A stretch of DNA of 64,000 nt from Apophysomyces variabilis (taxonomy: Eukaryota; Mucoromycota; Mucoromycetes; Mucorales; Mucoraceae), in the NCBI GenBank assembly GCA_002749535.1, contig MZZL01000391.1, positions 77,061 through 141,060 of the forward strand, given 5' to 3'. The notes beneath the pieces were generated by a model that made no database searches, was not told the DNA's origin, and saw only the letters and a program-made list of their open reading frames with translations. Shown here piece after piece: positions 1-64,000 of this stretch. Position 1 is the stretch's first letter, and each line of letters begins with the position of its first letter. A program made the position numbers and the translations under genes.

Positions 1-91
1 CTATTTGTATTTTACTTTACCCATACTTACATTTCTTTTTCTTCGTCCCCTTCAGCCTTGACAAGTGATCGTCCAAGCACCGCACATGACA
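1..91 (-). repeat. 91-bp inverted repeat, left arm (window edge)
   Basis: Bases 1-91 are the exact reverse complement of 6689-6779. The copy at 6689-6779 reads on the + strand like a short first exon (start MSCAVLGRSLVK, ending in EEKEM) followed by a strong splice donor GTAAGTATGG. The left arm is cut by the window edge, so the repeat may be longer than 91 bp. The two arms enclose the AT-rich block and the whole chromovirus. Confidence 0.95.
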
Positions 92-880
92 ATATTCACC
101 TTAACTTTAAAAATATATATTCAGTTAATTATAAAATATTTATTTTTGAATAATATATTGTAATTTCATATATGTACTTTTTAATAATATTATTATTACT
201 CATTATTAATTATATATTTAAATAGAATCTATTTTTATTATTGTAAAATAATTTTAATATATTTTAACTAACTATTAATTTTTCAATTCTTTATAATATT
301 TATCCTTTGATAAAAATGTTAGATTCTTAGATTGTTTTCTCCTGTTTATCTTGCTTCTATCCAAATAATAATAATATCCAGAATATTCAAATTAGCTTTG
401 TTAAAAGTAAAGAATAAAAGATAACTCTTGAATTACTGATTAATTTCTTTATTTCCTTTCATTAAATATTATTTTTATAGTATTTAAAAGGTGTGTTAAG
501 AGATATGTAACAGATATAGAAGTATTGTGAGACTTTAATTTATTCTTGTAAAAAGAATAATCCTTCTTATTTTAATAATTACTCTCTTTTTACTAGGGTT
601 GAGTTTGAATATAAGCTATAGTATATATTAGATTCTATGTTGAATATAATAATTCTAATAATATTTATATTTTACAGAACAGAATATGCTAAAAGAAATA
701 TAATCTATATATAATACTTTTATTAGAAAGTACTAAGAATATTTATTTCAATTTGTATATATAATACTTTCCAGAATGTTTAATTAGTATCTATAATGAT
801 CTTTCAAATTACATATTCAGAATAACAGTTTTCTGGCAACCAGGATTGATCAGCTTGAATTTTCTCTTCGATGGTGATGT
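92..880. other. AT-rich gene-free block
   Basis: About 790 bp of very AT-rich DNA with long runs of A/T and almost no CpG. I see no open reading frame, tRNA or repeat that I can name. It lies directly upstream of the chromovirus 5' LTR. Composition like this fits either relic DNA that has lost its GC by mutation or inserted mitochondrial-type DNA; the sequence does not decide. Confidence 0.6.
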
Positions 881-885
881 GTCAT
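881..885. repeat. Target-site duplication, left (GTCAT)
   Basis: GTCAT immediately precedes the LTR start TGTCGTATAGC. The base run after the 3' LTR is GTCAC (6654-6658), one mismatch, which fits a 5-bp duplication with one later mutation. Confidence 0.7.
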
Positions 886-1300
886 TGTCGTATAGCTAGT
901 ATGTCGTTATACACCTTAATAGCAGGACTACAATACAGTTTCCCAATTTGGTATATGGATTATCGTATTTTACATGCAATGTAGCTCTCTCCTTTACGCA
1001 GTATAAAGACGATCAGACCATCTTACTACATGCATCATATATCAAACTAAGTGTACAGTTTAATCTATGCAAGGTAGTTCTTTCCCTCTTTCTTTACATT
1101 TCTCTATCCTCATAGATCTACACTGTATCTATAGAGACAACACATAGAACAACACATTACACAACGCATACACTTACATTTAGAGACAATATATAAATAG
1201 TTGTAAAAACATAATGATAATAAAAACAATCTCAACTCAGTCTCAAAGGATTCTATTGTCCGATTTTCTTTTATCTCATTTGTCTCTAACATATACCACA
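886..1300 (+). repeat. 5' LTR of chromovirus
   Basis: 415 bp, the same length as the 3' LTR (6239-6653) and highly similar along its whole length. It starts TGTCGTATAGCTAG and ends CATATACCACA. The shared start and end were set by comparing the two LTRs with the third and fourth copies near 25 kb. Confidence 0.93.
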
Positions 1301-1327
1301 TTTTTTTTCCTTTGAATACCTTTTATT

Positions 1328-2401
1328 ATGTCTGCTCAAAATGACAATACCAACTCTCCCGTTTTCGGAACCATTTCATAAGAAGATCGTGAAGCTATCA
1401 GACAGGCCATGTCCATGGGTAATCTGGTCGCTCCACAGGAAGAAGACACCACTATGCAAGTGGTAGAGGAGTCCACAGAGCTCTACATTGACTTGGAAAA
1501 AATTCAAGAAAACTTACATCAAAAGAAGAAGGCTGCCGTTGATAAATTGATCTGGGTCTTGGCCAATTCGCAAGGAACACAGCAGGAACAGGAAACAGCT
1601 TAGGCAGATCTTGATGCTGCCAAAACTGCTTGGAATGCTTTTGTGGAAGCCAAGAAGGTACGAGAGGAAACCTTTACAGAAGGAACAAGCACAGAGGGAA
1701 AAAGCAGCCAGACATCAGCTGTTGTACCAAAAGAGCTACCAGCATTTCAGATCAAAGGTGGGCCTATCAGAAATGCAAGCAAAAAGATGCATGACACCAT
1801 ATGTATGTTCATCAGCGCTTTTGAGGTGCAATTGAGGGCGTATAAATTGGTTTCATTCGATGACCATTGGGAACAGTTATTCTGGTTGACCTGTGATGAC
1901 ACGCAACGTCAATGGTTTGCACATACATTAGCTGACAAAGGACTTCGCTGGGAAGAGGCGCGTACACACCTGGAAAAGGAGTTTGGAAATCCCTTCTATG
2001 TCTGGCAAAAGAAGGATGAACATCGTCACCTGGTACAACGTCCTGATGAAAGCATACACCTCTTTCTGGAACGATACTAAGAGGTATCTTATGAGGCCAA
2101 TTTGGCAAGTGACTAAGACTTGGTGTACAACTTTGTATGCTCCCTGTTACTGCCAATTAAGAAAAAAGCTTGGTCTACCCTGACGAATCAATATGGTCTC
2201 AAATTAACAAGTGACCTGCAGCAAGCTGCACAGTTGATTATGGCTGCATGTGGGGAAGGTACCAACAATACCTATACGGAAACAGCATCTAACGGCAAAA
2301 GGCAATATGACAATGAGGGTTTCAATGGCAACAAGAAGCACAAACGTGCTAGACAGGGCACCTGCCCTCTACACCCAAAAGAAAAATGTTTAAATATATA
2401 A
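1328..2401 (+). pseudogene. Gag-like gene, broken by four in-frame stops
   Basis: One reading frame starting at ATG 1328 (MSAQNDNTNSPVFG) stays coding-like to 2401 but is cut by TAA 1379, TAG 1601, TAA 2078 and TAA 2114. Each stop is one C-to-T change away from a Gln codon. The middle part (FEVQLRAYK, WFAHTLADKG, LEKEFGNP) resembles the retrotransposon capsid fold of Ty3-type Gag. A Cys/His stretch (CPLHPKEKC) near the end looks like the start of a zinc knuckle and is then interrupted by the AT-rich insert at about 2385-2592. It is not expressed as a full Gag from this copy. Confidence 0.85.
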
Positions 2402-2592
2402 GTAATTAGATCTTACTCTAAAATTTTTTAATAATTTTATAAAATAATATTTTATTTTGAATGCAAATTATAATTATGAATTAAATATTATTTAAAATAT
2501 AACAAGTAACCAACATTTCAATTATGGATAAAAAGGCAACATTGTATTTATGCCTTATATTTAGTGTAACATTTATATAAAATAGTGATTCT
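2385..2592. other. AT-rich insert at the gag-pol junction
   Basis: About 208 bp with strikingly high A+T splits the gag zinc-knuckle region from the pol frame. Short ATGTT-type sequence occurs at both edges (AAAAATGTTT near 2384 and CTAAATGTTC near 2593), which may be a target duplication. Composition resembles the block at 92-880. I cannot identify its source. Confidence 0.55.
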
Positions 2593-2594
2593 AA

Positions 2595-5500
2595 ATGTTC
2601 TTCAAAGGTTCGCATGCTAAGGAAGACTGCTTCATGTGGAAATCAATGCTGAAGGAGGCAGCAGCCAAGAGCAACAAACCCCACAACAACAGACAAAAGG
2701 GGCACAAGGAGCCAAACCTCTGCCGCTACTGTAAAAAGGTGGAATACACCAAAGGGCACACATGTCCAGAATATTGGAACAGCAAAAAAGTGGTGGCAAA
2801 CCGCTCCATAAAGGTTATGGATCTAGAAGATCCAGACAACCTATTGCCAATCAACATAGAGAAATTGGATCTCCAACAACAAGGTATTCACCTTACAAAT
2901 TCCATTAACAAAACCACTGACTCAATTTACATACCAATTCTTATACAGAATAAACGACAGTGGGGCCTCATTGATACAGGGGCAAATGGATCTTTTATGA
3001 ACCTGGGATTAGCACAGGAATTACATTTGTTAGTCAACACAAATAAAAAATATAATATTCAACTGGCATCCACAGATAGTACCATAAATAGTTTTGGCAC
3101 TGTTGAAGCAGAATTGTCATACAAGGGTAAACACCTAAAACATACCTTCATTGTTATGAATCTATCACTGGGTACACAAATCAGCATCGGTTTGGATCTT
3201 ATGCCCAAGTTAAGATTAGGCATCACAGGTATTGCAGCTTCATGGGATGACCAAATGGAGAAAAATTCCAAAGACAATATCATAAATGATATTCCTAAGC
3301 CCAACGACTCACCTGCAGGCACAACAGCAGAAAGACATATATTCTTTCAAGCAATTCAGCCTTCATTGCATACTAATGCAAACATACCTAGTTCATCGTT
3401 TTGCACGATACCCGAGTCAATTATACACTTAGACACACCAGAAGGCCTAACATCATACCGAAGACAATATGATCTGCCAATGGTGTATGAATCCAAAGTA
3501 CAAGAAGCCGTGGACACTTGGTTAAAAGAGGGAACAATTGAAAGGGCACCAGTTGACACAGCCTGGAATAGTCCCTTAACCTTGGCACCAAAGAAAGATG
3601 CATCCGGTAACTACACCGATCATTGTCCTTGCTTGGATCCATGACATATCAACAAACTCATCAAAGTGGATCGTTACCCACTGCCTCTTATTGGAGACAT
3701 ATTTTACAAGCTCGGAGGTTCTACTGTGTTCACTACATTAGACCTTAAAACTGCTTTTCATCGTTTCCAAATCTATGAGCCAGACCGTCCTAAAACAGCG
3801 TTCACTTTCAAAGGCACGCAATATATGTTTAAAGGTTGTCCGTTTGGTCTCAAGCCGATATCATCCAAGTTTCAACGCGTCATGGATATCCTTTTCTGTG
3901 ATACTCCGTTCGTTACGACGTTTGTGGATGATATTATCATACACTCTGAAAATATGGAAAAACGCACAGTGCATATCAAAACTGTTATCGATAAACTTAC
4001 TGCCGTCAACTTGATCCTCAATCCCAAAAAATGCCACTTTGCACAAAAGTCAGTTTATTTATTGGGTTTCTGCATGTCAGGAAAAGGCATAACGCTGGAC
4101 CCACGCAAAGTGAGTAACATACAAGAGTGGCCACTTCCTTGCACAGGAAAAGACGTACAACGTTTTCTTGGCGTCATCAACTACTTCCGGGAACACATCC
4201 CTAATGCTTCCATGCTCACAGCTCCATTGGATCGGTTATGCAATGCAGACAATCTGAAAGACCTTTGGACAGAAGAGCACACGACCACTTTCCAAAGCCT
4301 AAAGCAAATTTTGCTGATGCTACCTATCCTGTGCTACCCAAACTTAAAATACCCGTTCAGTGTTGCAACAGACATCTCTAACACAGGCATTGAGGCAGTT
4401 CTCTACCAAACAATTAATGGAAAAACATGCCATATTGCTTTCATGGCACGTGCTTTAACAACAAGCGAACGTAATTACTCCACTACCAAACGAGAACTAC
4501 TTGCTATTATTTATGCGCTCAACAAATTCCACAAATATCTATGGGGAAACAAATTCACCCTCCTGACTGACCACAAGGCACTAACGTATCTTCATACGCA
4601 AAAGAAGCCTAACGCCATGATGATTAACTGGCTTGATACGCTTCTGCAATACGACTTCGATGTTGAACACCTCCCAGGTTTACGAAACATCTTACCTGAT
4701 CAACTTTCACGCCTTTTCCCCCCGGCAAAAATGCTGGAAGGGGGTACTGCTCCCGCAATAAGTCAGGATAATAAGGAAAAGCTTCTTAATAGGGCAGCTT
4801 CCATGAATAATGACGATAAATTAATTCCACCAGAAAAGGAACGCCCAGAGCTTTTACACAACGCGTATATATTTGGACATTTTGGCGCTGACGCCATGGT
4901 CAATGCACTTCATAACGAAGGGTTACACTGGCCGAACATACACAAAGAAGCTGTAGAAACAGTAAGAAAGTGTGCAGAGTGCCAAAAGCACAATATCATA
5001 AAAAGAGGTTATCATCCTCTGCGTCCTATACATGCATACTTGCCTTGTAATCATTGGGCAATAGATCTGGCCAGTCCTTTCACTACCTCTCACACAGGTA
5101 ACAATTATTTGTTGATTATGATCGACATTTGCACTCATTTCTGTGTTCTCCATGCAATACCTGACAAATCTCAAAACACAGTAGTAAACGCTGTAATTCA
5201 TGTCTTCTGTGATTTCGGATTTCCTCGATATCTACAATCTGACAATGGAAAAGAGTTCATCAATTCACTCATTAAATTACTAGCACAATCATCAGGTTTT
5301 GATCATCGATTGGTCACACCTTATCATCCAAGAGCCAACGGCGTAGCAGAATGCTGGGTTTCTACCTCAACAAACGCACTCAGAAAATGCATCAAAGGGG
5401 CAACCTGAGATTGGGACCTCTATGTACCAAGTGTACAACTAGCATTAAATGCAAAAGTCACAAAGTGGACAGGATTATCACCTTACAGTCTTATGTTTGC

Positions 5501-6122
5501 AAGGACTATGAATGGGTTTAAAAATTACCAAGAAGATCCTAGCACTCCTCCGCTCACAAACAAAGAACTTTTGCAGCATATAGAGGATATGGCAAATATC
5601 ATTTTTCCAGCAATTGCCAAAAGAATGCAAGCTGTGACAAATGCACAAAAAGGAAAATTTGATAGTAAATACAGACTAGTCAAGTTTCTGCCAAAAAGCT
5701 AGGTCATGATCAAAGAAAGACAACGTGGAAAATTAGAACCTACATATCATGGTCCTTATACAGTTGTCAGAGAAACCAGAAGAGGATCCTATGTCCTTAT
5801 GGATGAACAAGGACTTTTACTCCCAAGCGACTATCCACCATCAGCACTCAAATTGATATCTCAAGATGAGATTATTTCCCTAGAAGAAGTCCAAGAAAAA
5901 GGCAAAGACTATTATGTTGTAGAAGCCGTAGTAGGACACAAAGAAATTTCTAAAGGGAATTATATCTATAGAGTAAGATGGGAAGGTTACGGTAAAGTTA
6001 ATGATACATGGCAAAAGCCAGATTCATTCAGCAGTCCACAACCTATTATGGATTACTGGGAAAGACTTGGTACTACACCAAATAGCAAGACAGGTCAGAA
6101 ATGCACACTACAAAATATATGA
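2595..6122 (+). pseudogene. Pol polyprotein: protease, RT, RNase H, integrase, chromodomain (three stops)
   Basis: A single frame runs from 2595 to 6122 with stops TGA 3642, TGA 5406 and TAG 5700. In order it shows a Cys/His finger (CRYCKK then GHTCPEY), the protease active site DTGANGS (about 2971), reverse transcriptase with DRYPLPLIGD, TLDLKTAFH and the FVDD catalytic motif (about 3921), RNase H (ATDISNTG, TTKRELLAI, LLTDHKAL), integrase with an HHCC zinc region (KCAECQKH) and D,D-35-E residues (AIDLAS, SDNGKEF, NGVAEC), then a chromodomain (YIYRVRWEGY, NDTWQKPDSF). The first two stops replace what is normally Trp in this context and the third a Gln, all by single transitions. It supplies no functional enzyme as it stands. 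Confidence 0.93.
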
Positions 6123-6225
6123 TCCAACAAACGTCTGAATAATAACCAGAAGAATTCATGACAAAGTAAACGTACATGAACATAACTCCATACAACTATC
6201 ATTTAGTTTATGGTTAAGTCTAACC

Positions 6226-6238
6226 TGGAAGGGGGTAA
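6226..6238 (+). other. Polypurine tract of the chromovirus
   Basis: GGAAGGGGGTAA lies directly before the 3' LTR start TGTCATATAGC. This is the expected position of the plus-strand primer of LTR retrotransposons. Confidence 0.75.
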
Positions 6239-6653
6239 TGTCATATAGCTAGTATGTTGTTATACACCTTAATAGCGGGACTACAATACAGTTTCCCAAT
6301 TTGGTATATGGATCATCATATTTTACATATAATGTAGCTCTCTCCTTTATGCAGTATAAAGACGATCAGACCATCTTACTATATGCATCATGTATCAAAC
6401 TAAGTGTACAGTTTAATCTATGCAAGGTGGTTCTTTCCCTCTTTCTTTATATTTCTCTATCCTCATAAATCTACACTGCATCTATAGAGACAACACATAG
6501 AACAACACATTACACAACGCATACACTTACATTTAGAGACAACATATAAATAGTCGTGAAAACATAATGATAATAAAAACAATCTCGACTTAGTCTCAAA
6601 GGATTCTATTGTCCGATTTTCTTTTATCTCATTTGTCTCTAACATATACCACA
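6239..6653 (+). repeat. 3' LTR of chromovirus
   Basis: 415 bp, the same length as the 5' LTR, with scattered single-base differences, most of them transitions. It is followed by GTCAC, the presumed right target duplication. Confidence 0.93.
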
Positions 6654-6688
6654 GTCACTATGTGGAGCAGTCTTGTCCACAACAAAAA

Positions 6689-6779
6689 TGTCATGTGCGG
6701 TGCTTGGACGATCACTTGTCAAGGCTGAAGGGGACGAAGAAAAAGAAATGTAAGTATGGGTAAAGTAAAATACAAATAG
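6689..6779 (+). repeat. 91-bp inverted repeat, right arm, with exon-like sequence
   Basis: Exact reverse complement of bases 1-91. The + strand reads ATG at 6688 for about 20 codons (MSCAVLGRSLVK...EEKEM) and then meets GTAAGTATGG, a very good splice donor, so this may be the first exon of a host gene. The frame is open upstream to the LTR end. I could not connect it to further exons. Confidence 0.9.
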
Positions 6780-7558
6780 ACAAACAGAAATATAGTCTGA
6801 AATATCAGTGTCAATAGTAGACAATGGGGTCAATAAAAGAGGATAATCGAATGAAATAAAAGATAGCAAGGGAAGTAGGAAAGATAATAACCAAAAAAAA
6901 ATTAATCAAGAATAAAGAGGAAAAGTTAAAATACAATCAAAATCAAGAAGTAATACACAATGACACGTAAGAAAATATAGGCTGCCCTTCAACACTATCA
7001 AGTTCTTCATGCTGTCCAAGGCTAAGTCCTTTTTTATCTGATGATTCCCTCCCTGAAGGTCATTTGCCTTCGAGTCTTTTATTCTGTTCACTTCCGGAGA
7101 AGTAACTAAATGATTGAACTAGTAAGTCAGATCACTGACTTTACCGAACATAGAAAAAAAAGAAGCTAACATAAAAACTAAAATAAAACAAAATTAAAAG
7201 GAAGGCTGAAAACAATAGCCATGCAAGAAAAAAAGAAAAAGGTTGGAAGTAATCTCTGCAGCTATAATGAACTGCACACAGAGAGCAGAGGCAAGATAAT
7301 GCAGCTGTTAAAAGGCTGGGCAGCTCGTACCATCAAGATGTCCGCAATGATTGGGGACGTTGTGCGCAAGGTCTGCGAACCGATACCTCTGTTTCGTTGG
7401 CTACCCACCTTCCGTATACGGTAATCGTCCAAGTCCCAAAAAGGAAGGTGGCCTTCAGAAGTGTTCTCAAGGCGAAAGAAATGCTTTTCAAAACGGCCGA
7501 AAAACTGTCTTGTGGTGAGGCCGGGAAATCCTCAACGCCACGCGTCAAAAATTATCAA
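6780..7558. other. Intergenic, no supported gene
   Basis: AT-rich to mixed sequence between the inverted-repeat arm and the tRNA. Only short overlapping open frames on both strands with no recognisable motif. Any continuation of the exon-like sequence at 6689-6779 would have to lie here, but no convincing downstream exon is visible. Confidence 0.4.
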
Positions 7559-7629
7559 GCCATGATAGTATAGTGGCAGTACATCGCGTTGTGGCCGCGC
7601 TGACCCTGGTTCGATTCCAGGTCATGGCA
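7559..7629 (+). tRNA. tRNA-His(GTG): tRNA-His, anticodon GTG
   Basis: A full cloverleaf without intron. The acceptor stem GCCATGA pairs with TCATGGC. A D-arm follows, then an anticodon stem CGCG/CGCG around TTGTGGC (anticodon GTG), and a T-arm with GGTTCGATTCC. A run of seven T at 7633-7639 is the Pol III terminator. It decodes CAC/CAU. The chromovirus ends about 900 bp upstream, so this copy is not the tight Pol III start-site insertion known for yeast Ty3. Confidence 0.97.
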
Positions 7630-8504
7630 TAGATTTTTTTCTTTTCTTTTTGAAAAGAATTTTAGCCAATCATATGTTGTTGTGTCGTAGTACAGACCAT
7701 CGGCCAATTACGCTTAAGCACCGAAGAAGGCAAGTCTTTGCTTCTCTCGATGTTTGTCCAAAAAAGATCGAATCTTCAAGGTTTTCATCTACCGCACTTT
7801 ACCTTTTGTCTTTTTAACCGAGTTCCCTTTTCTACCATTGTACCGAGAATATTACATAATTTAGAAGTAGAAAAAAAGATATAAATATCCATGAGATTAA
7901 TGAAGAATAAAACATCATCTTATCCACTTATTTTTATTGTGATTCTATTGTTCACTATCTTTGTCTTGTCTTTTCCTAGTCATTGGATTACCAGCTCAAG
8001 AATACGGCGACGACAATTGTCTGCAGATTGCAATGAACAGGGCTTACGCTTGCTCCTTGCATGGTTGAATCTAGTCTTTATTCTTCTACATAATTAACAA
8101 TACCTTTTTAGACTAATAGAATCAAGTGAAAAGATAAAGCTTTATTTAATGGCGCTTTGTACCTTTTTGTTAAATCAATAAAGTGCTAAGTTTTATTTTA
8201 TCTAAATAGGCAAAACTATTATCTATTGATTTCTACATAGAATGAATAACAGTACATTACTGTTCAGAAAACAATTTTAATTATTTAAAGTAATCTTTAT
8301 TGCTATGACCAATTTTTATTACCTTATAAAGCTATCAGTCGAACAGCATACAGGCATCTTAATGAGGCGGACCATAAACTAAAAATTTACAAAGGTCAGT
8401 GTCGGTTCTCCACAATAAAACTCTTTTGAAGATCACATTATTCTGTTTTAACTCTTAAACCTCTTCATACCTTTGATAAGTCCGTGCTCCATTGAAAGAA
8501 AAAG
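7630..8504. other. Intergenic; one possible small secreted/membrane ORF
   Basis: No clear gene. A 68-codon frame at 7891-8097 (+) begins MRLMKNK and has a strongly hydrophobic segment (IFIVILLFTIFVLSF) that could be a signal anchor, but it has no homology I recognise. A good splice acceptor (TTTTCCTAG near 7979) falls inside it, so it may equally be intron sequence. Confidence 0.25.
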
Positions 8505-9244
8505 ATGTCGGAGGATAACATTTGGATTGCTGCTGGTACAAACGTGTTTTATATTGCTTGGTCTCCGATCTGGAAAGTGAACTGACAATGTGGCTTACAT
8601 AGGCGATGGCCAACTCACTAGAGTTAAGGTATGTCTCTCTTAAAATGGTTGCAATGCCAACTCATTTGCTGTAGGAGCTTATCGAAAACGGTGTTGACGT
8701 TAACAGTCGGGATGAATTCGGGTATACAGCCATGTAGGAAAATGGTAGTAGGTTTTGCATTTGCTTGATTTAACATGTTTTGCACAGGCATGCAGCCGTA
8801 TCCTACAATCAAGAAGCAATGATTAAGCTGCTTCTTCAATACGGTGCAGACATTAATATCGAAGACTCTGACAAGGATACTCCATTGTTTGTAGCTGAAA
8901 AAGTTGAAATCGCGCAGCTTCTGTTGGATAAAGGCTCTGATGCTTACCATCAAAACGCTGAAGGGATAACGGCGGCAATGAATGCTCATCAAGAAGGCAT
9001 GGTAGAAGTTGCAGAGTTCTTGGCCAAAATCACTGGCGAAACATTACCTAGTAAAGAAGACGATGAATGTGTGCTACCGGATATGCTGGAAGGAATGAAG
9101 AATGAAATACAAGATGAAGATTTGATGGCCAAAGTGAAGGATTTAGTACAGCAAATGCAGCAAAACGGAGATGCTCAAAGCGAGGAAGAAATACAAAATA
9201 ATTTGATGAAGATTTTGATGGAAAAGGTGGAAAAAGACGAGTAG
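8505..9244 (+). CDS. Small ankyrin-repeat protein
   Basis: Four exons: 8505-8535, 8603-8628, 8675-8733 and 8788-9244, all with GT/AG introns of 46-67 nt. They join in frame to 190 residues. The protein opens MSEDNIWIAAGDGQ, then has ankyrin repeats (RVKELIENGVDVNSRD, LLLQYGADINIED, QLLLDKGSDAYHQN) and an acidic, Gln/Glu-rich helical tail. Length and layout match the family of short fungal ankyrin proteins that includes budding-yeast YGL242C. Ankyrin repeats bind protein partners; the partner is not known from sequence. The donor at 8536 (GTACAA) was chosen because it alone gives the ankyrin-like join AAGDGQLTRVK. Gene is intact. Confidence 0.94.
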
Positions 9245-9675
9245 TGGTTTGTCAAAGTGGTCATTAGTATTTAGCGCAGGGAGTTAATTGTGTGTATGAT
9301 ATACTTTTTGCTTGTCATTTATAAAGAATTCTCTAAGGAACCAAAGCGAAGATGGCAACTGCAGCAAACAAGGAGCAACTTAATAGACAGAGAAAAGAAT
9401 CTTCTGAGGTTTTGTTATAGGTCGTTTTACGGTTCATAATGGTGCATGCAATGTCTAGTATGAAATGCTATTCCATATGGAAAATGCCGTTATCTGAAAC
9501 CTTGCGTTTGAAGCGGTAGCTCTTTACCTCGGATAAAATAATTTCTGACAATGAATCCAATCAATGCAGGTCCAGAAAACGACCGTCCAAAGAGAAACCC
9601 CTTCTGGAAATTTTGCAAGTCCAACAGCGGAACCTGTTCTTGTCAACAAGAGAAAAGGGAAAAGAAACCAGGCGC
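9245..9675. other. Intergenic between ankyrin gene and PIGU
   Basis: The stretch just upstream of PIGU is open in more than one frame. A 47-codon frame from 9551 (+) reads FWKFCKSNSGTCSC and is Cys-rich, and an ATG at 9352 starts MATAANKEQLNRQ. Either could be part of a small overlooked gene or of the PIGU leader. I cannot choose between them. Confidence 0.3.
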
Positions 9676-11307
9676 ATGTCTGCAAAATCAATAGCGAACT
9701 CTCCATGGTCCCATGCACTATTAAATAATAATGCATGTCTTTATGGAGCAGCAGTCCTGATACGCTTGCTCATGTTCAGCGTGCCTACCTTGGTGGAGAC
9801 GCTGTCCCAAAGTGTCGTGCTAGTCACTCCACTAACCAGTTACAAACGATGTAAGCATTGCCATCCCTAACCAGAGATTGGCAAATCCGTAAACACTCGA
9901 CTCATGTTATCTCTGCGGAACACAGTATCTGAAGGAGTCTACCTTTACAACAGCAATGTAGCACCATATGATGGCGGGTTGTTCCATCAGGTACTCATAA
10001 TCTAGTTTTTATGTTATCGATTAAATTCTACTTCAACAGGCACCTGCTCTCTTATATATGTTTACGTTCCTATCAAACTTTCCTGCACCTATTATATCTC
10101 TGTTATACTGCCTCACAGATATAATTATTGCACATTGTCTTCAAAACATCGCAAGGATCACGCAAGAAGCTGATACTGGTTCCTCTAAGCTGGAAGTGGA
10201 AAAAGATGCCATACCTTACCAGCCTTCGAGAATCGCAGCATTTTACCTATTCAATCCTCTTACGATTGCATCATGTGTCTCAAAATCTACCATCATATTC
10301 AGCAATTTGAGCGTTATTAGTGCACTTATGTGGGCGATATCAGGTAACGCAGACGCGTTTTTATGTTCGCTAAATTCTGATGTACCGTAAGGTCATATGT
10401 CATTATCGATGCTATGGGCTGCTGTTGCAACTTATCTAAGCTTATATCCAGTGATGCTCGTACCTTCACTGTTGACCATTATTTCTTCAAAGGCACGGGT
10501 AAGGGAAGGCTGGTAAACGTAACCAAGGCTTAACACCTACGAAATAGCTCCCATATGCATTTGGTTGTTACCTTGCCTGGATGAGCTTCTTACTTATAAT
10601 ATCCCGGCAGCTAGTGGGTTCGTGGGACTTTGTATCAGCAAGCTATGGGGTAATGTATGTTTGTGTCATTCTCGCGTTTTGTCCCGTTGTAACTTATCTG
10701 GTAGATTGTCGGTTGCGGAGTTGACACCCAACATTGGCACATTTTGGTACTTTTTTATAGAGATCTTTGACCAATTCCGCATGTTCTTCATGATGATCTT
10801 TCAATTCCATGTGCTGATATTTGTGGCTCCCATATGCATAGCATTTCGGTAAGTTGCACAATAACAGCGGGAGAGCTTCTCACACCTTTCTAGTCGGCAT
10901 CCTATCTGTGGCATAACAGTTTTAAGTGGCGTTATGGCAATTTTCAAGAGCTATCCAACAGCTGGTGACACTGCGCTTTATCTAGCGCTTCTCCCTCTTC
11001 ACAGAGAGTTTTGCAAATGTATGGGTTCTGTTACAGTACGAGGCATTTGATAACCTGTCATGCTATAGATCGCAGATACGGATTTTTCGTTTTAAGCATA
11101 TTCGTACATTCATCCGTGTTGGCCTTCGTGTTTTGGCACTTATGGATATATTTTGGAAGTGGCAATGCGAACTTCTTTTATGCAATTACACTAGTTTATA
11201 ATCTCGGCCAGGTGCTTTTCTTGATAGACATGGTGTATGCCTTTCGCCGACGAAATTACGACCTGGCTAATCCAGACAACATTGGAAAGCGAGTGATACA
11301 GAAATAA
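9676..11307 (+). CDS. PIGU: GPI transamidase subunit PIG-U (yeast Gab1/Cdc91 type)
   Basis: Eight exons: 9676-9850, 9926-9990, 10040-10343, 10392-10498, 10548-10654, 10705-10848, 10894-11018, 11069-11307. Phases are consistent and give 421 residues, the usual size of the family. PIG-U is a polytopic ER membrane protein of the GPI transamidase, which attaches GPI anchors to secretory proteins. Family signatures are visible: VVLVTPLTSYKR, YDGGLFHQAPALLY, ATYLSLYPVM, SWDF, LTPNIGTFWYFF, IFKSYPTAGDTALYLA and FWHLWIYFGSGNANFFYA. Several hydrophobic spans fit transmembrane helices. The start at 9676 (MSAKSIANSPW) is the most likely; an in-frame upstream codon run exists but has no ATG. Convergent with PDCD5. 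Confidence 0.95.
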
Positions 11308-12046
11308 ACGCGACGTGATGCTGCAAGAAATTTAAAGGGAATAGTTCCTGAGTGTCCGAATATGCTGCAGGATGAGTAACCTTTTCAATGAAATCTATCA
11401 GTTTCCGGGAATTTCTGATTGCGGCTCCAAGCAGTCTATTTTCCATTTGGTGTCAGATATTGCGGTCGACAACTTAGCAGGAGGAAAGGTGTCCAACCGA
11501 AATACAAAGAAGCAAACGCCAACAATGACATCAGAATGTCTTCGTAACCACGACTAATATATATGTTCCGGTTTAAAGAAGAAGAGAATGATTCTCTATC
11601 TGTCGATCTCAAAGCTTTCCCTCGTAGGATTGCTTAAACTTCATGATCTTTGCGTTGTGATAAGGACAAAGTTTTCAGCCGCGACAAGCAAAAAATTTTC
11701 GATGATTGAGAGTTGCAGATGTACGTATCATTAGTCAAAATGTCTAACCTCCAGAACTACAGAGAAAGATGTAGAAAAGATTTTTATGCCCCATTTGATA
11801 AAGCCGTAAATTGCTATCGCTCACGCAGCGGAAGCACAGGATACCTACGCTACAACGTGACCCTCTACACACTCTTTCCTATAATCTCGTGGTTTTTGCC
11901 GATAGCCCAGCCAACTTCAAACTAATAAGGTCATGTGCAGAATATACTAAGCGGAAATATTGCTATCGGTATCGCAATCCAATCAACATGCTTTAATCAG
12001 CTAGCTTCATATATAACATATATCAACGGCCAAGTACAAATATACG
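11308..12046. other. Intergenic between convergent PIGU and PDCD5
   Basis: This holds the 3' flanks of both genes. Two short + frames exist (11372-11557, starting MSNLFNEIYQF, and 11713-11925), neither with a recognisable domain or clear splice partners. I would not call either a gene. Confidence 0.35.
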
Positions 12047-12804
12047 TTACAAGTCATATTCATCGTCAGAAGCATCATCAAATCTTCGGCGGTTGTACTA
12101 TAGAGAAGATAAATATCAGTAGGCATTGCATTATAACACGGAAGACTTTACCACAATGCGTGTCTGGGATGTACTTGGCTCCTGTTGATTGATCTGACTG
12201 AGCAGATCAATCAGTTGTTGCTCTGTGACCCTACCGCGTAGTTGATTGCTCTGGGCCATCCGAATCAGTAAATCTTCTACCGCTCGTGCCTTCTCTTTCT
12301 TGACCATTTGAATTCTAGCCACTACGCAAAGTAAATGTACAAAGAAATCATACTCAAAATTACATACAGCGTTCTCTGGCATCGCTACTCAAAATTTGAA
12401 AAAGCTTTCACAAAGTCTTAGTTTTTGGCCCCATTCTTCTTGTATTCGTTTACCATTGTGCGTCTCATTTCTTCCAATTGACTGATTGATTTTCATTCGT
12501 CAGACGGCCGACAACTGAACACGCTGCATACCTTTTCTTGTCGTCATTCTCCTTCGAGTTATTATCTCCTCCCATAATATGCGACGGTCCGGAAAGATTA
12601 CCCTACAAAATGAATAGTATTTGTCATATCGTTCCATTGTCTGATTGAGCAACTGCAGAAGACGAGGATGGAAGCCGCGTTTCAGCTGATATACAGGGCC
12701 ATATCCGGTTCTGCGTTGAGATCTTTGCATACCTCTGGCCGGCCGCTTGACTGAAGTTCAGCCAATCGTTTTGCCCTAATGGCTTGCAACTCATCGTCGT
12801 CCAT
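12047..12804 (-). CDS. PDCD5: PDCD5 family DNA-binding protein
   Basis: Six exons on the minus strand: 12733-12804, 12532-12602, 12454-12481, 12368-12404, 12152-12321 and 12047-12097. They join in frame to 142 residues. The N-terminus MDDDELQAIRAKRLAELQ, the core LEEMRRTMLFQIL, SSDARERLARIQMV and EKARAVEDLLIRMAQ, and the tail RRRFDDASDDEYDL are the hallmarks of PDCD5 (archaeal-to-human family, also called TFAR19). The family is a small helical-bundle protein linked to tubulin folding through prefoldin/CCT and to apoptosis in animals. The region of residues 25-47 is a low-complexity linker typical of the family. Intact; introns are 46-130 nt. Confidence 0.95.
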
Positions 12805-13216
12805 CTTTAGGAAGCTCGTTGTTTTGGTCACAGAATTTCAGACAATTTTGAGACTGGCTACGTCAACCGTTTAGGACACAGTCAAATTTGCACCCTGAAT
12901 CCATAGCACCAAGGTTACCAAATAATGCATATAAGTCTTATTCTTACTCACTGAAGCCTCAGTGGTGCTGCTCAGTGGTCAGGTCAATGGGATGAATAAT
13001 CGTATCTTATAGGAAGTAGTAGGACTTATGGGAAGATATTCATGCTATTCGTTACTGGCTCAATGCTTTCTCGGTGAGAAAAGCAATGGGCATCAATATA
13101 TGTATTAAGGAATCCTGTAATCTCCCATAGGTAACAACACGGCGGATTTGCTTTCAGAATCGTATCGTACTCTTTCAAGCTGAAATAAAGTCGTTGCCTT
13201 AGGAAACAGAAAGAAA
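12805..13216. other. Intergenic upstream of PDCD5
   Basis: Contains the PDCD5 promoter side and then the left flank of the MITE. No reading frame of note and no motif I can assign. Confidence 0.4.
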
Positions 13217-13740
13217 TGGGAATTACTACGCGCACTAAAAGTTTTGAGTCACTTTAGTAGCTTTTCCTTTTCATACGGCGTCAACCTATCACCGCCGTAG
13301 GCTTCTCTAAGCTAATGCCAGCTTTCGTGCGCGAGATGACCATGCATGTCTTGTTAACTTTTAGTGCGCGAGCTGCGCCTTTACAGCTAATAGTAGGCTG
13401 CGTGATAAACTTCAGAGGAAGTGCAATGTCCACTATGCAGAATAAAACTTTTCGCCTATTCAAAATTACTTATACTGTATACTAAATATTGCCAAGAGAT
13501 ATACTGTTGATCTTCGCGCACTAAAAATTTATGCATAATCGTTTATGCATGCGCACTAAAATTCGTATGAAGCGTATTATTTCTCTCGAACACTAAAAGC
13601 TGACATGAAGTATATGGTCATCTCGCGCACGAAAAGCTGGTATTAGCTTAGAGAAGCCTACGGCGGTGATTGGTTGACGCCGTATGAAAAGGAAAAGCTA
13701 CTAAAGTGACTCAAACTTTTAGTGCGCGTAGTAATTCCCA
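13217..13740. mobile_element. 524-bp foldback MITE with 127-bp terminal inverted repeats
   Basis: Bases 13217-13343 and 13614-13740 are near-perfect reverse complements (127 bp each; a few single-base differences). Both start TGGGAATTACTACGCGCAC. The interior has no coding capacity. The motif GCGCACTAAAA or its complement recurs in the element (about 13231, 13372, 13515, 13551 and 13727, with variants near 13588 and 13626). No convincing target duplication is visible. A second, smaller member lies at 41004-41128. Confidence 0.9.
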
Positions 13741-14216
13741 AACAAATTCCTTTGACCCACTATCTGTTGACCACAGAAAGATAGCGCAAAGTAAACAGCA
13801 AATATGATACTTACGTAAAGGGCATTGTCTGGAAAGCAGCATGTGTCTACGCTGACGAAAGATGTTTCGTTCAAGCAGCGGCCAGAAGTAGATCTTCCAA
13901 TCAGCTCCTTTATGAAGACGATAGAAGACCTGGCTCCTGCCTTCCCAGACGTGGAAGCTTGTAGGCTTTTGTTTCCTTCCTTAATACATCTCACGTAAAA
14001 AGAACATAGTAGATCGTATACTAAGTAAATACTCCAACATTGCAGTACATTTCTTTTATTTTTATTTTATTTTTCTTGGGGGAGTTTTTTAGTGATATGA
14101 AAATAACATCGATCGGAGAGCTGTGCCAGCTGTCGGTTTCCATCGACTGTGATATTGTTCCCGGAAATATACCTCAGGAGATTTCGTTCATTTGGCAAGG
14201 ATCTATGGCAGCCTTT
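13741..14216. other. Intergenic between MITE and AAGAB-like gene
   Basis: No supported gene. Short open frames only; one minus frame at 13719-13994 runs into the MITE arm and is not credible. Confidence 0.4.
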
Positions 14217-15385
14217 CTACAGCTCCAGCTCAGCGGCAAATGAAAGGGCAACCTGGGCCGCCAGCTTTCTTCGTTCGCTATCCGGCAGCGTTCTCCCTTT
14301 GTCTTCAATACTTTCCAGATCAATAAAACCCATATAAAGATTTTGTTAGCTTTATACCTCGTATTGCCTGTAAAGCCTCAAATGCTTTGTCTAAGCCGTC
14401 TTCTTCAGAAATGCACCCAAACAATTCCTTCTGCATGAGGCGGACGTCTTCATCCATTAAGAACTCTACAGGGTATTAAATAATCATTATCTGATTTTCC
14501 AATCCTACCAGTTCCATCCTCATTCCCTTCCTCGACATCAGAGTCGTTACATAAGGATTTTTGGTTTTCTTCACCTTGTTCTGGATTTAAGTTTAAGTCG
14601 GCCATTTCTAGTAAAAAATCTGTCAGTATGCTCGTAAAGCGTTACCTAGATATACCCTTGTGTAGCTGCTCTTGTTCCTCAGTCTTTAAATTTTTTGCAG
14701 CTGACATGTTATCTTTCCGTGTCATTCCATCCCACATGTTGGTTTGCAAAACTTCAAGAGCTAAGTCAGCGCCTGCTTTGTCAAATGTGATATCCGTAGT
14801 TCTTGTCATATCAATATATTCGAACTGGTTGTCTATACACCAACTCTCAATTGTTTCGGCATCTTCTTCGGCTGTGCCATCAGCAACGCATAGTCGGATG
14901 GCTGGGTCGCAATCTTCCAAGAAAGTGAGCCAGTCTCGGATCCCTTGAAACGTGTCTAACTACAGAACAAGTATCAGCGGCGGAAAAGGCTTATTTGGTG
15001 AGTTACGTCGTCTTTGGTGCAAATGTAGATAAAGGCATCGACAGTTTGACCGATCTCATCGTTTGGGTTCTTGTATGTTTGAGCCATTTCGCGATGTTTG
15101 TCAATGTGGAAGTCCTCGATTAAAAACTCGACTTCAGCTGTATAATATTTCGTATCGATAAGCCATGGGATCCGTAACTTATGGCATTTCCCGTCCGATA
15201 CTTCCAAGTCGTGAGTTACTTGGGATTGTGGAAATTCACGACGGGATATTTGAAAGAGCTCTGCAAGATCATGTTAGTAGACGGACTGATACAAAACGCG
15301 TACTTTTGACAAAATTTAGTTTCTCTACACCCGAGTTGCCAACAACTAGAATTCTGTTGCGTGTCATTTGTGTTAGGCTTGCCAT
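14217..15385 (-). CDS. AAGAB: Alpha/gamma-adaptin-binding protein p34-like (AAGAB/Irc6 family)
   Basis: Six exons: 15304-15385, 15007-15260, 14656-14959, 14509-14607, 14358-14465 and 14217-14302. They join to 310 residues. p34/AAGAB is a cytosolic chaperone for assembly of clathrin adaptors AP-1 and AP-2. The N-terminus is a GTPase-like fold: RILVVGNSGVEKLNF sits where Ras-like proteins have a P-loop, but the usual GK(S/T) is EKL, so nucleotide binding is doubtful; the family is known for such pseudo-GTPase domains. The central part has VDAFIYICTKDD and FQGIRDWLTFLEDCDP. The C-terminal helices (LMDEDVRLMQKELFG, FEALQAIRDKG, LPDSERRKLAAQVAL) match the p34 C-terminal dimerisation region. Assignment is by pattern; Irc6 is the fungal alternative name. 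Confidence 0.85.
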
Positions 15386-15703
15386 TCAAAGTTTAGGACG
15401 TTGCATTCTGAGGCACTCAATCTTTGCGTTTGGTTTGAAAATCCGATATCATTGTCCGGTGAAAAGACGGTGGGAAGATGCAGTAATAATGGGCGCAAGC
15501 TTCTTTTCCTCTCTGCTTCAACTAAGTCAAGTCGGATTGTCCCTACATGAAACCAAATTTGCCTTGACTTTTTAATCCTCTTTTGTATTTTGGATATTCC
15601 GAATGGATGATTCAGCAAACATCGCCCGAATGACGAATCGAACCGTTTAAATGTGAGTTTGGTAAATGATCCATTATGTTTTTATTATGTTAGACTAGTT
15701 CAT

Positions 15704-18700
15704 TCAGAAATACCGCCTTGCATTCACAAATCCAACTATTTGCTGCTGCAGTTTTTCATTTGGTTGTGTGGGTTGGTTTAGTACAGCAACTGCACCAGTA
15801 CCCAAAAATTCCACAGGTACTTCGGTTTCTGTGCCTTGCTGTCTGGCCGTCAATTTAAGACGAGGTAACTGCACTTTTCCTGCTAATAAGGGGTAACAAG
15901 TGTAATGATACGATGTTCGAGACAACGGGAGTAATCGTCCTCTGCACTGCTTATACCCAGAAAAGACAAAGGCATCGCTGAACTCAACGGCCACGGAGTA
16001 TTCTGTCAACTGCACAGTCGGATTATACACAGTAAAGGTCAGTGTGAACGGTTCACCAACATACATTTCAGCGGAGCAATCTAAGAAAGGTAGAAAAAGA
16101 GCAAAGTTTATAGGTCTTTTTTCACTGCAACTATGATTACCTGTGTTAACGATAAGGTGTTGTTGCTGAAATGGTAATTTTGGCAGAACCAGCTCTGTCA
16201 TTGCCATGGGGCCCTTGTCGCCATATCTGTTCATTCAGACAAACCAATTAATCACTGCTGTAGGAATCTGTGACGTTACCTTTTCCAGCGGATACTTATG
16301 GATCCCATAGGAACATATGGCTGCAGTTCGGTTACATCCGCAATATGTACTTTGAGGAGGTAATTCATATTGTAAATATGACCTGCTTTCCATCCTACTC
16401 ATATTGTTAATATCCAGCTTAGATTGGGAGTAATTCCTTACTTTGATGATCATTCTCCACTCTTGATTCATCGGAGGCTGCAATTGGTGTTAGCGATACA
16501 TCCGGATAAGTTGATGTCTAAGATATCAACATTCAGTAGCATTAACATTCATTTTTCCTGCCCTTACATCCTTTTTCAGTTGCACATCATATATCTCTAA
16601 ATCTGATTCAGCGCAACATTGGATAGCAGCCACTACTAGCCATTTCTCCACTCGGCTGAGTTCAGGAGAAAGTGATTGGTATGTACTTTCGCTCTGAGGA
16701 TGCAGTTCGAAGCTTGCATTAAAAGGAGCCACAAATGGTATCTCGATTTGTTCATGCTTCTCCATGAATTCTGTACCACCTTCTACGTCACTGACTGCAA
16801 AGAAATACCGAGCCTATATACCTGTTATCATTGATGAAGCATGAGTGATACCTTACCTTCACATCTATAAATCTCGAGCCCGCAATAGAGTTAGCGTGCA
16901 GGTATATATTTTGGGTGCGAGTCTCTTGCGGCTTGAGCAAGCCCACAGCAAGATCGCGCGTAGGTAATTTCACGTCATCCTCGTCCGAAAAAAGTACATA
17001 ATCGTTGGTAACTGAAGAGTATAGGTTAGAAATTTCAAAATAACGCTTGATATTACCTTTGCCTTCTGTGTTGCTGATGTGTACAGAGAACGTGAGATCG
17101 ATCGGTTCCGACTCATCGCTTGCTACTGTAACCTTTAACGCAAAGTGTTCGTCCAAGAGCGCAGGTGGGTTGTAGTTTATCGCTAATTTGATACGTGGTG
17201 GACATGGTATAACCCTACGGAGGGCTCAGTCTGCAATCTCCAAGACATCCTTTATAGCCGCAATTGCCTTCTCTGACCAATCTCTCGTTGCTTACCTTGC
17301 ACAGGTTAATTCACCTTTACCCTCGAGAAATCGTAACTTAGGCCGTTGTTGTTCTTTGTCTATATCCCAATATGATGAACTGGTTCTCTAAGTTTTGCAA
17401 AGTTATACCTCCCATAGTTTCGTACCACCCTCGGCGGCTAGCTAATTTGGAATCTGCAACACTATCGAAGCTGTAATTTAACCCGACACTCCAGCTTGAG
17501 CCGACAATATCAAGACAGACACCGAGAATCTATGTTATCCATAAGTTTTTAATGTAACGTCACGGTTCCCTTCCTCTTACCTTCAAGTCGCCACAAACAT
17601 TAGGCATAATGGTCCCTTGATAAACCTTCGTCTGACTGCGAGATATCGCTAGATTGGTGCTTGCAGTATACCATCCTGTATACTCTCCTTCGGTAACCTT
17701 CGTCAGGCGATCGCTATAGTCAAAAAGCAATAAATCGGCGGAATCGGCTTCTTCATGATTATCCATAAGAATATGATTATATTGTGGATCGTTAAATAAG
17801 ATGCGCAAAGAGCCGAATCGAAATGGCAAGGGAGGAGATTGAGCGTTTGTTTTGAGAGTGACCTGAAATCGAAGAGCTGTATCTACCGAAACCATATCTC
17901 TTTGAAACTGAGCATCACATAGGACAAATGCGTTTATCTGATCCATATTTATAACCAATGGAGGTTTCTCCTTTTTGTCAAGAATATCCACCAGTTCTCT
18001 TTGGATCTCCTCCCGCTTCTGCTCTGCTACTGGAAGCGTGTCTGCCATGAGCTCCACAAGGCATTCTACAGTCCGTTCCCATGATCCCAGCTCCTTGGCA
18101 CAGCGCAAAGACCATCGTAATATGGACGTTAAAACCATATGCCAATTCTCTTTGCGATAGGTCTTGCCGATGCGTTCAAAGAATTTGAGAGCCATCTCAT
18201 ATTTTCCAGTTTCATAGTAAGTTCCTGCAATCTCAGCTGCAAGGTATAGTGTCATCCGCCCACTTTTGCATCTCTTAAACTGTTCATAGCTCTTGGTAAG
18301 CAACTCTATGGTCAAGTTCGAATGGTCAACTCGGCGCTCATTGGCAAGCAAGGTCGCAAGAGATGTCGCTGGCGCTTCGTCATCCACAACTGATGCAGAT
18401 AATCCCAGCGTTGGCGATGCTCCGTTTTCTAACTCCAAAAATCGCCGACGTCTTTCAGCACAGCACTTAGCAGCTAATTGATAATAAAAACCAGCATGTT
18501 GTAGTATAGCACCAGGGTTGCAACCAGTCATACTATTGCCAATATCATATCCGCCGCCGGTTGCGCCAAGTAAAGGACTTCCTGGTAGATTAGAGGATCC
18601 AGCAGGATGAAGATATGCAGTGGCTAACGGAATTTTAAATCCGCACTGTACCGCCGCATCCAGCACATCTGCGAAAACTCTATATCTAATGATTTTCTGA

Positions 18701-20259
18701 GAACGTGACGATTCATTGTACAAGAACAACTTACTGCTTTGATAACCAGGCCCAATATTCAAACGACTGCTCTCCCATACCCCAGGTACTTGAATAGGAT
18801 TGGAACAGATGTAAATGCCCGTTCATCTGAGTCAATGCAGACGTTGGATCATTTAAGCATAAATAAATCCTGCAAATCTTTTACATAACTTATTAGAAGG
18901 TACGTTCGATATCATTCACAATACCTTGAAATTGACACAATCAGCTAATTCTCTGGCTTCCCACCACCGTTTTCCCCGAACCGGAAGACGTATATCTCCA
19001 GAAAGATGTGAAGCTGGGCCAATCAGATCGCCCAATTGTGCGTAAACATGTTCATATGACCTTTAGATAAACTAAATTGATGTACTGTCACTTAACGAGA
19101 CCAACTTACTTTACGGCACTTTCGATGTCCTGTTTCAATTCTTGGAAAATGGCAACTTTCAGGTCGTATCGAAGCAGCCATCCTCTCGGAGGCAATGGCT
19201 GTGGTTCATTGGATTTAGAAGCTGCAGTAGACAATCCAGGAGAAGGGAGTTTGGATTTCTTCTTGCGTGCTTTTTTGATTTTGTTGTTATAAAACTGAAT
19301 AACTGGTTCATGCATCAACCGACATAATCTAGATCCATCCATTATCTCGGGAACGTTGACACTATCCGTAATCTTACGTATTGACAAATTCCTGCAATTC
19401 GCGAGGATTCCCAGTCGCTACGGTAAAAAAAGAATGCTTGGTGTCCAGGCCCGATTGTTTTTGTATTAGGTTTAAGCGTTCCTGGATCGACGCGTCGTCT
19501 AATCTTCTCCGTTAGCTTCTTCGCCGGCGTGGCGTTCAACACATTACTCAAATGCTTGTCTTTCAAAATTATAACAGCTGCGAACTTGACGCCTTTTTCC
19601 TGTAAATGCTTTCTATCCATGGTGTTGATGGATCGCTATACAATCTATTTCTTGTTTACCTCCTGTCGTTCAATTCTTGCGACAAGGCCGCATCTTTTTG
19701 GCGCTCCATAGGATCGATTAGAACCTGGGATGTCAGTGGGCCCACTTCCCGCTTCGTTTTTGTTGGGTTATCTGGTTCATCCGACCAATCCCAGAGTTCA
19801 TGAAACCCAATAACAGCACTAGGCTCTCTCATATGTCTTCTCATCCATTCTGGAGAAAATAGACCGTCAGGACAAAGTGGAGACTGAGAGGATAAGGGTG
19901 ATAGAGACAAACGTCCATGGAGGGCCAGCACGTCATCCTTCCTACAGGTTTCAGCTGTGACTCAACCACCCAGTTTACCGTACCTTAGCGACAGCGACGA
20001 AACGAAAAGGTGGAGTTGCAGAATTGATTAAGCTTAAGCTTCGTGCTGAATCATAAAAAGAATATTCTTCGTTACTAGCGAAAATGGACAGTAGAGTTGT
20101 AGCACAGCGTGATCGAGTGTTTAAAGGGGGGACTTGAGTGCGCGTTTGATGCTGATTTTCCGGGAAATTCTCGGCATTAGATTTTTGGACTGTGTCAAGA
20201 CCATAAAACGCGATGACAGGTAAAAGATGAGCCAGATACTCTGGAGGATATGCGTTCAT
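15704..20259 (-). CDS. TRAPPC11: TRAPP complex subunit TRAPPC11 (foie gras / gryzun domains)
   Basis: A long multi-exon gene reading from ATG 20259 (MNAYPPEYLAHLLPV) to a stop at 15704-15706. TRAPPC11 is a subunit of metazoan/fungal TRAPPIII-type tethering complexes acting in ER-Golgi traffic and autophagy. Visible signatures are LKVAIFQELKQDIESAVK and NFKICRIYLCL (about 19.1-18.9 kb), then the foie gras block with SFEYWAWLSKQ, GFYYQLAAKCCAERRRR and LKFFERIGKTYRKENWHMV (about 18.8-18.1 kb). The C-terminal gryzun part is at 15.7-16.2 kb (YSVAVEFSDAFVFSGYKQ, CYPLLAGKVQLPRLKL). The longest single exon frame is within 17560-18762. I checked several splice joins (for example AWLSKQ|VFADVLD near 18.74 kb and SISIRWKR|YGDKGP near 16.23 kb) but not every exon edge. 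Looks intact. Confidence 0.93.
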
Positions 20260-23200
20260 GGATCGCAGGCGAGCAAAAGAAGACTATCCACTACGGACAA
20301 AAGGGAATATAATTTTTCAATAAGCGATTCCGATGATCATCCAATCATGCAATAGACCCAACTTTGGGTCAGATAATACTATTGAATTTTATGGATTACA
20401 AGCGAACTTGCAATTCCAGCGCATATGGGCTGGTACCCGCGTGCGTGTCCTATCCAGCGCAGCACGGAGTTGTATATAACAAATGAGCGGCAATGCTAGC
20501 CGGTTTTAAATGAATGCCGGCCAAAGAGTTGCATAGCAAAAAAAAATTCCAGACAATAAACTGCTTGCTTCAGCTACACTATATTTGTCACTTGCAGGCA
20601 TCATAAACTCGCCTAAGATATTATTGGCATCTTAATTGGGGAATAATGATGCGTTCACTTTAAGACCTGGCAGAGAAAGGCTGGGAAGTAAAAAAAAAAT
20701 AATGACCTCCCGCCTTGGTATCATTTCTTATTCCAAATGAGTCAGTAATGATTGCGCTGAGAGAATTTTGATACTTATCGGTTTAAACATGTACATTGAA
20801 GTAGGGAAGAGTGGAAACGATCAATGAATCCCTTATGCCATTGATATCATGTACACTCAGCAAGAAAAGGAATACGCATAAACGTGATCCCATCAATGAC
20901 AAAAGACGTACATGAAAAATCAGAAAGCCAACAGTGGTCGCGTGCTGTAAAACAACCGCATCGTCAGTATGAAAGCATGAAATAATATTATCAATCAAAC
21001 ACTTACAGACATCATACCCCATCCAGGGTGAGCGCACTCTTTTCGGAGACGCTGATGCTCCAAGGGACGAGCCGTTGAGAGAAACACAGAAAGCCAAAGC
21101 AGGAAATCCAAAGGAGGCAAAGGACTTCCTCCAAACATTACCGGCAGCACAACTATGTGATATAGAGTTAATCTATATTCAAAAATATACGGAAGTATTT
21201 GACCTGAGGAGAAGATGAGTAATTGAGAAGAAAAGTCCGCACACTCTTTGTCAACAACAACATAACCAAAACTTCTATTTTCAAAGGCCCATCTGATGTT
21301 GTCAATGCAAAAAAAAAAGCGGTATGGATGGGAGAGCAGTAAAAGTAACTCAGCAGATATGATTGTTTCATATCTGAATTCACATTAACGCCATGGATTT
21401 GTGAACCTCATACTTGTCTCTGTGCTTCAACACCCCTTGCTCAACCCGTAAAGAAGTCTAATACGTAATACCTCCTATTTGGCAGTATAATTTACTATGA
21501 ATGCAAAAAAGGGTTATATCGCTCAACAGGATCTGTTGGGCAATGATAAAGTTGAACACTTCGGAGACAGAAAAACAAAATCATCGTTATACGTCTGGAT
21601 GTTGGTACTGAATGCTTTCCAGCTTCAGTAACCGCAATGAGCAATTAACTTGAAGGTTGTGGTGTGGTCATAGAAGAAGTAATTTTATTTAATTCTGCAG
21701 ACAACAAAGGGTGAAGATAGTATTATTAGGTATAGATTTAAAGGACTTTTCCGTAATTGCATGATGGCAAGGTATGTCAACGGTCACTGCTCCCATGTTC
21801 ATGCATATTAAGGTGGAAGAAGGGGATCTTCCCGGACGTATTTAACGTACATACAAAACAGAAGAGGGTATATCAACTGAGGAAGAAATATCCTTAGGTT
21901 CTATATGAGAATAAACATTATTATTCTGATTGGCATCTTCAACTTGGGGAAAAGTAATCCAAATGACAGGCAGTTAGTAAAATGCACGTCCGCGATTTTC
22001 GGATATCATTCACTGGGTTCACCGGAAACAATGGGCTGGTGAGGCGAGGATGAGTTATTCCATGCACTATGAACAATATCAGGCATTGTATAACATGATG
22101 TTTGCAATGGTGAAACAAAAGATTGGTAGAGCAAAAGGAAAGCTAAATAGTGTTGTAACGCATGCAATGCGGCAGGTTTGTAGTGTTAGAGTTGCCTTCT
22201 ATAGATTTTACAATTTGTTCTGCTTTGTATAATAGACCAGCTTTGGCCCGCTCGCTCCGCAGTGCACCAAGGCTTCTCACCACCCCACCCATCACCCATT
22301 CCCCATCCCCCATCCCCCATAGCCCGCCTGCCGCCCATCCACCGACCCATTTGGTGCTGGACATGGATATATTAAATAGACAATTATGAAGCGAAAATAC
22401 AATGTAGAAATCGATCTACTGAAGAGAGACTAATGTCTCGAAACAACTATCTAAGATACTGCGTCCAAATCTGCAAAGAGGATATTGAACAATAAGAAGA
22501 TTCTAAATCTGAGATTCGATCACTATGAAACAGACTATCAAAGACTACAGCACCATTGCACATCACTCCATAACTATAGCAAAAGAAAAATTGTACAACA
22601 TTACCTTTGTATAGTTCCCTATGAACAATGACTGTAAATAATTGTCGAAGCTGCTTACGCAGCTTCTCCTGTCCTGGGCATGAAAACGCATTCCCATTGT
22701 ATAAAAAGATTCTTGCCCAACATACAGCTGTGTATAAAAAAAAGGCTGGCTATAGCAGATATACTCATATCATGAAGAGTGTACTGTTGTGCTCTATTCA
22801 TTGTTATTGCAGAAAGCAGCCCAGGCCGGGAACGGTCGATGACCTAGAATGAAAGGTAGAGGACCTATTTCTCAAGGAAAGAATTATCCGTAGAACATAT
22901 GCCGTCTCACCGGGCATGATTGCTGAGTGCGATGACAACTTCAATAGATGATCAGTGAAAAACCTGTAGATCTGCCGCACAGTATTGATGGAATTTTCTA
23001 TCATAGATCGAGTTTGCTAATCAATGCAATAAGCTCACTAAAATGAAAACATATGTGAGAACAGTTGCAGTTTGCGAATGTTTGGAAATACCTATGCATA
23101 AAAATTGTTTCTTGTAGTTGGTTACTATTTGCAACTGAAAAAGATCGATCAAGCAGAGAGTACAACAGAAGGGAGACTAAATACCAAAAATAAAACAGGA

Positions 23201-24963
23201 ATCTATAGAAAAACGTTAGTAAGTTTCTCATGAAACGGACAAAGCTTACTATGAACATCAGCAGCCTTGACAAACTGAAAATCGTAGCATGCAATGTAGC
23301 AGAGTTAGCTTGATATAACTTACTACATAACTGAGAATAACTATTCCTTAAAGCAAGAAAAGTAAAACGGCATGATGAAGAAAAGATTATGATGAATGAA
23401 AAGTGCGAAGAAACGTAACAGAGCCCAACAGGCTTTGACAGTACTTATGCATACCTTTTTTTTTCAGGCACCTTCTAAACGTAGTAATTTCCTAAAGGAT
23501 GTGCTAATTTTCAAATATGGAAGGTGATATTCGAAAAGCAGAGTGTTTTGAAACTCTCCACGAATGATGAGTAAATGTTATTTGAGAAAACTGCCTTCAA
23601 TGCAAATTTGTCCCAGTCAAACATCTTTTAAGGGTTTCTTTAGTATAGTAGTAGATTCGCGCAGAATCCTTTGGCTCCCGATGTCCTTACAAGAACGTAG
23701 TCGCTGTATATGCTGGAGATTAGGCTGAATAGATAGTGGTAAAGATTGGGAATGCCGGAGCTGCCCTACTTGGTCTCACCCTGGCCGTCAACACGCCATA
23801 TGCTGTCTAGTGCCCATCGTCGTCTGCAAGTCCCTATTGTTGCCCTTGACCCGATTTCCTTCGTTCTCAGCTAGCTACTCGCTTCCCTTACACAATTTCC
23901 GTCAGTTTCCCTACTGGCGACGTACTTGGCCTCCCTCTTCTTTTTGTTCTTCTTACTTTTTATTGACCATCTGTGTCACGCGCCTGAGCACATCTTCCAA
24001 ACCCCACCTTGCAGTCGCAACATTCACACACCGACTTCCTATTGTGGTCTGCAACTTCAATCTTCCCTTTCTTCCTAATTCGCTCATTCCTCTTTTTTTC
24101 TTATATTTTCCTTGAGACTGGGCTAAGGCGGAGGTGCTTACGTAGTAACGCGTCCACAGTCATTCAATAAATCGAGTCTTTTGAACAATTAGTTGTGCGA
24201 CTTCTAATGTTTCTTTGCGTTGTATGAACGCCAAGTATGCACTGGCAAATAATTGGACTTGAATTATATAGTAAAGCATATACATGCACAAAAAAAAGAC
24301 TCTATTACACTTCGTTATCTTATGGAAACTCGCCATCTCCGATTTCTCTTTTTGCAAGAAATATTAATCGTTAACAAACAGATCATAGAAAGTATCTTCA
24401 CCAATACCTATTTAAGGAAGCTTATCAGTGCAAGTACCTACAGCAGAACACATCAATAATTCATATAAAAGCATAGAAAACGACAGCTTTGTAGAAATAC
24501 GAATCTCTCAACGAGAACAACAGTTGGGATTTTTGTCGATATCGATTTCAAGAAAGGTTAAGGCCGCCAATGCCCTGCTCAGATACATTCTGCAATGGCA
24601 AACATGTTTTTGCTCGCGTTCACATCCCTTTGCCATAGTATCCTACAGTTTTGGGATGCTTGAATAATATAGTGGGATATATCCTCGGTAGTTCAAACGT
24701 TTTGCGAAAGTCTTTCGCTTGCATGAATTACACATGTGATGTACAATTTTCGGACCCATGAGATGTACCATGTAATACCAGAGACATGCAATAGCCGTAA
24801 ACTTTGTTGCGAGTAGTTCACCTGGTCTTTGATATTTTCTCTGTTTTGGTGCACTTGTTTACTGCGCCTTTCATTTTGGCTTTCTACACGCATTTTTTAG
24901 CAAACATCGCGTCTCCGAAAGACGTCAATACTATGTTTCTTGTCTTTTGAAGCGCTTCCACTT
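20260..24963. other. 4.7-kb gene-poor stretch
   Basis: No open frame longer than about 100 codons and none with a recognisable domain. It contains a C-rich tract at 22283-22347 (listed separately) and pyrimidine-rich sequence around 23.8-24.1 kb. It may hold non-coding RNA or old, unrecognisable repeats; I see no tRNA or other RNA signature. Confidence 0.5.
22283..22347 (-). repeat. C-rich tract; G-runs on the minus strand
   Basis: On the minus strand this reads as successive G-runs of 3-5 (GGGGGATGGGGGATGGGG and further GGG runs), separated by 1-4 bases. This fits the general pattern for G-quadruplex formation and stands out from the AT-rich surroundings. Confidence 0.7.
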
Positions 24964-24968
24964 GTCAT
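24964..24968. repeat. Target-site duplication, left (GTCAT)
   Basis: GTCAT directly before the LTR start TGTCGTATAGC. The identical GTCAT follows the right LTR end at 26020-26024. Confidence 0.85.
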
Positions 24969-26019
24969 TGTCGTATAGCTAGTATGTCGTTATACACCTT
25001 AATAGCGGGACTACAATACAGTTTCCCAATTTGGTATATGGATCATCGTATTTTACATGCAATGTAGCTCTCTCCTTTACGCAGTATAAAGACGATCAGA
25101 CCATCTTACTACATGCATCATGTATCAAACTAAGTGTACAGTTTAATCTATGCAAGGTGGTTCTTTCCCTCTTTCTTTACATTTCTCTATCCTCATAGAT
25201 CTACACTGCATCTATAGAGNNNNNNNNNNNNNNNNNNNNNNNNNNNNNNNNNNNNNNNNNNNNNNNNNNNNNNNNNNNNNNNNNNNNNNNNNNNNNNNNN
25301 NNNNNNNNNNNNNNNNNNNNNNNNNNNNNNNNNNNNNNNNNNNNNNNNNNNNNNNNNNNNNNNNNNNNNNNNNNNNNNNNNNNNNNNNNNNNNNNNNNNN
25401 NNNNNNNNNNNNNNNNNNNNNNNNNNNNNNNNNNNNNNNNNNNNNNNNNNNNNNNNNNNNNNNNNNNNNNNNNNNNNNNNNNNNNNNNNNNNNNNNNNNN
25501 NNNNNNNNNNNNNNNNNNNNNNNNNNNNNNNNNNNNNNNNNNNNNNNNNNNNNNNNNNNNNNNNNNNNNNNNNNNNNNNNNNNNNNNNNNNNNNNNNNNN
25601 NNNNNNNNNNNNNNNNNNNNNNNNNNNNNNNNNNNNNNNNNNNNNNNNNNNNNNNNNNNNNNNNNNNNNNTATATGGATCATCGTATTTTACATGCAATG
25701 TAGCTCTCTCCTTTACGCAGTATAAAGACGATCAGACCATCTTACTACATGCATCATGTATCAAACTAAGTGTACAGTTTAATCTATGCAAGGTGGTTCT
25801 TTCCCTCTTTCTTTACATTTCTCTACCCTCATAGATCTACACTGCATCTATAGAGACAACACATAGAACAACACATTACACAACGCATACACTTACATTT
25901 AGAGACAACATATAAATAGTCGTGAAAACATAATGATAATAAAAACAATCTCGACTCAGTCTCAAAGGATTCTATTGTCCGATTTTCTTTTATCTCATTT
26001 GTCTCTAACACATACAACA
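24969..26019 (+). mobile_element. Second chromovirus insertion, interior in assembly gap
   Basis: An LTR starts at 24969 and runs into an N gap at 25220. A second LTR copy emerges from the gap at 25671 (about base 70 of the LTR) and ends at 26019 (ACATACAACA). GTCAT on both outer sides shows one insertion event, not two solo LTRs. The gap therefore stands for the rest of LTR 1, the internal region (up to about 5 kb if full length) and the start of LTR 2. Its true length is unknown. The visible LTR sequences are very similar to each other. Confidence 0.88.
25220..25670. other. Assembly gap (N)
   Basis: 451 N. Both sides are LTR sequence in the same orientation. Confidence 1.
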
Positions 26020-26024
26020 GTCAT

Positions 26025-27678
26025 TTCTGCCACTCTCAGACACTCAAGCTTGATCGTAGAAACTGATATCGGCTGTTGAGATATTCCATGGCAAGATATG
26101 AAACAGGAAAAGCCTACGATACTCCTCCACTATGTACCTGGTAGCCAATGGCCTCTTCTTCTCCTTCTTTTCTGCCATTGTTCCTTTCGTTTTCTCCTTT
26201 CTGTTTGTTTTTCTTGCGTACTTCCGCTTTGTTCTATGATACTTTTACCTGCCATCCACGAGGCACTGCCTATTTCTTTCCATGCTGGTTCAATCCTTTG
26301 TTGATCACTGAGGCTCATCTCATCCTTATCTGGTCCACAAAACGCAAATAGGGCATCCGTATTTCGCACCATATCATCCACTTTATGATGATATTGATCA
26401 ACAGCCGACTACAAGAAAGCAGTGTATTAATAGTACTGATTCATGGACAAGCGGCGGATCTGGTATGATTGGTTAGCCGACTCATATGATGCAGTAAATC
26501 CTAGTTTATACTAGGGTCAACCGGGCAAGCTATGGACCATATGCCTATTCTTCTGGTGTGGAATCATCACGTCCTAATTCGGCTTTATGAGTCTCGCCCT
26601 TCAATTTTCTTGCGAAGTGTATGTCCACTAGAAGGGTATCAGAAATAACTTGATTGGCGAATAATACACATTCGTGCTCGCCCCTTTTTCAAGGGCTTAA
26701 CACTAAGGATTTGTTTGAGGTTTTTCTTTGTTTATCAAAAAAGCAGACTATATTACGTATGGAAACCTAGCTTGGCGAAATCAACACATTAAAAAGGTTT
26801 GGCGTTCTGATTACTGTTTGGGGCTACCTTTCCTATATCAACCTGGCGATCGCTTTTTCCATGAAGAATTGCAAAACACCACTCGTTGACAAAGTAGGGC
26901 AGATAGGGAACAATTGCAGCAAATCCGTTGTGTCTTATTCTGCCATTTCATATTCTTCTTTCATAGATACTCAGGGTGCAACGCAGAACATCAACATAGT
27001 CCGTTGGAGCTTCTGACATGGATTGAGCTTATGTAGGTTGGACAATTCTATCTTTTAGCTTTTCACATTTGCTTTTTATTTATTCCTTGAGCTATGAAAA
27101 ACCCTACTTGACCCAACATAGGCCACCTGCGTACCACTCCAGAAGTGCGTCCATATATATAGCCTGAAGCAATTTCGCTCGCCTTCTTTTTCTCCACTGC
27201 TATGAATACTATTAATGCAACAAATGTTTGCTAAATATTTGAAATCCATATTGAGGTTGACTCTATAGGCGATAACTAAACAAAGTGAAACACACAGGTT
27301 TTCAAAGTTATCTATAAGGTTATTGTTACAAGCAATAGATAAGGTCATGCAAACGAATTTTTTCTTGTTACATATGCTTGTGAGCAAAGAACTAGAATCC
27401 TAAACTTCTATGACCAAGACCAGATTGTCTTGCTAAATAACGAGAACGAGGTTCTGATATCTCGTGAAATATACTTCTTTAATGCAGGCGTATTTCGTTC
27501 CATCTTATCGCAAAGTTAGCGGGAATTGAACGTTTTCACTACTGTGATCCATGCAAGACATTGTATGCCAACGTTTTTCTTACTGATATGTAAAATGTAT
27601 TCTTTGTTTCTATGAGACAATATTCCGCTTATCCGGAACTGGTAAGAACATGTCACTTTTAACTTCGATAGAAAAGTC
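26025..27678 (-). other. Unassigned coding-like blocks on the minus strand
   Basis: Three minus-strand stretches look coded but I cannot join or name them. Block 1, about 27020-26800, starts MSEAPTDYVDVLRCTL, has one TGA, then continues in the same frame with GFAAIVPYLPYFVNEWCFA. Block 2, about 26690-26550, reads HECVLFANQVISDTLLVDIH and ends DDSTPEE plus stop. Block 3, 26410-26130, follows a good acceptor (TTCTTGTAG) and reads SAVDQYHHKVDDMVRNTDAL to a basic tail and stop. They may be exons of one or two small genes, or a relic. The remaining sequence up to QCR2 holds nothing I recognise. Confidence 0.35.
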
Positions 27679-29360
27679 TTAGAGAGAGACAGAGTCAGCA
27701 TACGGCAAGCTGTGGAGTTCACCAAGAGCGACGGAGGTGGTCTTTCCTTTGAACAATTTGTTGGCAACCTGTTCAATCCCATTAGCGGTTATGTTTCCAA
27801 TCAATCTCCTGATATATACCTGGGCAACATCCTCGGCTGTGACTTTATCAAGAGCAGCAATAGCATCTTGTGTAGAAGTGTACTTGCCACCGCGAAGGGC
27901 CTAAACAAATCAGCTGTTTAATTCGACATTTGTTGTTTTTCGCATATACCTGAACACCAGCAGATTCAAGACGGTCCAAGCGAGTAGTGAGGCCATCAGT
28001 CACTGCAAACTTAGCCTGAGCCACGGCTCTCTGGAACTGCTCAGCAGAAACACCCTTTGAAACAGCATTCAATTGCTCAACAGCAGCAGCAACAGCAGCG
28101 GAAGCTTCAGCAGCGGGAGCCGACACATAGACGCCGAAAAGTCCAGCGTCAGAGTATCCATAATTGAATGCCTTGATTTCGGTTGTGCTTGCGAACTTAG
28201 CGGCAGCCTGAGAGAGCAGGCTGGATCCTGCCAACCACTGGATTTGATTCTGTCCACCAAGAGCGAAACGCAAAACTTGAGAAGCAGCATATTCAGAAGA
28301 GTCAGCACCAAAGCCTTCGAAAGCCAGCACATAATGGCCCTGGTTGCTGCCAGTCTCAATGCGGGATTCACCACCGAAATATTTAGTAGCATCAAAAGCA
28401 GATTCACCAGAGGGAAGGTTGAAGTATGCTTCAGCTAGCTTCTCCAACTTCTCGTGTTCGATACCGCTACCAACAAGAGCAATGTTACCCTGAGTAAAGA
28501 GTTGTTGAGCGTAGTTCTTGACCGCAGCATTGCTAAGGTGAGCAGTGGGTTTGACGAAGATCGAGTTGCCCAAACCGTTGCGGAAAGCAACCTGATGAGC
28601 AGCCTCAATAACAGCAATTTCAGGGTTAGCTAAGGAGCTGGCGGATTCAGCTGCTGCCTGCTTGGCAACATCAACAAATTCATGATCCTGGAATTTCTGC
28701 TTTGTCACGACGTCGGCAAGAATCTCAGCAAATTGCTCGCTATTTCGCGAAAAAAATTTTTTTTAACTGTTAACTTCTTTTCTATCGGTATACTTACGCA
28801 TCAGCCTTCAAAAACTCAGCAGCATAAACAATCGATTCGTGAGATAAGTTAGACGACAAGGTGGCACCAGCAATTTCAGCCTCTCGAGCAATACGGAAGG
28901 CAGTGCGATTAGCGTTGTTCTACATTATAAAAACGATGGTTCGTCAAACTTGGTCCAACATTTGTTCATATAACCGAAAACCGGGTCTACAATCGTAATT
29001 TGTACTGTCACGCTTATATGTCCGAAAATCGCGTGTTGTATGTCGTTTCTCCTTCCACAACTACATTCGTCTTCCACCCTTTCCAAAATTACAGTAACGC
29101 GTTTTAGCGGTTCTCACCTTAAAACCATAGGCCTTGAGCAAATGGGCAACACCAGCGTTTTTGCCACTCTCAAGTCGGGAACCGCCATTGACAACAACGG
29201 CCAAACCTGCGCTCTGCCCAGGTTCTTCAACCGAGGCGACCTTCACGCCATTGCTTGAGGTGGTAATCTGAACACCCTGTGTAGCAGAAGCAGTAGCGTA
29301 CGAGGCCCTAGAAGTAACAGTAGGGAGAGAGACAAAAGCTCTGCGAGTGGCAGCCAACAT
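27679..29360 (-). CDS. QCR2: Cytochrome b-c1 complex subunit 2 (core protein 2), mitochondrial
   Basis: Four exons: 29118-29360, 28798-28919, 27950-28739 and 27679-27900, joining in frame to 458 residues. QCR2 is a core subunit of respiratory complex III on the matrix side of the inner membrane and belongs to the M16 peptidase family without peptidase activity. The N-terminus MLAATRRAFVSLPTV is an Arg/Ser-rich mitochondrial presequence. Family features are GLAVVVNGGSRLES, NAGVAHLLKAYGFK, RTAFRIAREAEIAGATLSS, LVGSGIEHEKLEKLAEAYF, QIQWLAGSSLLSQ and AFNYGYSDAGLFGVYV. The M16 zinc motif is absent, as usual for this subunit. Intact. A DNA-transposon end lies 135 bp upstream of the start codon. Confidence 0.97.
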
Positions 29361-29495
29361 TTTGAGAGTGGGGAGATTACGAAGAGGCGGAAGTAAACGA
29401 AAAAGCTTTGAATGCGTCAAGGGCCAGATTCCAATGTTTATTTTTTTAAAACCCCGCAGCAAGGGGAGGGACGTCACCCCACGCATCAAAACTGC

Positions 29496-29575
29496 GGGAT
29501 TGTCTACGCGCACTTCACTCGCGCACTTCAACCCCTAAACGATTGGGCGCACTTCATTACTTTGTTCCTGAATCC
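29496..29575 (+). repeat. Left terminal inverted repeat of MULE/Fanzor element
   Basis: GGGATTGTCTACGCGCAC, then repeated GCGCACTTCA motifs (CGCGCACTTCAA, GGGCGCACTTCATTAC). It matches the reverse complement of 36283-36360 with small indels. Confidence 0.8.
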
Positions 29576-29639
29576 TGTCACAGTTTTCACTTACTGCGAT
29601 CGTTCTTAACTGTACTTTCAGATCAAAAGTTCATCTGCG

Positions 29640-31500
29640 ACTTGCTGCCATCACTTATGCAAGAGAAAAAGGATTTATTATTTGTACTCTCTGTAGCAAC
29701 AATTGTCAAATTAGTCTTGTCTGTAAGCATTCCAGAGAGTATCGTGCTGCCAAAGGCAATAAACAGGTATAACAGTATTATGAATAAGAGTCAATTTATT
29801 GTCTTGACCGAAAAACAGAAGAAGGGCGCAAAAAGATTAAGCATGAAAGATACACAACGTTTCGATTGTCCTTTCATTATGAAAGCGGAACGGAAAGAAG
29901 ACAGCTCGACAATACGGTTTATGAATGAAGAGCACAACCCTGTTATGGCCTATGATATTAACGTATAAAATCAGCATAGAATTTTGGGCGAAGAGACTGG
30001 AAAGAATGTCGAAATATGCAAAATGCTGGTGCAAGTAACAGAGTTGTCTACAATCGTTTACAAGAAACTGGCATACATAGTGTCATGATCAAGGATATTG
30101 CCAACTTAAGACAGAAGTTGTTCAAAAATGACTCAGACCATGTTATCTACGACTTCATTACAGAGCTTGAAAAGCAAGAATACGTTGTAGATTGGATAGT
30201 AGATAATGAGCCTAACACTTTACAAGGAATTTATTTCTCGCATAAAAATACAATGCTGTTGGAAACGAAGATTTTCTGAAGTGGTCCTTATTGACACCGC
30301 TTACAAAATCGACCGGCATAAAATGCCCTTTGTTAATGTTATTGAGTAAGCAACCTCGGGTACAAGTCGTTAAAGACGATCGCAGTTGCGTGTGCTTGGA
30401 TTGCTGATGAAAAGGGAGATATGTATCAATGGCCCATAAAAATGTTACGCGACATCATTTGGCCATCGAACGTTCAGCAACCGGGCGTATTTGTTACTGA
30501 TAACGAGCAAGCACTTACGACAGCATTGGACATCTTTTCCCCTGCTTCTCGCAAGATCCTATGCATAGCAAACATCAAGCAAGACTTCAGGGTTAATTTA
30601 CGCAAATTGTTCCAATTAAAGACGAGCATGAGGAGCTGGAAAAGTCTATCGACCAGTTATATAGTTGCTGGAGATATCAAGAGTATGATAGTGCAATAGC
30701 TGCATATAAAGCTGCAGCTAAGAAAAGCAATAGTCGAGAAAAAGCAGTCGAATCCTAGAAACGTAAGTCTGCAGACAGTTGGTTGACACACAGACTAATA
30801 TGTGTTATAAGCAAACTCAAACAAAAAGAGAAATGGGTTGGGTTTTATACAAACAGTCTTATGCATGTTGAACAAACGTCTACCAACCGGGTAGAAGGTG
30901 CACATTCAGCAATCAAACATGCGTTAGATAATGCTTCCGGCAACCTTCCAACAGCCTTTCGAAACATGGATCGATGGTATCGTATGAAGGGATTTAAAGA
31001 TTGACAGAAAGCATAGAATATGATTATATAACAAATGTCGGGTACTAGGACACTGAGCTACGAATTCAGCTTAACAAGGAGCACTTTGGCCGTGACCCAC
31101 TTTTATCTACAAACCATATTATACGCCTTCAAGAAATACAAGGCAAAGTTTCACGCTTCGTAATCGACAAAGTCAAAACAGAACTGGGTCTTACATTTGC
31201 CCAGATACATATGCCCAATGTTTATGTTCTATGAGAGTTAATTTCGGTATTTCTTGTCGTCATTTACTTCCATGTACTGGTTGTATACCGCTGTCACTTA
31301 TCACCAAACGTGGCATTTTGATCCTACAGATGAAGGTAACGAGCTGCAGTGAGTTTATGCAGCCAATCATAGTAAAGCCGATCCGATTGTCTAAAAGCAG
31401 GACAATGAGACGTCAATGTAAGAGAATTGATACGTGTTCCAAAACAGAAGGAAATATCGGATGCTGTATAACAAGATCCGACAAACGGACGTAACTGACG
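29640..31500 (+). pseudogene. MULE transposase, multiply broken
   Basis: Pieces of a Mutator-like transposase in changing frames with many stops. The N-terminal FAR1-like part (TQRFDCPF, EEHNPVMAYD) is at about 29.85-29.96 kb. The first catalytic Asp region, VVLIDTAYKIDRHKMPFVN, is near 30.28 kb. The second, PGVFVTDNEQALTTALDIF, is near 30.5 kb and is followed by ILCIANIKQDF, where the usual His of this motif is Asn. The third-acid/TNRVE region (WVGFYTNSLMHVE, TNRVEGAHSAIKHAL) is near 30.9 kb, and a SWIM-type Cys/His end (MRVNFGISCRHLLPC) near 31.25 kb. It cannot make an active enzyme as it stands. MULE transposases cut and paste DNA flanked by their terminal repeats. Confidence 0.85.
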
Positions 31501-32340
31501 AGAAGAAGAAGCTTTTCAGGGATTAGTGCTTCCAGTGAGGAACAGGCTATCTATCAGATTGCAGCCGAAGCAGCCCAATCCCTCCTTAAAGAACAGCGTG
31601 TCTCGAACGCGTAGGTAACGCAATTTAAAGTGCCCATGTCTGATGATACGACGCAAATAGAGTGTTTATATTTCATAGCATCTGTCATCTCGTAACAGTT
31701 TATGGTGCACTTCACGCGCATAGGATAATCGAAAACTTGCAAGTTGTACAAGCTCATTACCTTTATTATGCAGCGCTATCCACACGTCAGCTGGTGTAAC
31801 GTGAACAAGAAGCAATAAATATTGTATCTGTTTATTGCATGTTTTGCACAGCGTATCCATTATGCGCATAGACATAGATAGGATCCATAAGCCACGTGGC
31901 AAACAGCGCATCATCATGAAACGCGCGTTTGGAATGAAGAGAAAACAGACAAGTAAACAAAATTTGACACCACTTCACATATTTCCTTCCTTGATAACAC
32001 ATTGGGGAATCCTCAGAGTCTGTCGTTCAGACGTTATGAATAAGCTGATAAAACTGCCTGGGCTATGATGTACATTGATTTATAATGCGTCTCCCTCGAC
32101 GGGTTAACTAAGTTGAGGTCTTGATAAATTTGGGTGAGACTACAGTATTGCCAAAATGAGGCTTTCAGCAGAAAGAGTCGATTTCCTAAAATCACCTGAA
32201 GAAGTTTCAAGCAATCATTTTTGCTTTATGTTCTTCTTTTCTCCTCCTTCCTTCCTCTCTTAAATTTCTTTCTCTTTTAATTTCTCTTACGTGTACTCCC
32301 TTCTTACCAACTGCCAGAGACACCTGTTATAATTCTTTCT

Positions 32341-35300
32341 ATGGAATTCCCAGAAGAGCAAGCACCCGGTAAAAAAGGAAGATCAAGTAAGAAAAAGTCG
32401 CTGTTGACGAAGGGCGACGGCCCGAGAAGTGGGGCAATTCGTAAGACAAAGCTGGCCAATATCCTCAAACCAGAATACAAGTATATGAGGTATGATATTG
32501 TTCACATATGCTGGCATATGCCAATATCTTGTTTAGCAAGAATTCCGTGAAAAAGCAGAAGAACACCAGGTTCGTCGCCGTGATGCCATGAATTTAGTCA
32601 ATCTTCATATCCGCAGTTGGGCGGAAGTTGACGATCCCGAGACATTCCCCTTGATAATGTAAGTTTATGGCTTCGGACCTACAAACTCGTGTCAGCTGGC
32701 TCCATGGAAGAGAAAGAGGGAAATGCAACAATTTAAACTTTGAACAAGCACTCAGTTGACATAGCCAAGAGGCGACTGGAAGCAATGGGAAAATGACCTG
32801 GCTAACACGTATACCGAATAATTCATTCCTTGCACAGGTAGCCCAAAAACTTGCCATGGACCACATGCTTAACGTGTTAAATAGTCCACCATATCCCTTC
32901 ACAATTGACAGCCACAACCAAAGAACTGGCATCCGTATATGTTCCCAAAACTATTACCAGTACGTGTCTGACAAGCAATGAAGCGGATTTATTAATTGAC
33001 TGATATCGCTTTTCTATAGACACGAAAATACATATTGTCAATAACATGAAAACATACCTAATCTACGTTTGGAAGGCTTCTTTTTCAAGAATGAATGTAG
33101 TGGGCCAGCCACTCGTGGTAATGCTCTCAAAATGCCATCTCGCGAGCACTCTCCTACTTTAACACGGCTACTCTTTTTAGCTAAGAAAATGGCTGTTTGT
33201 ATACAAGAAAAAGCCAGTAGACGAACTAGATTGAAAATCTCTGGCACCTTCCTATGGAAAAGAAGCAAAAGCCTTGTACAAGTAAACGTTATAGGTTACT
33301 GCAAGGATTTGCATGTACTGAATCTTGTCTGATATTTAGGAAACACTTGGAAAAGTACTTGAGCTTACCATACCTGCACCAGCTTGAAGACCAGGAGCTG
33401 CCGATGGATAAAGATACTGAACCAAGCGATGAAAAAGATGAGCAAGAAGTTCATGAAGGAATTCTGACGAATCAGAATGACGATGATATATCCGTACCAA
33501 TCGAGGTCCTACAACAGTGTATTGAGCTTTCTTCTTTTCTTGATCGGGATGCAGAAGCCCTAGAGTCAAAACGTTGGTCGATCATGCCTTTGGCAAGCCA
33601 TCAAGTCGTACATATGCCAGTAACAGCATTCGTGCCTTGGGGTTTCCTCATCGATGGTCATGACAAAGGAAAAGTTGTACCTCAGGAGATGATTGGAAGG
33701 ATTTGTAGTCACTATGACATAGTGATAGGGAAAAATTGCTTCGATGATGACCCTCATCTATTGATAATGGAATCATAGCCGGCGTTTGATCTCTAAAGAA
33801 GCATATGACAGTAGCCGTAGAGATGTTGGATGGAGAAAACATCTTTGGGAATCTATATTTGACCTGGACAGATTGCAGCCAAATCAAAGAAATGCGAAAA
33901 AGGACAACAACCAAGAAAAACGTAGGTGTCTTCTATTATATAGAAAGATACGTACTCTCATTTTTGCAGCTACCCTAACTTGCCGCTCTTTTATTAATAG
34001 CTGACAAAGCCATAGTTTTTCACTACTATTTGGAAACTGATGGAGTATCAGGTTCCATGTTATTGAATGCGCCGGCTTTGGTAAGAGTCTTACCAAATAC
34101 AAATTGAGCTTACTAACTGAATTTTTCTTAGAACAATACCCAAGCTCCAAAAGGACTTCAACAGATTGGAAAAAGAGCAAGATCTGAGTCAACGGAATCG
34201 CGGCATACATCATCTATGGAAGAAACCAACTTCGATTGGGGATCCCAGGATTACAAGGGTCATAGGAATTGATCCTGCTGAAATTAAGAGTCCTATTTAT
34301 GAAGCTGTGTCCTTCTTACGTGCAAAACTACGCATTCGGAATGTAGTTAGTACGATTGACACGGCGGATGGCCTGCAAGATAAGTCGTACAGAAAAGCAC
34401 ACAATTTTCTGTATCCAACGGAGAGTACCAGCAAGATCAAATTGGAAATACGTAGAAGATGACGACAATAGAAGTAACCCAACTACCTAGATCTGGTTCG
34501 ATGTTTACGTGGTGTAAGCACATAGAATTAAAAATCGTCAGATGGCCGACATGCAGGCACAGGTGTATGACAAGTTAAATAAAGCATCACTGAAAAATGC
34601 GAGTGTACAAGGTTCTCAGAAATATCTGAAGACACTTAGCGAAAGTTAATGACAAGTAAGATACAATTTTAAGTCATATTGGGTCCTTACTTTGTTGACA
34701 GATTGCATGACTTTAACCGTCATTACAGACACCGTGAAAACAGAATGTTGTTATTTCGAGCGAGAAATATCACATTTGATCGACTGACAAATCGAATTGT
34801 TCGAGGAGAAGGATCGGTAAGACGGCTATTAGTTATTTCTACTAACTTTAGATCTTAACAGAAAGAGATACCGATGGTCATAAAACCAACAAAAAGACAG
34901 AAGGCAACAACAGAGAAAAGCCAAGTACCAAGCAGATAGGCGGCGAGTCATAGTAGCTTATGGAGATGCAGATCTTAAACCAAGCATGAAAGGCCACGCC
35001 TCAGTGGCGGTCAAGGTTGTATCTACTTTCTTTTTAATTCGGTTTAATTCATGTCCTGATTTGCGTAGACTTTTCGCAGGTTTCTGGCCAGAAAATGCCT
35101 GATGATCCTCGTAGATGAATATTTAGGCAGTCAGATTTGCTCTCTGTGTGACAAGAAAACCGAACTCATGCGTAATCCTGAAACTTTCCGCTGTAAACAC
35201 AAGAATGATCGTTACCTGTGTGATCCTCATTTAATTGACGTTATTGCCTAGAACAAAGTTAATACGTCAGGACAACGTTTGCAAGCTACGACGCCTCTGC

Positions 35301-35694
35301 CGCGATAATAACAAAAAGATACTACACAGCATGTCAATGTCCTGATAAAGAGAAACTTGGTTGACGATAACTTTCAGCTTCAGTATCTTGCAATCTGACT
35401 GGCATTTCCAGCATTAAACGATAGCCGAACGATTGTCTATCCGATAAAAATTTGCAACAATCATTTTTCGGAAGACATGTCCAGTTCGAACCGTCCAATG
35501 GTAAGGGTTTCTGCTCCTAAAAGATATTCTTCGTGCTGACCATATACATCAGTATTGGAATAGAGACGTTAACTCTGGTCTCAGTATACGAAGAATCCTT
35601 ATTGAATATATGAAGACAAATGACCTTGATTCCCGTCCGACCGGATTAAAACGTCCTTCCAAGCAACAAGGCCATGAAGAACAAGGCATATAGT
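32341..35694 (+). pseudogene. Fanzor (eukaryotic TnpB homologue, RNA-guided nuclease family), intron-rich and decayed
   Basis: Coding pieces on the + strand match the Fanzor plan in order. A basic N-terminus is at 32341 (GKKGRSSKKKSLLTKGDG, LANILKPEYKYM). A block at 33.55 kb reads SKRWSIMPLASHQVVHMPV. Then come FHYYLETDGVSGS (34.03 kb), the RuvC-I strand ITRVIGIDPAEIKSPIY (34.25 kb), HYRHRENRMLLFRARN (34.73 kb), VIVAYGDADLKPSMKGHA (34.95 kb), LVDEYLGSQICSLCDKKTE (35.1 kb) with a zinc-finger CxxC, and the RuvC-III end YWNRDVNSGLSIRRILIEY (35.56 kb). Fanzors are TnpB relatives that cut DNA using a guide RNA encoded at the 3' end of the gene. Putative introns have GT/AG ends. At least one in-frame TAA (34881), a phase mismatch at the first intron and further stops near 34.45-34.66 kb argue for decay. 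The Glu in VDEY may be the rearranged catalytic acid described for some Fanzors. Confidence 0.85.
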
Positions 35695-36282
35695 CCTTCG
35701 TTGGGTCAGGCTGGTAAGTGCGCTTGGGGAAGTAGTGACGTAACTGGTGTAGTTAACTGGTACGCGTAGACAAGCCCAAAAACTGCGGACCGTCTATTGG
35801 CACCAGTAAAGTCTGGGATTTTATAATTCTTAAAAGTTTACGATACTTTAGGGTAACTTGGGCCATTAAAGAAGCATTGTACACGATAAGTAATTGATAA
35901 ATTAAGATCATATTACGAACTAATCAATATTTAGCGTTTAATGAGAGCCATTACTTGGATGCTTATAGTGTGATTTCAATTAAGTAAAAGTGACAGTTAT
36001 ACAGTTAAATTGCCATAGGATGTGTTTTCAAACATTGTTATATACAGTATTAAAATGTAAACTTTCTTCACTAATATATATAGTTATAAATATCCTAAAC
36101 ATGTCTGCTATAATTGATAAAGACAGTGAAAAGTTATCTATATACAATTTTTTTTCTTATTTAAGTATAGCAGTAAGATACGCATTCATTTTGTAAGTTA
36201 AAAAGGTAGCATTAAGCATAATTCCAGTAATTGAAGACAGTGATGGAATTCAGGACCGAGTAAAGGAAGTGTATCAGTGTCA
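35695..36282 (+). other. 3' flank of Fanzor; possible guide-RNA region, otherwise AT-rich
   Basis: The first 130 bp after the Fanzor end are less AT-rich than the rest and contain TTGGGTCAGGC and CAAGCCCAAA, which could pair. The 3' end is where Fanzor/TnpB loci encode their guide RNA, so this is the candidate place. The remainder (35.83-36.28 kb) is AT-rich without features. Confidence 0.3.
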
Positions 36283-36360
36283 AGTGACGTTACTGAAGTG
36301 TACATGGCCATCGCTTATTTGGGGATTGAAGTGCGCCAGTGAAATGCGCGTAGACGATCC
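36283..36360 (-). repeat. Right terminal inverted repeat of MULE/Fanzor element
   Basis: Reverse complement starts GGATCGTCTACGCGCATTTC and continues GGCGCACTTCAATCCCC, matching the left repeat at 29496-29575. Confidence 0.8.
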
Positions 36361-38363
36361 AGTAATCCACACCAGGCATCAAATTTTCGCCAAAGTGACG
36401 CAGCTTAAGGCTCTGATGATGTGGTTTACTCTAATCCGCATCTGGTTCAATGCAACCAACATGCAGACACCCGCTCTTTATTTGTATAACAATAACCTAC
36501 AGCAATATCATAGATCAAGATACAAACCAACATTTTTCGTGGCAATTGAGAGCTGTCGGTGACAGGAACAAAATACTCATGTTGCTCAAATTTGTTATCA
36601 ACAATGAGGCAAAAAATTTAGCCTTTAAAATAAGCAACCGAGGAGGTAGCCTTTCGAACAAGTACTTCTCTTTTGACATATCTTCTTCGGCATGCACAAT
36701 CAGAAGAATCTGGTTCTCCTGCAGTTGGATATCATACAGAGCAATAGACTCGTAGGCATGCAGACCATTCGCGCAGAATCATCCTTCCTATCCTTCGGAA
36801 CGCGCAATTTATACTCTTGCAACGCACAAAAGGCGTAGTGACACTGCTGCAAGAGTTGGTATTACCGGGCGCCATGCTTGCTACCGTCGAACAATTCCCT
36901 AAGAAGTTGCTCGACTTTCCTACAAGCATTATAGATTTTGAACCCGTAACTCTCGATTTCTGCGGCAATTTCCATAGAATGCTTTTGCCTTGCTTATACA
37001 AGACGTCTTGCACAGATATTTTCCTTGTTTCATGCATAATATTACGATCTCCTACGCGCCACGCATTCTTCTTCTCGTGCGTACAGATCCTTTTTTCTTA
37101 GCATAAGGTAAATCAGCGTTATGGTGACCTCTGATACGCTTGTTTAAAGCAAAACAGTTTTTATAATGTTTTCAACGCTGCTATTTATAATAATCTCAAT
37201 TTGATTGTCGAAAGAAGGTATTAAGAGATAAATATACTTTCGACTTCTCTCATCTCTTTGCTGGTGTAGAGAAAGCTCCTACTAAGGAAACCACTCATAG
37301 CAAGGCTAATCCACTCCTTTGAAAGCAGGACAATATGCGGGTATGATAAGAACTTTACACTTGATTAATAGCAGAAAGAGAATGTCAAATCGTATACAAC
37401 CCGATTTAATGAGAAATCTCTAAGGGGAAGAATAAGAACAAAAAGGCTTTTCAGCATGGAATAGGTTATCTGCGAGATTGCACCCGAACATCCCTCATTA
37501 AAAAAACAAGCCGGAGATGAGAACATCAGGAGGCGTAGCGCAAGAACTACTAGCAGATTGTGTTAAATTTTCTCGTTTTCTTCCGAGGATTATGTTGAGT
37601 GCAAGCTCAAAGATGGTTCACGTTGCCTTTATTCAATCATTAAATAGGCTTTACGCCTGTAACTCCGCCAGTCTTCTGGAGAACTCCCATATCGTGTCCA
37701 GCAAATGAAAAGCTCGTACCTTACGAGTACATCGATAGCCTTATCTCCAAGTAAGACATTGTAAGTGTGTCGACCATAAGCAGAACGACCTTTATCAAAA
37801 ACACAATAGAATTGTACAAGAAGATTTATGTCATTGGATGTATTTGCTTTCTAATGCTTTTGGCGTATTGGTAGCTTTGCCAATGAGCACCGTACCGTTA
37901 TTTATCCAAGCAAGTTGTGCAGTCAATATGCATTAGCTAGTGCTAGTGTCAACAAGCATAGACTATATGTAAGTGTTCCATCGTTTTGCACGTATTCATG
38001 CATCCACTTATTGTCCTTCTCAGCTTTGGAACAGGGATATGAACGTAGGAAAAACATGAGAAGCATCTTAGCAAACTATATACAAGACAAAAAACCTGTA
38101 TTGCTAGTCTGTTGCTCTCCAGCGGCCATGACGCGAAATTGAGATTTAAGGTTTTCCATAGCCCTACCCCTTGACAACTTAGGGAACTGGAGAAGGAAGA
38201 GCAAACTTGAAGTTGTAGCTTCCATATGACAAACGATGACAGGCATTTCACGTTATAGCATTTTTTAATATGAAATATTACAATTTTCTATAACATAGGA
38301 CAGGATACCAAAAGATCATAAAGAGACAGCTACAGTTGCTTCGCTATGTGAGGGTAATACGAT
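36361..38363. other. Gene-poor stretch with a second MULE fragment
   Basis: About 37320-37510 resembles 31380-31600 from the MULE relic (shared AAAGCAGGACAAT, GCTTTTCAG, then TATCTGCGAGATTGCA versus TATCTATCAGATTGCA, and CCCTCATTAAA versus CCCTCCTTAAA). The rest (36.4-37.2 kb and 37.5-38.3 kb) has short open frames only, for example 36817-37101 (LLQELVLPGAMLATVEQFP), with no domain I recognise. Confidence 0.45.
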
Positions 38364-40716
38364 TTATTGCGGTGGTGCAGGCATCACGAAGCCGCCAACC
38401 GGGCTATTCGGCGCGTTTCCATATCCTGAAACTGGTCCATACCCTGGGTGGGATGGAAGTAGGTGACGTTTACTTTGAGTGTGCAGGTGATACCCAGCTT
38501 GGCCAAAAACTAGTTTGGGCACATCCACCAGATAACCCATGGTCCCTTTCTTGCCGACTTCTTTTTCCGCTTGAATCCAGAAATTAATCTTTCCAGTCTT
38601 CTCATCGAAGTAACCAGCGCAGTAATTGCGCATGCCCATCAATTTCTTGTTTTGCCTCTAATAAGATTGAATATTAGAGATCGGCTAAGTAGAATTAATA
38701 TTACCGTATTTCCGTTGGGTGACCGCTTGAACAAGTTATACATCCTTTCTTCCGTGTTACCGTTGAACGTAATATAAGATGAATTCTGGTTTAAGATAGT
38801 CAACAATGCTTGCGGTGGAGGTCTACGGAAATCGACGTTATCCGAGCCCATTCTTTCATTATTATGTCAGAACTCACACGTTAACAATCGCGCTCGAAAT
38901 GATCTGTACCATGAAAAACGGATCCCCTTCTTCCTTGTCCTTCATATCTTTGGAGTATAGTTTTCCAGCGCCACAGCAATGTACCTATAGCGGTTTATAT
39001 TCTTAATATCAGCTCCTAAATTTCTAATCAAAATATAACCCACATCGCCACCAAGGAAAGAGACTCGGATCGATCGATCGCGCGCGTATTGCTGTAAACG
39101 CATAATGAACTGCTTTCTTTCCACTTCATGGTTACCGGCAGTCCAATCTGCGGGATAGCAACTTCAGTAAGTACACTAAATCACTTTTTTTGTCGTGTTA
39201 CTTACGATCATTCATGTCATCCAGTAATTCAGGGTCGCCGTTCCATTTATTCAGAGAACCACTGATTATGTCACCCAAAGCACCTGTTTTACCAGCTAAA
39301 GTAGCCAGGTTGAAGCCTGCAGCGCCGTCCATCGCTTTTTCAAACAAAGTCAAACGAGGATAAATCAGTGGAACACCGGTTAGAACGAGGAGATGTTTGA
39401 CCGTTCCAGGAAGGCGCTGCAGCGCGTCAAACACAATATCATACGAATATTTGGTGCAGACATCGAATTTAGTTCGTTCTCCACGGCAGTCCATGGAGAG
39501 CATGCCAATATCGGGTCCAAGAGTAGTGATGATATGGTTGCACGTTTTGACTTGACCACGAATCATTCCATGACGAGTGGCATGATCTTCCGTGGTATGG
39601 TGTTGGAACAGATAATAGAAGCGCGACGCATTGGCAAAAAGCACTACGATTGGATCATGTATCAACCAAGTGTATACATATAATAGCTTTTCTTACCTTG
39701 GAAGCAGTCTGCCCGCTGCATATCTGCTGGGTAAGACCCGTAGCCATCAATAATATCCTGCAGTCGTTTTAGGTGTTATTACTTGTTGATATTCAGATCT
39801 TACATGATCATCCCACATATTCAGTGATGGTATTGTGGCAAACGCTTTTGCTACGACTGGATTGTCTTTGAACCTACGGGTTTGTAAGAGTCTACTGCTT
39901 CTTTTCTTCAGCAATAATTTACCCGAAGTTCTTAACATAATTCCAAAAGTAAAAGTGTTCTAATCCATCACGCATTGTCTGTGGTAATCTCATTTGTATG
40001 CGTTTTTTAGGATCTTTCTCGTCGTTCCAAGGCTTCATGAAGTCCTCCTTTATCAATCGATCCTGATAAAGTTGGTCGCCGCCACCGAGCAGCACATGGA
40101 AAGGCATAACATCATGTCGATCCAGTACATCTTGCCACAAGGGTGCAGTCTTTTCCCCGAACTTATCCTTAATTTCTTGTGGAATATCCGAGAATCCGTT
40201 GCAAGAGTAGAACATGAAACGCATGGACTCTGTGATAGCAGGCAAATGAAAAGTGTAGGAGGTGGCTATGGCGTTGCTCGAATATGTTGCTATTTGAGGT
40301 TCGCCTGTCAGAGGTAATCGCATCTCATAACGCCAAAAATAGTATTCATGGCGGAATGTATCCAGATGTTCACCCCTTATATCCAGTGTGTGTGTTTTCC
40401 CACTTGGTGAGCTCAGATGTACTTGGAATGACGGTGGGTGACGATCGCTCGACACAATGAGTGCAGAGCCGCGCCAGATACTTTTTTCATAGTCTATGTC
40501 TATATAGCGCAGGAGAGGACCGCATACAACTTCTTTCGAAGAATCCCGTTTGTCATGATGACCGAATTGAGGTAAATGAATATGATGATGTCCAGCCTCG
40601 TTAATGTTCAGTCGACTAAATTCTGCGAGTGGCGCACCAAAACTGTCGTGATTTCCAGGAGTCGGATAGTTAGTATGCATATTAGAACTGCAGGGTTGCT
40701 GGGGATTAGGGTACAT
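38364..40716 (-). CDS. PhoD-like phosphatase (metallophosphoesterase)
   Basis: At least six exons on the minus strand, from ATG 40716 (MYPNPQQPCSSNMHTNYP) to a stop at 38364. Exon 1 is 39923-40716. Strong family motifs are MRFMFYSCNGFS, FHVLLGGGDQLYQDRL, the hallmark MWDDHDIIDGYGSYP (built across the introns near 39.78-39.84 kb), FYYLFQHHTT, LSMDCRGERTKFDVC, HLLVLTGVPLIYPRL and WTAGNHEVERKQFI. These are the metal-binding and active-site segments of the PhoD-like proteins common in fungi. The C-terminus is Pro/Gly-rich (GYGNAPNSPVGGFVMPAPPQ). No signal peptide is evident, so it is probably cytosolic or ER/vacuole-associated; the substrate is unknown. Looks intact. A MITE lies about 290 bp upstream of the start. 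Confidence 0.9.
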
Positions 40717-40997
40717 AACCCGATCGAGAGCGTGTGCCTTTAAAGTATATTAGGGAGTGGGTCATGACTTAGGCCACCAGCCAAATTGTGACCGGACTGA
40801 AGAACCTACCAAGACCGGCCGTGATCCAGGCACCGAACACTTGCAAAAACTCTCTCTCTCTTTTCAGAGCCTCTCTGCGTGTGTCATTTCCACCTAAATA
40901 TGAATTCAGATAAGGTCAGGTGTGTAAAGATAAAAAAAAATAAAAAGAAGGGAACATAACAACTGGAATCTAAAGCAGACCACTGAGGATAAATGAA

Positions 40998-41134
40998 CGA
41001 TGAGAATTACTATGCGCACTAAAAAGTTGGCATTACCTTAGAGAAGCCTACGGCGATGATTAGTTTGACGCCGTATGAAAAGGGAAAGCTACTAAAGTTA
41101 CCCCAACTTTTAGTGCGCGTAGTAATTCCGATGA
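40998..41134. mobile_element. 125-bp MITE of the same family as 13217-13740, with 6-bp target duplication
   Basis: The element proper is 41004-41128. It starts GAATTACTATGCGCACTAAAA and ends TTTTAGTGCGCGTAGTAATTC. The body (AGAAGCCTACGGCG, GACGCCGTATGAAAAG, AAAGCTACTAAAGT) matches the right arm of the larger MITE. CGATGA stands on both sides (40998-41003 and 41129-41134). Confidence 0.88.
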
Positions 41135-41339
41135 ATGATAATATGAGCTTTATTCACCATTGTCGTTTATGTAGTACTCAAAAGTGGCAATCCTCTAGAG
41201 CAAATAATAAAAAAGAAATTTATCACTGTTTGCTCTAATTATTCGAAGGCTAAGTGTGAACTCAATTTGCTATTCTTAGTTTCTACCGTCATCAAGAGAC
41301 TACTGAACCAGAACACAAACAGCACTATTGTCATTGTCA

Positions 41340-42357
41340 GATGAGAGCCAAGGGTTCGTTGGCATCGTCGTAAAAGTATGCTATTCGCTGTCGCAGAAGT
41401 ACTTTTTAGCTCGCGTAAAATTACCTTGCAAAAACTGGTATATAGCCGATCACGGACCGCTATTCTACACACGAAATTCCCAATGCCGTGCCCGACATCT
41501 TCGGGAGGAGGCCTTATTCATCGCACTTCTGCCCTTACTTCTCTCATCTTCGGCCTCCCATTGGAACAGATTCTGCCGTACACCCGTCTGGCAAAGCATT
41601 CTGGTACCACAAGAAGAAGTCTCGGCGAACGTTTCCCGAGCGACGACCTACAATGCCTGCGCTACGCGCATACGACGATAACATCAGCCTCCACTGGCGC
41701 ACAGACCCTAACAGCATGTCGCCCTACGCTATACGTAGTTCCAATTCTGTGGTTATGACGAAGCAAGACCGCAGCCGGTGTATCTGTTGGCGACTAGCAT
41801 GGCTTCCCGTTGGCAAGTAAAAGGCCTGCATTTACCTTGTGGCTATGTGAACCTCACCAAGAAACACGCCGTTGACAACCTCCGTATGCATGAACGCCTA
41901 GGCATTATTCGCCAACAAACCGACGATCCAGTGTCCTTCTGCCTCAACGTCCTCCCACCTTCAACTCCCAGGTCCACCCGGTATCGCCAACAGATCCGCA
42001 CAATATGGCCCATAGTATGTACTATTCTTGCCGAACTCGATGCTCACCAGCATTCGGGATGGGATTTAAGACAATACCATGACCCAGATCCCGGAAAAGA
42101 CCTACTGCAACGGCTCGATGCTTTCCCTCCTGAACCAGGCTAGACACATCAAGGCTGACACTCTTGCTTCGTTTTCTTTTTTCCGTTTTCTTTTTATTTC
42201 ACTTCATTTTTCCTATATCCCTTTCTCTTGTTTTTATCTCCCTCTTTCGGCATTTTCCTTGTCTCACCCGCAGGGTTTTTATTCTATGCTTTTTCTTTTT
42301 TGAGCTGTCTCGAACAAATATAGAGACGTTAAATAAAAGCAACTTTTTTTAAACGTA
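41340..42357 (+). pseudogene. LINE (non-LTR retrotransposon) 3' fragment
   Basis: A 5'-truncated copy. Its coding relic spans the C-terminal part of a LINE ORF2, with frames changing along the way: TKQDRSRCICWRLAWLPVGK, then a Cys/His block NLTKKHAVDNLRMHERLG, FCLNVLPPSTPRS, RQQIRTIWPIVCTILAELDA, and the end DAFPPEPG with a stop. A pyrimidine-rich 3' region follows, and the tail GAGACGTTAAATAAAAGCAAC is shared with the copy ending near 63925. It is about 100 bp upstream of INTS3. Dead on arrival. Confidence 0.8.
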
Positions 42358-42456
42358 CGTAGCCGACCCTTGCAATTGATTGGCTGCAGCACAGCGCGTA
42401 ACGTTTGCGAATTTGTGGACCCGACGCGGTGGTCTTCTCTAATCTACATCGACAGC

Positions 42457-45400
42457 ATGGAATCAAAGACGTCCCTCACCTCGAGAATATTTGATTTCGA
42501 AGAAGTCGATCTTGAAGACGAAGTGGATCTGGTAAGATCATTCTTCTTCGTCGAATGACGATAAAAGAAAGACAAATAATACGAACTCAACTAGGAATTG
42601 ACTCGACTATATACCAATTATCGTGAATCAGTGAAAGAAAAATCAGAAATTGAGCAGCATAATTACCTCCAAGACAAGGTAAATACCGAAAGTAACATCT
42701 GTTTGAGTTTAACCTACGGAATAGGTTTCGAAAAGCAGGCAATGTTATATCGACGTCGTTTCTGCTCTGCTCTACGGTATATTGACGGAAGCAGAGAATG
42801 GCAGGACGGTAAGAGAGTTGCCATATACCTACAGAATGTTTGTAGAGACAAATGATAGCTTTTCCAATGCATTAGCTTTGTCAATCGTGATAATTTCGCT
42901 GCTCTACAGACCAAGCTGCATTATTTCGCTTGCCATGTTAGGTTCCATCTAATAAAACCGGCTGTGAAAGAGCAGGTATGTACAAAGACGAGCGAATGAA
43001 GTATGAGTTAATCCAACTTATTAGATGTTTTGGCTGATTGGCGAATTGACCAGCCTCAACGTACAAGGCATTGACAACATATATTTATGCTTCTTGAAAC
43101 AAATCAAAGGCGGAGATATCAGCCATTTAAACATCACTTTATGCGAACAGATGTTGAAATTGTTGAACACACATCGAACATGGCTCGATATCTATCCTCG
43201 CGTAATTACCACAGCGGTCTATACATTTTTACGACTTATACCCGACCATCGCCCTTCGCAATTATTAGCTCTCCAGGAGAGAGAGGTTCGGTTCGTTGTT
43301 GGACTATTGCGGGAAAAGGTATTATTACCTACTTAGAGGATCATAGAACCTGACGTGCGATAGTGGATGACATGTTGCGCCATTGGAAGGGATTTAATTA
43401 GGGCTCTTCACGACGTAGCGTCTATATCCGAGATGGGATTGCTCTGGGACGACCTGCTAAATGCGCCACATAAGCTGTCGCCGCAGTTTAGAGGTAAAAG
43501 TGATAGTAGTTCATCGAGGGACAGAGTCTTATACGTACAAGGTATCGAATCAATCTTGAAACAACCCACCCCAAAGGAATATTTGTGGAGTCGGTTGACA
43601 CCAGATATCGAGTCAAAGTTGCTATTTATACTGCAAAACGTAACAATATGTGAATATAATCGACTTCCTGATCGCTTTATAGTTAACGGTGGGCCATTAC
43701 CAACGAAATCTTGGTTGGTTCCTTCAGCGGTACCTTAGTGCGCCAGAGTCTGAGCCTTATTTTGTTGATATCATTCGGTTCATTGTCTCCGGATGGTATC
43801 CTTCGAACCAGATTCTGCAAAGTGATATTGTACCTCGCTATGTGGTTATCGGCAGTATGTTGAGAGCTATAAAGGTCGGTTCCGAATTATACTTTGGAGG
43901 CGTTCGAAATTTGCCAATCTAAATATTATTTGGTGTTTTTCAGAATAATGTTGTGGCTGCTAACGTAAAAATGGCGTTGGTGTACGATTGGCTATTCTTT
44001 ACTGCATCAGACAACATCATGTTTATCGGTAATTATATCTTTATACTCCACACGAGACTTATGTCTTATATACTCATTAGAACCGGCTATGTTACTTATG
44101 GAGAGATCAGTGGAACGATATCCGTATATCACATCTATCATCATGGAGTTTCTAAGACTCTCTGTCAACGAATACTATCCCCCCATGAAAGATTATATGG
44201 AACAATGTGTATCTTGTGGCATGCAGACAATGCTTTCCAAAGGCGTTATTAGGTATTTATATGATTTGCACTGCAAATATTTAACTTATTGCAACTTGCA
44301 GGAGCTTAATTCCCGTATATACATGTCCATCGCTAGATGATGTATCACGAGAATGCATGCAATCATTGTTTTCCAAATTTCTAAAACAGGATAAAGCAAA
44401 CATAATACCTGCTCCACCAATAGCATTGTCTTCAGAAACTGCAGGCCAGAAGCCAGCTTCGACCCACGACAAATCGCCCACTCCAGCGTTTGCAAATCTC
44501 GCTAGGACACCGAAACAAGACGACTCTTTTGAAGAAGAAACGGAACACCGTGAAATTACCGAGGTTAATCAATACGTGCAACAAGAAGATGATGATGATG
44601 TGGATCGATATCTGTACGGTGACGCTGGTAATCGCCTTGTATATGTGTATCCAACGTTGCCTGCTTACCATTGCTTATAAAGGAAGAATGGCAGAAGCGA
44701 AAGAAGCAGCAGAGCCTTCTTCTAGGGGAATCTATATGGAGGAAGATATCTCTTCTACGGCTGATAAGACGGCTTTTGCAACATCGGCTACGGTGCCATA
44801 CGAGACCGAAACGGTTGATGACACAAACGTGAAAGCAGTGGATACGACACAAACTATAAAAATCGACACTGATTGGGAATCCAACGGTAGCTCTCAGTTT
44901 CCAGTAGAGAGTATAACAGAGACGGGTAAAGATGTATTGGAGCCTCCTGGCGCCGAGATTCCTATGGATTGGTGCGAAGAAGAACAAGAACGAGAACAAG
45001 AAAGAGAACAAGAACAAGAACAAGAACAGGAACAAGGACTTGAACAACAACAACAACAACGAGAAGAAGAACAAGAAGACGAAGAAGATCAAGAAGAAGA
45101 AGGAGAGTGGGGAGTTCAAACAGAGGACAAACAAAGTGGACAATCTGTCGAGAGAGCGCGGTCAGACCAATGTTACTGGATCTTTGGAGACGCATTAAAG
45201 ACTTTTCAAACCGCTTGTTCAGTCATTACGAACAGTGCACATGACCTTGGCGGCGAAGAATATAAAACCAACATAATGGCAGCAAAATCAAGTTTGAAAG
45301 AAATATTATCCATTTATCTACGAATGGTAATACTACATATCAATAGTCATATCTTACCTTACAAAAAACAACTAGGCTATCCCTCCAGACACGTTGGTAC

Positions 45401-46872
45401 CAAATATTGCGCCGCAGATAAGCAGTGTAGCATCTAGTTTACTGTTGGAGCATTCGCACATATCGTTTGACGCAGAAGCAACGGAAGACAATATCGTACA
45501 GACTTCTCATTACGATCCTTTTGATTTGGTCATGGTTATATTCTGGAACAATAAGAATTCCGCCGTTTTACGCGATAAAATGATCCGCCTACTTGGGTCT
45601 CTTATTCAAGGTTCCAGGAAAGGGCAACGGAGCCTGATTGGCATGCGATGGTGGATGCACATTGCTTGGTACGTAAAGGGCTGCCAATATCTATGTAAAT
45701 TCATGTTATTTGCTACAGCCGCGTGGAATTAGAGTCAAGATATCATAACGTGCCTAGTGAATCTATACAGGAAGTTATAAAATTGTATTCGGTTTTTGCT
45801 GTTGATCCAAGTTGTGCGGAAGCTGAAAAAGAGAGTTTACTAAAGAGATACTTAATTAACGATCTAAGGGTAAGTAAGTCTCCTGTGAATTGGTACGATG
45901 TCTCTTAAGACCGATTGTGCATAGATGTTAGCAAGATATAACATCTTGTCATTCCATCATGTTGTCCCCTGGATCTTCCGCTTAATGCCAGAATTTACGG
46001 TGGGAAACACAGACCTTCTGAAAATCGTAGCGACAACAGCATTACCCGATCATGTAAGACTACATGTTTATATATCTGAATTATTGATTGTTGTACTTAG
46101 GTTGCTACTTTGGTTTGTCTGATACATGATGGCGCAATTCGACTTTTCGGAGATCATATCAGCACAGAATTTCTACGTATGCTGATGCACGCATAAAATG
46201 ATCGTATCTGATTTATTGGCTAGTGTTATCACTCGCAATGGATCCATTCGAGATTATAAGCACATGGCAGATGATATCAGCTGAACTTCAAGGCCACCAA
46301 GAGAGAGTAGATAGGTTTTTTGGAGCACCGGATAGCGTCCAGTTTTTTCAAACGAAACGTTAGTATCTGCTCTTATCTTCAACGTATGCATGTTACCTAA
46401 CTTTAGCCCAGTATGCACAGAAATTATTCCTCCCTTGCTTGCGGTGTTGTCTTCTATACGCCCTACAGAAATATCTGTCAAAGCTATTATTGTAGTAGCG
46501 TCTGCAGCAAAAGAAGTAGCAGACGTGAGATGGCAATTTGCCCTGGCAGCGCTGAATCACTGGGCTACAGTTTGCATTGGCCCATTGCAACAGTGTCTGT
46601 TAGAACTACTGTCAGGCTTGTTAAGTGAGGTGCAGAATAGGGTGACGGAGGAGACCACAGGTGCAAGCCTGATAGGGTCTCAGCTAATTAAGACCCTGCA
46701 ATTGTGGTGGGCGCCTTCACAATTATGCAAGCAAAGAGGTATGTTTGTCAGATATATAAATCCGTAATATAACTCCTTTATAGATACGTTTTTGAATAAT
46801 CGTGCATTATTGAACCAATTAGCCCAACTTGGTAACATGATTGGACAAGCATATCCAAAAGAGTGGATTTGA
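42457..46872 (+). CDS. INTS3: Integrator complex subunit 3 (INTS3)
   Basis: A multi-exon gene from ATG 42457 (MESKTSLTSRIFDF) to the stop at 46870-46872 (AQLGNMIGQAYPKEWI). INTS3 is a helical-repeat scaffold of the Integrator complex, which cleaves nascent Pol II transcripts, and in animals also of the SOSS DNA-repair complex. Family signatures in order are GIDNIYLCFLKQIKGGDIS, MLKLLNTHRTWLDIYPRV, VYTFLRLIPDHRPSQ, REVRFVVGLLREK, CCAIGRDLIRALHDVASI, LTPDIESKLLFILQNV, GWFLQRYLSAPESEP, VSGWYPSNQILQSDIVPR and ALVYDWLFFT. A long Glu/Gln-rich acidic insert (EREQEREQEQEQEQ, about 44.98-45.12 kb) separates this from the C-terminal half (LLEHSHISFDAEAT, FWNNKNSAVLRDKMIRLLG). Introns are short; I did not fix every boundary. 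It looks intact. Confidence 0.9.
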
Positions 46873-47448
46873 AAACCCTTCCTTATAAGAGATGCTGCTA
46901 TATTAATCACATTGGATGAACAGCCCAAAAACCAGTCTTGATGAGCGGTTTATTCTGTAACTGCTAAATAGATTAAGACAAAGATTGATTGGTTTTTACT
47001 CATTCCAAGACTTAAAAAAAAGCAATACAGGGAGCCATCCAGGAATAAAGTCATAGTTAATACAAGAAAGCCTTGATAAAGATTATAGTAGACCAACTGT
47101 TGAACTTCAGGGTATGACGGCTATGAATCTATTTCTATGTCGCATCTTGTCTGGTGACAGGAACACGCACTAAGGCAGTGCAACAACAATCTCAGCCAAC
47201 TGCAACAGAATGGTGGCCAAACAAGTTAAACGCAGGTCTAAACGTAGAAGTCGTATAGGCTGGTACTCGAAGTTACTTTCTTTAGTCACGGCATAGCCAT
47301 TCAAATGCTTGATCCCTTGGAGGACAACATTTTTTGTCCGTTCTCCCGATCGAGAATGAGCAGTGACTTTGTTTCGACACTTTGACGCTCTCATAGCCCT
47401 AAAGGCACAGATTCAACTTTTTAAAAAGTTCTAAATCTTACTATTGTA
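46873..47448. other. Intergenic INTS3-ubinuclein, with one minus-strand ORF
   Basis: A 74-codon minus frame at 47170-47394 (MRASKCRNKVTAHSRSGER, ending LLQLAEIVVALP) starts 55 bp from the divergent ubinuclein ATG. Its basic N-terminus and hydrophobic C-terminus could be a small protein, but no family comes to mind and no splice partner is obvious. Confidence 0.3.
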
Positions 47449-49824
47449 ATGAATAAGGAGCAGACATCCGATACTTCCATTAATAAACACTCGAGCCGAA
47501 TTCAAGTCGATGTTGATTTCGATAACTTGCCAACTGTGTTTTCTTATCAGGCATTGGTGAGGCTCGCACAAAATAATAGATCAACAAGCTTGGCCACATA
47601 CACGCAGAAACAACCGGAACCTTTGGACGACGACGACTTCTACAAGGGTCTTCTTGAACGAGCAGCGCTCTACTCCACCAAGGATAAGGATGGAAACGAC
47701 GCTGATGCTGACGATGAATCGGACGATTCTCAGCCAAGAGTAACCATTGTCTTCTTGCCTACATCGATTTGACATTTGAGTATAGAAAGGAGACGAATAC
47801 GACTACGATGATCCGTTCATTGATGATAGCGATATGATTTTGGATACTTCCTATGATTACACCCTTCCGGAGCATGATGGATTTTTTGTTTATCATGGGT
47901 CATTGGACGGCCAGGCGAAGTAAGTGATTCTTATCAAATTCGAATAGAGTAGCTTACTGTTATTCAGCTTAACCTCTAATGATCTGCTGAAAGCTCCAAA
48001 AACAGCAGCAACGAAGAGAAAAGCAACGACAAAAGCGAAAGAAAAGGCTGTGGCTAACACCAATGGCTTGAAAAAGGAAAAACATCGAAAGCCAACAGCA
48101 ACCACTTCGTCACAGAAAGTGGTGCCAGAACTTATCGAGATATCAGACGGTGAAGAAAGATTAGATACCGAGAAAAAGCGAATATCGCAGTTATCATCTT
48201 CCACTATGACCACAAAATCCGTGAATGCCTCAGTTACTGAATGCAAAGTGTCGGACATATCCAAAAATACAATTACAAGTAGTTCAGGAGTAGAGCAAAG
48301 ACATTCAAAACCTTCCATGGTGGGAAAAGCCATCGAAAAATCCAGTTCAACCTCTACATTAGCTGGTATTCGTGCAAACGAAGAAACAAATGCGGCCGTT
48401 GCTGCCACAGGCCAGGACAAGAAAAAGAAGACGTCATCTGGGCCTAGTGCTCTGGTACGAATATCCTGCGTATGGGAGCATACTGATACCTTGCTAGTTG
48501 CCATTAGATCCTGAATTGAACGAACTAATGGATAAATTACGGAAAGATGTGGCTTTTGGTAGGACGTTAAAATACATGGAGGATCATTCAATAACACTGT
48601 AAAAGAGAGTTTTGAGAATAAGGCAAAATTCCCACAAAGTCTCCGTCCGACCGTTTTTGCCGCAGGCTCAATCGTATTTCGGAAATACAATTGCGCCGAA
48701 GACAATTTTATCAATCATCTTATGACTCTTCTTCCCTACAATCGGTTTACGCTCAAGGTAATGAAATACGATGAGAAATTCCTCTATAGCTTGTTTGTCA
48801 TATTTAGAAATTCATTACGACCAAAGTGGGTCCTACACGTATCAACGAATTGAATCAGGAAATTCAAGAGTTGGTTGACTTACTCAAAAGTAAAGTGAAT
48901 GAAATGATGCCCGAGCAAATACGACAGTACAATGATCGAGTGAATTCATCAGGTAATTGTATATCATGGTTGAACCTTGTTTAATAGGACGTGTTCAACA
49001 GAAGTGTCAAGTGAGACGGCGCCATCAGGAGACACGGAAAAACGCTTTAGGTTTAACGAAGAGACCAGGAAAATATTGTATGAAATCATGAATAAGGAAT
49101 TGATAGCAACTGCGATTCAAAACGAAATTGGGTAGGTCTAGGGTTTTCAATGGTACTATTGGCGGTAACGTTCTCCAGCATGTTGACAGGGGTGACAGAA
49201 AACACCGTGGCAGAAGGAAAAGCAAGGAAAATCATGTACCAAAGGGTATGATATGCAATAAAAAATTCGCTAACTTATATTAACCAAACCGACCACATAC
49301 AGCTTTTATCCTGTTGGCCGGAAGGATGGATGACATCTTACGATATTAGTCGACACTATAGCCAGTATAAGTTGAAAATCCGTCGAAAAAATGAAGATGC
49401 CAAGTCATCGACTAGCACGCCCGTTACTCCACCTGTTGTACGACGGGCAGTTAAGCGGCCTGTACAGTCAGAAGTACCTACCTCGCCAGTATCAACAGCA
49501 GCATCTAAGGCTACCTCGTTGCCATCAACAGGATATCCAAAAGGAGTGAAACGTGCAGTAGTACCTGCCCCTGCTGAAGAAAGCTCGGCTAAAAAAGGTG
49601 AGCGAGAGAAACTGCAGTGATCGAAATCCAATAGTAAGTCGTTAGCAGCACACCCCGAGATCTCTGGATCGCCAGTTCCTACCCATCCGAAAGTTGCAAC
49701 GGAAGGACATAGCAAACAAGACTTAGCAGAAGTTCCGGAGCCATCGTCTGCCCCATGGCAAAAATCAATGACAATGAAAATCGAATCTCTCATATCAGGC
49801 CCATCTAATCATCGTTCCGAATAA
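47449..49824 (+). CDS. HPC2/ubinuclein-like subunit of the HIR histone chaperone
   Basis: A multi-exon gene from ATG 47449 (MNKEQTSDTSINKHSSR) to TAA 49822-49824. HPC2/ubinuclein binds histone H3.3-H4 within the HIR/HIRA complex, which deposits histones independently of replication. The diagnostic HPC2-related domain is at about 47790-47920: DEYDYDDPFIDDSDM, then SYDYTLPEHDGFFVYHG. The middle domain typical of ubinucleins is at 48.5-48.95 kb: LDPELNELMDKLRKDV, LLPYNRFTLKKF, TRINELNQEIQELVDLL and MMPEQIRQYNDRV. Between them is a Lys/Ser/Thr-rich linker, and the C-terminus is Pro/Ser-rich (STPVTPPVVRRAVKRPV). The last exon begins near 49652 (AHPEISGSPVP). Looks intact. Confidence 0.87.
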
Positions 49825-51110
49825 ACAAACTATTCGCGGTCCACGGTTGGTATGTATAGTAAAAAGCGTTGTCTAGATAATGACATATGAATGCCTTTTT
49901 TGTACTCCTATCACATCAAGGAGGGTAAAGTTTGGAGTCGTTCAGAACGATTTAGTTAGTAAAGAGTACTAAAAGCCTTTGCAAAGTGAGTCTCTTCCAT
50001 CGATTTTAATCAGATCAACACAGTACGTAATATTTTTAGCTACAAGACACGTAAGAAATCATTATCTGGAAGTTATTACTGTATTAGCTGTGAGAGAATA
50101 AAGCGCTTTGTATGTGAACCGACATTAGTGCAACTCTCTCACAGGCGTCCATTTCGGCTTGCATGCAAAAAGGGCATTGATCTTCTAGCGTGCTCTGTAT
50201 GTATGGGATATGCTTGGATCTAAATATGTATGCTTCATACGTAACTAAAACGAGAAATAAGAAGTTAATCGTTAAGTTTTGTAAGACGAGCGCATTGCAA
50301 CGGTATCTACATCCGGAGTCACCGAATTTGTGACACGAGTCACAGCTCCGCCTGCAGAATTTTTGGCTCTGTCACCGAGCTGACTTGCAGATTTTTTCAA
50401 TTTTTGCATTGACGGATTGCTCAGATACTCATGAATACTCATATGTCAGCCACACGCTAGCCCAAGCACTAATCTATTTTTCCCAAAGATGGGATATCGA
50501 AAAATACATGCCTGCCTTACATTATATACACACTTCATCTAAGTGTCCACCGTTAAGTAAAAATAAACAGGAAACAAAAGAACCACAGGTGACAACAGAG
50601 CACTTTGTTTATCTGTTGTAACGATGCTGTCATCTTCTTTTAGATTTGTAGCTAAAATTCAAAGGCACATAATAATGAAAGCAATAGACCACGCACACAG
50701 AAAAGAAAAAAGAAAGATAAATTACACAAAGAATTTCAATGTCCCCACTTCTCTTTCCTTTTCGCAGGAGCCTTTTATTGGTTCTTTTCTTCATTTACTG
50801 AGTGTATACATTGAATTGAATACATATAAACCATACAAGTTTTGTTTATAGGTACTGTTCATAGTGCTAAGAGATCGGATATGTACTTATTGTATAGACT
50901 ACGGTATTATGGAGATTTATGATGATCCCTTTAATGTTAGCATAAGCAAAAACATCAATTACGCCGCCGAATATAGTGGTTTTTTGTCAGTGATCATCTT
51001 CAGTGTTGACAGGCCAACTGCAGAATGATTCATTGTCTTGAACTATATTGTACTGTTAAACAATCCAAGGAGAAGCATTCATAATGAAAATTGTTTATTT
51101 AAATACGTCA
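49825..51110. other. Intergenic, no supported gene
   Basis: Only short frames. Around 50.30-50.37 kb there is a cluster of GTCAC/GTGAC words (CGGAGTCACCGAATTTGTGAC and neighbours) that may be a decayed repeat end or factor sites. Nothing else stands out. Confidence 0.4.
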
Positions 51111-51114
51111 CTAT

Positions 51115-53575
51115 GGGAAGCGGTTCCGGCAGGATCCTCTAGGTTCCTGAAGTTCCAGGTTCCTGGTGTACTACCTTTCTGTAACAAAAAGTTAGCACTC
51201 CAGGAACCAAGTAACCAACAAGAACCACAGGTATCCTTTCGGAACCTAGTTCTTTAGAGTTATCAAGGAACCTGTGGCATCCACTTTCATGTTTTTAGAT
51301 ACCTTCAGGGACCCATTCCATCCATTTTTTTGACATTTAGTAACCTGACGGAACCTTTAGCGCAATCAACAGTTCTTTAGGAACCTTTAATGCTCAAATT
51401 TGCATCCTTCAGTAACCTGTAGGAACTTCAAGTAACCTTTCACCCATATTTTACATTGCATTAGCCATATTGAACCCGTTGTATATAGAACTTAGTTCTT
51501 CTTTAGTAGTTTTTATTAGTTTGGTATAGAAAAGACGACAATGGAAGGCATTAACCTTCAGTTTCTGAGTGTTTTATATGCGTTCCTTTTTGTTGCCTTT
51601 GTAACCTGCGCGCCTCCTCATCCTCATTTCGCTCCATTTACAGAGTCAGATTCACTGGTTTGACAGATTCATAGCTTAGACAAACAGAACAGAGCTAGAA
51701 TTTCTAGTCAACAGGTCATACTAAACAAAAGAGAAATAGTTCCTGACTACCTTCCTGTTGTTCATCAAGTTGAAACTCCTGCATGGGCGTTTACCTGCTG
51801 CTATTGGTTGTCTCTGTAGCTACAGAATCCTTAGTAAGATCATCTGACTCGTTGAACGGCTGTGCTTGACATGGCTTGTTGCCAAGGTTGCGCCAGGACT
51901 TTGGCTACATTAGCTGGGCTTCCAGAATGCAACGCACTTATTCAGCGGAATATCCAGCGGCATGACCATTTCTTCCAATACATTGTAAGACATCACCTTG
52001 GCATGGTTAGCCAGCATTCGCCAGGAGCATCTGTTTTCGGCTTCTTCCCGGATACTAGAGATAACACTCAAAAGCAGTGCATGTGGATTCTTGAGGCGCA
52101 CTTTTGCCTCCTTTAGCCTGATTGATGGCTATATAATTTCTTCTCCTGACTTGTTTTCCAGTCATTCCATGAGCCTTGCGCTCAGATGCACTGGTTTTCC
52201 GTCCTGAGACTACGTACCATTATCTTTCATGGGATGTTCGGTATTGCTATCTTCGTCAGCAAACACAATTCGATTCACGGGTACAAGCGCATGTACGCTG
52301 GCTGCCATACTGCAATTTTCTTTGTGCAATGGCAGCAAAGCTAATAAAAGGAAGAAAAAAAGAATGTTTTCTTTAGATACTTTCAGATACGAAACGTACA
52401 CGCTCATTTTTTCCACTTTTTTGTAGTATCATCTACTGTTCGCCGCAGCCTGTCATTTTCATCACACGTTTGGACTAGCTTTGACAGCATTTTCGGAGTC
52501 ATGTTCTTGAAATACGCATCCATATTCAGTAATTAGCTAGGAAGGGGAAAAGGAAGCAAAGTTGTAATCGATTTGACTTCACAGAAGAAAACGACCTCAA
52601 AAGTGAACGTGGGAAGGTATCACAAGCACAGGGTAATAAATGTGGAACACTGAATCTACCAATTGCAGGCTGGAGAGTGTAACCCAAGGTTTAATTATCT
52701 GAAAAACAAAGTATCCCAAGCTGCACTGTTTTGCACTCACGCATCTTTGGCCATACAATATGTGTCATTTCAGACCCTGCACATATCCAAGCAATCATCC
52801 ACACTATATCCTCTGCACGGATAATGCATAGTTGCGACTCACTGAAGGCTGCATATATGGTTTAACGTTAGGCCGCCAAAGTTGCCTTGTAAATCCTGAC
52901 TAGCGCAAGGGCTTCAGACCGCTGAGCATAAGATTGCTTGAAGAACAATAGCGTTTTCCGCAAGTAGGTACGCAGTACTCTCTTGATCATGCGTGTACCT
53001 TTATTGCAGCCAACATCTAGAGCCATCATTACTGTATGGTATGATCACGTAGTACTTGCTGCCCAGGAGAGGAGACAACCAAATACTTCTCCATTGACAT
53101 TCCAAAGCTGTGACGCATTTGGCAACGATTGCCCAATCTTGATAATGTCTGTATTGTAGGTGGACCAGAAGCGCCGAATAAGATGTTCAATACCTCGAAC
53201 CTTTTTACAAAAATACATTTTCAAATATACAGCAGAGCTTGTTTCAGAGTGATTCTGCCATATGGATCCTCTTGGATCCTAAGATCCCATAGTAACATTC
53301 GGTGACCACCTGGATCCTGTAGGATCCACAAGATTCTGAACGAATAGGCACTATATATTGCCAAATAGTTTTAGTAAACATCGAATAATCAACTAGAGAC
53401 TATGCCCGGAAGAGAAACAAACTAGTTTAAGCTAAATTGTATATTCTGGAACTATTAGGTACCAGAAAGAACCTGCCGGAACCAAAGCATCCCTTAGATG
53501 CCTGCGGGAACCACAGTCCTGAAAATTAGAAATTTAGGAACCGCTAGATTCCTATGGTTACCTGATTTCCCATGG
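51115..53575. mobile_element. Decayed element with GGAACC/GGATCC-rich ends
   Basis: Two clusters of six-base GGNNCC words (GGAACC, GGTTCC, GGATCC, GGTACC) occur at 51121-51435 and 53265-53565, each with roughly ten copies, usually inside AGGAACCT- or TGGATCCT-like words. Between them, on the minus strand, are coding relics: MDAYFKNMTPKMLSKLVQTC at about 52530-52420, SGRKTSASERKAHGMTG at about 52205-52070, and LEEMVMPLDIPLNKC near 51.95 kb. Paired motif-rich ends around a broken gene are what subterminal repeats of a DNA transposon look like. I cannot name the superfamily. Confidence 0.45.
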
Positions 53576-55066
53576 TGTACGTCGTATTTCAGCAGTTCAT
53601 TTTTATTCTCAACATTTCACTGTCTGCATACTCTCAACTATTTCTTTATTTATCCTTCTTATTGTACTATTTTTTGTTGTATGATAAAGTAAAAGACAGA
53701 AAATAAGCATTGCACACTAGCGTTAAAAATACGATAGCTGCCAGATTTGAGCTTCGTAGGAGATCTAGGTGTTGATATACGCGATGCTATCAGCCGTGGC
53801 CCCACTGCAAAACTATGGACGGCACATGCAAATAGTGATTGCTGGGGCTAGAGGGCAACCAATATAAAAAAAACCGAAGCAAGGCACTACAATGGCTGCA
53901 AGCAAGGGGTATAAAACCGTGTCTAAGCTTTTCAGCACCTCTCCATCAGAGGCTGTTTTGTCTGTAGCTATAGTGCGCTGCTTAAGTGACAAGCAGCATA
54001 CCGTATCCCTACGATTATCATATAACCAAACCATTCCCGCAAATGGCTTTTACGCCTGATTTCTATTACCAGGACGTACAGCATCAGTGTATACCTATTC
54101 ATCACACAGAAAAGACCGCAAATGACTGGAAGTAGAAACGTCATCTACAATATCATCCTGTTGCACGAAATCAATTCATACTATGCATCAAGCCGCAGGG
54201 TAGCTTCGAGAGTCATTCGATCATTGTTCACTGAAGTAAGAAAACCTAGAACTACAGTATTAAGGTTCCCTCATCCACATTCTCGTGCAAGCAAAAAGAA
54301 GAAAGAGAAAGGAAAGCTAGTTACAACTGATCTAGAAATCCAAGAGGAGTTGCACCAGGAAATGCAGGTATCGCACTGCTTAGCTATTTACGATATTAGT
54401 TACTCTTTGAACAGAGAAAAACAAATGAAGTTTGAATGAGCACGAATCACCAGAAAACAAGCTGACAACCCAAGTATCCTTAAATACTGACAGTCTAATG
54501 GCTTGTGCTTTTGCACAAAAGCCTTGCAGATTACATTGGTTTTGTTGTCTATGCACCACTGAGCATTAGTAGCAATAATTCGCTGGCCTTTTTTTAAAGG
54601 ACACATCTTAGCGACAGCCAACGCGAAAAAAGTTTATTGTCAACAGTTGAAATAGAACGAGTCGTTATTCTTCATCTTGACACCTGAGAAATCTAAGGTT
54701 ATTCCCAGAATACTCTATGTCAATGGATGGATAATTAGAATTTGTTTAGTTTTCCAATAAGGGGTTGCTTTATTTGTTAAAGTTGCATTCTTAGCCTTAT
54801 TGAGACCTTGCTTGGAACAGGCAGCGTTTAAGCTTTTTGGGAAGAGGTTGTTCTTCTATCCATCCAATAATATGGCTGAATCACTTTTTATCGTGTTTCT
54901 GTGTGAAAGCGCGTAGCCTCTATAGTATCATTCTATGTACAATGTGTGTATGCATGCTTTTGCTTATCAGGCACAATATAGGCAACTTGCGTCTACAGTT
55001 AATCCAAACTCAACCGAACATTCCTTTGTCCCTGTGACACAAATAATTGACATATAGGTCGCAGAC
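53576..55066. other. Intergenic, left flank of the composite element
   Basis: No gene I can support. A 106-codon + frame (54122-54439, with a Lys-rich SKKKKEKGK stretch) and a 74-codon minus frame (54400-54621, PLKKGQRIIATNAQWCIDN) overlap each other; neither shows a known domain. TA at 55067-55068 is the left target site of the next element. Confidence 0.35.
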
Positions 55067-55068
55067 TA

Positions 55069-56054
55069 CAGTCATTTCAGAAAGTAAAGTCGCTGATTTT
55101 GAGTTCAATGTCGTGCAAAAAAATTGTGCGTTCGATAATGATGTCGATTGATCCAAAAATAAAGTCCTGCTCAGGTGTCACGAACTTCGTTTTATTTTTA
55201 ATTGTCGCTTAGTAATTATCCAATAAAATTCTTGGCATTAAATTATTATAAAAAAGGGGTTACGATTTTCTGTGTCCATTTTGCTCTCTTCTTTCTATTT
55301 ACAATTTATTTTACAGATATTGAAGTTGAGTATGCAATTTCTTTTATGAAGATGGACAAGGGCATGTTGTTGATGAACATGGCGTTGAGCCGATGGATCT
55401 TGTTGTTGATGAGGAGTTGTATGCTATTGACACAATAAGTTCCCGTACTCAATTCTTAATGAATAAACCTCCAGAAAGGCCATCTAATCCCGTTATACTT
55501 CCAGTTGCGGATGAAATAAACTATCATATTGATATGGAGTTATGCAATAAGCGACGCTATACGGTTTACTCTGATGAAGACAAAACTAGATTTTTTCATT
55601 TATTTTTCAGCAAATGCTTGAATGCTTCTGCTGCTGCGAGACAATTGGGCATTCATATCCGGGCAGCGCAGAGATGGGTTAAACGTTATTACGAAGACCC
55701 TGAAAGCATTTTCGAAAAAAAGAAAAAATCAGGGCGACGTCGTATTCTTGGGAATGAGCATAAGCAATTTCTTTTAAATTACATTGATGAGAATCCTTCT
55801 GCCGTTGTCAATGAAGTGGTGGAAAGTTTGAAACAAAACTATGAGGATCTCAACGTTTCTCGTAGTACTGTTTATAATTTCATGACAACTCAGTGTAATC
55901 TGTCTATTAAGCAAGCACAGTTTCATCCTGTGGAAAGAAACAGTGAGGAAAAGATTCAGCAAAGATACGACTGGGTTCAAAAGTGGCAGCAAACTGACCT
56001 GGATTTCACAACAAATTGCGTCTTTCTTGATGAATCGGCCTTTCACATTAATTT
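55069..56054 (+). repeat. Left arm, inverted repeat with 59873-60858
   Basis: 986 bp, the same length as the visible right arm; the coded peptides of the two copies are identical over the compared part. It contains the terminal sequence, leader and the first 220 codons of the transposase. Confidence 0.93.
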
Positions 56055-56613
56055 GAAACGGGGTATGGCTTGGTCAAAGAAAGGCACTCCTGCAGTAGTT
56101 ACAGTGCCAATGACGAAAGCAAAAGCAACTTCTATTTTAGGTGCAATTTCTGCCACAGGTTTAATTAATGTTAGTTTGCGAGTTCCGAAGCGTATCAAGA
56201 AGAGAAAGCTCGGGTGTGAGACTGATGGTTATAGCATAGGAACAGTGACAGGCCATTACTTGAGCTTTTTAAAAGCTACTCTTGATGAAATGGACAAGTA
56301 TCCAGAAATGAAGGGACATTATCTTGTCATGGATAATGCTCCTATCCATAGCTCAACTGACATAGGAAAGTATATTCACTCTCGAGGATATCGATATGCA
56401 TATCTTCCTCCATATTCCCCTGAACTGAATCCAATTGAGCAGTTTTGGTCAGTCGTCAAAAGTAAAGTTAAACGAAACAAGTTTTTGGAAAAAGAATCGC
56501 TCATGACTAGGATCAGTGAGGCGTGTGATAGCTTACATTTTAGTGATTTCAAAGGCTTTGTTTCTCATTCTGCTAATTGCTTTGATAAGTGCCTTAACAA
56601 AGAAAGCTTATAA
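55393..56613 (+). CDS. Tc1/mariner-superfamily transposase (DDE, left copy, intact)
   Basis: 406 codons without interruption, opening MDLVVDEELYAIDTI. The N-terminal half has helix-turn-helix DNA-binding segments (NASAAARQLGIHIRAAQRW, GRRRILGNEHKQFLLNYI, LNVSRSTVYNFM). The C-terminal half has the DDE triad in IS630/Tc1 context: first Asp in CVFLDESAFHIN, second in YLVMDNAPIHSS, and Glu in YLPPYSPELNPIEQFW. Tc1/mariner transposases cut out the element and reinsert it at TA. The start at 55393 is the first ATG of the frame; TGA codons lie just upstream. A twin copy on the other strand begins at 60534. Everything seen is compatible with an active enzyme. Confidence 0.93.
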   Translation: MDLVVDEELYAIDTISSRTQFLMNKPPERPSNPVILPVADEINYHIDMELCNKRRYTVYSDEDKTRFFHLFFSKCLNASAAARQLGIHIRAAQRWVKRYYEDPESIFEKKKKSGRRRILGNEHKQFLLNYIDENPSAVVNEVVESLKQNYEDLNVSRSTVYNFMTTQCNLSIKQAQFHPVERNSEEKIQQRYDWVQKWQQTDLDFTTNCVFLDESAFHINLKRGMAWSKKGTPAVVTVPMTKAKATSILGAISATGLINVSLRVPKRIKKRKLGCETDGYSIGTVTGHYLSFLKATLDEMDKYPEMKGHYLVMDNAPIHSSTDIGKYIHSRGYRYAYLPPYSPELNPIEQFWSVVKSKVKRNKFLEKESLMTRISEACDSLHFSDFKGFVSHSANCFDKCLNKESL

Positions 56614-56648
56614 AAGCGGGTAACAGCAATCTGTAAGCCAATAGAAAA

Positions 56649-57278
56649 CATGAGCAAAAAAACATGAGCAAAAAAACATGAGCAAAAAAACATGAGCAAA
56701 AAAACATGAGCAAAAAAACATGAGCAAAAAAACATGAGCAAAAAAACATGAGCAAAAAAACATGAGCAAAAAAACATGAGCAAAAAAACATGAGCAAAAA
56801 AACATGAGCAAAAAAACATGAGCAAAAAAACATGAGCAAAAAAACATGAGCAAAAAAACATGAGCAAAAAAACATGAGCAAAAAAACATGAGCAAAAAAA
56901 CATGAGCAAAAAAACATGAGCAAAAAAACATGAGCAAAAAAACATGAGCAAAAAAACATGAGCAAAAAAACATGAGCAAAAAAACATGAGCAAAAAAACA
57001 TGAGCAAAAAAACATGAGCAAAAAAACATGAGCAAAAAAACATGAGCAAAAAAACATGAGCAAAAAAACATGAGCAAAAAAACATGAGCAAAAAAACATG
57101 AGCAAAAAAACATGAGCAAAAAAACATGAGCAAAAAAACATGAGCAAAAAAACATGAGCAAAAAAACATGAGCAAAAAAACATGAGCAAAAAAACATGAG
57201 CAAAAAAACATGAGCAAAAAAACATGAGCAAAAAAACATGAGCAAAAAAACATGAGCAAAAAAACATGAGCAAAAAAA
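56649..57278 (+). repeat. 14-bp tandem array, 45 units
   Basis: The unit CATGAGCAAAAAAA repeats 45 times in 630 bp with no variant that I can see. It starts 36 bp after the transposase stop codon. A related single unit in opposite orientation (TTTTTTTTGCTCAT) lies at about 57309-57324, inside the cargo leader. Perfect homogeneity points to recent amplification or active turnover. Confidence 0.97.
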
Positions 57279-57345
57279 CAAGTCACTCTCATTTTAATTC
57301 GTTGCCATGTTTTTTTTGCTCATATTTTTTTTTGGAGGCCCAAAC

Positions 57346-58788
57346 ATGGCTGAATTGTCTCATTTGTGCAATAACAAAGGCACCATCGTTTTGTTAAAAA
57401 AGCTATGCCCGGATTGTGAGGAACCATTCAGCCGATTCCAAGATATGAAAAGGCACATATTCATTAAACACGACAAGGATCTCACATCACGTTCGAAGAA
57501 AGACCATGGCAAATCAACAGACGGAATTCCAGTGCATGTCTACAACACAAGCAACGTGAAGAAATACACTCAAAAAGGCACAAGAATCATGATTAAATTC
57601 GCCTGCCCAGGCTGTCGCGACATATTTAACACTGTTTCAGAACTCGCGCATCACGTCGACAATAACCATGTAAAAAGAGCGCCATCACTTGAAAACCTAT
57701 CTCCTGAAGACAAACGATGGGTCCTGGATGGTCACGATATTTCAAGCCAATTTCAAGAATATCGCCGATCTTGTATTACTGCGTCGCGTTCAGCTGAATT
57801 TGCCGTCGAGAGTCATTTCAACGAGCTTTTGGCTATGTCTGGTATCCTTGTCTTGCAGCGACGGGGCAATTATGAAGATTTGCCAACCGACATTTTTCCA
57901 CCCTCCTTATTAAAAACAGCGCGCACTGAAATACTGGCCAAGTACAAGCGCAACACATTCCAACCGCACGTCAGATCAGCAGTTCAATCGATTATTCAGC
58001 AGTTTGTGGATGAAAACATCACGGAAACACGAGCCAAAATCGAGCTTCTCTCACTTTGCAAGCCAGTTGTTACTCCCTCGCAACAAAATTCCATTGAACC
58101 AACGGAGTATGAATGTGCAGTTATCATGGCAATAGTGGCCTTACTCTCGTATCTATACGACTGTGACATGAAGCCACTCTCTGAAGCACATCTGACTTCC
58201 AGCTACGTCCATCCATTTATGCATGGCCTTTTGTCCGCAAAGAAGCCCTCAAAAGTTGCGCATTGTTCGAACATAGTCCCAGAAGAGTTTGACGATGCTG
58301 TCGATCGACCAGACTATAAAATTGACGTGTATGCATCTTCTGGATACCGGTTCTCGTACACCAACGCCTATGGAGAGGTCAAAAAGAGCAGCAATGTTTC
58401 AGTCACACTGCTTGCCAAAGATTTTTATCGGTTGTGCATCTTTAGCAAAGAAGCAATTGATCTGTACAATTTGAGAAACGTCCTGTCCTTCCAAGTTACA
58501 GCCAACTCAGTCACGTTTTTTACGATGCAATTGGAATCTCCATTCTTATACGTTGTCACAGAATTGGTTCGGTTGCGCATTCCAACAAAGAAATCTGATC
58601 TCCTGGATTTAATGGGACATGTGGACAACTTGCTTTTTGTTGCGTCATTGTACCGAGACCATTGCGTGGTTAGCGAAAATGATCTGACGCCTTGGCGCTG
58701 TGATACACTGTCGAACGCGTATTTAGACGTGATCAAAAACAAATTAGCACCAAGGAAACGAACCTGTAACTTGACTCTTGACTCTTGA
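57346..58788 (+). CDS. Zinc-finger cargo protein of the composite element, function unknown
   Basis: An intact single-exon gene. The frame is open from ATG 57307 (493 codons), but the first 13 residues (MFFLLIFFFGG) come from a repeat unit, so the natural start is more likely ATG 57346 (MAELSHLCNNKG, 480 codons). Two C2H2 fingers are near the N-terminus: CPDCEEPFSRFQDMKRHIF-IKH, and CPGCRDIFNTVSELAHHVDNNH. Then comes a helical region (SFAVESHFNE-like RSAEFAVESHFNELL, ECAVIMAIVALLSYLYD, HPFMHGLLSAKKPSKVAHC) and a mixed C-terminal domain (RPDYKIDVYASSGYRFSYT, LTPWRCDTLSNAYLD). The fingers suggest DNA or RNA binding. I recognise no enzymatic motif. It could be a host-derived passenger or an element-encoded accessory factor acting on the repeat arrays. 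Confidence 0.85.
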   Translation: MAELSHLCNNKGTIVLLKKLCPDCEEPFSRFQDMKRHIFIKHDKDLTSRSKKDHGKSTDGIPVHVYNTSNVKKYTQKGTRIMIKFACPGCRDIFNTVSELAHHVDNNHVKRAPSLENLSPEDKRWVLDGHDISSQFQEYRRSCITASRSAEFAVESHFNELLAMSGILVLQRRGNYEDLPTDIFPPSLLKTARTEILAKYKRNTFQPHVRSAVQSIIQQFVDENITETRAKIELLSLCKPVVTPSQQNSIEPTEYECAVIMAIVALLSYLYDCDMKPLSEAHLTSSYVHPFMHGLLSAKKPSKVAHCSNIVPEEFDDAVDRPDYKIDVYASSGYRFSYTNAYGEVKKSSNVSVTLLAKDFYRLCIFSKEAIDLYNLRNVLSFQVTANSVTFFTMQLESPFLYVVTELVRLRIPTKKSDLLDLMGHVDNLLFVASLYRDHCVVSENDLTPWRCDTLSNAYLDVIKNKLAPRKRTCNLTLDS

Positions 58789-58992
58789 ATGTGGCCGTAT
58801 ACCCACCCAATCAATCTTTTTTATTTTCCCTATTCCCACCAGTGATTTTCCTTCGTTATCGTGTGTGTTTTTACTTGCTCGCTCTTTGTTGGATTTGCCC
58901 ATCCTTCCTATTTCCCTTTCTACTATTTCCTTTATACAGCATTTGTTTGCTATTGATATGAATACACAACAGTCTCATAAAAAATCGGTTTG

Positions 58993-59158
58993 GTCATGTT
59001 TTTTTTGCTCATGTTTTTTTGCTCATGTTTTTTTTTGCTCATGTTTTTTTTTGCTCATGTTTTTTTTTGCTCATGTTTTTTTGCTCATGTTTTTTTTTGC
59101 TCATGTTTTTTTGCTCATGTTTTTTTTTGCTCATGTTTTTTTTTGCTCATGTTTTTTT
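58993..59158 (-). repeat. Right tandem array (inverted, partly in gap)
   Basis: Ten GCTCATG words separated by T-runs of 7-9, which is the left array in reverse complement but with variable A/T-run length (units of 14-16 bp). It runs into the N gap at 59159, so its full extent is unknown. Confidence 0.93.
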
Positions 59159-59872
59159 NNNNNNNNNNNNNNNNNNNNNNNNNNNNNNNNNNNNNNNNNN
59201 NNNNNNNNNNNNNNNNNNNNNNNNNNNNNNNNNNNNNNNNNNNNNNNNNNNNNNNNNNNNNNNNNNNNNNNNNNNNNNNNNNNNNNNNNNNNNNNNNNNN
59301 NNNNNNNNNNNNNNNNNNNNNNNNNNNNNNNNNNNNNNNNNNNNNNNNNNNNNNNNNNNNNNNNNNNNNNNNNNNNNNNNNNNNNNNNNNNNNNNNNNNN
59401 NNNNNNNNNNNNNNNNNNNNNNNNNNNNNNNNNNNNNNNNNNNNNNNNNNNNNNNNNNNNNNNNNNNNNNNNNNNNNNNNNNNNNNNNNNNNNNNNNNNN
59501 NNNNNNNNNNNNNNNNNNNNNNNNNNNNNNNNNNNNNNNNNNNNNNNNNNNNNNNNNNNNNNNNNNNNNNNNNNNNNNNNNNNNNNNNNNNNNNNNNNNN
59601 NNNNNNNNNNNNNNNNNNNNNNNNNNNNNNNNNNNNNNNNNNNNNNNNNNNNNNNNNNNNNNNNNNNNNNNNNNNNNNNNNNNNNNNNNNNNNNNNNNNN
59701 NNNNNNNNNNNNNNNNNNNNNNNNNNNNNNNNNNNNNNNNNNNNNNNNNNNNNNNNNNNNNNNNNNNNNNNNNNNNNNNNNNNNNNNNNNNNNNNNNNNN
59801 NNNNNNNNNNNNNNNNNNNNNNNNNNNNNNNNNNNNNNNNNNNNNNNNNNNNNNNNNNNNNNNNNNNNNNNN
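59159..59872. other. Assembly gap (N)
   Basis: 714 N inside the composite element. The left side is the inverted array, the right side is transposase sequence at the position matching 56054. The gap must contain the 3' part of the right transposase (about 560 bp) and the rest of the array; the true length is unknown. Confidence 1.
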
Positions 59873-60534
59873 AAATTAATGTGAAAGGCCGATTCATCAA
59901 GAAAGACGCAATTTGTTGTGAAATCCAGGTCAGTTTGCTGCCACTTTTGAACCCAGTCGTATCTTTGCTGAATCTTTTCCTCACTGTTTCTTTCCACAGG
60001 ATGAAACTGTGCTTGCTTAATAGACAGATTACACTGAGTTGTCATGAAATTATAAACAGTACTACGAGAAACGTTGAGATCCTCATAGTTTTGTTTCAAA
60101 CTTTCCACCACTTCATTGACAACGGCAGAAGGATTCTCATCAATGTAATTTAAAAGAAATTGCTTATGCTCATTCCCAAGAATACGACGTCGCCCTGATT
60201 TTTTCTTTTTTTCGAAAATGCTTTCAGGGTCTTCGTAATAACGTTTAACCCATCTCTGCGCTGCCCGGATATGAATGCCCAATTGTCTCGCAGCAGCAGA
60301 AGCATTCAAGCATTTGCTGAAAAATAAATGAAAAAATCTAGTTTTGTCTTCATCAGAGTAAACCGTATAGCGTCGCTTATTGCATAACTCCATATCAATA
60401 TGATAGTTTATTTCATCCGCAACTGGAAGTATAACGGGATTAGATGGCCTTTCTGGAGGTTTATTCATTAAGAATTGAGTACGGGAACTTATTGTGTCAA
60501 TAGCATACAACTCCTCATCAACAACAAGATCCAT
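59873..60534 (-). CDS. Tc1/mariner-type transposase, right copy (partial, runs into gap)
   Basis: Reads on the minus strand from ATG 60534. The first 220 residues are identical to the left copy (MDLVVDEELYAIDTI to CVFLDESAFHIN), including the helix-turn-helix region and the first catalytic Asp. The second Asp and the Glu lie in the gap, so integrity cannot be judged. Identity to the left arm suggests either very recent formation or gene conversion between the arms. Confidence 0.9.
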
Positions 60535-60858
60535 CGGCTCAACGCCATGTTCATCAACAACATGCCCTTGTCCATCTTCATAAAAGAAATTGCATACTCA
60601 ACTTCAATATCTGTAAAATAAATTGTAAATAGAAAGAAGAGAGCAAAATGGACACAGAAAATCGTAACCCCTTTTTTATAATAATTTAATGCCAAGAATT
60701 TTATTGGATAATTACTAAGCGACAATTAAAAATAAAACGAAGTTCGTGACACCTGAGCAGGACTTTATTTTTGGATCAATCGACATCATTATCGAACGCA
60801 CAATTTTTTTGCACGACATTGAACTCAAAATCAGCGACTTTACTTTCTGAAATGACTG
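59873..60858 (-). repeat. Right arm, inverted repeat with 55069-56054
   Basis: Same length (986 bp) and sequence as the left arm in reverse orientation, ending CTGAAATGACTG followed by the target TA at 60859-60860. Confidence 0.93.
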
Positions 60859-60860
60859 TA

Positions 60861-62160
60861 TAATCCATGGTTTCACTGCGCACGGACAACCGTGATTGGT
60901 GATCAGCAAGCAGCGGCGACGAGTAAATTACTTTCTTTTTATGTGTAGAATGAAGTTTATTATGTGCCACTGAGAGCGGGCACAAATTAATGGTGAGCTA
61001 CTTTAACGTACACATTTGTCGACGACGACGAATAATCACTTTTTTTTTGTGAAAACATTTGCACTGCTCGAAACATTTCTCTGCGCCAACTAATATCCGT
61101 ATTTGCGACGGCGATGTTTGATTGTAAACGCAATAACTATGTTGATCGACGTTGGCCTCTTTTCCATTTCCTCCGTTGTGCTTGCTTGCTGGGGTCCATT
61201 CCGTTTTCTTTCTCTTTTGTCGTTTGTCCAAGATCATTCAACTGGAACCCAACAATCTTCCTACTTAGGCCTATTAATTACGTTGCGTGAACAAATGTTT
61301 AAAAACAATAGCCCTCAGCATATCATGATCTCAATCGCTTTTAGGGATCGGCATGAACGAATACGAATACACGAATATTTTGCCGACCCCTAATCGTAAT
61401 CAATTCTTACTTTGAAATAAACACCCGGCAAGAGTCTCGAAGTATTTTATACGCGTCTCTCTTACTAATTCTTCAGTTACAGCACTCTTCGATGATGTGT
61501 ATTTGGAAGAATCATCACATCTTTTGCAAATGTACCACCTCCTTCAACATAAACATAAGGCTTGATCAAATGCAGATCTTGCTCATTTTCTGATACACTT
61601 CATTTCTCTCCTTCTGTACGATTGTGGTACGATGGAAAGTTCTGGTATTATGGACCCTTACCTGTTTTATATTCATTGAACAAATATGGCTGGTATAATA
61701 ACGCTATGACAGCCTCAGGGCAAGTCTTTCTAATGTCGTACCGTAGCATTTGGCTATTATTCCCTTTTGGATACCAGGGATGTTTTTTGATGTAATACCA
61801 AGTTGTTTCGACGACTCTATCGATGGTTGTTATAGTCCGTCTTTCTTCCGTAGAATATGTTAGTTATATAATCCTCAGACCACTGTATCCGTTGCTATTC
61901 TTTCGCTTCTTTGCTTGAACAGCTGATCATGTCTCAATAAGATGAACTATCAATTGAAGGAGTGTTCGTAAACGAATCGATATCCATTACCATTTTTCGT
62001 ATGTGAAATTGATTAGAAGGTTAATTAGTGTGTACGTTCTCTGAATATTTTGGCAAATGTACGGATCAAAGATGAACTCTCGTAGACAGAGGAGGATCAG
62101 CTCCCGTCATGTCACGGGAAGACAAGGAACGCAGAATTTCAATCGGTGCAAGCTTCTTTG
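60861..62160. other. Intergenic between composite element and LINE
   Basis: No supported gene. It contains a short hairpin element at 61342-61392 (listed separately). Frames such as 61103-61393 (+) have no recognisable domain. Confidence 0.4.
61342..61392. repeat. 51-bp hairpin with hAT-like ends
   Basis: TAGGGATCGGCA at 61342-61353 pairs with TGCCGACCCCTA at 61381-61392 (11 of 12 bases), around a 27-bp loop containing CGAATA three times. The end sequence resembles terminal repeats of hAT transposons, so this may be a minimal non-autonomous relic. No clear 8-bp target duplication. Confidence 0.45.
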
Positions 62161-62164
62161 CAAA

Positions 62165-63925
62165 ATAGTGTAATGCACGCCGGGCTCTTTCCGCTATTCC
62201 GCACTGTTATATAGCGTTTGAAAAAGTCGCGATTTCCACCAACCCAAAACAAACTATCACCCTTACAGAGCTACAGACCGCACAGCAGCTCAACATCGAT
62301 GGCCCACGCCTGCAATAAACACGATGCTGCCCAACGACAAAAATGGGTCAACCCCACTTCTGACCTCCGCAGAACTTGAAGCTCTCAACACACTTTTCGA
62401 TCAAAAGAAAAAGGACTTCTCCTGTAACAACGGACAATGCTCTAAGTTTGCAATTCGACGACATGATACTACGAAAAACACTTCGCCTCCCCAGACCTTC
62501 TTTCGATACCACACCTGTACTAAATTATACAGCGTTTACGAGATCAACAATCTTACAGTCACACAAATTACTACAGGTACAATTACTAACATACCACAGG
62601 CTATAGAGGAGATGGAGTTCGACTCCCTCTTCTCTCAAAACCCCAAGACTTTATCACTCAAGTTATGAATGAACTACAAACACAGAGAGAACGCCTCAAC
62701 CGACATGATACCATGTATGCCGGGATCCGAAGACTCCAAAAGAGCTTGACACCGCCAAATCTCAGATCGCGGAACTTGAAGCCAACCGCTGGCTCTGACA
62801 ACAGCTCGCACAGCCCCAGCAAACTAAAACACTGGAAGAGGATAGCTTCCCACCCCTATCAACACATACTCAGCAGGTTCCAACCACCAACACTACTGCT
62901 AGTCCCCGGTCGCAACCACTGCCCCAACGAATTCGCCAGGCTCCAATCTCTCCAGTGACCCAACAACGCCACCTTGACGCTGCTGCCCGCGCTTTCCAAC
63001 GACCGTCCGAAACACATGGCTTTCAGTATATATACTTCCCCTCCCGTGCTCGCAAGCCAATTGGACAAATGCGAACCTGCCTTCGCCGCCTCGGGATAGA
63101 CAACAGCCGAGTCCTAGATATCCAATATGGAACTCGTCAAACAATTGTTATACTACACTCCCCTCTAAAATTCTGTGTAACTGAAGAACATACGCATTCT
63201 TCTTTTGTATGTTTCTCATTTTTTGTCTTATTCAATCTTCCTCCATGCCACTGAACTGCGTCACTAACTCTAAACCCAATCTTGTGGTTGCCCATGACGA
63301 GACGAGACCGCAGCAGGTGCATCCGCTGGTGACTAGCATGGCTTGCCGGTGGCAAGAAAGAGGACTGCATTACCTGTGGCTGTGTGAACCTCACCAAGAA
63401 ACATGCCATGGACTGTCTCCGTATGCATGACCGCCTAGGCATTACCCTCCAGCAGACTGACGCTCCAATGTCCTTCTGCCTCAACCTCCTCCCGCATTCG
63501 ATCCCCAGATCCACCCGCCGTCGCCAACAGATCCGCATAATATGGCCTGTTGTGTGCACAATTCTTGCCGAACTCGATGCTCACCAGCATCCAGGATCAG
63601 ATCTACGACAATACCATGACCCAGATCCGGGAAAGGCCCTACTGGAATGGCTCGATGCTCTCCCTCCTGAACCAGGTTAGGCATATCAAAGCTGACTCCC
63701 TCTTCTTCCCTCTTTTTCCTTTTTCATTTCCTTTCTATTTCACTACATGTTTTTCTTTATTCCTTTATATTCCTTTTGCCTCACTCTTTCGACCTTTTCC
63801 TTGCCTCATCCGCAGGGTTTTTATTCCACTTTTTCTTTTTTGAGCGGTCTCGAGCAAATATGTCTGTCACAGAGGCTGTGCTCAAGTTAGAGACGTTAAA
63901 TAAAACCAACAAATTTTTAAACGTA
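62165..63925 (+). pseudogene. LINE copy, internally deleted (ORF1 joined to 3' end)
   Basis: The 5' part codes an ORF1-like nucleic-acid-binding protein in broken frames: LLTSAELEALNTLFDQ (62.35 kb), a coiled stretch MNELQTQRERLNRHDTM (62.67 kb) and AARAFQRPSETHGFQYIYF with TCLRRLGIDNSRVLDIQY (62.98-63.13 kb). At about 63.2-63.3 kb it passes directly to the ORF2 C-terminal end (CVNLTKKHAMDCLRMHDRLG, FCLNLLPHSIPRS, RQQIRIIWPVVCTILAELDA, PPEPG) seen also at 41.8-42.14 kb. Endonuclease and reverse transcriptase are missing. The 3' tail GAGACGTTAAATAAAACCAAC matches the other copy. It cannot move itself. Confidence 0.8.
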
Positions 63926-64000
63926 ATTAATGCATGCATACTTTGGGTGTGACCTGGTATTTCTGGTTTACTCATGTCTCGACAAAGAGTCTTTATTAGT

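Follow-up and report, generated by a model that had tools for sequence, protein, structure and literature searches.

In transposons of the Tc1/mariner (IS630-Tc1-mariner) superfamily, the usual, if not strictly defining, plan is that of one transposase gene standing between short terminal repeats, the repeats of such elements normally being recognition sites. In bacterial composite transposons such as Tn5 and Tn10, the arms are themselves complete insertion sequences, each bounded by its own pair of ends. Mariner transposases accompanied by differing second genes, as at the locus analysed here, were described by Bao and Jurka in 2013 in mostly virus-borne elements with the transposase in their 5' part and GIY-YIG, EcoRII-like or Fanzor proteins as the differing endonucleases, such that related transposase halves are joined to unrelated other halves (PMC3627910). 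Very long terminal inverted repeats, internal tandem arrays and a suspected homogenisation of the repeats, likewise features of our locus, are known from the foldback elements Galileo, which is P-type, and Tetris, whose copies lack a transposase and were placed with Mutator (PMC4079207). In Rhizopus oryzae, mariners make up 3.62% of the assembly, and the part of that paper considered here yielded nothing on their anatomy (PMC2699053). Neither the mariners of Bao and Jurka (PMC3627910) nor Galileo and Tetris (PMC4079207) are described with a transposase inside both repeats in the parts of these papers drawn upon, and we found no description of this arrangement in the portion of the open-licence literature covered, which is not proof of its absence.

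The element in the window

The element that we report (C76) lies in a window of 64,000 nucleotides of Apophysomyces variabilis DNA and departs from the usual mariner plan in having kilobase arms, a transposase inside both terminal repeats and a second gene in its centre. The visible part of the right arm (59873..60860, minus strand) and the comparable extent of the left arm (55067..56054, plus strand) form an inverted repeat of 988 nt that is 100% complementary, with 0 mismatches, an identity far beyond chance. A dinucleotide TA, the putative target-site duplication, is read directly at both outer borders (55067..55068 and 60859..60860); inward of each stands the terminal sequence CAGTCATTTCAGAAAGTAAAGTCGC (55069..55093, plus strand, and 60834..60858, minus strand), identified by reading and by an end scan, and the flanks outside differ between the two ends. 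Spaced RTGTCG/AAGTCG-like repeats follow the left terminal end to about position 55207. The left transposase (55393..56613, plus strand) is a 406-residue protein of the IS630/Tc1 type (DDE_3, 2.6e-26; IS630 family, 6e-45) with D213, D314 and E349 in DD34E spacing. Its right counterpart (59873..60534, minus strand) is visible for its first ~220 codons, 100% identical to the left copy, before an assembly gap; both frames aim inward from the element ends. The DDE_3/IS630-type transposase with its triad spacing, the TA and CAGT/CACT ends and the spaced subterminal repeats are all shared with Tc1/mariner elements. A preliminary description of this DNA had assigned the element to that type and had recognized its inverted arms (then put at 986 bp), its TA borders and its inward-pointing transposases, all of which our measurements bear out.

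Further inward, a repeat scan revealed an array of 45.4 copies of a 14-bp unit on the left (56645..57280, plus strand) and an inverted array of the same unit with longer T runs on the right (58989..59158, minus strand), the latter adjoining the gap of 714 N (59159..59872). If the right arm mirrors the left, the remaining transposase and spacer take up 590 bp and leave ~124 bp of array, so that the gap size fits the remainder of the right array and transposase.

With a transposase in both arms and a gene between them, the element resembles a composite transposon formed when two complete mariner copies inserted on either side of a host gene, inverted relative to each other, and became mobile as one unit, the origin proposed in the preliminary description. 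As is generally known of Tn5 and Tn10, transposase near each end, exchangeable cargo and a unit bounded by outer ends would be common to both. The arms at our locus, however, are not complete insertion sequences: allowing up to 8 mismatches, the 27-nt outer-end sequence is found at the two outer borders only and has no inner copy in the element, as had been noted earlier for the stretch after the left transposase. Nor was an inner end detected in relatives C91 and C95:1.79M (up to 7 mismatches) or in the scanned parts of the C22 and C80 centres, and no inverted 3' repeat was present within 1.5 kb in seven same-clade loci examined singly (one then running into N, one near a contig end). The only neighbouring pair with inner ends, C93, consists of two conventional copies. 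The varied middles of the relatives, with LINE-like frames in the centre of C80 and MULE-like frames in C95:1.79M (labels given by eye), are compatible with such an origin, whereas the recurrence of middle-gene families beside these transposases speaks against it. We thus regard a true composite, and with it the capture of a host gene by two inverted elements, as very unlikely; what stands of the parallel is that the outer ends could carry what lies between them.

Two-armed relatives and their origin

Taken by itself, the window could owe its identical arms to faulty scaffolding, and collapsed or mis-scaffolded repeats might be suspected given the gap within the right arm and further gaps in C92, C75, C118 and C109. 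The search for additional copies suggested in the preliminary description brought to light 13 loci with long inverted arms in this genome, the window included (C76, C22, C80:513k, C92:283k, C87:1.17M, C75, C91, C95:1.13M, C87:489k, C95:1.79M, C92:446k, C118 and C109), with transposase homology in both arms at 12 of them. Six have different outer flanks and are assembled from arm to arm, four without any N (C80:513k, C91, C95:1.13M, C95:1.79M) and two with a single N (C22, C87:1.17M); their arms differ at 1-9 positions in five cases and at none in C87:1.17M. These six elements, five of them with arm differences, argue against an assembly artefact, which we consider most improbable.

The longest arm match inside each of the 13 elements is 98.7-100% identical (0-1.3% differences). 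Between six elements, in all 15 pairings, the DNA identity of the arms falls to 63-84% (16-37% differences), a 47-bp piece at 85% aside. The arms stop at differing depths, and the terminal inverted repeats of the nine best assembled members span 1.5-2.8 kb, transposase gene included. Less complete are C92:446k, whose arm match is 467 bp, C118, where 369 bp of inner arm precede N and no right transposase is seen, and C109, with matches of 357 bp at 100% and 178 bp at 96% and a right arm cut short. Tandem arrays, often found in foldback elements along with very long terminal inverted repeats, flank the centre on both sides in 8 of the 17 elements scanned (C76, C80:513k, C92:283k, C75, C87:489k, C118, C71, C80:160k). 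Both outer ends are readable in five elements, and in three of them (C76, C22, C95:1.79M) TA stands at either border; one TA is replaced by TG in C92 and by TT in C95:1.13M, perhaps through decay. Three joined-flank searches for the empty sites with a single TA that the preliminary description had anticipated revealed no empty paralogue.

Neighbouring transposase loci (up to 20 kb apart) face inward in 11 of 16 pairs, where 25% are expected (P 0.0003). Ten of the inward pairs are long-arm elements; the eleventh, C93:16.8-31.9k, was rejected as a two-armed pair because each of its copies has its own repeats, of 143 and 166 bp. Six conventional mariner copies in the same genome carry one transposase each and have repeats of 37, 144, 139, 143, 166 and 95 bp.

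A transposase tree places the two members of each of the 11 inward pairs as sisters, including C93, which was left out of the two-armed count. The conventional copies L022, L023 and L025 together with C93 form the sister group of the main two-armed group, and the two-armed C87:489k falls outside both. Given this position outside the main clade, the two-armed design must have evolved two or more times, or else have been lost or transferred, and the placement speaks more for repeated formation than for one ancient lineage. It would also be consistent with repeated independent inverted duplication, in which each element began as a mariner with a single transposase and an accessory gene, aberrant repair recently duplicated one of its ends at the other, and no lasting two-armed lineage existed. 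The variation in arm depth, the existence of one-armed relatives and the doubling of the middle gene itself in a 3.1-kb palindrome (97.6%) at C80:160k point the same way. Six main-clade loci show one arm only in the stretch examined (C71, C70, C28, C95:200k, C80:160k and C80:27k); the contig ends within C28. Against this, roughly twelve elements, with arms that differ by 16-37% where compared, would each require such a duplication; none of the six conventional copies examined has a duplicated end, and in the one-armed C71 and C80:160k the centre is flanked left and right by inverted arrays, as would be expected of remnants of two-armed elements. We therefore hold this explanation to be unlikely.

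Genes between the arms

The middle gene of the window element (57346..58788, plus strand) encodes 480 residues with weak C2H2 zinc-finger matches just below the Pfam cut-off, together with the conserved motif RPDYKxDxY...YGE(V/I)K. R321, P322 and D323 are invariant in 20 aligned rows and E344 and K346 are present in at least 90%; all five are invariant in 10 further, more diverse rows. Both the PD and the (D/E)xK elements typical of PD-(D/E)XK nucleases are thus found, suggestive of a possible nuclease of this type. The ExK half is absent from the copy at C92:446k, profile searches with the protein and its relatives returned zinc fingers or sub-threshold matches only, and two AlphaFold models are both of low confidence (mean pLDDT 49.6 and 41.3). 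A Fanzor/TnpB-type Pfam match is absent from the protein and from the best 25 of 47 families matched by 20 aligned relatives; no relatives were found in viral contigs.

The preliminary description would have been refuted had cargo and transposase never occurred together elsewhere, but they do. Four of the 11 other merged loci of this gene family (family 1) have a listed transposase locus no more than 5 kb away, a distance that covers ~2.5% of the genome (P 0.0001), and three of these four copies sit between arms (C75, C87:1.17M and C92:446k). The remaining seven have no listed transposase near, the list being incomplete; one of them, C83, adjoins a transposase fragment. In protein lists, the middle gene P0001 and the transposase P0078 share a longest contig of 8883 bases, and P0146 and P0094 share one of 2824 bases, a hint of linkage. 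Several middle-gene families turn up repeatedly beside or between such transposases; for family 2, 23 of 28 loci have no listed transposase nearby. Profile comparison detected no mutual homology among families 1, 2 and 4, gave E 0.009 at a probability of 4.5% for family 1 against family 3, and returned nothing usable for family 2 against family 3 or for two comparisons with the transposase. Judging from these sequences, the centre looks like a slot occupied either by a protein from one of several families, of which some have nuclease-like motifs, or by LINE- or MULE-like genes.

Proposed arm homogenisation and movement

The explanation that we favour, and consider probable, is that of a Tc1/mariner group whose terminal repeats include the transposase, are kept alike by recombination or recopying, and mobilise whatever lies between them. 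Transposase made from either arm would act on the outer ends and move the whole unit at TA sites. Recombination or gene conversion within the element would keep the two arms alike, and interrupted gap repair may copy one arm onto the other side, which would also explain arms ending at different depths. The different middles of about a dozen diverged two-armed relatives suggest that the arms enclose an exchangeable slot, which often holds an accessory gene, possibly a nuclease. As a guess, the middle gene might cause DNA breaks whose repair copies the element or its arms, a role likewise suggested for TnpB and other nucleases carried by transposons.

In the present elements, each terminal repeat contains a copy of the transposase gene, and the two copies remain similar although the centre varies. 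In principle, this would buffer the element against transposase loss and allow other DNA to be taken up between its arms. Were movement of the unit shown, these fungi would have a small cargo-carrying transposon whose arm homogenisation could be tested directly by sequencing, and one would have to ask why protein families with nuclease-like motifs share one slot. We put forward only tentatively that these elements are a eukaryotic class of their own, palindromic mariners that homogenise themselves, with the transposase doubled in the terminal repeats and a slot for unrelated nuclease families. Cuts made by these nucleases would lead repair to recopy the element and convert its arms, and the resulting composite-like transposon could swap cargo and spread horizontally through the Mucorales.

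A segment shared by C71 and C80 is placed oppositely in the two; inversion mediated by the arms was dropped as an explanation, because insertion of a symmetric element is possible in both orientations. The notion that all differences between C71 and C80 are transitions was likewise rejected, both kinds of substitution being present.

A two-armed mariner and its counterparts in the genome

The element occupies positions 55067-60860 of the window, with TA at each outer limit. Its inverted arms were said to be of equal length, and they are indeed identical over 988 of 988 visible bases, with 0 differences. The transposase is of the IS630/Tc1 type and carries the triad D213, D314 and E349, with 34 residues separating D314 and E349. 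Within the element, the outer 27 bases are confined to the two ends with up to 8 mismatches allowed, which agrees with the claimed lack of an internal terminal sequence. It is because of its transposase and ends, in which the likeness to Tc1/mariner resides, that we assign the element to this group.

A transposase search of the genome (38.7 Mb, 126 contigs, with the window taken from contig C76, positions 77061-141060) returned at least 108 matches, 102 of 719 candidates being scored, and these merged into 96 loci. Neighbouring loci no more than 20 kb apart formed 16 pairs (11 inward, 4 in the same direction, 1 outward), and 10 of the 11 inward pairs are long-arm elements. An inward pair on contig C93 was rejected as a two-armed element and consists of two ordinary copies. 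Reading around single matches added the two-armed loci C92:446k (contig and position), C118, whose right transposase is lost in N, and C109, whose right arm is cut short. Further copies, whose existence the preliminary description had left to be checked, were thus found: 13 loci have arms, the window included. Within the main two-armed clade, one transposase with the second arm absent from the 8-12 kb examined was seen at C71, C70, C28 (cut by the contig end), C95:200k, C80:160k and C80:27k. Six copies are conventional, with one transposase and short repeats (loci L022, L023, L025, L024, L026 and L045); the rest of the 96 loci were looked at in the match or 1.5-kb flanks only. A more distant mariner family (C86:104702, C89:640115, C95:376190, C94:1888208 and C43:134604) has several open copies with near-equal scores and may have been recently active; the copy checked, that on C86, is conventional.

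Arm likeness and transposase phylogeny

The longest matches between both arms of one element were 2789 bp with 2 differences (C92:283k), 2658 bp with 6 (C95:1.79M), 2155 bp with 0 (C87:1.17M), 2058 bp with 26 (C75), 1876 bp with 1 (C80:513k), 1585 bp with 4 (C87:489k), 1563 bp with 9 (C95:1.13M), 1542 bp with 3 (C91), 1438 bp with 2 plus 620 bp with 0 (C22), 467 bp with 6 (C92:446k), 369 bp with 2 (C118), and 357 bp with 0 plus 178 bp at 96% (C109). Between elements, arms share 63-84% identity in all 15 pairings of six elements, a 47-bp piece at 85% excepted; the likeness within elements must therefore be of recent date or kept renewed. Natural causes would be gene conversion, or repair copying one arm onto the other.

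In the transposase tree, the two copies of each pair are sisters, and the sister of the main two-armed group consists of conventional copies L022, L023, L025 and those on C93. Two-armed C87:489k falls outside both this group and the conventional clade (midpoint rooting). It follows that the two-armed design has more than one origin, disappeared from the conventional clade or passed from one element to another; a single unbroken two-armed lineage does not fit the tree.

Mariners with an additional nuclease gene (PMC3627910) and foldback elements having long repeats with tandem arrays (PMC4079207) are already known. Searches of an open-licence library brought up no account of transposase genes placed within both terminal repeats around an exchangeable centre.

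Middle genes and arrays

Middle genes of family 1 lie in the window element, C75, C87:1.17M, C92:446k and C80:27k, and those of family 2 (motif DILY...VEIQ) in C87:489k, C118, C71 and C80:160k. Family 3 (C22, C28) and family 4 (C91, C109; motif GR..D....ELS..E.K) were grouped by eye. Other middles hold LINE-like frames (C80:513k, labelled by eye), MULE-like (by eye) and other frames (C95:1.79M), zinc-finger-like and other frames (C95:1.13M), an N gap (C92:283k) or no recognised content (C70); a Helitron-like helicase, so labelled by eye, adjoins C95:200k. Frames at window positions 62324-63254 resemble, by eye only, the frame that opens the LINE-like stretch within the C80 element.

Family 1 comprises 12 merged loci; of the 11 besides the window, 4 have a listed transposase no more than 5 kb away (P 0.0001), as do 4 of 27 family 2 loci, the query locus aside (P 0.004). 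Both families are therefore found away from listed transposases too, the transposase list being incomplete. Tandem arrays flank the middle on both sides in 8 of 17 elements scanned, with units of 9, 13, 14, 21 or 45 bp and copy numbers differing between left and right in several elements. At C80:162-165k (L013 and L048), a 3.1-kb palindrome (97.6%) has the middle gene doubled and inverted round a short unpaired centre; at C95:3645-3649k, a family 2 gene stands twice in tandem, away from listed transposases.

The motif RPDYKxDxY...YGE(V/I)K is among the best-conserved parts of family 1 and, given this conservation, may represent a PD-(D/E)XK active site. C2H2 fingers give the best family matches of the window gene, at 7.5e-6 in Pfam, slightly short of the cut-off, and at 4e-4 in the PDB (CTCF); matches to a HipA domain (NCBIfam, 0.0019, under the cut-off) and a PHROG endonuclease (0.35) are too weak to be considered. 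By eye, motifs of similar appearance are present in families 2 and 4, neither of which showed detectable homology to family 1 in comparisons between families; the lysine is missing in family 3.

Distribution and movement

We count 14 named genera with family 1 proteins (Rhizopus, Dichotomocladium, Phycomyces, Radiomyces, Absidia, Zychaea, Mucor, Spinellus, Benjaminiella, Mycotypha, Circinella, Parasitella, Gilbertella and Hesseltinella) at 39-93% identity, several matches spanning part of the query only. We take these named relatives to be Mucorales, as we do those of the transposase among the best 120 of 433 listed, in line with the placement in the preliminary description. Identity to several genera reaches 83-93%, values that hint at possible horizontal spread and serve as a lead only.

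TA and the end sequences suggest that the full unit would be excised or inserted. The empty sites foreseen in the preliminary description did not emerge: joined flanks of the window element, C95:1.79M and C22 gave no match across the junction, those of the latter two matching only their own flanks. The right flank of the window element also matches dispersed repeats; at 60927-61160 it has short stretches, mostly about 90-120 bp, that match roughly 20 further genomic sites. Elsewhere in the window, at 2595-5408, two long frames resemble, by eye only, a Ty3/gypsy-type retroelement polyprotein.
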